The position numbers were made by a program, and so were the translations under genes. DNA of 64,000 bases from Selaginella tamariscina (taxonomy: Eukaryota; Streptophyta; Lycopodiopsida; Selaginellales; Selaginellaceae), in assembly GCA_003024785.1 (NCBI GenBank), contig PUQB01000163.1, positions 366,113 through 430,112 on the forward strand, in the 5' to 3' direction. Positions 1 to 64,000 of this stretch are shown here, piece by piece. Within the stretch, counting starts at the first letter, position 1. Each line of letters begins with the position of its first letter. Below the pieces are notes generated by a model. That model was not told the DNA's origin and ran no database searches. It saw only the letters and a program-made list of their open reading frames with translations.

Positions 1-32
1 CTAATGGAAAGTGACTCTCAATTAAATTAATG

Positions 33-96
33 ACACGTGAAGAACATTTTGTATGGACGTCATACACATGCAGACCGATGCACTAACTATATAAAT
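33..96 (+). promoter_or_regulatory. Promoter motifs of the oleosin pseudogene
   Basis: An ABRE/G-box type ACACGTGA (33-40), a bZIP-type GACGTCAT (56-63), an RY motif CATGCA (67-72) and a TATA box TATATAAA (89-96) are seen in this order and spacing. The whole oleosin copy at 18.9 kb has the same set. These are the classic sites of ABA and B3-factor (ABI3-type) control of seed storage and oil-body genes. That they act in this organism is inferred. Confidence 0.5.
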
Positions 97-130
97 AATG
101 AACCGATCCATATGAATTAATCGAATAACA

Positions 131-605
131 AGTTCATTCAGCTTCTAATCAATCAGAAGATCCAAAACTTATGTTGCAGCATTTTAGGCAGAGATCTCCA
201 ACTTCGGGCAAAGTGCTTCATATTGGTGGCGCACTCGCATTGATCACAACAGGTACTGTATAATGTTATTTAAGCTAGATAATTTAACTAATTAATATGT
301 TTTTAAATTAATATTCTTTTTTCATAATATTCTAATAAATTCTTGTATAGTTGTGGTTGGGGGATCGCACTGCTTGTGGCTTCTCCAGTTCTATTATTTT
401 TAGTCCGATTTTGATTCCGCTTGCGATTGTATGTGGGCTTGCATTTGGAGCCTTTATTGCATTTCTTGTTCTGGCGTGGCATGGGTTTACAAGTACGCAA
501 GGGGAAGACATCCTGTTGGATCACGCCAGGTCGACCAAGCATCGGATTGCTGACACGGCATCACACGTCAGCGACAAGGCCCGTGAAGTATTAGCCTGCA
601 ATTAG
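131..605 (+). pseudogene. Oleosin pseudogene
   Basis: This is a two-exon oleosin copy (remains of exon 1 to 252, exon 2 from 351), the paralogue of the whole gene at 19024-19536. A deletion removes the start codon and the first ten or so codons. A 4-base deletion after the exon 2 acceptor shifts the frame just before the hydrophobic hairpin. A further deletion removes the last codons and part of the 3' UTR. The proline-knot region is still readable (FSPILIPLAIVCG). The promoter motifs upstream are intact, so a transcript is possible but a normal oil-body protein is not. A duplicated, decayed copy is the best reading. Confidence 0.85.
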
Positions 606-2030
606 TAAATTTAACTTTTTATAATAGTATAAATGTAATTATCTTTTACCTAACATAGTATTTATTTTATGTGTATAGTTTGAAATTTTGTCGTTTATAA
701 ATCAGTTTTATTTAATTAAAATTTATACCCTTAAAATTTAAATTTATATACATATACCCCTGTATTTTACAGAATTAGTGTAATAGTCTTTATTAATGGC
801 CATGGAAAGACTGAATAATCAAAACGCCTAATTCATTATCATTGAAAATCTGTTCAAATTTAAATTTTAAATATAAAGAGTATGAATTTTCTTTATGCAT
901 TACATTTAATTTTAAAAACTCAGGGTATATATTTAAATTGTTTCAATATGCATTACATTTAATTTTAAAAACTCAGGGGTATATATTTAAATTTGCTAAT
1001 TTATGAAATATATATATTGATGTAATACTGTATCTGCTTTAAAATTAAATCAACTTTTATTAAGTAACGTTAAAACAATAAAATTAATTATAACATTTTT
1101 ATAAAGCTACAATTATAAACAAAGTCGCTGTGCACTTATTTGCTTGGATCGCTGTGAAATTTAATAACATTTTAAAAAGAAATACCTTTGAGATTTAATT
1201 AAAAAATAAATAAATTAATTTTTAAAGAATTATATTAATAATTAAGTTAGGCTTTTAATGTAAAAGTAATTTAGTTTTTATATGATTGTTTGTTTAAATT
1301 ATTATATTATGAGTTAATAATTTTAACTATAAATAATTTTAGAAAAAGACTAAAATTTAAATATTCACCTTATTTAGTCTGTTTATACACATAACACATT
1401 ATTTACAGGCATAACGTAGCATCTTTCTTATGAATATAACTTCTTTTTTCTTTTCAATACAACTATAAGATGATTCTGTGACTGCCTATCAATGTCTATT
1501 ATTGTATTTTACTTTAAACGATTGAGACTAAAAAGAATCTATAAATGTTTAATGTTATGTTAATTATATATTATTCATGCAAATATGCGTTATATGTATA
1601 TATACTTTACGTTATCATAGTTGTTTAATAACTTACTGTGTAAATATCATAAACCCGATTATGTTTTATGTTCTAATAGATATTGAGCAAAGATCCGCTT
1701 AATATATAACATAATCAATAAATCAATCATAATCAATATACTTTATATTAATGTAATTTAAAAATTACGCATTGACATGCAATCACAAATAACGACATTT
1801 ATATACATATAATGCATGCATACCATACGACACGTTACCCTGTGGTATTCATACGAAGAGCACACATATGACATGCAAGTTTATTTATCTATACACACCA
1901 TATATATGTGTGTATAATCGTTTGTGAGTAATGTTATGTCTACGCAGACATATACACCAGTAGGATTTAATATGTAACCGTAGTTATTAGATGTAAATGG
2001 ACACACTACATGTACGTAAACTAAGCTGTC
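606..2030. other. AT-rich spacer, no gene seen
   Basis: No coding sequence is recognised. About 600-1350 matches the region downstream of the second oleosin (19.6-20.1 kb) in direct orientation. About 1000-2270 matches 17.2-18.4 kb in inverted orientation. About 1500-2270 also matches 33.36-34.09 kb directly. It is duplicated flanking DNA of the storage-protein cluster. Confidence 0.6.
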
Positions 2031-2132
2031 TGTGTGCATGTGTGCGCATTGTACAAAGGAATGGTGATTAACACAAAGTTAAACCACCGTCTGCGTCACA
2101 CCTACGATTCACCTGTCTGTCTACTTGGCAAC

Positions 2133-2138
2133 TGCATG
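2133..2138 (-). promoter_or_regulatory. RY motif (CATGCA) upstream of cupin copy 1
   Basis: TGCATG lies about 140 bp before the ATG in the conserved context CTGCATGCGGTATGCC. The same site in the same place is found before cupin copies 2, 3, 5 and the inverted fragment. RY elements bind ABI3/FUS3/LEC2-type B3 factors in seed storage promoters. A 5'-UTR intron follows (donor CAG|GTACTT near 2214, acceptor CTACAG near 2269) and is conserved among the copies. Confidence 0.5.
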
Positions 2139-2277
2139 CGGTATGCCTTCCTCCGTTATAAGGTCCTGGATCGACAGGGAGTTGCCGTGTCAATTCACTC
2201 TTCGCCTTCAGGTACTTGCATATTTCTCATACTCCTTACGGTTCTTAATTAAGTTTTAAGTTCTACAGATCAACACT

Positions 2278-3777
2278 ATGGAGAAGCTTGTCGTATTGTG
2301 TATGCTTCTGGTTCTGGCTGCTGCCGCTGATAGGCATCATGGAGATGGAAACGCTCGTCGCCATGACGAGGATGAATCTGAGCGTTGCCATAAGCAGTCT
2401 AGTCCGTTTGTGCTCAAGGAGCCTGTTCAGATAGCAAAAACAGAGGCAGGTGAGATTAGAGTTCTTCCTGGTCCAGATGAAGCCGGTGTTTTAGCAACAA
2501 ATCGTATTGGTTTAAGCATCATTAGCATGGAGCCTAAAGCCCTTTTGCTCCCTCAATATCTCGATGCCTCCTGTGTTATGTACGTCGACAAAGGTGAGCA
2601 CGATACACATAATAGTTTTATGTTATTTTAAATATGTTTTTTATCTTTGCTTACAGGACAGCTCACACTTCGATGGGTTGAAGATGGGAAACTCTCCAAG
2701 CAGAACTTGACCACTGGTGATATATATGCTCTTCCAGGCGGGCTTGTGTTCTATATACTCAACACTGATGAAGGCCAAAGGCTGCGTGTTTTTGCCATGT
2801 GTGACACCTCTGAAGAGCCTGGAACCTGGACACTTTCAATCCTCCTTTGTCGGAGGCGGTGAAAATCCCCCTACCGTCCTCTCTGGGTTTGATAGAGATA
2901 CTCTTGCTGCTGCCTTCAAGGTGCGTGCACGTGCGTGTGTGTGATAATATATTATGTAAACTTACGTAGTGCAGGTTGCTCCTGAGGATATTGAGGATCT
3001 ACTGAGGTCTCAGAACAAGGGTCCAATTATCTACACCAGCAGGTCAGAGTTGAGGCAAAGAACAAATGATGGTGATGATGAACAGTCTCCTGAGCCTTTC
3101 AATCTTCTTAAGAAGACACCTGATTTTGAAAACGACAATGGTTGGACAATTGCTGTTCATGGCAAGGAGTTTAGTCCCTTGCAATATGCCGGAGTTGGAG
3201 TCTTTGCTGTTAGCTTGAAACCAGTAAGCATTTGTACTATTATACATATATATTACATTTTTAAGATACTTCTTGGCAGGGAGCTATGCTTGCACCTCAC
3301 TGGAATCCAAGAGCTTCTGAATTTGCATTTGTGACTAAGGGACAGGGACGCATTCAAGTTTCTTATCCAAATGGAACCAGTGCTTTGAACCAGAGTGTGG
3401 ACGGTACAGTGATCTTTGTTCCTCGGTACTTTCCGATGTCTCAAATTGCTTCACGTGAAGGTCCCTTTGAGTTTGTTGGTTTCAGCACATCATCTCGTCC
3501 AAACCGTCCACAGTTTTTAGCAGGTGCATCTCTCTCTCACACACACACGCACACACCCTCACTCACTCACAGTTTGCTGATGCATTGTTACTGTTGTTGT
3601 TGTAAAGGTTCAAGCTCAGTTCTCAAGGCAGTTGAGGGTGACATTGTGTCCAAGGCATTCAACTTCTCTGAAGAGCGTTTGAAGACTATATTGGACAGTC
3701 AACCAGATGGTATAATTCTACCTGGCTTTATAGAGGAAGAGGAAGATGCTCCAAAACCAAGATATGTAGTTATGTAA
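2278..3777 (+). pseudogene. Vicilin-like storage globulin, copy 1 (one frameshift)
   Basis: Five exons (2278-2593, 2657-2920, 2975-3223, 3280-3523, 3608-3777) encode a secreted two-cupin protein of about 415 residues, the vicilin (7S globulin) architecture. A signal peptide with a VVLCMLLVLAAAA core is followed by a short His-rich stretch. The first cupin half has the vicilin-like DIYALPGGLVFY turn and the LSGFDRDTLAAAF motif. The second has PHWNPRASE and FVPRYFPMSQIA. All introns are GT-AG. One extra A in exon 2 (about 2813, ACCTCTGAAGAG against ACCTCTGAGAG in the sister copy) shifts the frame and gives a stop at 2862. With that single base excepted, all five exons read in phase, so this is either a very young pseudogene or a sequence error. 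Role: stored protein of spores or seeds, in vacuole-derived bodies. Confidence 0.8.
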
Positions 3778-4004
3778 AAGCAATATATATAATATAAGCT
3801 TTTCCGGATGCAAAGAATCTTAGTATCGGCGATCTGACAACCGTAGACTCCTACACATATATATAATACAGGTGGCAACTGTTGTTCTCCCACTTGTCAC
3901 ATATAGACAAGACAAAATTCCTTATAAGGCAGAACGCTTAAACTCTTCATCATACCTTGTGTTGTCTCTTCTTTTTGTGAGTTTGTATAGCTCTGCAGTT
4001 AAGA

Positions 4005-4420
4005 ATGGCTTCCTTATTCCATGGTGACAGGAAGGACGAGCACGTCAACCATCCAAGCCCCCAATAGATTAACGTGTATGTATGTGCATATCCAATCCTG
4101 GCTATGGTAAGCTCCACACACACATACACTTTAGATCTATTTGTTTAGGCGTAGGATTACTTCTCTCTCGTACATACTGCTAACTTTTAACCATTAATGC
4201 CCCTATGATGATTCAGGACACATCCACGGTGGACTTGTGAATCCCGGATACTATACTGCTTCTGGATACGATCACAACGCCGGTGGTGGATACAGGCATG
4301 GTACCGGCCACAATGGACATGGTGGAAAGAAGAAATAAGGGTTCATGGAGAAGATCAAAGAAGAACCTCAACAAAGTTCGTAAAGATGGGAGCAGCAGCA
4401 GCAGCAGTGACTCCGACTAG
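4005..4420 (+). pseudogene. Type A Gly/His-rich (dehydrin-like) pseudogene
   Basis: The first 20 codons match the sister copy at 48.2-48.7 kb (MASLFHGDRKDEHV, then NHPSPQ). A stop then follows, where the sister reads YGYNNQNPGYG. Exon 2, from about 4217, keeps HIHGG and NPGYYTASGY and runs into a shortened tail. The part encoding the Lys-rich segment is mostly deleted, while the final poly-Ser/Asp codons survive near 4390-4420. It lies 230 bp after cupin copy 1 on the same strand, as in the other blocks. The upstream 3780-4000 matches the promoter of the sister gene. Confidence 0.7.
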
Positions 4421-4689
4421 AATGCAGAGTTTTGTGTATATGATGTCGTAATGTAACCATGCAATAAAATATGTATGTTTTTAGTTAAAACCCTGCAAGA
4501 GTATACACTTACATAATCCTATTCGCGTTCTTTTATACGACACACACATTCATCAATCTATTCTATAACAATATCAATATTAGCATTTGTCTGTATTCAT
4601 ATATCACTTGAGATGGATATTAAATCTAACTGCATATTGATTTCTTTTCTGCAAATGCATCTACTAAATAATTATATAGATAAAAAGCT

Positions 4690-5060
4690 TAAAAATGCAC
4701 ACACAAGTATGCAACCATATATCATATGAAGTTTTATACAAGTACTGCATGTTTAGAACACTGTATACAGACAAAAGTTGGGATTTACCAGTTACAGATT
4801 TTCAGACCCCGTCTTATATAAGAATTTGTCATAGTTTGAAGTTATATATATATATATATATATATGCTTATTTGACGTCTTATTGCACTCTTTGAACATG
4901 AGACGTGAATGTAAAAAAATGAATTACATAAAAAAAAATTCGCATTGGGTTGAACAAATTTAGACCATATTTGGGCAGTTCGGGCTGCTACTTTTACGTG
5001 AATATAGTGGACATGCGTGTATTTTATGTGTGTCTATGCTGTATACATTAAAATCAATTA
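4690..5060. repeat. Duplicated spacer with (TA)n and the empty site of the 9.3-kb transposon
   Basis: This spacer recurs at 20.25-20.50 kb and, inverted, at 47.75-47.98 kb. It contains a TA run and a conserved ATGAGACGTGAAT stretch. At 5012-5030 it reads ACATGCGTGTATTTTATGTG without interruption. The corresponding place at 20.49 kb and 29.84 kb is split by a 9.3-kb insertion flanked by CGTGTATTTT. It is therefore a natural unoccupied site for that element. Confidence 0.7.
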
Positions 5061-5074
5061 TAAACATAATCACA

Positions 5075-5340
5075 ATAAAAATCCATAAGTAAGTGATATG
5101 ATTAACCTTATATTCTTATATAGGTTCTCTGCCCACGACGACACCGTAAATAAATTATTCTTTTTCTACGTAAGTGGCCATTGTTGTCATGCATTTGCTG
5201 TCATTGTTTCATATGCAAGATCTCCTATATAAGCCAAGAACTCTTGAACTCCTCATCATACTCAACTGTCTTGTTTTGGTTCTCTTTTTTGTGTTCTTTA
5301 TACCTTTCCTTGTTGCCATGACGTTGAAACAAACAAACAA
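5075..5340 (+). pseudogene. Relic promoter and leader of a type B Gly-rich gene
   Basis: The sequence from the AAAATCAATTATAAACATAA motif through the TATA region (CTCCTATATAAGCC, about 5222) and into the leader matches the upstream regions at 29.86-30.15 kb and, inverted, at 47.1-47.4 kb. The coding exons that should follow are absent: after about 5320 the match stops. This is a block remnant left between the type A pseudogene and cupin copy 2. Confidence 0.6.
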
Positions 5341-6074
5341 GAGCAACAAAAGCTTCTAACCCTTTGAAGAGACACTCAACATCTCCACCAATGAAAGACT
5401 GAAAATATGATGGCTTCCCATACATGGTACTCATACAAGGTCATCACGTGGCTATAGATAACCATGCCAGGATTAGAGTCTATATGGCTGTAAATAACCA
5501 CGTTAGGATTAGAGTCTACGCGGCTTCAGATAACCATGCGAACGTTACAATGCATTCTTCATAGTTCTCTTTAATTTTTATAGTTTATATAAAATGAATA
5601 TTTTCATTCATTCACTTAGTAATTAGTAATTTATTTTGGGCCCTGAATTAGTTTTTAGCAAATAATAAGAAAATTTACATGTATAAATCATGAAATATAT
5701 TAATCTTGAAGGCCTTTTTTTATTTATATCCCATATATATATATATATAATTAGTAAAATATTAACTCTTCGTGAATAGTGAACTACGATTAAGGGGGTA
5801 CCTTATGTTTTTAATAATAGATTTTGTTAATGCACATATGCATATGTAATATCTTTTGTTGTATATATTTGTGTTTGCCTTATTTATTGAATATTTTAAT
5901 TTTTGAATTTGCTTATAATTTATTTTAGTAAATTCAAAAGTGTAATATTATTTTGTTATTTTTTTAAAGAATATTTTAATATATTTTAAGCATATTCAAG
6001 CATATTCTAATATCTGACATTTTACTCACTGTCTGCTTTACACCAACGATTTAACTGTCTGTGTACTTGGCAGC

Positions 6075-6080
6075 TGCATG
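6075..6080 (-). promoter_or_regulatory. RY motif upstream of cupin copy 2
   Basis: TGCATG in the context GCAGCTGCATGCGG lies 140 bp before the ATG, matching the other copies. Confidence 0.45.
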
Positions 6081-6214
6081 CGGTATTCCTTCCTCCGTTT
6101 TAAGGTCCTGAATCGACAGGGAGTTATGGTATCAATTCACTCTTTGCCTTCAGGTACTTGCATTTTTCTTATATTCCGGTTCTTAATTAAGTTTTAAGTT
6201 CTACATATCAAACT

Positions 6215-7545
6215 ATGGCATGTACACAACAGCTCTTCGTATTGTGTATGCTTCTGGTTCTGGCTGCTACATCGTGGAGATGGAAGCGCTCGTCACCATG
6301 ACGAGGATGAATCTGAGCGCACTCTAGTTCGTTTGTGCTCAAGGAGCCTGTTCAGACAGCAAAAAAACAGAGGCAGGTGAGATTAGAGTTCTTCCTGGTC
6401 CAGATGAAGCTGGTGTATTAGCAACAAATCATATTGGTTTAATTATCATTAGCATGGAGCCCAAAGCCTGCTCCCTCAATATCTTGATGCCTCGGCTTGT
6501 GTTATTTATCTCCACAAAGGTACATATAAATTATAATAGTTTTAGAGAAAATGTTTTTTTTTATCTTTGGTTACAGTTGAAGATGGGAAACTTTCCAAGC
6601 AGAACTTGACCACTGGTGATATTTATGCTCTGCCAGGCGGGCTTGTGTTCTATACACTCAACACTGATGAACGCCAAAGGCTGCGTGTTTTGCCATGTGT
6701 GACACCTCTGAGAGCCTGGAACCTCCCCTTACCGTCCTCTCTGGGTTCGATAGAGATACTCTTGCTGCTGCTTTCAAGGTATGTAAAAGATACGTGTGCG
6801 TGTGTGTGAAATATATTAAGCATGCTTAAGTGTTTCATGTACGGGTTGCTCCCGAAGATGTTGAGGACCTCACAAGGTGTCAGAATAAAGGTCCAATTAT
6901 CTACACAAGCAGGTCAGAGTTGAGGCAAAGAACAAACGCTGGTGATGATGGACAGTCTCCTAAGCCTTTCAATCTTCTTAAGAAGACACCTGATTTTGAA
7001 AATGACAATGCTTGGACAATCGCTGTTCATGGCAAGGAGTTTAGTCCCTTGCAAGATGCCGGAGTTGGAGTGTTTACTGTTACCTTGAAACTAGTAAGCA
7101 CATTCTTAATAATATACATATAATTATACTGCATTTTTATAATATTTCTTGACAGGGGGCTATGCTTGCACCTCACTGGAATCCAAGGGCTTCTGAAGTT
7201 GCATTAGTGACTGAGGACAGGGACGCATTCAAGTTTCTTATCCAAATGGAACCAGTGCTTTGAACCAGTGGACGAGGGTACGTTTTTTTTGTTCTTCGGT
7301 ACTTGCCCATGTCTCAAATTGCTTCACGTGAAGGTCCCTTTTGAGTTTGTTGGTTATCTCGTCCAAATCGGCCACAGTTTTTAGCAGGGGTGCATCTCTC
7401 TCTCACACACATGCACACGCACACCCACTAATTGATGAGTTTGTTACTGCTGTTATTGTAACGTTTGAAGACTATATTGGACAGTCAACATAATTCTACC
7501 GGGCTTTATAGAGGAAGATGCTCCAAAATTATGTGGTTATGTCAA
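6215..7545 (+). pseudogene. Vicilin-like globulin pseudogene, copy 2
   Basis: The same five-exon layout as copy 1 can be followed, but the copy is clearly dead. The N-terminal exon has lost part of the signal peptide and His-rich region. The start of exon 2 lacks the codons for the first strand. Exons 4 and 5 carry several indels and short deletions. Recognisable pieces are SKQNLTTGDIYALPGGLVFY near 6595-6655, a long intact exon 3 (about 6846-7094, NKGPIIYTSRSELRQR to AVHGKEFSP), and scattered second-cupin motifs near 7160-7310. The upstream region is of the class shared with copies 3 and 5 (from about 5.7 kb). Confidence 0.8.
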
Positions 7546-8051
7546 ATCATAATATATTTAAACATCAGGAATAGTCTCACACACTCAAGCCCACAGAGAT
7601 GCACACGTACACGTTTGAGATAGTTGTCTGGTGGTGGTGTTAACAAAAACTAAGAGATATGGCATTGATCATATATAATGATATGAATCATATATAGAAA
7701 AGATCAAGACGAACCGAATTAAAAACATAATATTTTCCTATGAAGAATGGTGTCTGTCTTTTCAAACTATGTGTGTGTTATACAGATCATTTAAGAGTAG
7801 CAACATTGACTTTTCTTTTTAAATTTTATTGTGATTTTATTTTTGCTTTTAATATCTTAATAGAATTCTAGATAAATTACATACAAATTCTATAAACAAC
7901 TCTTGATGCCGAATATTTTGCTTGTACATAAATTTATGTAATTTTTCCATCTCAAATGAGATTGAAATACACATTAATCTAAATATTTGATTCGACTGTT
8001 TATTTTCACGCAACACGCGCATCCATATTAAAGTTTCACAATATGTATATT
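7546..8051. other. Spacer without a recognised gene
   Basis: AT-rich downstream flank of cupin copy 2. Part resembles the flank after cupin copy 3 (about 33.12-33.3 kb, CTCACACACTCA context). I see no gene or further repeat. Confidence 0.4.
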
Positions 8052-8256
8052 TGTAAGATACTGTATATTAAGTAACGTACCGTATATACGCATGTGTATA
8101 TACACACATGCGAGTGACACATGGGTGGTGATTTGGCCCCCATGTGTCAGTGCCACGTGTCGCATGTGTGCCATGTGGCAGGAGGCCTCCTGTATATAAG
8201 CAGGGTTTTTGTAAACTAATATATCAGACATTTCATTTAATATATCTGCTCTTTCA
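8052..8256 (+). repeat. Left LTR of the gypsy element
   Basis: 205 bp, near-identical to 12779-12983. It contains paired G-box-like sites (GCCACGTGTCGC and GCCATGTGGC, the second being GCCACGTGGC in the right LTR) and a TATA-like TGTATATAAG before the end. Confidence 0.9.
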
Positions 8257-11200
8257 TTGGTGGAGAAGTTGGGTATTCCTTTCTTCCGCATTTTCTTTTT
8301 CTTGTTTCCATGACAATGAACATGGAGACGGCTTTTAGCATTATTGCTACTGCTATTGATGCACAAACTAAGTTGTTGGAGCGCTTCGTTGAGGGTCCGT
8401 CCTCCTCTTCCCCGTCTGAGCCTCATGCCGGGGGATCTGCTTCTAGCTACTCCTTCATCTTCTTCACAGGCCACAAATCCGAGGGTTCGACCCCGATCTT
8501 TTTGTGGTGATCCGGGAGATGATGTATACCACTGGTTTGATCATTTCCAAGTCATTGTTCGTTACCATGGTTGGGATGAGGCCCGTGCTCTCAGAGAATT
8601 CCCTACATGTTTGGAAGGCCCTGCGCTCAAGTGGTATAATGGATTGGCTGCGGAGATTCAAGCCAATAGTAATCGGTTAACGGAATGTCTCAAACGTACG
8701 TTTGGCAAAGTTGAGGATTCAGATGATGCTTTCCAACAACTGCATGCGATACGACAACATCCTGGTGAGTCTGTTATGCGGTTCAGTATTAGGTTCGGGG
8801 ATTTAGTTCGGCGTGCATATCCTAACATGCCTGAGCCTATTAAGCTCGGTATGTTATGGCCAACTATGCGACCCGAACTTGTTCGATTCGTTCGGGCTCT
8901 TCGTCCTACCACATTGGAGGAAGCTTTTGCACTAGCTCAACGTTTTGAGTTGGTGCCTGGTGAGGGCCGTGTTCCCCTTGGGTTACCTGCTCCTCTTGTT
9001 CAGCGTGCTGATCCAATGGAGGTTGATGCTGCTGCATATGTGCCCGCACGGCAAGCCTTTCGTGGTCGACCTCGGGGCCCACCCCGTGGACCACCTCCAC
9101 GAAATCGTCCTGCACCTGCTCCAGTACCTGCCCGTGGTGGTCAAAATCCACGGATTCGTGACAGGAGGAATCGGAACAATGCAGGTCGACCCAATCAAGT
9201 TCATTGTTGGGCCTGTTGGGCACCTGGACATACTTGGCGGGCATGCGATGTGTATCCTGATTGGCGTCCACCACATCCAGGCTGGCGACCATATGTTCCG
9301 GATGGTGTGCCTGTGGCGGCCATTATGTCTGATGATGAGCTTCCAGATGATGAAGCCTCTCTTGCAGTGGATCTGTTGCGGAAAACCAGTAATCGTACGG
9401 GCGACGGAGGGATCCCGTGCGATGGAGACTTCACCTCCATGCTTTTTTCGCTATGCATATCAAGGGTTTGCAAGTTCCACCAGATCATCCAGTTTTCACA
9501 TTTTCTGCACGAGTGAATGATCTTTCAGTCACAGTGCTTGTGGATACAGGATCCAGTATGTCTTCCATAACTCTTCTCTAGCGCATCGGTGCTCATTACC
9601 CTTAAGACGTGCAGATAAGGTCTTGCACATTTTATATGGTAATGGGCAGTCTCGTGCAGTATCACAGTACACCACTTCGACTACGCTGGTTATGGGTGCC
9701 AACTGTAAGTTTCCCTCTGGGTCTCTTAGGGTTGTCCCTTCCCAGGTCTTTGACATCATTCTGGGATGTGATTGGTTAAAGCAGTCGAAAGGTATGTGTG
9801 ATTTTTCACTCTCTCCTCCTGTATTACGCTTGGAGTCTGTGTCTTTGCAGTCTGTTCCTTTACGTCCAGAGAAGCTTGTTGCTGTTTGTATCACGCATAC
9901 AGCTCCTTTGATTCCGGTCTTGGGTGGTGTTCATCTCAACAGGTTCAAATGCCGGATCCGTCACCTGAGTGTCGAGCACACTGCATCGAACAACTTAAGA
10001 AACAGTATGCAAGTTTGTTCAAATTTGATCTGTCCCAAGGTGCACGTGTGAAGACTCGACACTGTATACCCACCGGCAATGCAAAGCCTTTCAAAGTCCC
10101 GGTTCGACGCAGGTCAAAAGGAGTTATCAGCCATGCGAACAGCTGTTAGATATGATTGGTAAACGGTGTGTCGTCCGTCACGGAGTCCATGGGCATGTGA
10201 ACCTCATTTGGTTCCCAAGCCTGATGGATCTCTCCGATTTTGTGTGGATTACCGACCTCTTAACGATGTTACCATCAAAGATGTCTATCCACTTCCGAAC
10301 TCTGCCGATCTATTAGATCGTTTGGGTCAGAGTCGATGGTTTACTAAGTTGGATTTGGCATCAGGATATTGGCAGGTTCCTATGGCTGAGGAGGATATTC
10401 CAAAAACGGCCTTCCGGACACCATTTGGTCTTTACGAGTTTTTGGTCATGCCTTTTGGATTGACTTCAGCTCCTGCCACCTTTCAACGCATGATGGATGA
10501 GCTTCTTTCCGATATGCCTGATATCACTGCCGATTTTATCGACGATGTGCTCATTCATGGGTCTGGTTCTTGGGAGGATCACATTCGTGATGTACGGCGC
10601 GTTCTTGATCGATTTCGAGAAGTTGGCCTGAAGTTGAAACTTGAAAAGTGTGTGTTTGGTTCGACCGACACCACTTACTTGGGTTACCGTATATCTCGAG
10701 AGGGTTTACAGGTGGATCCAATGAAGTTGCGAGCTGTTCGAGAGTTCCCTCGTCCCCGTACAGTACAGGAAGTCCAGCGTTTCTTGGGCACGGTGCAGTA
10801 CTTGGGTCGATTCATCGATCATCTCACTGATCGAACTGCCCCTCTTCGGGAGTTAGTTCGTCCACAGGTATCTTTCAGGTGGACTCGCAGGTGTCAGCAG
10901 GCATTTGACCAGTTAAAAGAGTTCCTGACAACTCCACCATTGCTTCAATACCCAGATTTTACTCGTCCGTTCATTTTACGAGTAGATGCCTCAGATGTTG
11001 GTATTGGTGGTGTATTGATGCAAACTGATGCTGTGGATTCTTCAATTCGACACCCGGTGGCTTACATTAGTCGAGTACTCACGCCGGCTGAGCGGAATTA
11101 TTCCACTACTGAAAAAGAATGCCTTGCTGCTGTTTGGGGTTTTGAACGACTTCATGCCTACTTACATGGGAGTGAAACACTTTTGGAGTGTGATCATGCT

Positions 11201-12778
11201 GCTGTCACTTCCTTATTAAAACGGAAGAATTTAGTGGGTCGCGTAGCCAGATGGGCATTACGTCTCCAGGTATATAACTTTAAGGTGGTGCACAGGCCTG
11301 GGCGAACAATGGTGGATGCGGATGCACTTTCTCGAGCACCCCTCTCCGATTCCACTTTGCCTGCTCATGCAGTAGCTGCAGCATTCGGTTTGATACAAGC
11401 CCCTCAGGTATTCGATGCCGACTTACCATCCTTGGAACAGTGGCAGGATGCTCAAAAACATGAACCATGGACGAGGCAATTACGCGATGCGTTTGCAATC
11501 CGTCTTCCGAACCTCGGTTTCGACAATATCATGCTCAGTTTCGACTTCAGGATGGTTTATTGTATTTTATTGGGACAAATCCAGAGGACAGATGGCGTTT
11601 GGCTGTACCCTCTACATATGTTCCACACCTTCTTCGAGCATATCATGATTCACCTATTGTTGGAGGTCATCTTGGTCACCAACGAGTGTTGGAGAAGCTC
11701 GCCGATCATTTTATTGGCCAGCATGCGTGGTGATGTGATCAGGTATATTCAAAGTTGTCCCACTTGTCAAACTCGGAATTCCTCTACGACTCGGGCCATG
11801 GGGTGTTGGAATCCATCAATGTCTCTCGCCCTTTTGAGTTAATTGCAGTGGATTTAATGGGACCTTTTCCACGTTCTTCTCAAGGTAACCAGTACATCAT
11901 TGTTGTATCCGATTATTTAACTCGATGGGTGGAGGTTGGTGCTCTTCCGGATGCAACTGCCATGTCAACAGCTTTGTTTCTGTTCGATAATGTGGTTTTG
12001 CAGCATTCTTGTCCAGAGCGGATGTTATCAGACAATGGCCCCGCTTTCATTGCAGAGGTATTCCGAGTGTTGTGTGAGAGGTTAGGGGTAAAACATTCAT
12101 TTGCCTCTCCGTATCATCCACAAACTGATGGTTTGGTGGAGCGATTGAATCGGACCTTCAAGGGTATGATCTCGAAGTATGTGAACTTCAATCACACGGA
12201 CTGGGATTGGTATTTGCGATGTTTGAGATTTGCTTATGTAACAGGCATTCAGAGTTCGATTGGTATCTCTCCATTCAAGGCATTGTATGGATATGATCCT
12301 AAGTTGCCTAGTGAATTGGGGTTATCATCGAATCTGCCACGTGCCGAGGATGCAAAGATGTGGGCTCGACATTTGGATTGTTTTGCCTCTTCTGCGTGCA
12401 GAGTCTGCTGAACATCTTGGTCGAGCTCAAATGCGGCAGCAATCTTCTTACAATGCACGACATCAAATTCCACCAGATTTTGCTGACGGTGACTTAGTCC
12501 TGGTACGTTTTCCCAAGCTGACTGCACCTGGGCTTGCAACTGGTTTATTACATAAGTGGCTTGGTCCCTACCGAGTACTCCGAAAGGTTGGTCCTCAGGT
12601 ATATCAAGTACAGTTGGTGGGATCTCATGAGGTTGAGATAGTTCACGTGGTTCGAATGAAACGGTTTGTCGTTCGAGACTCGTTGAGTACATTTGGTCAT
12701 ACCTTAGATGGCCCAGCTCACACGGATCCAGGACCATCAGATCCATCACCATCTACACAGCCGCAGAGGGGAGGATAG

Positions 12779-12983
12779 TGTAAGATACTGTATATTAGTA
12801 ACGTACCGTATATACGCATGTGTATATACACACATGCGTAGTGACACATGGGTGGTGATCTGGCCCCCATGTGTCAGTGCCACGTGTCGCATGTGTGCCA
12901 CGTGGCAGGAGGCCTCCTGTATATAAGCAGGGTTTTTGTAAACTAATATATCAGACATTTCATTTAATATATCTGCTCTTTCA
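12779..12983 (+). repeat. Right LTR of the gypsy element
   Basis: 205 bp, about 98% identical to the left LTR by eye, and preceded by a purine-rich tract ending GAGGGGAGGATAG. Confidence 0.9.
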
Positions 12984-13347
12984 TATTATGCATTTCATCA
13001 ACAATTTTAAATCCATTATTTATATATGGACTATAGCCTGTCGTGCAAAACAATATATATACAGATGTAGATACGAAGATAGAATAGCATGTAATTACAG
13101 AACATTAGTGTATATATTATATATATGGTGTGTGTTTGATAAAATTACATATATACTATAAAATTTGTCAAATTTACACATACTTTTTAAAATTTTGAGT
13201 TAATAAAATTTGTTCTTATGAAATCTAGATATTTATAATTCTACTTTCACATTAAAAAACATTGGATTATGTATATATATATATATATATATATATAATG
13301 TTTTAAGAAATATAATATGTGTGTGTATGCGATAACATGTGTCTAAA

Positions 13348-14489
13348 TTATGCTCCACCATCTGAATATATAGCTGCCTCCTTTAGCTCTGCAGTTTCCA
13401 CTTGTGCGTCTGCCAAAAGCCTGATAACTTTAACATGTGAAAAATATATTTGACACATTATAATAAATTAAAAAAATTACCATGTATATCTGTATAATGT
13501 ATATTTCAAATATACGTGCATGTATGTATGCTTTTAAGGGTAAGGCAGTGATGATAACAAGACCTAGATATATAATGTATATTTGTGTGTATATTGTATT
13601 AATGTGTAAATATCACATGTGTGTACAGCATAACTCCAATGCAGGACAACCTCCACGCCTAATTCTGTCGAATTTTCTCATCTATCCTCCCTTTATGCAA
13701 GCCCTCAGCATACTTAGTCACGTAATCCTATGGGTGTAATCTTTACACCTTGGGAAAACATACAAATACACACACACACACACACAAACCATTGATTATT
13801 CTTGATTAAATAACTCATAATTAAAACCATATTACAATTATGTTAAACACATTAAACATATAATTAATACATAAACATAAAACTAACCTCTTTGGCATCT
13901 GTTGTTGTAATCCGGCTCGAGAAGCATATACAATGACTTATACCGTCACGGTAGTGTGCCTGCAAATAGAAACTCTTAACTATAGTAAACAGATGTGTGC
14001 ATGTTAGTGTATTGGCCACATATGGATGCATATGAATACATCTGCGGAGTGAGTATAGTTCACAGATAAGATACGGAATGTATCCGTGTAAGTGTATATA
14101 GGTATACTTATATGTATATTGTTGTAGAGCTGTTTGTACACGTGCAGGTGTGATGTATATATCTCATACACAGGACAAATACATGCAAACAGAGACACGC
14201 GTGTGCGCGCTTAGAGAATGTCTATGTGCATATGTATATGTATCTTCATTTATTGCATATAGATTCAATATGCTTCAATATATGATATAGAATCTCACAC
14301 CTACTACACACGAAATGTATATGGTTATCTAGTATATATATATATATATATAATATATATATATATATAAGCAGACAACATGGTCGAAACATCAAAATAA
14401 ATATAAAACTAAATACTATGATTTTTATTGATAGTAAACACAAATTACCTCTGAAATCCCAGTAGATTTGCTCTGGAGAAGTTTACAAG
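13348..14489 (-). CDS. 3' exons of an unidentified host gene
   Basis: Three consecutive stretches on the minus strand look like exons. 14489-14449 reads CKLLQSKSTGISE between an AG and a GTAATT donor. 13959-13888 is 24 codons, AHYRDGISHCICFSSR then ITTTDAKE, with a clean CAG acceptor and GTTAGT donor. About 13428-13348 reads IRLLADAQVETAELKEAA then IYSDGGA and a stop. The first two join in phase. The third needs one extra base or a different acceptor, so the last boundary is uncertain. I do not recognise the family. Upstream exons are not found in the window. It may be the tail of a gene whose front was lost in the rearrangements here. Confidence 0.4.
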
Positions 14490-14802
14490 CTTGAATTAAA
14501 CATAGATACACTGAATTAAATAAACAATTTTAGGTGTCCGTGTGTGTGTTCCTTGTTAGCTGGATGCAATTGTTGCATGTTGAACCCATGGAAATGGAAA
14601 TGCCCTTTTAGGGTTTTCTGCCTAAAGCAGAGGATTAGGGTTTTCCGATGTTTTAGGGTTATGGATGTCCCTATTTATTAAGGCGCTAGGGATCCAGAGG
14701 GCTTTTAGGGTTTACTGTATAGGGCGCTAGGGATCCAGAGGGCGAGCTAGGGCGCTGATTCAGAAGGCGAGCTAGAGCGCTAGGGCGGGTTCGGGATCAG
14801 GT

Positions 14803-15732
14803 ATGGATACTTTGAAAGCTACATACAGCACTCCTGTGTGGGCAGACGTGATCGTGCGAGATGACATTGGAACAGAATTTAACAATACCCAGTTAGTATT
14901 GGAGTGTCTACGGAAGCCACTGTCAGAATTGAACATCGACAAGTCCCCGTCCGCAACCTCCACTTTCGTAGCATTTGGCCGCTGAAACAGCCAGAACAAT
15001 GAGAAGAACTCCATAGTGATTGATAACCTCCAAAGGAACGTCTGGAATATCACAACAGAGTTAGCTAACACCAAGGCAGAGTTGGAGAGGCATAAGAGAT
15101 TGCTGGAGAGGCACGAGAGAGAGTTAGAGAGGCTGACAACTTCTCGGAGGAGGGTGAACCTTGACCTTTATGGTCCTTTGTTCACGAACAGGGAGCAGGC
15201 AGTAAACAGTCTATTCAAAGTCACTACAGACAAACTGGATGATTGCGTATGGACGGTCATTAAGGAAGAAGGTGATATTTATTGTTTTCTGTTTTCTTAT
15301 TTCTTATTGGCTTTTTTTTCTTATTTACAGCTGTAAAGCTCCCTACCAAGAAACAGAAACAAGCATTCTATGCTTTGTTCCAAGGTTGTAAGGGTGAAGG
15401 AAACAAAATGCACTATAAGCGGCTAGAACGGAAGTCGAGATACTCAAGCAAAAAACATTTACCAGACCGTGCTGGCAAAGGCCGAAGGATTGTACTTGAG
15501 CAAAGTAGGTCCTACCGAGCTTACTGGGAACATTGTGCGATGTGGGATGAGGAGATGGTTTGATGTAAGAGACACCAGAGGTCTTGGAGCTCATGTGTTT
15601 GATTTTGTGGGAGATGGGCTTGAAGATGATGACAAGCTTGCAGTGATTGATGACATCCAGACTGCAATAGCCAACAAATGGTTGAACTGCAAGGAATTTC
15701 GGGATCCGACGTTGCTGCAACTATGCATGTAG
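14803..15732 (+). pseudogene. Unidentified coiled-coil protein gene, broken
   Basis: A G-rich leader with repeats of GCGCTAGGGATCCAGAGGGC (14.68-14.78 kb) precedes the ATG at 14803. The first 60 codons (WADVIVRDDIGTEFNN region) end in a TGA, but the same frame continues directly into a charged coiled coil (LERHKRLLERHERELERL, about 15090-15140). A GT-AG intron (about 15272-15330) joins in phase to VKLPTKKQKQAFYALFQ. A further frame change near 15.42 kb separates this from a last block, LAKAEGLYLSKVGPTEL to the stop at 15732. No known family was recognised. The TGA and the indel argue for a dead copy. A transposon-borne gene is possible. Confidence 0.35.
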
Positions 15733-15974
15733 TGTTGAAAAGTGTCGGTTAGAGAAGCCTCGGGAAAGTTAGACAGCGAGCGCTTAGAGCTGCCAAGGAG
15801 ACATACTCTGACCAAAGTGATTGGTACGTCCTCGAACTCTTAGATATTATATAGTGAGAAACAAAGGTGTGTGCTGCAAAGGTATTTTTTTGGGAGATTT
15901 CGTTGTACAGAGTTTAGGAATAATCAAACTTGATTGATCTTTTTCTACCGCAAAGTTACGTGTGTGTTAAGCTA

Positions 15975-16271
15975 TCAAGCATATATATCCATATAAGTCA
16001 CATACCGACCAGCAGTCTCACTCGGACGGATAATCTTCACAACTTGGCCGTGCTTCAGTCCGTAGTAACGAGCCACTGGATCCGAGGGAGCTGCAAATAA
16101 AGCACAAGTTTAGACCCGTGAGTGTATGTGTGCAAGACACACACACACACATAGTCATAATATACATACATTAGATAACTACATACATATGAAAACTCAC
16201 ACTCAGACGCACACACATGCTTCATAATGAATGATTTCCAGAACCCGCTTATATCTGTACATATGTGTGTA

Positions 16272-16315
<44 letters not shown>

Positions 16316-16426
16316 ATAACTTCAGTTTTTTTATCGTTATTAGAGCGGTTACCTGGCGTGTAACGCTAAGACTACATGCTCCGACACAAGAGTGCGCTCT
16401 TTGATGTTCACCAGTAGCTCCGGTTC
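15975..16426 (-). pseudogene. RNA polymerase subunit RPB5-like (RPABC1) gene fragment
   Basis: Two minus-strand exons resemble the conserved C-terminal domain of RPB5, the shared subunit of nuclear RNA polymerases. 16426-16353 encodes EPELLVNIKERTLVSEHVVL (family consensus: ELLVNI-EH-LVPEHQVL). 16090-15975 encodes [20 protein letters not shown], then [12 protein letters not shown] and a stop, with the last few residues diverged. Acceptors TTTGCAG flank both, and the first has a GTAACC donor. The segment normally between them (E-KK-LL-RY--KE-QLPRI) is not found in the 260-bp gap, and no N-terminal exons are seen. A cupin fragment starts only 15 bp upstream of the first exon. I infer a fragment captured in a rearrangement. 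Confidence 0.6.
16274..16313. repeat. (TA)n microsatellite
   Basis: An uninterrupted TA run of about 20 units lies in the gap between the two RPB5-like exons. Confidence 0.9.
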
Positions 16427-16440
16427 CTGCAAAAATTGAT

Positions 16441-17204
16441 AACCGTCATTTGTTCTTTGCCTCGACTCTGACCTGCTGGTGTAGATAATTGGACCCTTGT
16501 TCTGAGACCTCAGTAGATCCTCAATATCCTCAGGAGCAACCTACACTGCGTATGTTTACATAATATATTATCACACACACACACACACACCACACACGTG
16601 CACACACCTTGAAGGCAGCAGCAAGAGTTTCTCTATCAAACCCAGGGAGGACGGTAGGGGGGTCTTCACCACCTCCAACAAAGGAAGATTGAAAATGTCC
16701 AGGTTCCAGGCTCTCAGAGGTGTCACACATGGCAAACACACGCAGCCTTTGGGCTTCATCAATGTTGAGTATATAGAACACATGCCCGCCTGGAAGAGCA
16801 TATATATTACCAGTGGTCAAGTTCTGCTTGGATCTTCAACCCATCCAAGTGTCAGCTGTCCTGTAGGCAAAAAATGAAAAATAACATAAAACTATTATGT
16901 GTATTGTGCTCGCCCTTGTGGACATAACATGCATCGAGATATTGATAGAGCAAAAGGTCTTTAGGCTCCATGCTAATGATGCTTGCATGGATGCTTAAAC
17001 CAATACGATTTGTTGCTAAAACACCGGCTTCATCTGGACCAGGAAGAACTCTAATCTCACCTGCCTGTTTTTGCTATCTGAACAGGCTCCTTGAGCACAA
17101 ACGGACTAGACCGCTTATGGCGACGAGCGTTTTTATCTTCATGAAGCCTATCAGCGGCAGCAGCCAGAACCAGAAGCTACGAAGAGCTTCTGTGTACATG
17201 CCAT
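16441..17204 (-). pseudogene. Vicilin-like globulin 5' fragment (inverted)
   Basis: A minus-strand copy of cupin exons 1-3 runs from an ATG at 17204 to 16441, where it ends abruptly inside exon 3 after the codons for SRGKEQMT-type sequence. It keeps DIEDLLRSQNKGPIIYTSR-like exon 3 sequence, exon 2 (GNIYALPGGHVFYILN, then SLEPGHFQSSFVGGGEDPP) and a deleted exon 1. Its upstream DNA (17.2-18.4 kb) is the inverted counterpart of 1.0-2.27 kb. It lacks the whole second cupin. Confidence 0.8.
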
Positions 17205-18900
17205 AGTTTTCATCTGTAGAACTTCAAACTTAATTAAGAGAATATGACGAAGGCGAAGAGTGAATTGACACTGCAACTCCCTGTCGATCCAGGACCTTAA
17301 AACGGATATATATATATTCTATACAGACCTTTGGCATACCGCATGCAGCTGCCAAGTAGGCAGACATGTAAATCGTAGGTGTGACGCAGACAGTGGTTTA
17401 ACTTTGTGTTAATACAATAAAGCACTGTTATTATAGGCCCACACATGCATACACATAGCTAAGTTATGTACGTACATGTAGTACTATGGTTACATATTAA
17501 ATCCTACTGGTGTATATATCTACGTAGACATGTGTACCTCACAAACATGATTATACACACATTTGTATGTGTGTATGTATATAAACAACCTTGCATGTCA
17601 TCTTCTTACGAATACCACACGGTAACTTGTGGTATTGTATGCATGCATTATATGTATATAAATGTTGTTATTTGTGATTGCCTTATCAGTGGGTAATTTT
17701 TTGAATTACATTAAACAATATTTATGTTAATAAAGTTCTTTGATTGCTGATTATGTTACATAGTAAGTATTTTTACATAAGGACTGGATCCTTTGCTCAA
17801 TATCAATCAGTTTAAATGATTTTTAAAGCAGTAAGTTATTAAACAACCATGATATAAGGTAAAGTATATATACATATAACATATATTTGCATGAATAATA
17901 TATAATTAATCAACATTAAACATTTATAGATATTCTTTTTAGTTTCATTCGTTTCAAATAAAAAACAATAATAGACATTGATAGGTCACAAAATCATCTT
18001 ATAGTTGTATTGGAAAGAAAAAAAAAAGCTATATTCAAATGAATGATGCTACGTTATGCGTGTAAATAACGTGTTATGTGTATATACATATTAAATAAAG
18101 TGGCAATTTAAATTTAGTTTTTAATAAAATTATTTATAGTTAAAATTATTAACTCATAATCAATAAACCACAAAGAACTATATCGTATAATCATTAAAAC
18201 AGTTCCTTAATTAAAATTAAAAATATTATTTTTTAATTAAATCTCTTTAATTTACACTTCTATTTATGACATTATTAAATCTCACAGCAAACCAAGCAAA
18301 CACAGTATAATTGTAGCTTTTATAAAAATGCTATAGTTAATTTAACATTACTTATTAAAAGTTGATTTAATTTTAAAGCATCTTTAACGATCTGATAATA
18401 TAAATAAAAAGATATATTATTATATCAATATATTATCAATAAGGAAAATTTTTAAATTAATAAAAAGATTAATAAAAATGAGTTATTACGTGTAATGAGT
18501 CCCAATAAGATACATGTTGTTTGTCTCTTACACACACGTACACACGAAGTCCATAAAATCATACTGTTAACTCTGAAAATATCTAATCTCAGCCGTAGGT
18601 TTTTATTGCTCATCCCTCCAACTAACACGTGAATACACACACCGATACATGTATATCTGTGTATGTATATATATGTGAATCTCAAAATAATATATAAATT
18701 AACATAGTGTAAATGAAGGAGCTTTCTTTGCCTTCTAGTTTTATTACAAGGGGTATGTTGAACTTGTTGAGATTCTTGCAGGATCTCCCAGTAGTGGAAC
18801 ATAGTTCCAGAAGTAACAAATCAAAAGTTTTTAATTTTAACTTCATCGTGAGCAATAAACACTATAAGTTAAATACATGTAAAATAAGAATATGCTAAAT
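17205..18900. repeat. Inverted copy of the upstream spacer of cupin copy 1
   Basis: Read on the minus strand, about 17205-18390 follows 2270 back to about 1030 (for example the CATGCATTATATGTATATAA region and the CTATAAATAATTTT region). It includes the RY site at 17342-17347. Beyond 18.4 kb the similarity fades and the oleosin promoter begins at 18.9 kb in the opposite orientation. No gene is seen. Confidence 0.65.
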
Positions 18901-18912
18901 ATAATATTAATG

Positions 18913-18987
18913 ACACGTGTGACTAAACTTAGAACATTTTGTATGGACGTCATACACATGCACACGGATGCACTAACTATATATATA
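18913..18987 (+). promoter_or_regulatory. Oleosin promoter: G-box/ABRE, bZIP, RY and TATA sites
   Basis: A palindromic ACACGTGT (18913-18920), GACGTCAT (18946-18953), CATGCA (18957-18962) and TATATATA (18979-18986) lie within 110 bp of the ATG. The set matches ABA/ABI3-type control of oil-body genes known from seed plants. Conservation of all four sites in the decayed copy at 33-96 supports function in the ancestor. Confidence 0.6.
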
Positions 18988-19023
18988 ATGGACGAATTAA
19001 TCAAATAACAGGTTCATTCACAT

Positions 19024-19536
19024 ATGGCTCATCAAATGGCAAACAATGCTAAGGACGCCGTTAAATCAGAAGATCCAAAACTTATATTGCAGCATTTTAG
19101 GCAGAGATCTCCAACTTCGGGCAAAGTGCTTCGTATTGGCGGCGCACTCGCATTGATCACAACAGGTACTGTATAATGTTGTTCAAGCTAGATAATTTCA
19201 GCTAATTAATATGTTTTTAAATTAAAATTATATTTTATGCTAACACATTTTTGTATAGTTGTGGTTGGCGGAGGTATCGCACTGCTTGTGGCTTCTCCAG
19301 TTCTATTGTTTTTTAGTCCGATTTTGATTCCGCTTGCCATTGTATGTGGGCTTGCATTTGGAGCCTTTGTTGCATTTATTGTGTTTGTGTCTGGCGTGGC
19401 ATGGGTTTACAAGTACGCAAGGGGAAGACATCCTGTTGGATCACGCCAGGTCGACGCTGCCAAGCATCGGATTGCTGACACGGCATCACATGTCAGCGAC
19501 AAGGCCCGTGAAGTTGTGCACAACATTGCCTCCTGA
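19024..19536 (+). CDS. Oleosin
   Basis: Two exons (19024-19165 and 19259-19536, GT-AG intron, in phase) encode 139 residues. Oleosins coat oil bodies in spores, seeds and pollen and stop them fusing. The protein has a short polar N-terminus (MAHQMANNAKDAVKSEDPK), a hydrophobic hairpin of about 70 residues, and a polar C-terminus with a helical repeat-like SDKAREVVHNIAS. The hairpin carries the diagnostic proline knot PX5SPX3P (PVLLFFSPILIP) at its turn. This is a small, low-molecular-weight oleosin of usual length. The start is chosen because it gives a complete N-terminus 45 bp after a TATA box. Storage-type promoter motifs lie upstream. It is the only whole oleosin here; the copy at 131-605 is dead. 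Confidence 0.93.
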
Positions 19537-20277
19537 AGGCATATGTAATATGAAATAATAGTTAGTATTTTATAAAAAGTATGTGTATTCCAGCCTGCAA
19601 TTAGTAAATTAACTTTTTATATTTAGTATAAATGTACTTATCTTTTAGAAGATTGCACCTAACATAGTATTTATTTTATGTGTATAATAGTTTGAAATTT
19701 TGTCGGTTATAGATCAGTTTTATTTAATTAAAACATCTGTAAAATTAACCCTTAAAATTTCCTGTAATTTGCAGAATTAATGTAGTAGTCTTTATAGAAA
19801 GACTATAATGAATTAGCGCGTTTTGATTATTCCATTGAAAAAATCTGTTTAAATTTAAATTTTAAATATAAAGAGTGTATTTTCTATATGCATTACATCT
19901 AATTTTAAAACTCAGGGGTATATATTTAAATTTTCTAACAGTAATTTATGAAATATATATATGAATATCTGCTTTAAAATTAAATCAACTTTTATTAATG
20001 TAAAAGTAATTTAGTTTTTATATGATGTAGCTTACTTTGTTTAAATTATTATGTTATGAGTTAATAAATTTAACTATAAATAATTTTAGAAAAGATCAAA
20101 CTCTCCAAGAATATTTAAGATTTCCAAGAAGATTTATATTAGATATTAGATACTGGATTAAGATTAGAAACTCTCCAAGAATATTATTTAGAATTTACCT
20201 TATATTAGATTTATATTACCCAATTATAAACTATGCACTTGGATGGATATCTTATATTAGACTTTATCATAGTTTAA

Positions 20278-20321
<44 letters not shown>

Positions 20322-20487
20322 TTATTTGATGTCTTATTGCACTCGTTCAACATGAGACGTGAATATAAAAGAAAATGAATTACATAAATTTTCTAGCATT
20401 GGGCTGAACAAATTTAGACCATTATACACAACCTGCACATATTTGGGCAGTTCGGCTGTTACTTTCACGTGAAATATAGTGGACATG
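19537..20487. other. Oleosin 3' flank and duplicated spacer
   Basis: Up to about 20090 this is the direct counterpart of 600-1350. About 20250-20487 is a copy of the 4.84-5.02 kb spacer with a TA run (20286-20320). It ends at the target site of the 9.3-kb transposon. No gene is seen. Confidence 0.55.
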
Positions 20488-20989
20488 CGTGTATTTTGGG
20501 TCTTGGCAAAATAGAGGCTCCTAATAGGAGGCTTAGAGCATATTCTAGTATATTCTTTAATATTCTAGAGTATTCTAAGAATATTCCTACAATATTAGCT
20601 GATGTAATTGAAATCATACTTGCTGACCTAAATTATATTTGCTGCACTGAGCATAAAGTAAATGAAAGACATCGTTTAATAAATACACAAAAATATTAAA
20701 GTAACGAGAGGCATCATTTAATAAACTATACAAAAATGCCTACTCAAGTGAATCCTACCACCCACGTTTGTAATACAAGAAAACATGTTGAATGCAATAC
20801 CATTACTAAGGTTGAGTAGATACATGTCAACTACTTTAAGGATTTCAAATGACACAGTTAAATGTTTCACACCTTGTTGAACCACCTTAACCCTGATAAT
20901 ATGGCCTTGGACTATTTTGATTTGACATCATCTGCTGCTGCACATGTTCCAAGTTCTTGATGGTGTTTGTACACCTCATTGTGTTGAAG

Positions 20990-21190
20990 AATTCTGAATC
21001 TAGAACATGTTAAAGATAACCTATCCGTGCTTGCACAGAGTTGCTTCCCTTTTTGTAAGGCCCAAGCACTTTACCTGACTTGACTTCTCAATTTGGTTTA
21101 ATAACCCACTCTTTAGTGTGTACTTTTCTTTCTTCCACCTCCTACAATCTCCTCTTTGAGTTTGGAATGACATGCTCTCCACAATGGATG
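20990..21190 (-). pseudogene. MULE transposase fragment
   Basis: On the minus strand, LLNQIEKSSQVKCLGLTKRE is followed by a Cys. The gene at 58.5 kb has HWEASQVKCLGLTQDG in the matching place, and the two DNA stretches align over about 27 bases with mostly third-position changes. The piece lies about 0.6 kb from the element's left end, against 0.9 kb in the second element. Frames on either side are broken and a solo LTR cuts the region at 21202. Confidence 0.6.
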
Positions 21191-21201
21191 TTGTGCATGT
21201 G

Positions 21202-22786
21202 TGTATTATAGTTTTTTTATAACCTTTATTTTTACTTTGGTTATTACTTAGTAAACTATGTTGATAATCTCTAAGTAAACACATTTATTGATTTAATAAT
21301 GGTCTAGCCGGGTGTTGTTTAAGTATTTGTAAGAAACTCTGGGCAAAGTTAGTACTAAAACTCTTACCTTTATTTTCCTTATCTCGATTAAGTTATTGGT
21401 TAGTTTTGATGAGTTCGTCCTAGGGTTGACCTAACCCTAGGGTTGCCATAACCCCACATGGGTTAGGGTTTAGGGGATGGATCATTAAGTTAAACTCACT
21501 AACTAAATTTCTATTAAAAATGAGATTCTGTGCTTGCCCACTTTACAAAATAAGAAAACAAGAAGGGGACTCTCTGCCACATATATTAAGTAGGATACGT
21601 AATGAGAGTTCCTGAATTCATATTGAGCTCGTTTTTTTTTTACTAGTACAAGCTTTAACTTGTGTCGTTAAGGCACAACCCTCTGTTATGCCGCCTCAAC
21701 TTCTAAACAATAAAGTTATATCCCATCTTCGAGGTAGTTTATTTTTAACATTGGTAAATCAAGGTTAGAGATTGAGGCATGTCTCTAGCCTCCTCCTTCA
21801 TATCAAGTTAAGAGTAACACTCACAGCTAAAGAGCACATTTATGTTCTTGTCCAATTGTGGTTGTGAGATCTTGGTTGATATGTTTTTCTTACCAAGTTC
21901 TTGAGGGTTCACATAGGGGTTCTAAAGCTGACATTTGAGAGTCACGTTCATGGCACTTGATATAATTTTTAAATCGAAGGGTTATGGCGTGATAACCCAC
22001 ATCTTGGGAAATAGTGTCACGTGAAGATATGACATTAAATTAGATGACACATGGTACAACGCCCGAGACACACCCTTTGGGGTTGTCTCATGGACTCAAT
22101 GTCGAGGGGTTGAATACTCTAGTAAGTAAGCATGTTTGTGCTCACATTAGGGTGCTAAGCCTTGGGCATTTGCTCAAAGGAGGTTAAGTTTCCTAATTAG
22201 ATGTGTTATTGGTGTTTTCTATTTGGGATCTAAGGGTTGAACGACCTAAGCTTGTTAGCAAGAGCCCATTTTTAAGACACTCGCAAGGTCGTGTACTTAG
22301 AGTTATCCAAACCTAGCCTAGGGAGTTTACTTAGTAGAACACTCGTGTTTTCACTAAGTACTAACCCTAGGTGTATGGTATGACTTAACCACTCAAACCT
22401 TTAAGGGATTAGGGTACCCCTTGTTGCCTAAAAGGGGTTGTAATCCTGAACAAGGGTGATTTTTTAAGGGTTAAGTGACAATGCCTTAGCTTTATCACGG
22501 GGGTATGTGTGGGACACATTTTCTTGATGGGGTTAGGGCATGAGCCTATCTAGGTCTCATGGAATAGGATCCTAAATCTACTTAGGTTATTCTCTAAGGT
22601 TCGGAAAGTAGTCATTCTAGGGGACTTAGGGTAAGACCTAAGCCTCATGCCTATTTTGACATCTGAGTCAAATTCTCAGGGTTGTATTGAAAGACTTAGT
22701 GTTGTTCACACATGGTGTTAACGTTGTATGGCCACTTGGTAGCCATGTGTTGCTATGTGTTAGCCCTTTGGGTTAAAACTCTGATA
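21202..22786. repeat. Solo LTR (1.6-kb family) a
   Basis: This 1585-bp fossil has ends TGTATTATAG and AACTCTGATA. It is flanked by ATGTG on the left and GTGTG on the right (5-bp target duplication, one mismatch). Its interior matches the copy at 37767-39444 in the same orientation. No internal coding domain is present, so its superfamily cannot be named. It is inserted in the degraded transposase region of the 9.3-kb element. Confidence 0.7.
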
Positions 22787-22899
22787 GTGTGAGTGCAAAT
22801 TGTCTTTGTTGTCCTTCAGACTAGATGTTCTATGCATGCTTGAAACATGAACATTAGTTGATGTAGCAAACTTAAAACTTGTACATCCTTAAATATAAT

Positions 22900-24709
22900 G
22901 TAATAAACATATGGTGTTGCATCCTTTTAAAAGAGTTGGAAATTCCTTGTCAATACCGTCATATCTCACTCTTGCAATTTAAGTTTTAGTAGAAATAAAA
23001 TAGATGTAAAGTTTGTTAAGTGTAAACATATTAACATTTAAAGTCATGAACACAATCGAACTACTAATGCCACATAACAAATGTAATTGTTTGCCACAAA
23101 ACAATAGTAAGTTTGATTTCTATGTAATGCACTTTTCTAAAATATTATGCCAGCTCATATGATTAGTATAAGTTTTCCTAATTGGCATTAGTGGTAGAAA
23201 CAATAGACCCAATTTCAATACCCATACATGCACTTTGTAATATATTATGCCGACTCATGTGGTTGGCAATAGCTTCCCCAATTAGCACTGCCACACAATA
23301 GACCTAGTTTCACTTCTCATGCATGAACTTTTGAACATATTATGCCAACTCAAGTGGTTGGCAATAGTGTAGTATAAAATTTGTCACATAGTAGACCCAT
23401 GTTTGATTCCCATGCATGAACTTTTTAATATATATGTTGACTCAAATTGCAGACTTAGGTAGTTGGCAATAGATTCATTAGTGCCAAATAAATTTTTTAA
23501 TATATTATGTTGACTCAAGTTGTTGACTCAAGTAATTGGCAATAAATTCACTAGTGCTGAATGAACTTTTTAACATCTTGACTCAAGTAGTTGGCAATGA
23601 TTCCTTAGTCGGCACTAGTGAAGAACAAAGTTTTGTTAATAAACCCATATTATGTCAACTCAAGTTGCAGACTCAGATAGTTGGTAATAGATTTGTTAGT
23701 CGGCACTAGTGAAAAACAAAGTTTTGTCACACAATAAACTCAAGTTTGATTCCTATGTATGAACTTTTTAACATAGTAAACCTAGGTTTGATTCTCATGC
23801 ATGAACTTTTTTAACATATTATGTGACTCTAGTTGCCAACTCAAGTGGTTGGCAGTAGATTCCCAGTCAACACTAGTGGAGAACAAAGTTTTGCCACATA
23901 ATAAACCTAGGTTCAATTCCCATGCATGAACTTTCTATCATAGTAGACTTAGGTTTGGTTCCCATGCATGAACTTTTTAACATATTAAGTGACTCAAGTT
24001 GCCAACTTAGGTGGTCAGCAATAGATTCCCTAATCGGCACATTTTAACATATTATGTGACTCAAGTTGCCAACTCAAGTGGTCAACAACAGATTCCCATA
24101 ATATGTGACTCAAGCTGCCAACTCAAGTGGTCAACAACAGATTCCCATAATATGTGACTCAAGTTGCTGACTAAAGTGGTGAGCTAAAGGTTCCCTAGTC
24201 GACACTAGGGGAGAACAAAATTTTAGAGAATAAAGTTTTGACACAATAAACTCATGTTTTTTCCCATGCATGAACTTTTTAACATATATTATGTCAACTT
24301 AGGTTGTTGACTCAAGTGGTTTGCAATAGCTTCTCCCAGGTGACACTTAAATTTTTGCCACATAGTAGACCCATGTTCGATTCCCATTCATGAACTTTTT
24401 AATATATTATGTCGACTTAGGTTGTCAACTCAAGTGATTGGCAATAGCAGTCGACACTAGTGGTCGTATAATGTTTTATTACATAGTAGAGACCATGTTC
24501 AAATCCTTAACTTTTTTACATGTTATGTTAGCTTAGTTTGCCAACTCAGCTGGTTGGTAATATCTTCCCTATCAGCACTAATGGTAGTACAAAGTTTTGC
24601 TATATAATAAATGTAGGTTTGATTCCCATGAATAAACTTTTTAACATTTTTAACATATTGTGCTAACTTAGGTGGTTGGCAATAGCTTCCTCAATCATGC
24701 TTGCTGACT
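22900..24709. repeat. Degenerate tandem array, unit about 117 bp
   Basis: About 14 diverged units carry the recurring modules CATGCATGAACTTTTTAACA, TATTATG, GACTCAAGTGGTTGGCAATAG, a GTCGGCACTAGTGG-like stretch and GTTTGATTCCC. The array resumes at 27.9-28.2 kb after a solo LTR insertion. Units contain GCCGACT-like and AGTCGGC-like heptamers, the arms of the palindromes at 61.6-62.0 kb. Divergence between units is high, so the array is old. Confidence 0.65.
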
Positions 24710-24714
24710 CAGAT

Positions 24715-27700
24715 TGTCAAAGTTTTACTTGAAGGGCCAACACGTGGCTGCCAAGTAGCCATCCGACGTCAACACCTTGTTTGAGCAATACTAAGTCTTT
24801 TAAGACAACCCTGAGAGTTTAACTTAGATGCCCAAATACACATGAGACTTACCTTAAGTCTCCTAAAATGATTACCTCCTGAACTTTAGAGAATATCCCA
24901 AGTAGACTCTAAGATCCTGCCCCATGAGACCTAAACATATTTATGCCCTAACCCCACTAAAAAGACATGTCCCACAAATACCTCCAAGATAGAGCTAAGG
25001 CAATGTTACTTTTATCCCTTGAGGAATCATCTTTGTTCAAAAGTACAATCCTTTTGGGCAACAAGGAGTACCCTAAACCACAAATAACCACGAATAGCCT
25101 CTAAGGGTTTGAGTGGCCAAGTCATGAGAATCTGATGTATTTAGACTTAGGGTTAATACTTAATGAGGGACATGATTAATGCTAGGTTTGGATAACCCTA
25201 AGTACATGACCTCGCAAGTGCCTTACAAAAGAGCTCTTACTAATGAGCTTAGGTTGTTCAACCCTTAGATCCCAAAGAGAACACCCAGTCAAGTGTGTCA
25301 ATAACACACCCATTTATGAAACCTAACCTCACAACCCAAAGGCCATGCCTCATGCATTGTACGAGTATCATCAACTTAATGTCACATGTTCATGTGACAC
25401 TATTTCCCAAGATGTGGGCTATCTCGATTCAAGAGTTACACTTGGTGCTACAAATGTGGCTCACATAGGCCAACTCTAGAACCCCTTTGTGAACTCTTAG
25501 GAACTTTAATAAGAGAACCTATCAACTAAGATCCCACGCCCGTAGTTAGACAAGAATACAAATGTGTCTTACTTAATTATGAGTGTTGCTCTTAGCTTGG
25601 AGGTTGAAGATATGCCTCAATCTATAACCCTTACAACGTGTATTTTGACAAGATCTCCTAGGTGTAGATTTATTAACATTAAAGGTAGGCTACCCTAAAG
25701 GAAGGATGTATCCCATCGTATGGAAGTTAAGGCAACATAATAAAAGAGTTGTGCCTTAATAACACAAAGCTAAATGTCAGAGTTTTAATTAAAGGGCAAC
25801 ATGTGTTGCCAAGTGACCATTCAGTGTCAACAGCCTGTGTGAGCAATGCTAAGTCTTCTAAAGAGTCTAACTATATGCCTAAATAGGCTAGAGACCTAGG
25901 GTTTTACCTAAGTCCCTTAAAATGCCTATCCCCCAAACCTTAGAGGATAATTGAGTAGACTTTAGAGTCTTGTCCAACATGCTCATGCCCTAACCCCACT
26001 GAGGGGACATACCTTACACATGCCCCCATGACAAGGCTAAGGTGTCATGACTTACCTCTTGAGGAATCACTTCATCTGGAAGTACAACTCTTTAAGGCGA
26101 CAAGGGGTACCCTAACCCAGGACTAATCCATAAGGGTTTGAATGGCCAAGTCATACCTTAACCTAGGGCTAATACTTAGTGAGAACACGAGTGTGCATCG
26201 TATGCAAACACGAGTGTTTTGTTAAATAAATCCCTAAGCTAGGTTTGGATAACCCTACCTACACAACCTCACAAAAGGGCTCCTACTAATGAGCTTAGGT
26301 TGTTCAACCCTGGATCCAAGAAGAACACCCCTTAGCAAGTGTGCCAATAGCACACCTAGTTACGAGACTAACCTCCTTGAGCCGATGCCCAAGGCTTAGC
26401 ACATGATGTGAACAAACATACTTGCTTGCTAGAGTATCCAACCCCTTGTTTAAGCCCATAAGACAATCCTAAAGGGCGTGCCTATTGTGTCTTTATGTGA
26501 CATTGTTTCCCAAAATGTGGACTATATCACTATAACCCCTTAGATTCAAGAGTTACACTTGGTGCCACGAACGTGGCTTACAAATGTAAACTCTAAAATC
26601 CCTTTGTGAACCCTTAGGAACTTGGTAAATAGAATATATCAGCTAAGATTCTAAGCCACAGTTGACAAGGACGTGGATGTGTCTTACTTAGCTGTGAGTG
26701 TACTCCTAGCTTATTCATGGAGGAGAGGTTAAAGACATGCCTTAACTTTTGACTCTTGTAATGTACACTTCAACAAGCCTCTAAGCATGGATTCTTCAAC
26801 ATTAAGGGTAACTACCCTAAAGGTGGAACTTACCCCTATGTTTAAAAGTTAGAGCAGCACAATATAGGGTTGTGCCTTAATGACACAAGTTAGAGCTTGC
26901 ACCGGTAAAAGAATAATGAGCTCAGTTATAAACTTAAGAACTTTCATTACACATCCTACTTAATATATATGATAGAGCCCCCCCCCCCCCCCCCCCCTTC
27001 TATATGTGTAAAGTGGGTTAGTATGGAATCTCATTCCCAATAGAAATATACTTTGTGAGTTTAACTTAAATGACCCATCAATCCCTAAACCTTAACCTAA
27101 GGGGTTTAAGGCATGGGGTTAGGGCAACTTGAGGATTAAGTCAATCCTAAGGGTCTTTCTAATGTCGAATTCATTAATAACCCAACTGAGACATAAAAAA
27201 CAAGGGTAAGAATTTTTTAGATGAAAATGCTAGCTTTGCTTAGAGTTTTTTATAAATACCCAATTGGACCATCACTAGATATAAGTGCACTAAGCATGCT
27301 TATTTCTTATAACACCTAGGGCTTTTTAACATAATTTAGTAAGTAACAACAATCAACTCCAAAGTAAAAGTAAAGGTCATAATAAAAACTATGACATAAA
27401 GCTTGCACTAGTAAAAGAATAACGAATTCAACTATGAACCCATGAACTCTCACTACATATCCTACTTAATATATATATGACAAATCCTCTCCTCTTTATT
27501 TTCTTATTTTGTAAATTGGGCTAGCACATAATATCATTCCCAATAAGAATATATTTGATAAGTTTAACTTAATGACTCATCCACCCCTAAACCCTAACCT
27601 AAGGGGTTTAAGGCATGGGTTAGGGCAACCCTAGGGTCAAGTCAACCCTAGTACCCATATTTGACATGCCGAACTCATTAATAACCCAATCGGGACATAA

Positions 27701-27884
27701 AAAATGAGAGTAAAAGTTTTTTAAATGGAGGTGCTAGTTTCACCTAGAGTTTCTTATAAATATCCAATGACACATGGCTGGATCATTACTAAATACTCAA
27801 ATGCATTACATGGGTCAATATAGTTCAATAAGCAACAACAATCAATGTCCAAAGTCAAGAGGAATCATAATAAAAATTATGACA
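24715..27884. repeat. Solo LTR b (outer), interrupted by solo LTR c
   Basis: A fossil of the same 1.6-kb family, inverted relative to copy a: it begins TGTCAAAGTTTTAC and ends AAAAATTATGACA. Five-base flanks CAGAT and CAAAT differ at one site. It is split at 25775-27396 by a complete second LTR. The outer copy alone is about 1.55 kb and sits inside the 117-bp satellite. Confidence 0.7.
25775..27396. repeat. Solo LTR c nested in LTR b
   Basis: 1622 bp from TGTCAGAGTTTTAA to AAAACTATGACA, in the same orientation as the outer copy. TAAA flanks both sides and the outer LTR resumes in register after it. It contains a run of about 20 C residues near 26.98 kb at the place where the copy in the copia element has a G run. 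Confidence 0.7.
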
Positions 27885-28200
27885 CAAATGGTTAGCAACT
27901 AAGTTGGTTGGCAATAACTTCCTCAATCATGTTTGTTGACTCAAGTGGTTAGCAACTAAGTTGGTTGGCAATAGCTTCCCCAATCATGCTTGCCAACTCT
28001 GGTGGTTGGCAATAACTTCTATAGTCAGCACTAGTGTCAGAACATTACAACATAGACATATGTTCAATTCTTAAATGGTTAATATAAGTTCTTTTAATTC
28101 AACTCAAATAATGAATGAAAGTTCTTTTAATCGGCACTAGTGGTAAAATAATTTTTTGTCACAAAATAAATTAAGGTTTGATAGCTTAAGTCATCCCCAA
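27885..28200. repeat. Remainder of the satellite array
   Basis: Two to three further degenerate units (GGTTAGCAACTAAGTTGGTT, GTTGGCAATAGC) continue the array broken by LTR b. Confidence 0.55.
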
Positions 28201-29497
28201 TTTAATTGACAAGTGATCCTCGTCATACTATGTTTGGAACCGGTTTCAATGAACAACATAAGCTCTCCAAGGCAACAATTAGGTACTCAAGTCATTATTT
28301 AATACATATCCATTTCCCCCATAGGTGGCCAAGTCATTTCCATGGGTCTTTATTTTGTGCCAACTCAATTTATCAGCATAAGTAACACAAGTCAATAGCA
28401 AATCACTCTTTGTCTATTACTCACTTTTAGTCCTCCTAACCTTCTAACAAAAATAACATGTCAAGCCCTTCCTCCCTAGCGGGATAAATCCCGCCAAGCA
28501 TTTCTTGCCCTCCCTAAATGTTGAAAATCGGGTTGTTTAATTTAGTATTTTTTGTAATTATGTCAAGTGTTTATCAATATAATGCTGAGGCAAACATGAT
28601 AGCAAAACTAGCATGAATGCCATGCAAGATTTTTGATTGAGGCCACACAATAAATTCGCAAACACAATTTATAAAAGAGGTAGGTGAGTATAGTTTCAAT
28701 CAGTGTTCCTTAATCTCCCCAATGACTTGAAGATATTGAATTCTTGCTTGAACAATGACCTATTGCATCTTGATCCAATAAGGTTTAATGAAGCCTTTTA
28801 ATTTACAAACATCCACAAATGACTTCATGTTGATATTCAAAAATGGTTACATGGTGCTATTTGCAATAGTCTCCATGATCTATAGAGATGTACATGCAAC
28901 TAATGTCATTCAGTAGGGACTTTCAATGACATATTTCAGCCATGGATGGGGATATTATCAAGGGATGAAAGTATTTTACTCACAAATGTTTTCTTATTAT
29001 AATTGATTTATTTTATCTTTCATAAATCTTTGCTAATTATGTTGCTTTACATGCCTTTAAAAACTTGTCAATCGATAATCTATTGCAACTTGGGAACACA
29101 CTCCTCATGGACATATTAGATCGATATCAAGCGTTATAATAAGATTTCTTATAATAGTTCTGTACTATCAACTTCATGTACAGCTCAAGAGTGTGTGACT
29201 TATGTAGCTCATGATCTATAAGCTTACATGTAGGGCAATCTTGTTTGGAATATAAGGTTAGGAACCAAATTATCTTTGGTTGTAGTGATTGACTTGGCCA
29301 GAAACATTTTAGGAACAAAGCAATTGTTTGAGTAACCATGTTTGCCAATGTAAGAATCACAAGTGATATTAGGGTTAATGAGATAGTAACTTAACCACCT
29401 TTTAGTACTACTCATGTTAGCAATTTTAGGATCATAACGAGGTTAAAAAAAAAAAGAGAAATATGTAGCCAAGTGTAGGCCATAATATTTATGTGAT
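28201..29497. other. Right part of the 9.3-kb transposon, no intact gene
   Basis: Minus-strand frames with broken protein-like sequence occur (about 29.13-29.42 kb, for example HELHKSHTLELYMKL), but no family could be assigned. The last 130 bp before the end (29.71-29.83 kb) hold GCCGACC, ATGCCGAT and AATATTCTAAG motifs. Confidence 0.35.
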
Positions 29498-30146
29498 GTA
29501 CGCAGTTAGTGTATATTTTGACTAATATATTAGTGTACAATATTTATACAAGCTATGTTTATTGAATAATATATAAGCACTAATGTTTTATGGTATAATA
29601 TTATGCAAGTTCTAATTAACTTTGTGGTGTAAAACATGCTGCAAAAAACATTATAACATACTAAATTTATACTCCACATTTATAATATACTAAAGAAATA
29701 TTCCTTTCAAGGCTAGCATACAAATTCGCCGACCATGGAGTATTATGCCGATTAAAAAATATTTTATCAAAATCCTAGAATATTTTTGGATATTTTAAAA
29801 TATTCTAAGCACAATCCTCCTCTTTTTGGCGGGACTCGTGTATTTTCTGTGTCTATGCTGTACACATTAAAATCAATTATAAACATAATCACAATAAAGA
29901 TCCATAAGTGATATGATTAACCTTATATTCTTATATGACGACGACACCGTAAATAAATTATTCTTTTTCTATGTAATTGGCCACTGCTGTCTTGTCATTG
30001 TTTCATATGCAAGATCTCCTATATAAGCCAAGAACAGGACCACTCCATTGTGTCGCTTCTAGCTATGGAGAACACTCAAAGAGAGTGCTTGTCTCTTGTC
30101 TTGTTTTGATTCGTGTTCTTTGTATAGTTGCAGTTATAAAAAAAGA

Positions 30147-30238
30147 ATGGCCTCAATGTTCTATGGTGACGAGCATGTCCACACTCCTAACCTGGATATG
30201 GTCACAATAATCCAGCTCCAGGATATGGTAATAAATAA

Positions 30239-30304
<66 letters not shown>

Positions 30305-30770
30305 ATTAAATTTAAGGTCAGTTGAGTTGATCATGTTGACTATTTATAACGTCACTTCAGCCAAATACAAAAGAGTGTTTTTTGCAGCCTTCGAAGTGAT
30401 CAATTGGTTACAACGGATAAAACATATTTATTTTATTCTATTTATATTATCACCAGATAATAATGTCACTAGTGAAAGTGAAAGTGCCTGGCAATCTATT
30501 GTGATTCCTGCAGACACGCGCAAACACATATTCATTCATATACTTTTGTTTTTAACTATAACAACAAACTATTCATGCAGGTTACGGTGGTGAAGGAAAT
30601 ACTCTGGATACCAGGGAGGTGCATATACTGGACAAGGCACCAACCCACCTCATGAACATGGCCACAATAATGGTGCCTCTGGGCATGGTACTGGTCACGC
30701 ACAGTATGAACATCCAGGCTACGATGGCTGTGCTTATGGTGTCCAGAACAAACATGGAGAGTGCCCGTAA
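30147..30770 (+). pseudogene. Type B Gly/His/Tyr-rich protein pseudogene
   Basis: Paralogue of the whole gene at 46551-47113. Exon 1 (about 30147-30227) begins MASMFYGD but lacks the two RK codons and loses one base soon after (CCTAACCTGG against CCTAACCCTGG). The intron (GTAATA donor to GCAG near 30580) is filled by a TA and GA repeat. Exon 2 (from about 30581) lacks the middle third (the GYGYGHGQPGYG region) and is out of frame, but ends in the family's CP-TAA. The promoter and leader upstream (29.86-30.14 kb) match the other copies. Confidence 0.75.
30236..30301. repeat. (TA)n(GA)n microsatellite in the intron
   Basis: About 12 TA units pass directly into about 20 GA units. The paralogous intron at 46943-47013 has the same compound repeat on the other strand. 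Confidence 0.9.
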
Positions 30771-31489
30771 TATAATATAAGATGTAATAAATAGGCGTGG
30801 TATAATAAAATGTGCGTTTGATAAGTTGAGTATATATATAAAATATATATGTATTGCTCTAACACATTCATATTATAAATACAATTGTTGTATATAATTA
30901 TTTAAATATTAATTAAGGAAGAATTAAGTATATAAATAAATAAATCGTACACACACATACATGTGTTTATGTATATAGAAATGTATATATATAATTATGG
31001 TGTGTAATGCATACAAATACATTTAGGATGTTGTTGAGGACAACATTATATAGTCGTAATTAGTTAAGATTTCATTTTTTAACAAATAATAAGAAAATTT
31101 ACATGAAATATATTAACCTTGAAGGTCTTGATTAGTAAAATATTAACTCAGGGTGAACTATGATTAAGAGGGTTTTAATAATAATGTTGATAGATTTTGT
31201 TAACGCACATATGCATGTGTAATATCTTTTGTTGTATATATTTGTGTTTACCTTATTTATTGAATATTTTAATCTTTGAACTTGCTTATTAATTTGATTT
31301 AGTAAATTTAATCTTAAAAAGTATAATATTGTCCTTCAAATCTTGATAGGTAGAAATGGAACCTTACAATCTTTGTTATTTTTATTTAACGAATATTCTA
31401 ATATATTTTCAACATATTCAAGCATATTCCAATATTTTACTCACTGTCTGCGTCACACCTACGATTTACCTGTCTGTCTACTTGGCAGC

Positions 31490-31495
31490 TGCATG
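31490..31495 (-). promoter_or_regulatory. RY motif upstream of cupin copy 3
   Basis: TGCATG in the context GCAGCTGCATGCGATATGCC lies about 145 bp before the ATG. A conserved 5'-UTR intron follows. Confidence 0.45.
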
Positions 31496-31634
31496 CGATA
31501 TGCCTTCCTCCTTTTTAAGGTCCTGGATCGATAGGGAGTTGCATTGTCAATTCACTCTTCGCCTTCAGGTACTTGCATATTTCTCATACTCCTTCCGGTT
31601 CTTAATTGAGTTTTAAGTTCTACAGATCAACACT

Positions 31635-33110
31635 ATGGCAAATACACAGAAGCTTGTCGTATTGTGTATGCTTCTGGTTCTGGCTGCTGCCGCTGATAGG
31701 CATCATGGAGATGGAAACGCTCGTCGCCATGACGAGAATGAATCTGAGCGTTGCCATAAGCCGTCTAGTCCGTTTGTGCTCAAGGAGCCTGTTCAGATAG
31801 CAAAAACAGAGGCAGGTGAGATTAGAGTTCTTCCTGGTCCAGATGAAGCCGGTGTTTTAGCAACAAATCGTATTGGTTTAAGCATCATTAGCATGGAGCC
31901 CAAAGCCCTTTTGCTCCCTCAATATCTTGATGCCTCTGTGTTATGTATGTCCACAAAGGTGAGCACGATACACATAATAGTTTTATGTTATTTTTCATTT
32001 TGCATACAGGACAGCTGACACTTGGATGGGTTGAAGAAGGGAAACTTTCCAAGCAGAACTTGACCACTGGTGATATATATGCTCTTCCAGGCGGGCTTGT
32101 GTTCTATATACTCAACACTGACGAAGGCCAAAGGTTGCGTGTGTTTGCCATGTGTGACACCTCTGAGAGCCTGGAACCTGGACACTTTCAATCTTCCTTT
32201 TTGGAGGTGGTGAAGATCCCCCTACCGTCCTCTCTGGGTTTGATAGAGATACTCTTGCTGCTGCCTTCAAGGTGCGTGCACGTGCGTGTGTGTGATAATA
32301 TATTATGTAAACTTGCAGGTTGCTCCTGAGGATATTGAGGATCTACTGAGGTCTCAGAACAAGGGTCCAATTATCTACACCAGCAGGTCAGAGTTGAGGC
32401 AAAGAACAAATGATGGTGATGATGAACAGTCTCCTGAGCCTTTCAATCTTCTTAAGAAGACACCTGATTTTGAAAATGACAATGGTTGGACAATTGCTGT
32501 TCATGGCAAGGAGTTTAGTCCTTGCAAGATGCCGGAGTTGGAGTGTTTGCTGTTAGCTTGAAACCAGTAAGCATTTGTAATATTAACATATATATTACAT
32601 TTTATGATACTTCTTGACAGGGAGCTATGCTTGCACCTCACTGGAATCCAAGAGCTTCTGAAGTTGCATTTGTGACTAAGGGAAGGAGCATTCAAGTTTC
32701 TTATCCAAATGGAACCAGTGCGTTGAACCAGAGGTGGACGAGGGTACAGTGATCTTTGTTCCTCGGTACTTTCCCATGTCTCAAATTGCTTCACGTGAAG
32801 GTCCCTTTGAGTTTGTTGGTTTCAGCACATCATCTCGTCCAAATCGCCCACAGTTTTTAGCAGGTGCATCCTCTCTCCCTCTCTCTGTCTCTCTCTCTCT
32901 CACACCACACGTGGATTGCTGATGCCCTGTTACTGTTATTGTAAAGGTTCAAGCTCAGTTCTCAAGGCAGTTGAGGGTGACATTCATGTCCAAGGCATTT
33001 AACGTCCCTGAAGAGCGTTTGAAGAATATATTGGACAGTCAACCAGATGGTATAATTCTACCTGGCTTTTAGAGGAAGATGCTCCAAAATTAAGATATGT
33101 GGTTATGTAA
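31635..33110 (+). pseudogene. Vicilin-like storage globulin, copy 3 (several frameshifts)
   Basis: All five exons are present with conserved GT-AG sites: 31635-31958, 32010-32271, 32319-32566, 32621-32863 and 32947-33110. The N-terminus (MANTQKLVVLCMLLVLAAAA) is a clean signal peptide, followed by the His-rich segment. Relative to the consensus of the copies, single-base losses occur near the end of exon 1 (GCCTCTGTG), in exon 2 (CCTTTTTGG), exon 3 (AGTCCTTGC) and exon 4 (CAGAGGTGG), and exon 5 has a gain (GACATTCATG) and a loss. Motif content is otherwise high (DIYALPGGLVFYILN, PHWNPRASEVAFVT, FVPRYFPMSQIA). So many small indels in so little divergence suggests young decay or poor local sequence accuracy. 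Confidence 0.8.
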
Positions 33111-34109
33111 AATCATAGTATACAATAAATTTTAAAACATGGTGAATAATCTCACACACTCAGACCACAGTGTCGCTTTGAAATAGTTGTCTGGTGTTAT
33201 GTTAACAAAGTCTAGCTGCTAAATGAACATCTGTAGCAACACACACACCACACATAATTTGGTTCGACTCTTGAATTGTTTATTTCGATAGTATTCACGC
33301 GCACACATGCATCCGTATTAGGCTAGGGCTCTAAGTCACTCGTTATCTTTAATACCACAGTCGCGATAAACTTCAAAACATTGAATTTCAAAACTATGAT
33401 AATTTAAGTTTCTCTCAATACAGAATCTCTGTGCTTTACGTTATATCACGATTGTTTAATAACTTACTGCTTTAAATATCATTTAAACTGATTATGTTAT
33501 TATGTTCCAATAGATATTGAACAAAGGTCCGCCGGTCCTTATGTAAAAATACTTTACTATATAACATAATCAGCAAATCAATCATAATTAATATATTTTA
33601 ATAACATAAATATTTTTTAATGTAATTTAAAAAATTACCGATTGATAGGCAAACACAAATAACAACTTATATACATATAATGCATGCATACAATACGACA
33701 TGTTATCCTGGACATACAAGTTTATCTATATACACACGTATATGTGTGTGTATAATCATGTTTGTGAGTATGTTGACAAGTAGACCTGTCTACATAGATA
33801 TATATGCCAAATATGTAACCATGGTAAACAGATGTAAATGGACACACTACACGTACGTACATAACTCACCTGTGTTTGTGCATGTGTGGGCCCATGTAGA
33901 AAGTAATGGTGAACAAATGTATTAACACAAAGTTAAACACTGTCTGCATCACACCTACGATTTACCTGTCTGTCTACATGCGGTATGCTTTCCTCCGTTT
34001 TAAGGTCCTGGATCAACAGGGCGTTGCGGTGTCAAATTCACTCTTCGCCTTCAGATACTTACAATTCTCTCGTATTCCTTTTTGTTCTTAAGTTCTACAG
34101 ATCAACACT
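33111..34109. other. Spacer between cupin copies 3 and 4
   Basis: About 33360-34090 is a direct copy of the 1.5-2.27 kb spacer and promoter (the ATAATGCATGCATAC region, the GGACACACTAC region). The RY-containing promoter stretch has a deletion here (CTGTCTACATGCGG). No gene is seen. Confidence 0.55.
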
Positions 34110-34533
34110 ATGGCATGTACACAGAAGCTCTTCCTATTGTATATGCTTCTGGTTCTGGCTGCTGCCGCTGATAGGCATCATGGAGATGGAAGCGCTCGTC
34201 GCCATGACCACAAGGAATCTGAGCGTCGCATTTAAGCACTCTAGTCCGTTTGTGCTCAAGGAGCCTGTTCAGATAGCAAAAGCAGAGGCAGGTGAGATTA
34301 GAGTTCTTCCTGGTCCGGATGAAGCCGGTGTTTTAGCAACAAATCATATTGGTTTAAGCATCATTAGCATGGAGCATAAAGCCCTTTTGCTCCCTCAATA
34401 TCTAGATGCATCCTCTGTTATGTATGTCCACAAAAGTGAGCACGATACATATGTTATTTTATACATGTTTTTCATCTTTGCTTACAGGACAGCTGAGCTG
34501 ACACTCGGGTGGGTTGAAGACGAGAACTTTTCA
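34110..34533 (+). pseudogene. Vicilin-like globulin, copy 4, 5' part
   Basis: The ATG at 34110 starts a signal peptide (MACTQKLFLLYMLLVLAAAA) and exon 1, with one extra base near 34233 that shifts the frame. Exon 2 starts near 34488 and is cut after the codons for GWVEDENF by a Ty1/copia element. The rest of the gene continues at 40379. The promoter belongs to the class shared with copy 1. Confidence 0.85.
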
Positions 34534-37500
34534 TATTAGGAATCAAAGAGTGCAACAACAAGAAAAATGGACTCAACTCTCTTCTTTATTGTCTTTCTAT
34601 TTACTATGTCAAGATTACTAATTTAGCTAACTAAAATATTCTTTAATCTTTATACTCCCACTCAACTAACTTTAGAAGCGCCTTGGTGAGCACATCAGCA
34701 ATCATTTGTTTGGATCTCAAGAACTTGAACTTCAGCAATCTTACTTTCCTCCTTCTTCCTCACAAAATGATGCTTCACCCTCCCATGGAAAATTAGATTC
34801 TTTAACAACTTTAAGAAACTCTCGTTGTCATTATAAATCCTTGTAGGCTGATTTATTTGTAGCTTCCCTAGTTCTTTCATTAGGTATCTCAACCACAAAG
34901 CTTCCTTAGTTATTTTATAATCCCATGTACTCTGCTTTGTATGAAGACAAGGCAATTGCTTGTTGCCTCTTACTAGCTTAAGAAATAATTGCTCTACACT
35001 TGATAAAGCAATATCGTGTGGTTGATCTTTGTGTATCAATATAACTACCCCAATCAACATTGCAATAGCCCACAGATTTTGTTATAGAATCTCTCATGTA
35101 GCAAAGGCCAAAGTTGATTGTGTCTCAAAAGTATCTTAGCACTCTCTTGGCACCTTCCCAATGTTGGCTGCCTGGATTGTGTAGAAATCTACTCAGAACT
35201 CCCATTAAGTTCAAAATGTTTAGCTTGGCACATGTTGCAAAATAAACCAAGCTACCACATGCTAAAGAATAAGGAATATTCCACATTAGAATCTTCTCCT
35301 CTTCATTATCTTGGAAAATCTCTAAACCCAAGATAGATATAGTGCAACTTGTCCAAATTTGTCATGCTAAATTGCTTTCTTATGAAATTCTTAATTGCCA
35401 CTACATCCTTCTCATGCTTGCAAGCAAGAATTATATCATCCATGTACAAGATAATGATGATCCTTTGGGTACTTATAGTTTTGGTGTAAACTCCATAGTC
35501 AACTTCACTTCTCTTGAAGTCATGATCATTAAATAACTTGTCAATCTTCTGATACCAAGCCCTCGGACTTTGCTTTAATCCATAAATGAATTTCTTCAAC
35601 TTGCACAATTGATGCTCTCTCTCAACTTCTTCAAATCTTGGAGGTTACCTTATATACACCTCATTCTCATGAAGAAAAGTTCTCTTCACATCAAATTGAT
35701 GAAGTTCCAAATCCTCCTTTTTGCTATCACCAAAACCGATCTTGTGGATGTCATCTTCATCACTAGTGAGTAGGTCCGATCATAGTTGATGCCTTTGATC
35801 TGTGTGTACCCGATCACCACCAATCTTGCTCTATAGCACTCCACAATACCATCTGCATTGTACTTCTTTTTTGAAGACTCACTTGCATCCCATGAGATTT
35901 TGGAAATTCCCTTTGTCCACCAAGAATCCAAGATTCATGTCTTGTTCCTCAACATGGACTCAATTTCCTCTTTTATAACAATTAGCCACTTCTCTGCATC
36001 AGGTCCACTCAAAGCCTCCTTCAATGTGTGAGGATCACCATTCACGACTACTACTGAATGTATCACAAAATCCCCAAAACACTCTAGTGGAACCCAGTTG
36101 TTGATTGTTTGTTGATCTAAGGGTGGAGATGTCTTACATGAATCTTTTTTTGTTCCAGCGCCTTGGGATAGATGATGACTCCCCTATTATTGTACAAGTT
36201 CTTCAGGTTCTCCCCCTTCGACTCCTTGCACATCCAACTGTTCCCTTTGTTATTAATCTCTCACGAAAGGAAGATACTCAAGACCATTGTTATTGGAATC
36301 TTCTTCCTGAATCACAAGTTGTCCTTAATCCTTTACAATTAGTTTCTCTGTTGGATGCTCCTCATGTCTTGCAATGTCATGCTCATCAGAGATGACATGC
36401 CAACACCTTACCATCTTTCAATGCTCCACATCCCAAAGTTTGTACCCCTTGTTCTCATCACAATAGTCAACAAAGATGCATTCCCTACTGTTATCATCCA
36501 ACTTGCTCCTTGTCTTTTTTGGGATCAACCTCCAAGCTTTGCATTCGAAGATTCTCAGCTTAGACAAATCACATGGCTTACCACGATTTTAGTACAGCAT
36601 CTTGTAGTGATTTAGTTGGAACTCAAATAATAATGTACACAATTGTGTGCACGGCCATCCCCCAAAACTTTGGGTCAAGATCCTTGTGCTTCAACATGGA
36701 CTTTACCTTCTTCATAATGGTTTGCATTCGTCTCTCCACAATGCCATTCTACTCATGATTGTAGGGAAGAAAAAATTGCCTTTTGATGCCGTGTTGTTCA
36801 CGCTCACCTTCATTATCCGTCCTCAAACACTTGATCTTGTGTCCACATTCCAATTCTACTGCAACCTTGAACTACTAGAATATCCCAAACACCTCTGCTT
36901 TTTGTCATATGGTATAGATCCAATATTTCATGTTGAAATCATCCACAAATAACAAGAAATATCAACGATGTGTGCTTGGTAGGCCCCCACACATCCTCGT
37001 GAACCAGTTCCAAAGGTTCCTTCGTACAACTTTGACTTCACTGTAGAAAGGGCTCACGATGTTACTTCCCCAAGATGCAGCCTTTACAAATCTCTAACTC
37101 ACAGGAATAAACTCCAAGCCCATCTTTTGCTTAATCACTCGCCTTAAACTTCACTCATTAAGGTGCCTTAATTGTTGATGCCACATGAACAACTCCACAA
37201 AAATCTTTCTTCAAAATTGCTGCAAATGCCTCTGAAGTGAATGCCTCGAGCTTGTACAAGTCTTTCACTCTTGTACCTTCTCCAACAATGCACTTGCTAA
37301 GAGAATCCACCACCAATGCTCCTTTCTTATTGAACTGCAACTTCAAATTCAAATCCACCAACTTCACAATTAACAACAAGTTCTTCCCCAACTTTGGCAT
37401 AAGGTGGATGCCTTGCAACACTTTGAATTTGCCTCCACCAAAATTCAAAGTCACTTCTCCCTTGCCAACAATCCTCAACCGATGTTTGCCTCCAACTATG

Positions 37501-40378
37501 ATGGCTTGCTTCATCTCCAACAATTGATACCCCTCGAGCATCTTTTTGTTGAACATCATGAAGTGGGTGCAACATGAGTCAAACCACCATGACTCAACCT
37601 CCTCTTTGATCATGGCATCTGCAGAACACACAAACACCTTAGATGCAAAGGCTGATGCCTCACTTTCTGGATCCTCGCTACTGCTCTCGGATTCCACAAA
37701 ACCACGCTTGTTCTGCTTCTTAATGCTCTTGCCCTTGCTCCTGGAATCTGTTACATGCTCCTGGAATGTCATAGTTTTTACTTTGACTCGACCCTTTACT
37801 TTGGACGTTGACTGTTATTATCTATTATACTATGTTGATGGACCCTAAATGTAGTAGGAAATAGGCCCACTTAGTGCACTTGGGTATTTAGTGATGGTTC
37901 AGCCGGGTGTCATTAGGTATTTGCAGGAAACTCTAAACAAAGTTAAAACTTACCTTCTAGAAATCCACCTTCAATTTTGACGTTCCAATTAGGCTGATTG
38001 GTTAATGTATATGAGTTCGGCATGTTTAATAGGGTTAGGAAAATCCCTAGGGTTGACCTAACCCACGCCCTAAAAACCCCCACCCCCTTGGGTAGGGTTT
38101 TGGGGTTAGAGTTAAGCTAAGTTAAACACTCTTTCATTAACTTAATAAGGGGCTAGCTAATTTCGTGCCAGCCCACTTACACATTCAGGAAAGAGGGGGG
38201 GGGGGTCCCGTCGCATAAATAAGATAGAGTATGAGTAGGAGAGCTCTTGGGTTCATGACTAAGTTCATTGCTCTTTTGTTGGTGCAAGCTTCAGCTTGTG
38301 TCGTTAAGGTACAACCCTCTGTTGTGCCGCCTTAACTTCAAGATGACAGGGGTATGTTCCACCTTCGGGGTCGTTTACCCTTAACATTGACAAATCCATG
38401 CTTGGGAGGTCTTGTCGGAATGCACGTTCCAAGAGGCAAAGGTTGAGGCTTGTCTCCAGCCTCCTCTCCTTCATGTCAAGCTAGGTGTAGCACTCATGGC
38501 CAAGCAAGGCACATTCGTGTCCTTGTCCAACCGTGGGCGTGGGATCTTGTTTGACAGGTTCACATTACCCAATTCTTAAGGGTTCACTAAGGGGTTCTAG
38601 AGTTGGCATTTAGGAGCCACGTTTATGACACTTAGTGCAACTCTTGAATCTAAGGGCTATGGCATGATAGCCCACATCGTGGAAGGCAGTGTCACATGGA
38701 GATGTGACATTGGACTAGAAGTCACATGATACAACGCCCGAGGCACGCCCTTTGGGGTCGTGTCATGGGTTTGTTGCCAAGGGGTTGGATACTCTAGTAA
38801 ACATACATGCTTGTGTTTGCACTAGGGTGCTAAACCTTGGGCATTCACTCGAGGGAGGTTAGGTCTCGTAATTGCTTGTGCTTTGGCACTCTTGGCTAGG
38901 GGGTGTTCTCTTAGGATTTAAGGGTTGAACAACTTAAGCTCATTAGCAAAAGCTTTATCATAAGACACTCACAAGGTATGTACTTAGGGTTATCCAAACC
39001 TGGCCTTAGGGAGTTTGTTTAAGCATAACATTCGTCACTTGAATGCTTAAGGGTTAGTCGTAGTTCAAGGTACCCCTTGTCGCCCTAAAGGGGTTGTTCT
39101 CCTGGATGGAGGTGATTTCTTAAGGGGTAAGTGACGATGTCTTAGCTCTGTCACAGGGACATGTGTGAGACACATCTCCTTTGTGGGGTTAGGGCATGAG
39201 CCTGTCTAGGTCTACTGGGATAGGATCCTAAAATTTACTCGAGATATCCTCTAGGGTTCGAGGGATAATCATTCTAGGGAGCTTAGGATAGGACTCTAAG
39301 TCTTCTGTTTAACTAGACATCCGAGTCAGACTTTTAAAATTATATTGGAATACTTAACATTGTTCACATAGGGAATTGACGCTGGAAGGTCACTTCGCAG
39401 CCATGTATTGCCACGTGTTAGCCCTCCGAGTTAAAACTTTGACATGGAATCTGCTACAAGCTCCTTTTGCTTCTCTTTTAGAAGATTCTTTTTCTTGCAT
39501 GAATAGAATCATGTGATGTGACCAAAATTAAGTAGAAAGTTTAAGCCATAGTAGGATCCTCCTCTTTCAATTGTAGATGCTCCTACGAGATCCTTCCCAA
39601 CAAATCACTAGTCTTTAAAAGATCCTTCCCACTATAGATCAAGATCCTCATAATTGCATAGGACAGAGGTAGTCCTATCAAGATTGTCATTGCCAACAAA
39701 GTATCTAAAAGTTTCGTCTGCAAAGTTGTATTCAATTGAGTGAACTTTACCTTCATCTCACTCATGTACTCTAATGGATCCTTTTCTTCTTGCATCGTCT
39801 TAGTGAAAAATCTTTGGAATTAAGATACTTGATATCCGACATCTTTCTTTTCGTAAGCATCGAACATTGTCTCCCATGCTTTAGCTGCATCCATTACTTC
39901 ATCGATTGTTCCCAACTACAATAGCCTTTTTTTTCCACTCTCTATGCTCTAGATCAGTGGGATTTGATGGGCAGATAGAGGTTTCATTGACGATCTCCCA
40001 TAGCTTTAGCTTCTCCAACATGCTTTTCATTTTGATCTTCCACCCAAACACATTCTCGTTGTCCAACTTGTCAATTTTGAACTTCATCTTTAAATTCTTC
40101 ACCATCTCAACTATACAATCCGTCGGTAGCACCAAAATAACCCGCACAAGCTGAATCCCTCACAAGATCAACACACATTTTTCACAAAAGAAAACAAATT
40201 GCACAGGCTCCACTACCATATTAAGAATCAAAGAGTGCAACAATAAGAAAATTAAACTCAACTCTACTCTCTGCTATCTCTCTATTTATGATGTTACCAC
40301 GTACACACAGAGTTACTTATTAATTTAACTAATTAGAGTATTCTTCAATCCTATCTTCTAGAGTATTCTTCTCTAACA
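34534..40378 (-). mobile_element. Ty1/copia LTR retrotransposon inserted in cupin copy 4
   Basis: An old, heavily broken element (more than ten breaks) in reverse orientation. LTRs are short (about 34534-34655 and 40219-40378; the outer end reads TGTTAGAGAAG on the minus strand). A primer-binding-like TGGTAGTGGAGCC lies inside the right LTR, close to the initiator tRNA-Met form. Parts on the minus strand: gag (about 39.5-40.15 kb), protease region (37.2-37.77 kb), integrase remains (about 36.0-37.1 kb), reverse transcriptase with YMDD (35.3-35.9 kb) and RNase H (34.7-35.06 kb). LTR divergence is large. It interrupts exon 2 of cupin copy 4 and is itself interrupted by a solo LTR at 37767-39444. 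Confidence 0.9.
37767..39444. repeat. Solo LTR d nested in the copia element
   Basis: 1678 bp from TGTCATAGTTTTTACTTTG to GTTAAAACTTTGACA, flanked on both sides by a perfect 5-bp TGGAA (37762-37766, 39445-39449). It belongs to the same family as the three LTRs in the 9.3-kb transposon. The two ends form an imperfect inverted repeat of about 15 bp, longer than is usual for an LTR. Confidence 0.85.
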
Positions 40379-41348
40379 CTCCAAGTAGAACTTGACCACT
40401 GGTGATATATATGTTTTTCCAGGCGGAATTTTGATCTATATACTTAACACTGAGGAAGCCCAAAGGCTGCATGTGTTTGCATACATCCGAGAGCCTGGAA
40501 CCTGGACATTTTCAATCTTCCTTTGTTGGAGGTGGTGAAGACCCCTGCCGTCCTCTCTGGGTTTGATAGGGATACTCTTGCTGATGCTTTCAAGGTATGT
40601 AAACATACGTGTGTTTGTGTAACATATTAAGCGTGTGTGTAATATACTGAGCATGCTTAAGTGTTCTTGTACCGAGGATGGTGAGGACCCGACAAGGTCT
40701 CAGAATAAGGGTCCAATTATCTACACCAGCAGGTCAGAGTTGAGACAAAGAACAAATGATGGTGACGATAAACAGTCTCAGAAGACACCTGATTTTGAAA
40801 ATGACAATGGTTGGACAATTGCTGTTCATGGCAAGGAGTTTAGTCCCTTGCAAGATGCTGGAGTCGGAGTCTTCGCTGTTAGCTTGAAAATACATATACT
40901 AGTATTAATTAAACTACATTTTTATAATGCTTGTTGACAGAGAGCTTTGCTTGCACCTCACTGGAATCCAAGGGCTTCTGAAGTTGCATTTGTGACTGAG
41001 GGACAGGGAGGCATTCAGGTTTCTTATCCAAATGGAATCAGTGCTTTGAACCAGAGGGTGGACGAAGATACAGTGATCTTTGTTCCTCGGTATTTCCTCA
41101 TGTCTCAAATCGCTTCACGTGAAGGTCCCTTTGAGTTTGTTGGTTTCAGCACATCATCTCGTCCAAATCGTCCACAGTTTTTAGCAGGTGCATTTTCTCT
41201 CTCTCTCTCAAACACACACACTTTCACAGTTGTGGCCAAGGCATTCAACGTCCCTGAAGAGCGTTTGAAGACTATATTGGACAGTCAACCAGATGGTATA
41301 ATTCTACCTGGCATTATAGAGGAAGATGCTAAATACGTGGTTATGTGA
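40379..41348 (+). pseudogene. Vicilin-like globulin, copy 4, 3' part
   Basis: The gene resumes in exon 2 at the point where the copia element entered (AGAACTTGACCACTGGTGA). Exon 2 and exon 3 carry indels and a changed exon 3 acceptor. Exon 4 (from about 40941) reads well: LAPHWNPRASEVAFVTEGQG to the RPNRPQFLAG donor. Exon 5 has lost its first 30 or so bases but keeps EERLKTILDSQPDGIILPG and ends YVVM-stop at 41348. Together with 34110-34533 it is one dead gene with a 5.8-kb insertion. Confidence 0.85.
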
Positions 41349-43500
41349 AAGCAAGCAAGCCCATAATATATAATGTAGCTTATAAAGCCATAATAAGTTG
41401 GTAATGTCGTACCTCGACCACACAAATTCATATTTTACTCTTTGTTAACAATTTAGTTAAAAAGGCATATGAATGGACATTAGTTCTACCTTATGTGAAT
41501 GACATTGCCTTATTTATATGATGTAGAATTCAATTATAGCTATTTATATATGATGTTATGGTCAATTTTCAATTTCATATTAAAATACAAGTGTATATTT
41601 AGCAAATGTGTGTTGAGAGCCATTAAATCTGGAAAATGATCAATCAAATCATGTTTAATTTAATTATTTCTTTTATCTTAAAGTGTATTAAAGTTTGATT
41701 TTATTAAAATAAATATTTTTCTCACGATAAAGACGCAAACAATTAAAATCATGTTTTCTGTTAAAATGTGTTTAAATACAAAGTAATTCGATTATTTATT
41801 TATTTAGCTGAAATTCAAAATCTTTTAAATTATCTGTTTATCATTCTTCATTTTGGGAAATAATACTACTGGTAATAAAATTAGGAAATGCTAATAATTC
41901 AAGCTTTCAGATAGCATATATATAGAGAAAAATATATATTATAATCCTACCCCGTTAAAATTTATATATATACCGTTTTAAGTTTAAAATTTGTCCCTGC
42001 ATATTTATATACTTCTACATTAGCAAATATGAAATTACACACACACACACACACTATAAATTAATAGTGGACACTCACCCCTTCGCTATTTGAACATCCA
42101 ATTCTTATTATATACATTATTTAAATATTTAAATAAAAAGAACCTTTAGGGTCAACATTTTTATTTATATATATATATGTAATTTATTATAAATAAACTT
42201 TTTAAATATATGTTTATTATTTTATTAATCAATAAAGTAAGATTAAATAAATTAATATAAAGGATATCCAAATAACAAAGGGTAGCAAGCCCCAATTAAT
42301 AAAGAGTATCATATATATGTAAAGGGCTTGCCAATTGAGTGTATTTTTTAATTATTTTTACTTAATTGATTAATAAAATACTAAAAATTAAGTGAAAACA
42401 TATATTTCAAAAAATTTATATATAATAATCATATGTATAAATAAAATGTATTAATCTTAAAAGTTTTTATATTTAGATATTTAAACATATATAAAATGAG
42501 GGTGGATGTCCAAATAACCAAGAGGTGCCATATGCAAATCAGAAATAAGATTGTATTTTTGTGTTCTTAATTTATGTTATCATTATGTAAGCCTCCTTAG
42601 CTTAAACATTAATATAATTTAATTTTTATAAATTTTAAAATTAAAATAAAATTTAAACCATTTAATTAGGATGTATACTATTCTAATTTTCTTTCATTAA
42701 AAGTTTTAAAATGAAATTTAAATATTAAGATGTACTACATCATAAGATATTATTAAAATATTTTAACCTTTTTTTCTTTTTACTTTGTTAAAGAAATAAA
42801 ATGCATCTATAACATATATTTAAAACAGAAATCACGCGCGCGCGCACACACGTATGTATATATAATACATTTATGTATAATAAATAATATATATTTATTA
42901 TACATATATGTTTTTGAATAGAGTATAATTATAAATATTCAAACTTCATAAGACAAATTGGGTATATATTTAATAAAGGGTACCTTAACACGATTACATA
43001 CTATTCTAGCTTCATATCTACATTGTACTATATTGTTTTGCACCACAGGCAAAATTGTTAATGATATGCATAATAGACATGCTGTAAAACTTTAGCCTTT
43101 TATTGTTCACTCGAGACGAATGATTAAGTCATCATCATTTTAGATAAACCCTAAATCCAACTTTAAATTTGTTTGCGTTCTAACATGCATTACATATACA
43201 AATATTCACTCGCATGCATACAATTTTATACGATTGTACACTTACACGGGTATTGTTAAGTTTTTTTTTACAATATATGGATACAGTTACAAATTCATAT
43301 GATATATACATATAAAAGATTAACTGTTAATATCGTTTCAGAATATATTGAAGAATGTACAGTATGTGTGAATGGAAGGAATGTGTAAATCTAGGGTGGA
43401 ATAGGCAATAATAATAATAATCCGGTAGGATATAGAATACAAACGTACACCCATCCATTTTCTACGTAGAACGTGAGATACCCTACAGAATACAAGGGTA
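41349..43500. other. AT-rich intergenic region
   Basis: More than 2 kb with no supported coding sequence. It holds short simple repeats, for example (CA)n near 42.04 kb and (CG)n/(CA)n near 42.84 kb, and long A/T-rich stretches. I see no element ends. Confidence 0.5.
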
Positions 43501-43509
43501 TGCAAGCAC

Positions 43510-43690
43510 ATGAAAGTTAACTCTTCGTGTTTCTTCTCTTCAATATGGATACCATAACCACCATGGCCAACCATAGTCTGGCCCGTACCATGTCCCTATC
43601 CACCACCGCTGTTGTGACTGCACAAACAACCAGCATAACCAGAGTGGTCATCTCCATTCACATGCCCTCCACCGTAGCTTAGTGGCCTTC
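43510..43690 (-). pseudogene. Gly-rich protein gene fragment (type A-like)
   Basis: On the minus strand a broken reading frame resembles exon 2 of the type A family: GGGHVNGDDHSGYAG, SHNSGGG, then GHGGYGIHIEEKKHEEL. It lies just after cupin copy 5 on the same strand, which is where type A follows cupin copy 1. One stop interrupts it, and no first exon or promoter is seen. Confidence 0.5.
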
Positions 43691-44091
43691 ATTGCTAGAA
43701 GAAGAAAACCGGAGAGAGAGAGTCAAGGTACAGTATTACAGCTCTATGTCTTTAGGTTGAGTTTAAATAAAACTTATCTTACATGGTACTGAGAATTTGC
43801 AGTCCATTTACGTTAAATCACTCTATAGATGAACTGGTATATGAAAAAACACTTTATACGCACAACACGCGCATTCACATGCGTACACACGCATTATGGT
43901 ATATATTAATGACAGTATACCAAAGGGATATACACGAAAATTGACCATAACAATTGAGTTTACACAATGCCATTCGTAGAAGGTAAAACAAATGTCTCTA
44001 ACTAAACTCGAAGCGTTAATATATATATAATGTAGTTTGTAAAGCACTCATACATCAGACTGCACATTACAAACTATGTGCTTGCTTTCTT

Positions 44092-45619
44092 TTACATAAC
44101 TACGTATCTAGGTTTTGGAGCATCTTCCTCTTCCTCTATAAAGCGTAGAATATACCATCTGGTTGACTGCCCAGTATAGTCTTCAAACGCTCTTCAGAGA
44201 CGTTGAATGCCTTGGACATAATGTCACCCTCAACTGCCTTGAGAACTGAGCTTGAACCTTTATAATAACAACAGTAACACCGCATCAGCAAGACGGCAGT
44301 GTGTGTGTGTACGTGCGCGTGTGTGTGTATGAGAGAGAGATGCACCTGCTAAAAACTGTGGACAATTTGGACGAGATGATGTACTGAAACCAACAAACTC
44401 AAAGGGACCATCACGTGAAGCGATTTGGGACATGGGAAATACCGAGGAACAAAGAAGACCGTACCCTCGTCTACCCTCTTGTTTAAAGCGTTGGTTCCAT
44501 TTGGATAAGAAACTTGAATGCGTCCGTGTCCTTCAGTCACAAATGCAACTTCAGAAGCCCTTGGATTCCAGTGAGGTGCAAGCAAAGCTCCCTGTCAACA
44601 AGTAATATAAAAATGTAGTTTAATTAATACTAGTATATGTATAATATTACAAAATGCTTACTGGTTTCAAGCTAACAGCGAAGACTCCAACTCCAGCGTC
44701 TTGCAAGGGACTAAACTCCTTGCCATGAACAGCAATGCTCCAACCATTGTCATTTTGAATATCAGGTGTCTTCTTAAGAAGATTGAAAGGCTTGGGCGAC
44801 TGTTCATTATCACCATCATTTGTTGTTTGCCTCAACTCTGACCTGCTGCTGGTGTAGAGAATTGGACCCTTGTTCTGAGACCTTGTCAGGTCCTCAACAT
44901 CCTCAGGAGCAACCTGTACAAGAAACACTTACGCATGCTTAATACACACGCGCACATACCTTGAAGGCAGCAGCAAGAGTATCTTTATCAAACCCAGAGA
45001 GAATAGTACGGGGTATTCACCCCCTCCAAGAAGGAAGATTGAAAGTGTCCAGGTTCCAGGCTCTCGAGGTGTCACACATGGCAAAGACACGCAGCCTTTG
45101 CCCTTCATCAGTGTTGAGTATATAAAACACAAGCCCGCCTGGAAGAGCATATATATCACCAGTGGTCAAGTTCTGCTTGGAGAGTTTCCCTTCTTCAACC
45201 CATCCAAGTGTCAGCTGTCCTGTAATCAAATACGAAAAACATATAAAATAATATACATGGTTTCTATAAACTATTGCATGTATATCCTGCTCACCTTTGT
45301 GGACATATATAACACAAGAGGCATCGAGATATTGAGGGAGCAAAAGGGCTTTGGGCTCCATGCTAATGATGCTTAAACCGATATGATTTGCTGCTAAAAC
45401 ACCGGCTTCATCCGGACCAGGAAGAACTCTAATCTCACCTGCCTCTGTTTTTGCTATCTGAACCGGCTCCTTGAGCACAAACGGACTAGGCCGCTTATGG
45501 TGATGCTCAGATTCATCCTCATCATGGTGATGAGCGTATCCATCTCCACGATGCCTAACAGCAGCAGCATCCAGAACCAGAAGCATACACAGTACAAAGA
45601 GCTTCTGTGTGTTCGCCAT
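44092..45619 (-). pseudogene. Vicilin-like storage globulin, copy 5 (few frameshifts)
   Basis: Five exons on the minus strand, from an ATG at 45619 to a stop at 44092, with conserved splice sites. Exon 1 (45619-45295) is intact: signal peptide MANTQKLFVLCMLLVL, His-rich region, then FVLKEPVQIAKTEAGEIRVL. Exon 2 (45219-44960) has a one-base loss (ACCTCGAGAG) and, about 30 bases on, a net two-base loss, so the frame is restored only after a stop. Exon 4 has a one-base loss near FVPRYFP. Exon 5 has small changes near the C-terminus. Second-cupin motifs are kept. It is the least changed copy in exon 1, but still cannot encode the full protein as written. Confidence 0.8.
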
Positions 45620-45749
45620 AGTTTTAATCTGTAGAACTTAAAACTTAATTAAGAACTGGAAGGAGTATGAGAGAAATGCAAGTACCTGAAGACGAGAAGT
45701 AAATTGGCACGGCGACTACCTGCGCCTTAAAGTGGCGGAGGACATACCG

Positions 45750-45755
45750 CATGCA
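45750..45755 (+). promoter_or_regulatory. RY motif upstream of cupin copy 5
   Basis: CATGCA in the context CCGCATGCAGCTGCC lies about 130 bp before the ATG, in the inverted orientation expected for this minus-strand gene. Confidence 0.45.
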
Positions 45756-46550
45756 GCTGCCAAGTATACACTGGTGAATCCATAGTTGTAAAGCAGACAG
45801 TGAACTACAGATATTTTTTAGAATATGCTTGAATATGCTTAAAATATATTAAATTATTCTTTTAAAAAAAATAGCAGGAAAATATTATACTTTTTAAAAT
45901 TGAATTTATTTAAATAAATTAATTAAAAAAAACCAAAGAATAAAATATTCAATAAATAAACTATAAACACAAATATATACAACAAAAGATATTACACATG
46001 CATATGTGCATTAACAAAATGTATAAATATCATTATTAAAAATATAGGGTCCTCTTAAGTATAATTAATTAATTTAATTATTTTTTTAAATTTAAAACAT
46101 CTTTAAAATTAATGTACTTCATCTATATACATGATTTGGTACATATAAATTTCCTTAAATACAATTAATCAAATCTTAATTAATTACGAAAAGAAATTAT
46201 TAATCACTAATTGAATAAATTAAAAAGTTAATTATAAGTATTAAGAGAATTATGAAGAATATATAAAGGAAATTAAACGTCGTCTTAAAACCCTCAAGAA
46301 CATCCTAAATGTATTTGTATGCATTACACACCATACATATGTACACATAAGCATTATATATGTATGTGTGTGTGCGATTTATTCATTTACATATTTTAAT
46401 TCTCAACCTTAACATTTAAGTAAATATATACAACAATCATAATTATAATATGAATGTGGTAGAGCATATATATACTCAGCTTATCTTTGTATGTAACTAG
46501 AAACACACATTTTATTATACCAAGTCTATTTATTACATCTTTATATTATA

Positions 46551-46940
46551 TTACGGGCACCCTCCATGTTTGTTCTGGGCGCAACCATCGTAGTCTGGCT
46601 GTTCATAGTGTACGTGACCAGTAGCATGCCCAGAGACACCGTTATTGTTGTGGCCATGTTCATGAGGTGGGTTGGTGGTATATGCACCTCCCTGGTATCC
46701 TTGACCATATGCGGAACCATGGCCAGTATACGCGCCTTCACCATAGCCAGGCTGACCGTGTCCATATCCGTATCCAGAATTCACATTTCCTTCACCACCG
46801 TAACCTGCATAGTTGTTGCTATAGTTAAGAAACCAAAGTATATGAATGAATGTGTTTGCGCGTATGCAGGCATCACAATAGTGACATTATTATCTGGTGA
46901 TAAAATAAAATAAATATGTTTTAATCCCTTGTAGCCAATT

Positions 46941-47015
<75 letters not shown>

Positions 47016-47113
47016 CCATATCCTGGAGCTGGAGCTGGATTATTGTGACCATATCCAGGGTTAGGAGTGTGGACATGCTCGTCCTTCCTGTCACCGTAGA
47101 ACATTGAAGCCAT
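46551..47113 (-). CDS. Type B Gly/His/Tyr-rich protein
   Basis: Two exons (47113-47017 and 46804-46551) join in phase and encode 116 residues without interruption. The N-terminus MASMFYGDRKDEHVHTPNPG matches the type A proteins, so the two types share an origin. The rest is low-complexity: GYGYGHGQPGYGEG, an HEHGHNNNG stretch, and a C-terminus with two Cys (DYDGCAQNKHGGCP). There is no signal peptide or membrane segment. The donor is GTCATA (GTAATA in the paralogue) and the intron carries a (CT)n(TA)n repeat. A TATA box (CTTATATA, 47194-47201) lies about 85 bp upstream. A hydrophilic, disordered desiccation-type protein is inferred from the neighbours and the type A kinship. A plain glycine-rich protein is the alternative. 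Confidence 0.7.
46943..47013. repeat. (CT)n(TA)n microsatellite in the intron
   Basis: About 20 CT units are followed by about 15 TA units, within the type B intron. The counterpart at 30236-30301 is on the opposite strand. Confidence 0.9.
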
Positions 47114-47749
47114 TTTTTTTAATAACTGCAACTATACAAAGAACACGAGAAAGATGGACAGTTGAGTACGATGAGGAGTACAAGAGCTCTTGGCTTATAT
47201 AGGGGATCTTACATATGAAATAATGACAAGTGGGACAACAAATGCATGACAACAATGGCCACTTACAATCATAAAAGAATAATTTATTTACAGTGTCGTC
47301 GTGGGCAGAGAACCTAGAATATAAGGTTATCATGTCACTGGATCTTTATTATGATTATGTTTATAATTAATTTTAATGTATACAGCATAGAGGCCATCTA
47401 CCCTTACCTTAGCAATTCCTTTATTTATAAAATTTAAGTAGTGTGAGGCATTTTCACTAATTCTCTTATTTTTAAAACATAAGTAAAGTACTACAGTATC
47501 TAAGACCATTTCTGAAGTGAATTACTAAGGTGAATTATAATAATATTTTTTATATATTCACACGTATGAATAACATGTCATTAATTTAATTATAAGTTTA
47601 AAATTAAAGGTTAGTGTGAATATATTTCACTTACTTAAGATTTAAATTAAGAGTTAATGTGAAAAGAAATCACATTAAACCCTTGTATACATTTAAGTAA
47701 ATAAGTTAAGAGTTGGTGTGAATGACCCGTAGACACGTAGACGTCAACC

Positions 47750-47980
47750 CAATGCAAATTTCTGTAATTCATTTTCGTTTAGATCCACGTCTCATGTTGA
47801 AAGAGTGCGATAAAACTACAAATAAGCAATATATATATATATATATATATATATTAAACTTCAAACTGTGATAAATTCTTATATAAGACCGGGTCTGAAG
47901 ATCTGTAACTGGTAAATCCCAACTTTTGGCTGCTGTATACAGTGTTATAAACATGCAGTACATGTATAAAACTTCATATG
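47750..47980. repeat. Inverted copy of the (TA)n spacer
   Basis: Reverse counterpart of 4.74-4.93 kb and 20.25-20.40 kb. It lies between the type A and type B genes, as in the plus-strand block. Confidence 0.6.
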
Positions 47981-48225
47981 TATATATGATTGAATACTTG
48001 TGTGTGCATTTTTAAGTTTTTTATTTATATAGTTATGTAGTAAATGCATTTGCAGAAAAGAAATCAAAGTGGTATATGAATAAAATAACACGAATAGACT
48101 CTGGTAGAATAATCTATTCTATAAGAATAATCTATATTATGTTATAGAAGATAAAAGAATAGATTTTAACTAAAATATTTTATTGCATGTTTACATTATG
48201 ACATGACATACACAAAATCTGTATT

Positions 48226-48686
48226 CTAGTCAGAGTCACTGCTGCTGCTGCTCCCATCTTTACGAACTTTGTTAGGGTTCTTCTTGGTCTTCCTCTTGAT
48301 CTTCTCCATGAATCCTGGTTTCTTCTCTCCACCATGGGCACCATAGCCCGGCTGTCCATTGTGGCCGGATTGCCCGTATCCACCACCAGCGTTGTGACCG
48401 TATCCAGATATAGTATCCGGGATTCACAGGTCCTCCACCGTGGATGTGTCCTGAATCATGTGACACATTAATAGTTAAAAGTAAGAACTGCATGCACGAG
48501 AGAGATGCACTTAAAACGAGTACTCCTCGCAATTGAATTTGAATCTACTCCTAAACAAATAGATCTAGCGTCCGTGTGTATGGTGTGGAGCTTACCATAG
48601 CCAGGATTTTGATTGTTATAACCATATTGGGGGCTTGGATGGTTGACGTGCTCGTCCTTCCTGTCACCATGGAATAAGGAGGCCAT
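48226..48686 (-). pseudogene. Type A dehydrin-like protein gene (one 5-base deletion)
   Basis: Exon 1 (48686-48596) encodes MASLFHGDRKDEHVNHPSPQ, then YGYNNQNPGY. Exon 2 starts at 48450 (GHIHGGGPVNPGYY). There the sister copy has five more bases (CTGCT), whose absence here shifts the frame. Beyond that point the family frame reads HNAGGGYGQSGHNGQPGYG, GEKKPGFMEKIKRKTKKNP, then KDGSSSSSDSD and a stop at 48226. GEKKPGFMEKIKRK resembles the dehydrin K-segment (EKKGIMDKIKEKLPG), the Ser/Asp tail an S-segment, and KDEHVNHP a Y-segment. Dehydrins are hydrophilic proteins that protect membranes and proteins during drying. The family call is inference from these short motifs. Confidence 0.55.
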
Positions 48687-48996
48687 TCCTAACTGGACAG
48701 CTCTATAACTCACAAAAAGAAGACAATACAAAAGACAGTTGAGTACGATGAAGAGTTTAAGCGTTCTTGACTTATATAAGGAATTTTGCCTTGTCTCTAT
48801 GTGACTAGTGGAGAACAAAGGTAATGATAACAGCTGCCAAGAGTCCACGGCTATGACACCTAGATTCTTTATTACTTGTTGATTAGCTCAAAGGTTGATT
48901 ACTTAATTTTTTATTCGCGTCTTAAACACAAGAAATCTCCAGATTAGAATCTTCCAAATAATTGACTGCAGTATAGAAATTAATGTACATCGTAAG

Positions 48997-49548
48997 CTAG
49001 ACAGAATGATTGAAGTTATTGATTGTATTCATAGTAGTACATACCGTTAAGCAACTATTATTTAATTTTTCGGAGGGTTCAGTGGTGGAGGGGATGACGG
49101 TGGAGGGGATGATGTCCACTGTGGTGGCGGTGGGTAAGTTCCCTGCGGTGTGGTGGGGTTTTCTGGGGTGGTGGCGGTGGTGGGTAAGCTCCATGTGGGG
49201 GTGGCGAGTGATGATACATATGAGGTGGTGGAGGGCGTCGGTGGTGTTCTTGTGCTTGGGATGATGTGGGGTGTGCGGTTTACAGTTTTTATCTTGGTTT
49301 TCCTCTATTAAATCCCATGTTGAAGCCGCGGCAACAGTAGCTCCATAGTCGAGATCATGACCGTGACAAGGTGTGTCTTTTCGAGCATCGGTTCCTGTTA
49401 GAAAACACACAAGTAAAAATATAACAAGTATGTATAAAACATGCAATGTGAGACTTCAAATAAGAAGTGAACTTAGTGAACATTTACCTTGGATTGAGGC
49501 AGTGGAAATGGTGCAGAAAACAAGTAGAAAGAATGTAAGCACAGCCAT
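48997..49548 (-). CDS. Secreted His/Pro-rich protein, unknown function
   Basis: Two exons (49548-49488 and 49394-48997) join in phase and give 152 residues. The first 20 are a signal peptide (MAVLTFFLLVFCTISTASIQ). A short conserved-looking part (TDARKDTPCHGHDLDYG) precedes a His-, Thr- and Pro-rich region. In the other two frames of exon 2 the same DNA reads as proline-rich stretches (SPPPPHGAYPPPPPPQ and PPPQWTSSPPPSSPPPLNPP). The ancestor may therefore have been an extensin-like cell-wall protein whose frame has shifted. The start is chosen for the signal peptide and the clean GTAAAT donor. It lies upstream of the type A gene on the same strand and is not obviously part of the storage set. 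Confidence 0.5.
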
Positions 49549-49689
49549 TGCATAAAAGACATAGAAAATATGTGCATTTATATTGAAGTTGGGTTTGGTT
49601 TGGACGTGTGTAACGTAAATCCCGTTATATGTATTGGATTCCCAGAAATCTTGCTCACAAGAGTCACAAGTATATAACGCCCATGCCAT

Positions 49690-50123
49690 GATAACCTTGG
49701 ACCACTTAACCTTAATTAACTGTTGTTTTACATAGCTAATAACTTGTAACTGAAGTATGCGATCAGTACGTCATCAAGATCTTGATCGGCATAAGTTATC
49801 AATGGCACTCCTGCCATCGTGTATGTGGCTCAGTACCGTCTGTCTGTCTGTCTGTCTCTCTCTCCGCCCCCCACCCACACACACACACACTCACACGCGC
49901 ACACACACACACAAGGTTAACTGAGCTGGGAGTGCTTGAACACCCACCACATATGGAGCCCTAGCCGATTCTGAAGAGTCAAGTAATTATGCTAAATGGT
50001 ACAAGCACTAAACACGAACAACTAATGAATAATAAGCTTACCTCAATATGCAAATGAGAGTGCATATGGAAAGGCATCGAAAGTGAACTGTTCAACCTTA
50101 ACCGGGCCTTATAAACAAAGTGA
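49690..50123. other. Spacer with simple repeats
   Basis: Contains (GTCT)n and (CA)n runs near 49.84-49.91 kb. No gene is seen. Confidence 0.5.
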
Positions 50124-52053
50124 TTATATTTGAGACCTTATGTTATTTATCAAGAGTGAGTACGAAGCAGATGCCTTGCCAATCACGGCATCATTCCCAG
50201 TCTTACATGACCCAAGCAAGCTTCCCCAAGACACAGTTCCTGGGCAAAAGGGCATATATATTATTAACTCTTCGGCATTCCTCAACTCTCCACACCTCCC
50301 AAATATGTCAATAACTATATCGTAGTGTTGGCGTTTCACTTCTAAACCATGATCAACTATCATACATGAACAAACATTGCCTTGTATCTTTCACATAACC
50401 AACATGATTACAAGCACACAAAAGGTTTAAGAATGTTACCTCATTGGGTTTCACACCATGCACCTCCATTTCACCAAAGATCTCAAATGCATGGTTATTG
50501 TACCCCAAACGGGCATATATAGATACCATGGTAGTGAAAGATATCACATCCCACTCAGGCATTCTCTTGAAAAGTTCAACTGCCTGTCCGATATGTCCAC
50601 CTCGGGCATATGCTACAGCCATCACATTGAACATCTCCGAGTCCCGATCAGTGGCAGTATCAAAGATCGCTCTCATGACATCAACTTCACCAGTTTGGGC
50701 ATATCCAGTCATTAGAACAGTACATGAAGTACTGTCCTTCTCGGGAATTTGCTGCAACAGTAGGCGGGCACGACAAAGATTTGATGAATATACATATGCT
50801 GCAAGCATTGAGGTCCAGGATATCATATCCACATAAGGCATGCTATTGAAGATTTCCTTAGCAGCGGTTACGTCTCCAGCCTTCCCATAAGCTTGTAACA
50901 TCAAGTTGAAGGAGAAGATAGTCGGCTCTGGTATTTTGTTAAACACGTCCCTTGCTTCTTCGAGATGGCCTTTCTCCGCGAGTATTTGTATCATCGTGTT
51001 ATATGTCACTGTGTCACGAGCCGGCATTCCCTCGAACATGACCCTGACTTGGTTGGTTTCCTCACAGAGAGCATATCCTCCAACCATCGCAGTCCATGTT
51101 ATGACGTCCTGTTCTGGTAATGAGTCGAACAAACCTTTTGCTGCTTTCATATCTCCGGTTTGGGCGTATGCCTGTATCATGATGTTACACGACACAAGGC
51201 TTCTCTCAGGCATTGAGATAAAAAGCTCACTAGCTTTCTCGACAAACCCTCTCTGGGCATATCCCACAACAAGGGCAGTCCAAAGCACCAGGTCATGGAC
51301 GGGTCCTGAATCGAACATCATTTGGGCCTCTTGGAGATTCCCACTCTGTAATAAGGAAACTAGCATTGTTGTCCACGAAATGCAATCGTACTCCGGCATT
51401 TGTTCAAAACTTTTCTTGGATAAAAACATTTGCCCATCTTCCACGTATCCCTTGAGTCTGCTTGTCCACGAGACTAAGTTGTGCATAGGCATTCGATCAA
51501 AGATCTCCTTAACTTGAACGAAGTCTCCAGAGAATATGCATATCTTTATCAAGGTGTTCCACATATATAGATCCTTCTGGGGCACCTGGTGGAAGAGCTT
51601 CCGGAACTCATCAAAATGCCCATATTGAGCATACGCATGCAGCACAGTAGTATAAGACGCCATCGTGTAGTGTGGCATGTACGTATAGAACATCTCATCT
51701 GCTCTGTAAAGCTCTCCCTTTTGGGTATACAATTTGAGCATTGTATTCCATGAAACGACATCTTTCCGTGGTGATCTCTGGAAGAACTCTTCGGCCTGTT
51801 GCAAATGCCCATTCCGGGCATATGCAACAAGCATTATGTTCCATGAAAAGATGTTGGGTTCCTGTATAGAATCGAAAACAAGCTTGGCTTCCTCCAGACC
51901 CCCGCATTTGCCCAAAGCTTTTAAAACCAAGTTGGTAAGATATATATCCTTGGAGTAGTCGCTATGGAGGATTTGAGCATGTATTTGTTTTGCCCTGTCT
52001 AACGTTTTGCATGTATTCAGTAACGTCGCAAAATGATCTTGCTTGCTAGTCAT
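50124..52053 (-). CDS. PLS-class pentatricopeptide repeat protein
   Basis: One intronless frame from the ATG at 52053 covers 566 codons. A single-base frame change near 50370 separates the last PPR from the C-terminal stretch (HYDIVIDIFGRCGELRNAEE, then WGSLLGSC, ending at 50124), which resembles an E-type extension. After a short leader there are about 15 repeats, almost all 31 residues long (S/SS type, for example DVVSWNTMLKLYTQKGELYR), and one long P/L-type repeat (VKPNEVTFLNLLCACNHVGY). Such proteins bind organellar RNA base by base, mostly for C-to-U editing. No DYW domain is seen in the window. The start is the first Met and lies 31 bp after a tRNA gene. Organelle import is inferred from the family. 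Confidence 0.85.
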
Positions 52054-52083
52054 TTCTGTGAATATTTAAATTTATAAAGAAAA

Positions 52084-52168
52084 TGGGGTGAGAGAGGCTC
52101 GAACTCTCGACCTCAGGATAACTCAGAAGCTATGAGACCTACGCGCTGACCAACTGCGCCACCACCCA
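52084..52168 (-). tRNA. Elongator tRNA-Met (CAU) with intron
   Basis: The minus strand reads GGGTGGTGGCGCAGTTGGTC, an anticodon arm with CTCATA (anticodon CAT at 52134-52132), and a T arm GAGAGTTCGAGCCTCTC. An intron of about 12 nt lies after the anticodon (AGCTTCTGAGTTAT region), the typical place in plant elongator tRNA-Met. A and B boxes are intact. The first base of the acceptor stem appears to be T rather than G, so the first pair would be mismatched. It sits between the DHDPS stop (106 bp away) and the PPR start (31 bp away), all on one strand. Confidence 0.88.
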
Positions 52169-52273
52169 CAACGATAAACCGATATCTAAAACGTATACCA
52201 GTGTACCGGATTTATGACACATTTTGAGAATATAAAACATTAAAAGCAAGTTTACCTCATAAAAACAAAGTAA

Positions 52274-53746
52274 TTAATACCTCCCCAGGAGAAGAAAATC
52301 CTCGTCCTTGAGCACCTTCACTTCATCACTCCCTATAAAATGCTCACGTCCCAGCTCCTCAACGATCCGTACAAACTCCTGCCTCTTCTCGACATTTAAC
52401 GGAGCGTACGGAAGCCGGAACACGGGCCGTATAATCCCGAGTTGAGACAGTGCGGTGTTCAATGCAATCGGATTAGGCTCCACGAACAACCAGTTAATCA
52501 ACGGCATTAACTTCTTGTTAAGCTCCTCGTTCTTCCCACTAAACATGAGCTCATGCATTAGATTGGGAACCAAGTTACTGACCACAGATATCACCCCCTG
52601 AGCATCGTAATCCCATCTTGAATCGTGACACTGGTCATCGTTCCCGCTCCAGATCACAATCCCCTTCTTAGCATACAGTCCCACTCTCTCGTGTCCCATA
52701 CACTCCTTCACACCCAACAAGTTTGGACTCTCCACAAGCTTCTCGATTACAGAAGGCGGAATGTCCTGTCCGGTTCTTCCAGGGACATTGTAGATAACTG
52801 TCGGTCCCATTTTGATAACACTCTTAAAGTGCAACACAAGTCCCTCCATGGAAGTCTTCCCGTAATAAGGATTTATATGAAGAGCAGCATGCATACCTGC
52901 GGCAATCCCTGCTCGGTTGCGTGTATTGCCTCACGTGTAGAGTTACTACCCGTGTTCCCGATCACCTTGATCTTGTCCCCGAAACAGTTGACGGTATGAG
53001 CAATAAGCATGATGTGCTCGTCCCAGTTCATCAGGTGGCCTTCACCTGTTGTTCCTCCCACAATTAGTCCCTCTACTCCGTTGCTCACCTGGATGTTCAC
53101 CAGTGTATCGTATGCTTCCAAATCGAACCTCCCGTCTGGTAAGTATGGAGTTTTTATTGCCGTGATTAGCCTTAGCTTCTTCATTTCCTCCACTGGAGTG
53201 CTGAAAAACACAAACAGGACAGGTTACACACAAAAAAATGCATGCAACGGAAAAACATGCACTGAATGCCGACACGCCTGCGTGCGTGTGGCATATGTAC
53301 ACGTCCAAACTAGCTTAAAATGTACGTCAAATGCTCACTAGAAAGTTTTCAGTGTGTGTGTGTCGGACTGGAGGTGTTATCTACACATCCAGAGGAAATA
53401 ACGGATGTATTTCTTAATACTGTATATATCCTCTGTGCACGTCTTATCGCTATGAAAGCGCGTGTGTTGACAGTGCATAGACGTGCATAAGTCATTAATG
53501 GACACGTATAGATCTGCCAAATGTGGAGGAAACTATTGACTGATCAAAATGCAGTTGATTGCACACAAGATGAATGAAAGATTTTGCGAGACGTTACCTG
53601 TTCTTGAGCTCGTTGCTGCGCATTGGAAGCGGGGATGCTTGCATCATGGCGGCTCGAGTCCTTACAGAGACCCGCTTGGCGATATGCAGCGAATGCGATC
53701 TAGGCGCCCCATAGTACGCGCTGCATTCAGCCATACACACCTCCAT
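52274..53746 (-). CDS. dapA: 4-hydroxy-tetrahydrodipicolinate synthase (DHDPS), plastid
   Basis: DHDPS joins pyruvate and aspartate semialdehyde in the first committed step of lysine synthesis, in plastids. Exon 1 (53746-53598) encodes a Ser/Arg-rich transit peptide ([19 protein letters not shown]). Exon 2 (53200-52274) carries the whole TIM barrel: [30 protein letters not shown] (catalytic Tyr), GVKECMG (Schiff-base Lys) and the C-terminal [14 protein letters not shown]. Total length is about 358 residues, normal for plants. One base appears to be missing near 52908 (GGATTGCCGCAGG where GGATTTGCCGCAGG would read GFAAG), so the frame shifts once. As everything else is conserved, I favour a sequence error or a very recent mutation. 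It is transcribed toward the tRNA and PPR genes. Confidence 0.9.
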
Positions 53747-55483
53747 CGCTTAAAAACCCTAGCCCTAAACCCAGGCTTCTAACTATTTTATTAAAGGCAA
53801 ATTTTGAATATCCTATCTTTCATAACTGCTGAATTACAGTGTAAAAAAACACAGAAGCACACGCACACGGACACGCACGCACGCACTTGAAATCTCTCGC
53901 CGTGTATATCTTTCCATTAATTCCGTTCTTACTTAACATTTTTCAATGCAAATAAAATAAGCTTATTTACGAAGAACGGTCTCGTTTGGAGGGAATAACC
54001 CTAAGTAGAGTGTCTTCTCCAAGTTCGATCTTTCACGGATGTCACTCTTTTTAATTTTACCCTATTAGTATTTTAAATTATAAAAATTTAATTTAATGTA
54101 AAATATAATAAATATCATAGAATTCTATATTATTTTTAATTTATTCTAAATTTAATTGTAATCTAGTTTCTTAAAGTTCTGTATTGTAAATCACAAATAA
54201 TTTCAAGTTAAATTAATTAGTTTATCTCCTCGCGCTATTGTTACTCGTTTTAAAGGGCCATCTATGGATATAGAATTATAATTTAGGTTTCGCACAAGTT
54301 TACCTCCATAGGAAATCACGTACTGTATTACATAATTAACACATTTGATATAACAAACATATAAACAGTACATTCTTACAGAAATATAGAAATAGGTCGT
54401 CTCACAAGTTGATCAGTTAGTCATGAGTTAATTGGTGTTACGGAAAGCTTTTTTAAAAAATGAAGGATTTATCTTGGATATGGTAGACTGTTCTGGTATT
54501 AAAAAACTTGGAATATCCGTCATTCCGCTTTAGAAAAGAGAACGTACATGTGTTCAATACGTGTTGGTAATGATACATAGATCCACAAGGTATATTCTAA
54601 TAGTAGGATTTGTATGGTACATTATCTAATAAATCGGTTTTTAACTCTTCTGTTTTATAATTAAAGCTATATTTAAACCGCCTCAGGTTCAAGTATTGCT
54701 GATACTACCCAGCTATGCTTCATATCCCTTGTTATTCACAATCTAGTAATCAAAACTTGGATTTTAACGAGTCAGTCTTCTAGAACACACCAGAGGCACG
54801 CATGCATACACATGCACACGTAACGCGTTATCTGTAGGTCTCTTGTGTGTTCTCTCAGTAATACTTTGAGATTCTTAGCTTCTTGGAGGACCTATCTTTC
54901 TTGTCATGTGTGGGCGGGATTTTATGGAGCCACTTATGTTGCTGTAAGCCCTTAATTCTTATGTTATGAACGTTTCATGTGCAATGAATTGCTTGCAGCT
55001 AAAGGGAACAAAACAAGACTTCTCGTAAGGAATCTCTCTCTCTAACACATACGCACACACACACACACATCTAAACTTATGAAACCTCCTCTCCTTAGGT
55101 ACCTTTATGGCATGGAACGTACGTTGAATCTATACGACACTCACACATTGAAAAGAGAGGTGGAGGTAAACAATATGGATGCTAAGGATATGTACGCATG
55201 GACATATCAAGTTTGTACAGAGTTTGGCTTTTCCCAAAGTTTACGGATCCGTTAATCATCAGTAAGCCTAAATTGCTTATATATATACATATTTACTTCT
55301 ACCTTAACGTCGCCGGACGTGGGAACAACCAACTTAGATTATGGTGGAAAAGATATTCAAGGCGTGTACATTCAACAGTGTGTGCGTGTGAACTAAATGT
55401 ATAAGTGCAGGTTCCAGAATCACAGGGCTCATGCTTTTATTCATGATCATGGGGTAACCCTAAACCCTAAATATGTTTGAAAT
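53747..55483. other. Intergenic region, no gene seen
   Basis: AT-rich with short CA runs (near 53.87 and 55.06 kb). No homology-like frame or repeat structure stands out. Confidence 0.5.
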
Positions 55484-57425
55484 TTATACTTCTATTACGT
55501 TTGACACTAAGTCAACCTGTACATTGAGTTTCTTCCTTTCTTCCATCCACAGCATCAGTATTGTGGGGCCGTAACTTAAACGCTCTCTCTCTTCTTTTGG
55601 AGGTTCATATGCCTGGAGAAGCATAGACACACAAAACTGGGCTGCCAAAATCCTCCAGTCCAGTTCGCTCACACACCCGCACTTTGCACGGGCACTACTA
55701 GTGAAGTAATTACCTTTACATACGCTACTAAACTCCTTTAATTCAGCCTCCAATTTCCGCTTCAAAACCTGAATATCGCTGCTCGATTTGTCAAATGCAC
55801 TCTCATGATATATCTTGACAAGGAGGAGAAGCTTTCTTAGCCTCTGCACAATCTCATTATCTTCCTGCACCTCTTCTGTTGCAGACATTGCCAAGTCGTG
55901 TAGAGCCATCTGAAGAGCTCCCTCGGCATGCGTCTCGCTGTCATATCCAATGCTCTCCTTTAACTTTTGAAGGTAATCCTGAACCTCTACTGTCTTATTG
56001 CAGAGCTTTCTGGTGTCTAATGCAACCTCAGCTTGCACAATCGTCCTGATGGGTTTGTATATATCCGGAGCACATAGCCGAGCTGCACCATAAGCTAAAG
56101 GGGGAGCTAAGTTCTCTAACCAAGCATTTCTGATCAGCTTGGACCGGCCTTTCATGGCAACTTTCAAAGGAACTGCCAATGCACACTGTACTCAAATTCA
56201 TCACCATACGTGAGAGTCCATATAGCAGCACATAACAGATCAGCTCATGACCCTCTAAAATACGCACCAACCTGGTAAATACGCGCTCGTTCTCAACCGG
56301 TGTATGAGAGAATGGAGTGCCATTGTCCATCAAGTCCTTTATGAACTCGTGCAACTCAATGAACCACTCTGGCTGTAGAATCCCGTATGCCATCGTTTTG
56401 ACATCATCTTCGTTAGTTAAAAAGCTCCATGGAAACGTCGACTCGAGCAAGAAAACCAGGAATGCACTGCAGGGTGAGAAATACAAGTGCGGTTACCGAG
56501 CAGAACAGAGTCATATACCCGACTGGATGTCTGATTAGAAGAGTGAGAATGGTGTAGTATGATATGAATACAACCATACCTGTACCTTTCACCCAGAGAA
56601 ATGTGTACTGGATATTCACGTGTTTCATGTATCTGAAAATACCAAGAATTTCCCTGAGTTTGTCTCTCCTTGCATCTCCATAGTGAAACTTGGGACCTGT
56701 ATTAGGCCAAGAAAGTCTCTGATCGGATCCAGATCCTTCATTAGCTTCTGTTTCAGCATATTGTCGACTCGGTTGAACATCTCACTGGCCTGATCATGGT
56801 CACTAATTCGATCTGTCCGCCATGATCTGAAGACCTCCATACTCCTGCTTGCACTTACTAGAATAAGAAATGGCAAAAGAAGGCGCGGATCCAGGAGTAG
56901 GCTACATCTAGGCAGCCAGATGTATAACAAGTACTCAAGCAGCCGAGAACGAAGCCGGGATTTCAATGACTTGGTGTCGTTTTGAAACCCAGAACACCGC
57001 AGTGCGAGTGAACCGATTGACATGAGTAGAACAAGCCGCTGCCGTTCAGGATTCCGATCGAAGCTGCTCAATGCGAGCAAGGACGCTGCATCCGTCAGCC
57101 GTTTGTGTGAGAGGATGTACCGCCTCGTGAATCTCTGAAGGTGGTGTGAGCATGGGAATGCTCCCAACCTTGATACAGTGGTGGATATCAAGATTGCATG
57201 GACTGCTACAACAAACTTGTCTGCGAAGCTGCCGCTGAAGAGCTGGTGCAAGTTGAAGAAAATGGAAGAGATATCATAGAACTTATATTCTAAAATGATG
57301 AATCCCACAATTAAGAGTAGGAACAGAATTGATAGAATAGGAGCTGTGAGTTTAACACTGCAGCCATACATTGTTGATATAGTGCTTAACGAAAAAAACG
57401 CATTATGTATATGTAATTGTCGCAT
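55484..57425 (-). CDS. Multi-pass membrane protein of unknown function
   Basis: At least two exons on the minus strand. The first (from 57425, or from an inner Met at about 57370) has four or five hydrophobic segments (ILSILFLLLIVGFIILEYKF, FVVAVHAILISTTVSRL, LVLLMSIGSLAL, LLLPFLILVSASRS). A GT-AG junction (donor near 56590, acceptor near 56467) leads to AFLVFLLESTFPWSFLTNED. A second part (56179-55484) is cytosolic-looking, with ENLAPPLAYGAARLCAPDIY and an amphipathic helical region. Two frame changes (about 56.64 and 56.18 kb) prevent one clean reading and resemble the single-base lesions in neighbouring genes. I do not recognise the family. Plant DUF4220/DUF594-type proteins have a similar plan but no specific motif was seen. 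Confidence 0.55.
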
Positions 57426-57682
57426 GTTCTAAGTCTAAAGTAAAAGTCGTAAATCTTGGTCATATGGTAAGAGAGGTACAAAATGTCATAATAATAAAAC
57501 ATGAAAGTCTCTAAGCTTCTCTTTAGAGCAGTCCACACCTTGACTGGGTTTTCGAGGATATTTCCATTGGAGGATTGGCAAAAACCGGGCTTCGTACAAC
57601 GGGCTTTTCGCATATTCCCGAATATCCAGGAATATTCTAGAATATTCTGCCAAGTAGATTATCTTTAACTTTCATTATAAAA

Positions 57683-57743
57683 TGCCGACCAACAAGTGAA
57701 AAACGCTAATTATTTGCCGACTAGACTTTACTATACCGACTAA
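57683..57743. repeat. Subterminal half-sites of the palindrome
   Basis: Three near-copies TGCCGACC (57683), TGCCGACT (57715) and TACCGACT (57734) occur within 60 bp, between the end of the element and the transposase stop. TGCCGACT is one arm of the palindromes at 61.6-62.0 kb. Confidence 0.45.
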
Positions 57744-57745
57744 AC

Positions 57746-60700
57746 TTAAAAAGTCGCAGGTTCGACATTGCGCTTGCAACCAACCAATAACCGATGCACT
57801 TCTGCTGGAGTAAGGGTCCGCCTCTGTAAGAAGTAAGTAATCGTTGGGTCTAATCCAAGAACATGAGTGTACACAAAATACATGTGTTGGCAGGGGCTCC
57901 AGTTCTTGGCTTTCTGAAAAGTTGCACAAGTGCATGACGGAACAGCAGAAATTGTTACCTTAGCAGATTGCATGCCTGCAGAGACAATGAAGGCCTCAGT
58001 CTTCCCTCTTTGAACCACCTCCACGTTGTTGATCCGACCTTGAAGAATCTTTGCCTGGTTGTAATGTTTCTCATGTTCCTTGGACATTCTTGTTGGTGTT
58101 CGCACACTCCGTCCATGGTATGTTGGTACTCTATGTGCTCCCTCTCCTCTTGGTGGTGATGGTGTTCGATCCATTCGGCTACTACTGTCGTCTACCATTT
58201 CTTCAAATCCCTCCAACTTGAATCCTGCTTTCAGAAGAGCTTCAACCTCATTTGCATTCAAGTTTGTTCCTTTTTGAACTGGCCAAACCTCTGGAACTTC
58301 TGGAATACTCTCAGGAGGAATCCCTGCATATGGTCGTCTGAAGCAACAAGAATCGCGTGGGCAGAACCATAGCATCTGATGAGTGAACTCAATGTTCCCA
58401 AATGCATTTGTATATTGCCGTCTACCGTGAAATCCTGGTGCCGGTACACGATGTGGATATCCTATGGGTCTGCCACACTTGCTGTTACCGTCCTGAGTGA
58501 GACCTAGACATTTCACCTGACTTGCCTCCCAATGCGTCTGATGGCCCACTGAGTCATCAACGTCTCTCTTTCAGTGACATTGACATCTTGAAACTTGAGT
58601 TTTTTCCTGCGTGCATTTGGGATGACTTGTTCTGCATATTGTGTGTCATGTCTATGTGTACGAAGTGCATCAATCCCATGGTCCCCAGTTGACGGTTGAC
58701 GAACGGTTCGAACACGAACATTTGTTGTAGAGGCAAACTCTGGACTTGCAAGATGCTCTTCATCACTAACAAGATTTGCAAAAGTTGTTGGAGACACTGA
58801 TTTTCCCGCTGAAAGTTTCTGCTGTGCACGTTTCAGAAGAGTTTCCATGGAAGGACCTGTGCCTGAATATCTCCCTTCAAATGATGCCTTGACCTTTGCA
58901 CTTTGGAAAACAGCATCTGTTAAATCTAACATTGTTGCCTCCAACAAAGGAACACGCTTCGTCAGCCTTGCTCTTCGTGCTCTTGCATGAACAACTTCGG
59001 AGTTGTTAGTGGTAGGCACATTCGCAACACCATCTTCTGTCAAGTCAATTATCTCTGTCATGGAAATATGATCTTCATGTCTTGCCCACCATGACAGCCA
59101 TGTTTGCAAAGCGCTAACGTTACTGGACCTGCCTTCCCAAAATGACTCCAACATTACTCGTCGTTCCAACTTATCTTGGTTGGTTAGTGCTGCAGGCCAT
59201 GAGCGTGCAAGGTTCATGTGCTCCTCCCTGTGTTCCTCAAGTATCCACTTCTTTGTAACTTGACGCACTGACTGCATGTAATGGAACAAACAACTCCTTT
59301 CTCTTCCTCTCATCTTTGACCCATTGTTGAAAACTTGCGCAATGCTAACCAAATTGCACCTGACTCATCTGACATGAACCCCGCAAAGTTCACATTATGA
59401 AGTCCTTGCTTGCTGCACACTTGAAGCATAGTGTTCAAAAATTTGATCACCGCCACACTATCCTCCCTGATCATGTCACCATAAGCAAGTGTCACCATCG
59501 ACCTTAAACTGCACAAACATAAGTGCATTATATTAGTAAGTATTTTAAAACATAGATATGTTAATACTTACAATGGATCATAGAGATGTATTCCCAGTGT
59601 ACACCAATCATCAATACGATATGTGTGGTCTAGCACCACCCACTGCTGTTCGAGATCACCTCCAGATTGACACCTTCTAATGTAGTCTATTCCGGATCCT
59701 GGGCCGGCAACTGTCATTTTGAAGATTAAAGGCTGCTCTTCAGCTCCGTTGAGGTCCATTCCGGGTATGTGGATAACATGTATGAATGGGATTGATAGCT
59801 TCTTCTTTAACTGCAGAAGTCCTTCGTAACCTTCTTTGAAACGAGTGTCTGTTGTTCTAGCCTGAGATATCCATTCTCTTGTTCTACATTGGAAAGGTTA
59901 AGCATCTCCAAAAGGAAATAATAATTTTTTTGCTTACCGGCGGTGATTTGTGAGTGGTAGTAGATCTGACAGAACCTTGTCGTATGATACATCTCCAGAA
60001 TCTGTTACCAGTTTTTCCAAAATTATATTGCGTGCTGCTTGAAACTCTATGACACGTTGATTAGTTCTTGGGGTTGCAGCGACTGCTTTGTTGATTGTCT
60101 CCTTAGCTCTATCTTTAGAGACCATGGATTCGGGTGGTCTACGTGGGTGTTGATGTTCTCCAAGATGGATGAAAAGCCTCGTGCATGTGATATCATCTGG
60201 AATTATGTAATATGCAACAACGGAGCATGTCTGCACTAGAAGGGGCTCATTGTTGCAATGCACACACTTCATTCCAAGCACTCTACCATCTGAAGATAAC
60301 TGGACTTTATCAATGGTGCCCTTAAATTGGCAGTCATTTGCTTTCTTACTGAAGCTGATGAACGGACATGTTTCCTTTACGCATTTCATGTGGCCAATAC
60401 ATGAACTGCGACTAACACGAGCTGGAACATTCCAATGTGTTGTGCAGCGTTGAGTCCAGTAATCACACCCATCCTTCCTATTCATCCCTTTGTACTTGTC
60501 CTTCATTGTTTCGTGTGCTGGCAACTCGTAAATCACATTTCCGTTGCAATCTTCTGGGACCTCAGCAACTTGCTGAATCGATGACGAGACCACCAGTTGC
60601 TTCCCAATCCTACATCTCTGACTATTGCGAAGTATTGTTACCATAGAATTGTCCCGATCTGTTGTCTCCAACCGGAATAGCGGTCCTTTGGAAGGAAGAA

Positions 60701-60916
60701 GTGTGTAATACACAAAACTGCTAGCTCTTGCCCCTTCTGGTTCTACCTCAACATTCACAGCATCTCCACCAACAACAGACATCAAATGCAGCACTTTAAA
60801 AGATTGCCAAGGTGAATGTCAAATGCAGACCTGAGATCTGTTTCAAAGACAAATGCAATACCATCTTCATCTGCAGGGAAGTCCTTGTCAACACCATTGT
60901 AGCTGATTCTTGCCAT
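57746..60916 (-). CDS. MULE-type transposase with C-terminal SWIM finger
   Basis: The gene starts at 60916 (MARISYNGVDKDFPADEDG) and ends at 57746. Confirmed junctions: donor 59938/acceptor 59883 and donor 59572/acceptor 59508, both in phase. Order of parts: an N-terminal region; a Cys/His-rich domain of about 120 residues (CDYWTQRC to HLGEHQHPRRP) that resembles the WRKY/GCM-type fingers of MULE transposases; a DDE core with WVVLDHTYRIDDW, FAGFMSDESGAIWLAL and SCLFHYMQSVRQVTKKW; an NLS-rich linker; SQVKCLGLT with following Cys; and a SWIM finger (SCTCATFQKAKNWSPCQHMY). Frame changes near 60.81, 59.34 and 58.54 kb interrupt the reading. A decayed or imperfectly sequenced transposase is the best call. 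Confidence 0.65.
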
Positions 60917-61319
60917 GTAGCAAAAATGGAACAAACAAAAGTTAAAATTCAAAGACAATGAACATATTACACACGATGGTTAATGTGTTTGTCAGTCGTG
61001 AGGCAATCATTTCATTGACAAATATTAAAAATAATATTAATTGCGTGCGTCTGGGTAAAGAGTGAAATTAATTTACTGCGTCTGGGTAGGTTTTTTGTAA
61101 ATTAAAAAGTTTTACTATGTACAAGTGGCGATCATGCATGCAATATGTTTACAGAAATTAGGTTGGTTTTTAATTGATTTAGGGCGGCTAGGGTTTTGCA
61201 ATTAGGGCGGCTAGGGCAGCGAGGGCGGCTAGGTTTTCGTGGAGCAGCGGCGCATTTGGGGGCATAGCGTGGAGCAAGTGTGGCTCCAGGGATTAATCAC
61301 AATAGGCTTCCATTGAGGG

Positions 61320-62092
61320 GGTGAGTATTTTCTGATTTCTTCATGATCTGCTCATGATCTTTTCATGATCTGTTCATCTTTTTACATCTCTTCACAGTTG
61401 CAAGAAATCCGAGTCGGCCTGCCGACTCGGACTGACTTCGTTGTCCGTCCCAGTCGGCAGGCCGACTGGGGTGGACTGTTCCAGATCCAGTCAACATTTT
61501 GACCGGGGTTGACTGTTCCAGCCCCAGTCAGCATTTTGACTAGGGTTGACTGTTCTAGTCCCACCTAGCATTTTGACTGGGCCTTGTTTCGTTCCCAGTC
61601 CCAGTCGGCATGCCGACTGGGCCTCCCTTTGATGCCAGGCCCAGTCGGCATGCCGACTGGGCCTCCCTTTGTTGCAGGCCCAGTCGGCATGCCGACTGGG
61701 ACTCCCTTTGTTGCCAGCCCAGTCGGCATGCCGACTGGGCCTCCCTTTGTTGCCAGGCCCAGTCGGCATGCCGACTGGGACTCCCTTTGTTGCCAGTCCC
61801 AGTCGGCATGCCGACTGGGCCTCCCTTTGATGCCAGCCCAGTCGGCATGCCGACTGGGACTCCCTTTGATGCCAGGCCCAGTCGGCATGCCGACTGGGAC
61901 TTTGATGCCCCAGTCGGCATGCCGACTGGGACTCCCTTTGTTGCCAGCCCAGTCGGCATGCCGACTGGGACTTACAGCAACTGCTCTCTCAGTCGGCACG
62001 CCGACTGTGAGGGCTAGTATGTTTTTTTAATTTTTATTAAACATCTTTGAACATTTATTACAGTTTTTTGTTAAACCTTATTGCTTTTGTAG
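61320..62092 (+). promoter_or_regulatory. Probable 5'-UTR intron containing the palindromic array
   Basis: A donor-like GAGGGG|GTGAGTATTT (about 61320) and a strong acceptor TTATTGCTTTTGTAG (ending 62092) directly before the ATG at 62093 suggest a leader intron. If so, the array is transcribed and could act in RNA as well as DNA. Not proven from sequence. Confidence 0.45.
61412..62010. repeat. Array of perfect 22-bp palindromes
   Basis: Ten copies of the perfect palindrome CAGTCGGCATGCCGACTG, each flanked by CC on the left and GG on the right, begin at 61600, 61640, 61679, 61718, 61758, 61798, 61837, 61877, 61909 and 61948. Periods are 40, 39, 39, 40, 40, 39, 40, 32 and 39 bp. The 17-18-bp spacers are near-identical (CCTCCCTTTGTTGCCAGG type). 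On the left are two variants with an altered centre (61410, 61450) and three decayed units. On the right is one variant at 61989. The palindromes are better conserved than the spacers. Each contains two inverted GCCGAC cores. Confidence 0.95.
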
Positions 62093-63951
62093 ATGCGCTC
62101 TTCACAACGTTTACAAGAAAAGAAGATGAAGGAGCCTACTGAGAGAGAAGCAGAAGCTAGAGCTGCAATTCAGAGAGGGCGTCGGGGTCGTGGGAGAGGA
62201 AGTAGGAAGCTGGCTGTGGTTCAGGAACAAGGACCTTCAAGTGATGCTCCAGTTGAACAGGCAAGCCAGCAGGACTGGTCAGGAGAGCAAGAGGATGTAG
62301 TTCAACCCCAACAAGAACAATCAGACTTTGTTGAAGAAGTTGAGGATGATGTCTTACCACAGGAGACACAGGAGCAGACAGAAGGCACACAAGCATCATG
62401 CGCAGTGACTTTGTCGAGTGACGAAGAGGATGAACCCAAGAGCAAGAAGAGACGACGCAAAGCTGCTGGAGATTCAGAGGCTGCTAAGAAGAAGAAGAAG
62501 GGGAAAGCAGAAGTGCCAGATAATGAGGAAGTTTACAACATTGCAGCCAGCATGCATTCGGAGAGTGCAGTGCGTCTTCTCGCGAAGATCACAATCCGAG
62601 AATATGGAGAGGCACCGGATGTCCCTATTTGCCGAATTCTGGGAAATGAGCAGGTGCGGAGAGTCAATCCAGCGGATCTGGAATCTTTGACTAGGAGTTT
62701 CAAGAAGGCAGTTGGTTATTTGCGCAACACCACTCAGTTCATCCTTCAAGTTGGGGACCCCATGACAGATGCAGATCTGGCAGCATTGAGAAGCGATGAA
62801 GCGATGTATGCTCAGCATTTGGCTTTTGAGGAGGAGCTTCAGTCCGACATGTTCCGGCAATGGGCACCAATGCTTTCGATGAAGAAGTTCATCTGTTGGG
62901 ATGGTAATCACAGGCTAAAGGTGCTTCAGAAGCTGTACACAGAAGACACGGAAGATAAGATTCAGTGGGCAGTGAGAGTGCGTTCAGGCTTCATCCGTGC
63001 TGGGGTCATGGATAATCTTCAGCTTGTGACAATGTTTCAGCAAATTAATAGGTAAACAGAGTGACCTCTAGATCATAGGATTAACTAACTTCGAGCTTTT
63101 CAAATATGCAGTTCCTCCGCAACGGCAGTGCAAACCACACTGCCACATCTTCTGCTATCTGTGAAGACATGTTGCACCAGTGAGGAGGGCACAGCGAAGA
63201 TCTTGGCCAGGCTCAGTGACAAGGAACGAGATGACATAAGAAAGTGGAAGGAAAGCGCGACTGGACAACAAGCTTGGCATCCACTTCCGAATTTGATCTG
63301 TGCAAAGATCTTTTTTGAGGTACCATGTCTCACACTTATATCACTTAGTTGATTACGTCTGTGAATTACAGAGTGAGATTGAGGATGATCTTGAGAAGGC
63401 TGCAAGGGCATCCAAAGGCAACAAATACCAGGAGCAACAACAGGTCTACATTAAGCATGACAAGCGCATGATGAAGATCTTAGCCATCATCGATCCTGCA
63501 TTGGGTGAAGAGTGGTTCGACAAGGTGACCCAAATCACATGGAAACAATGCAGATGGATGGGGTTGGAAAAGCTGTACGCGCTTTCAAGGGCGAGAATTC
63601 CAAACGAGACGAGAATCATGTACTTCAATAAACTGGTACGTCTCGATCTGAAGAGAGAGCAAGAGACACTTGGATTGCCGGGTGTTCAGGATAAGGAGTG
63701 GATAAGGTGGTTTACTATCGATTTGTATTGGGGGCAATCAGAGAGGAGGCAGTACAGATTCTCACGGGACTCATCGAGGATGGCGAGTGGAGCAGGCCGG
63801 TTACAGATTTCACGACTTGGTGCGATGAAGTGCGGGTAAAATGCAAGAACGTGATGTTCCAGCCATTCCATGAGTGTGTGAAGTTCACTTACTCCATAGA
63901 GCCGAAAGAGTTCCTCGAACACGAAGAGACAGCAAGAAGGATGATTTGGAG
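62093..63951 (+). CDS. Nuclear protein with a ParB-like segment (partial, continues beyond the window)
   Basis: Exons 62093-63051, 63112-63319 and 63372-63951 have clean GT-AG borders and correct phase, and a further donor (GGAG|GTAAGG) shows the gene continues. The first 160 residues are acidic and Gln/Glu-rich with an RGRRGRGRGS patch and a strong nuclear signal (SKKRRRKAAGDSEAAKKKKK). Residues about 170-310 resemble a ParB/sulfiredoxin fold: ICRILGNEQVRRVNPADLES with a helix, then a strand and KKFICWDGNHRLKVLQKLY, close to the ParB DGxxRL box. The later part has no recognised domain (ITWKQCRWMGLEKLYALSRA). One frame change occurs near 63.69 kb. In ParB-fold proteins this box binds nucleotide. 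The role here is unknown. It diverges from the transposase across the palindrome array. Confidence 0.5.
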
Positions 63952-64000
63952 GTAAGGATGATCTTCTTGACATTGTTACATTCTGACACTACTATATGTT

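Follow-up and report, generated by a model that had tools for sequence, protein, structure and literature searches.

The locus studied here raises the question of whether a transposase gene, a second gene and a regular array of palindromes in a plant genome form one unit, and what the array might do for it. It lies in a stretch of 64,000 nucleotides from Selaginella tamariscina, called the window below, and all positions are counted from the first nucleotide of the window. A first-pass annotation had described two divergent genes with ten perfect 22-bp palindromes between them, and this arrangement was borne out. The palindrome, CCCAGTCGGCATGCCGACTGGG, starts at positions 61600, 61640, 61679, 61718, 61758, 61798, 61837, 61877, 61909, and 61948, a near-constant spacing of 39 to 40 bp with one gap of 32. 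Together with six degenerate dyad sites (61409, 61449, 61486, 61523, 61560, and 61988), the perfect palindromes make up a half-site array at 61409 to 62009. TA repeats aside, the window has just three further perfect palindromes of at least 18 bp, of which two are AT-rich and the third, at 57630, belongs to the left end of the element. The array may be enclosed in a 5' leader intron of gene 2 (61320 to 62092, plus strand), suggested purely by the nucleotide sequence, with a donor-like GGTGAGT and an acceptor-like TTTTGTAG before the ATG.

The divergent unit proposed by the annotation is real, and its extent had to be revised: the unit is not 57572 to 63951 but a whole transposon running from 57570 through the end of the window at 64000 to position 431746 of the contig, C464 (window-equivalent 65634; 8,065 bp), so that the last 1.6 kb of this copy lies outside the window. 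We assigned it by its layout as a Mutator-type DNA transposon with two genes and refer to the family as F1. Ends, length and target-site duplications were derived from ten stitched copies, which gave a length of 8.04 to 8.16 kb. Duplications of 8 to 9 bp, mostly 9, were found by eye at 8/8 distinct sites among these ten copies, three of which (C982, C214, and C893) occupy one site. In the window copy, the left duplication, tttccattg, is at 57561 to 57569, and the right one follows beyond the window after three extra T (also by eye). The terminal inverted repeats are short and imperfect, made of CAAAAAnnGGGCTTC and GAATATTC modules, and scored above all of 300 shuffles; the left repeat spans 57570 to 57594 (plus strand), the right end matches it over CAAAAAnnGGGCTTC, and GAATATTC repeats are present at both ends. 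The palindrome scan of the window placed a subterminal palindrome, GAATATTCTAGAATATTC, at 57630 to 57647.

F1 is a young and abundant transposon. There were at least 151 genome matches to gene 2, mostly 99 to 100% identical (150 of 1,411 candidates were scored), and F1 copies are separated by 2 to 55 substitutions when the array is left out. The transposase gene, the array and gene 2 occurred in order in all 12 F1 copies that were read whole (10/10 of the first set and 2/2 of the second), and in none of these did the array or gene 2 occur without the transposase. A gene-2 exon was located 508 to 587 bp downstream of the array at 36 of 40 array places; this pairing used 56 of the gene-2 matches, picked to cover array-bearing contigs. 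The arrays without a partner among the matches listed were C599, C571:561186, C726, and C1040, and three of these four had a methyltransferase match at the expected place. With a diverged second family, F2, also carrying all three parts, the linkage proposed by the annotation is confirmed: transposase, array and methyltransferase-tailed gene 2 have been shown to be one mobile unit. Two lower-identity arrays, C504 and C561, were considered as diverged relatives and proved to be ordinary F1 copies with changed arrays.

The window copy is itself decayed. Single-base deletions break both reading frames, at 58528, 59337, and 60813 in the transposase gene and at 63731 in gene 2, and among the 10 copies aligned none of these deletions is shared by more than 3. 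Three of the four also occur in copies at other sites, which points to inherited decay. The idea that all four lie in one-base runs was rejected, as only two do.

The transposase gene is on the minus strand at 57746 to 60916, with predicted exons at 60916 to 59938, 59883 to 59572, and 59508 to 57746. An open frame of 1,018 amino acids was found in 2 of 10 copies, C269 and C893, the latter with a locally shifted stretch. The annotation had called a SWIM-type MULE transposase. A minus-strand transposase gene is indeed present, but the SWIM-like finger at 57860 to 57958 (minus strand) falls just below the Pfam cut-off (16.6 versus 19.6 bits), and the Pfam scan gave no match to a transposase or MULE model. 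The protein is a candidate MULE-type DDE transposase, judging by eye from its order of DDE residues and its SWIM association. Two relatives, P0001 and P0002, are 27 to 28% identical to it.

Gene 2 is on the plus strand and does not end near 63951, as had been thought, but is predicted to have six exons, the last of which ends at 65412. Exons 1 to 3 (62093 to 63051, 63112 to 63319, and 63372 to 63951) encode a charged N terminus, the DGNHR motif and a conserved middle part; exons 4 to 6 (64009 to 64897, 64950 to 65065, and 65118 to 65412), beyond the window, encode an N6/N4 methyltransferase domain. The frame is open over 1,015 amino acids in 2 of 10 copies, C893 and C912. The predicted protein ends in a bacterial-type N6/N4 (beta-type) DNA methyltransferase domain. 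It matched Pfam PF01555 with an E value of 6.9e-9 (36.4 bits, cut-off 26.7) and a PHROG DNA methyltransferase with an E value of 3.6e-12, and hhalign against four bacterial methyltransferases gave 97% (best of 30 shuffles, 16%), with only the SAM-binding region aligned. The SAM-binding motif is well kept. The catalytic motif IV of these enzymes has the consensus [DNS]PP[YFW]. In gene 2, the motif, placed by eye outside the profile alignment, reads DLPN in 10/10 F1 copies and in F2, and the domain may for this reason be a reader or binder rather than an enzyme. Word-based searches of 5.8 billion proteins scored no gene-2 homologue among the candidates listed, and no methyltransferase relative was confirmed in viral contigs.

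The N-terminal part of gene 2 had been annotated as ParB-like, an identification that was not confirmed. Its DGNHR motif is similar to DGFHR, as present in a bacterial ParB-methylase and in proteins with a ParB N-terminal domain, and this motif alone speaks for a ParB fold, which we consider unproven. Pfam, PHROGs, NCBIfam and PADLOC scans of the region gave nothing relevant, and a PDB search with it gave one chance match (E value, 0.5). Comparison of F1 plus F2 with five bacterial ParB-domain proteins by hhalign gave 2.2% and a score of 21.8, barely above 40 shuffles (at most 1.7% and 20.9), and the alignment does not fall at the DGFHR motif; for the fifth protein, from Geminocystis, the 240 residues used were mostly its N-terminal extension. 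A single-sequence AlphaFold2 model of the region was uninformative (pLDDT, 42).

The family F2 was found via the methyltransferase model alone and has transposase, array and gene 2 in the same layout, the order of all three having been followed end to end in C113 alone. Identity between F1 and F2 is 56% for gene 2 and 62% for the transposase. Purifying selection was shown to have acted on both genes, with a pS of 0.83 and a pN of 0.30 for gene 2 (970 codons) and a pS of 0.79 and a pN of 0.26 for the transposase (990 codons); synonymous sites are saturated, and no numeric dN/dS is therefore given for either gene. The F2 target-site duplication is 8 bp (by eye). C516, C565, and C1293 were considered as further families and rejected, being rearranged or older F2 copies in the parts read; C516 has its transposase in the opposite orientation to that of C113, and the piece of it that was read includes three half-sites. 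C531, likewise read in part, is a rearranged F1 copy.

A decayed third relative, F3, lies in the window itself at 20498 to 29837 (9,340 bp), flanked by a perfect 9-bp target-site duplication, GTGTATTTT, at 20489 to 20497 and 29838 to 29846. Transposase remnants were detected by tblastn at 20871 to 22978 (minus strand). Remnants of the gene-2 methyltransferase, with many stops, were detected at 28644 to 29460 (plus strand) by tblastn with joined F2 pieces, with an E value of 4e-13 for the match set. Between them is an array (23248 to 24546) of TGCCGACT and one-base variants, mostly TGCCAACT; a 1.4-kb stretch contains 18 exact or one-mismatch TGCCGACT sites, where the frequency in the rest of the window would predict 0.55. 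All three families come from one genome.

Comparison of the families reduces the palindrome to a shorter element. The top 8-mer common to the F1 and F2 intergenic regions is TGCCGACT, with 25 and 17 occurrences, and shared words other than its shifts reach 2 occurrences at most. In the window copy of F1, TGCCGACT occurs 23 times in the array, once at the left, once at the right and nowhere else in the element; in F2, it occurs 17 times in the array, once at either side and nowhere else in 9 kb. The two F1 occurrences outside the array, against 0.15 expected in the 8 kb of the window copy, are at 57715 to 57722 (plus strand), 145 bp from the left end, and at 65500, 135 bp from the right end. 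Those of F2 are 116 and 112 bp from ends that were placed by eye. Subterminal sites of this kind suit transposase binding equally well. TGCCGACT has been shown to be the word that the arrays share and that recurs singly toward either end, in two families with differently constructed arrays, the array unit being 40 bp in F1 and 137 bp in F2. What is kept between families is this half-site and not the 22-bp palindrome, and the spacing differs between F1 and F2. Inverted pairs are 25 bp apart in F2 and mostly 24 bp apart in F3, so that F1 against the other two is the one comparison in which array rebuilding is clear. The dyad symmetry of the F1 sites is weak evidence, as the six degenerate dyads have 5 paired positions changed on both sides with compensation and 15 without.

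The retention of the 8-mer in older relatives, although the array was rebuilt, suggests a self-recognition system, which might help F1 escape or tune host silencing. The best overall reading, to which we give a probability of about one-half, is that TGCCGACT is bound by a protein of the element in a VANC-like anti-silencing or self-regulatory role. Its parts differ in strength. TGCCGACT is probably a binding site of an element-encoded protein, as the annotation had supposed of the palindromes. Given such binding, the gene-2 protein is the somewhat favored candidate, as the array lies on the 5' flank of its gene. The binder, then most likely the gene-2 protein, would dock on TGCCGACT and, bound in many copies, would keep the control region and the ends clear of host silencing and/or tune gene-2 expression; this last step, drawn by analogy with VANC in VANDAL elements, is offered tentatively, at somewhat less than an even chance.

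That the array and the two subterminal sites serve the transposase instead, as an internal enhancer or landing platform joining the ends or as a copy-number-dependent transposition buffer, is rather unlikely. The 8-mer near each end of F1 and F2 besides the array would fit such a role, as would a transposase conservation equal to that of gene 2, but the array is located 5' of gene 2, perhaps within its leader intron, and would be far bigger than a transpososome should need, and the GAATATTC repeats at the ends offer alternative candidate sites. A position between two divergent genes and a word that is short, conserved and variably spaced would also suit a strong bidirectional promoter bound by a host transcription factor, with gene 2 playing an unrelated role. 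Such a promoter needs no sites at the extreme ends, behind the 3' ends of the genes, and many identical sites renewed per family would, judging from VANDAL, be more typical of self-recognition; we regard it as improbable.

Still less probable is an array that binds no protein and arose by replication slippage or serves as a source of hairpin RNA. The number of perfect units does vary between F1 copies, from 6 to 11, and perfect palindromes are able to fold. However, the F1 and F2 arrays differ and share the same 8-mer, in which F3 is rich too, the single subterminal sites would be left unexplained, and the 25-bp separation of the F2 pairs means that abutting hairpins are not the kept feature. 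The ParB/parS analogy drawn by the annotation, a system for copy maintenance, clustering or segregation, we find scarcely credible. Palindromic sites do lie beside a gene whose DGNHR resembles the motif of a bacterial ParB-methylase. Set against this, the fold drew no support from Pfam, hhalign or the model, no ATPase family, ParA-like or other, matched when the two genes were scanned with Pfam, and the conserved unit is a half-site with unlike spacing in F1 and F2. Partition, which integrated elements would not need, is an unlikely role, and PMC5512222 proposes a nuclease role, unconnected with partition, for the ParB domains in polyvalent proteins of phages and plasmids.

ParB-methylase fusions of bacteria are described as having no link to partition, and one, Bce_0392, is cited as a nicking enzyme (PMC5512222). 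Like Bce_0392 and P0003, from a Chlorohelix plasmid, gene 2 has a DG.HR-motif domain first and a beta-type N6/N4 methyltransferase last. Unlike the bacterial protein, it is a spliced plant gene of 1,015 rather than 481 residues, has DLPN instead of DPPY in motif IV, and has a ParB part that profiles do not recognize. A lineage of nuclear plant transposons might have acquired a bacterial protein of this type and made it a factor for self-recognition, docking on the 8-bp arrays and both ends and either marking its own copies with a bacterial-type base modification (6mA or 4mC) or blocking host methylation of the CG within the word. We consider this unlikely; if true, it would add to VANC a second sequence-specific anti-silencing system of independent origin, the first known to us that is based on a bacterial modification enzyme.

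The hallmark of VANDAL elements and their VANC proteins is an element protein that binds a motif and removes DNA methylation, and we know of sequence-specific transposon anti-silencing from this one group. According to Hosaka 2017 (PMC5735166) and Sasaki 2023 (PMC10398659), the motif bound by VANC21 is 9 bases long and occurs in arrays, both in noncoding regions and in introns; the formation of tandem repeats turns these arrays over, and the proteins evolve together with their motifs. F1 resembles this Arabidopsis system (PMC5735166, PMC10398659) as a multi-gene Mutator-type element with an accessory gene besides the transposase and with tandem short-motif arrays in noncoding DNA that were rebuilt between relatives (F1 versus F2; F3). 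Unlike VANDAL, F1 has an inverted or palindromic half-site as its word, in one main intergenic array and at both ends, as well as short terminal repeats and a bacterial-type DNA methyltransferase tail on gene 2. No protein-motif coevolution was seen, TGCCGACT being the same in F1 and F2 despite the divergence of gene 2. The Ulp1-carrying VANC genes of non-TIR MULEs (KIU and Kaonashi; PMC13317346) are likewise MULE accessory genes with a gained enzyme domain, there a captured Ulp1 domain and here a bacterial-type methyltransferase.

Among the papers listed by full-text literature searches, no title or abstract opening reported a MULE with a gene of this kind, which is weak evidence of absence. 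The N4-cytosine methyltransferase of bdelloid rotifers is reportedly a horizontally acquired host gene, whereas gene 2 is part of a transposon. What the rotifer methylation system (PMC8885841) has in common with F1 is a bacterial-type DNA modification domain in a eukaryote. The element described here, known from two diverged families and a decayed one in a single genome and provided with a defined 8-bp word and a bacterial-type methyltransferase domain, is a second candidate for sequence-specific anti-silencing. It opens to experiment the questions of whether systems of this kind have evolved more than once and whether transposons can turn bacterial DNA-modification domains against eukaryotic silencing. 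Elsewhere in the window, the one RNA family detected at gathering level was a tRNA at 52084 to 52168.

The two divergent genes and the palindromes between them are parts of one transposon, family F1, whose copy in the window runs from 57570 to a position equivalent to 65634, past the window end. In that copy, the array between the minus-strand transposase gene and the plus-strand gene, here called gene 2, comprises ten perfect palindromes of 22 bp, accompanied by six degenerate dyads. Palindromes of this type are not a background feature of the 64-kb window, where, TA repeats aside, the only other perfect ones are two AT-rich sequences and one at the left end of F1. The window also carries a PPR gene, cupins, and a gypsy-type reverse transcriptase, which suggest a land plant. 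The genome (300.7 Mb in 1,391 contigs) was searched with the array as a DNA query, giving at least 153 overlapping matches with 40 of 219 initial candidates scored. Of 40 array places examined more widely, 36 had a gene-2 exon 508 to 587 bp downstream on the same strand. Matches to gene 2 itself number at least 151 (best 150 of 1,411 candidates scored), and these search counts are lower bounds. Ten of the 11 top-scoring array places, thus selected through the array, were compared with their flanks, and all ten held the F1 unit, with lengths of 8,036 to 8,160 bp and pairwise identities of 99.1 to 100% (gaps excluded). Most copies start with GAGGATTGGCAAAAACC and end with CTTTTTGTCGGGACTC. One insertion site is common to contigs C982, C214, and C893, leaving eight distinct sites, and each of the eight showed a target-site duplication of 8 to 9 bp by eye, with three extra T residues in the window copy. 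The unit was likewise complete in C504 and C561, picked for low array identity. Outside the array, the copies differ by only 2 to 55 substitutions (median, 0.27%), and F1 is therefore young. The array and both genes were also present in a diverged family, F2 (contig C113), which was retrieved with a methyltransferase model independently of the array.

The transposase gene has three predicted exons encoding 1,018 residues, and its frame is open in two of the ten copies, C269 and, with a locally shifted stretch, C893. A sub-threshold SWIM finger is its sole Pfam match, as in F2 and in two environmental relatives at 27 to 28% identity, and the Mutator superfamily name is therefore based on the length of the target-site duplication, this finger, and the layout. 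For gene 2, six exons encoding 1,015 residues are predicted; it is open in two of ten copies, with identical products. A long charged start is followed by a DGNHR segment, a middle part for which no family match was found, and a C-terminal beta-type N6/N4 DNA methyltransferase domain (PF01555; E value of 6.9e-9, above the Pfam cutoff). The domain also matches phage methyltransferase families and, weakly, the PDB entries for MboIIA (5e-4) and CcrM (1e-3); hhalign gave 97% against four bacterial enzymes and at most 16% for shuffles. The consensus of catalytic motif IV is [DNS]PP[YFW]. At that position, placed by eye, F2 and all ten F1 copies read DLPN, and the part covered by the matches is the region for SAM binding, with a well-conserved DIGSGTG; methyltransferase activity is therefore uncertain.

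F1 and F2 are sister families of old divergence. Their gene-2 sequences share 56% identity (970 codons; pS, 0.83; pN, 0.30) and their transposases 62% (990 codons; pS, 0.79; pN, 0.26), values that indicate purifying selection on both genes. Searched without a preset word, the two intergenic regions have the 8-mer half-site TGCCGACT as their most frequent common 8-mer (25 in C893 and 17 in F2), and common 8-mers other than its shifts occur at most twice. The window copy of F1 contains it 23 times in the array; the only two others, against 0.15 expected outside the array, lie 145 and 135 bp from the left and right ends, respectively. In F2, it occurs 17 times in the array and once each 116 and 112 bp from the left and right ends (placed by eye), with no further occurrence in 9 kb. 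The F1 array has abutting palindromes about every 40 bp, whereas F2 has 137-bp units with half-sites in inverted pairs 25 bp apart. Since the diverged families keep the same word in differing arrays, the array was rebuilt around a word that, like the proteins, was retained. Little evidence comes from the degenerate F1 dyads: compensated changes on both sides affect five paired positions (the same position in three cases), and another 15 are changed without compensation. The F2 units (L043:195-1240) contain donor-like AAG/GTAT and acceptor-like polypyrimidine-CAG/AG sequences, as if a small leader exon bearing half-sites had been multiplied.

A decayed third relative, F3, was located at 20498 to 29837 by tblastn with both proteins and is bounded by a perfect 9-bp duplication, GTGTATTTT. 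Its minus strand carries transposase remnants and its plus strand methyltransferase remnants, and the 1.4 kb between them contains 18 exact or one-mismatch half-sites, with 0.55 expected. Three of the 18 are exact. The commonest variant, TGCCAACT (8), is one of the two CG-decay products, the other being TGCTGACT (1); TGTCGACT (3), TGCAGACT (2), and TGCCGATT (1) reflect other changes. The CpG observed/expected ratio is 0.27 in F3, compared to 0.58 in F1, 0.59 in window positions 30 to 57 kb, and 0.73 in F2, which fits an old copy methylated by the host and suggests a host methylation target within the word. The array sites read TGCC(A/G)ACT, and the spacing within their inverted pairs, in most cases 24 bp, is near that of F2. 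Tandem repeats at 23419 to 24180 and 27880 to 28012 fall inside F3.

Most likely, TGCCGACT is bound by a protein that the element encodes, both within the array and at the two ends; the three families compared come from one genome, with gene models predicted from sequence. The main rival reading makes these sites, near the ends as well as in the array, those of the transposase. The stronger candidate for the binder is gene 2, since the array is situated on the 5' side of this gene, perhaps inside a leader intron given donor-like and acceptor-like sequences around it, and since separate GAATATTC repeats at the ends could serve as transposase sites. These repeats lie near both F1 ends (57630 to 57647 and window-equivalent 65528 to 65581, past the window end) and both F2 ends, and F3 has similar sequences. 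The closest precedent worked out in detail is VANC of VANDAL elements: its 9-base motif is arrayed in noncoding regions and introns, the arrays turn over via tandem repeat formation, and binding leads to loss of silencing marks (PMC5735166; PMC10398659). A similar effect on silencing may be supposed here.

The first-pass annotation had read the genes and array as one ParB/parS-like unit. The unit itself was borne out by the F1 copies and F2, and the ParB-like motif exists: FICWDGNHRL in gene 2 resembles YWLADGFHR in P0003, a bacterial plasmid ParB-methylase, and in related ParB N-terminal-domain proteins. P0003 also has the same order of parts, as does Bce_0392 according to PMC5512222. Yet the proposed ParB fold stays a motif-level call. 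Pfam gave no ParB family in gene 2, a PDB search with the DGNHR region gave nothing relevant, and AlphaFold2 run without an alignment reached a pLDDT of 42. The hhalign comparison with bacterial ParB domains reached 2.2% (score, 21.8, versus up to 20.9 for 40 shuffles) and left the motif unaligned. A role in partition has little support.

Both genes of the window copy carry 1-bp deletions, at 58528 (this copy alone), 59337 (common to C982 and C214), 60813 (to C1006), and 63731 (to C269). Two of the four lie in one-base runs. The sharing of deletions across sites speaks for inherited decay; assembly error could still contribute, as C893 differs from C982 despite the same site. C982, C214, and C893 have identical insertions and flanks and represent redundant or allelic contigs; 5 substitutions and 16 gap columns separate C893 from the other two. 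Partial sequences of C516, C565, C531, and C1293 represent rearranged or older copies. In the F1 copy at C531:71800-77000 (L047), a second gene-2 stretch is inverted across a shortened array, marking the palindromic array as a possible hot spot for rearrangement.
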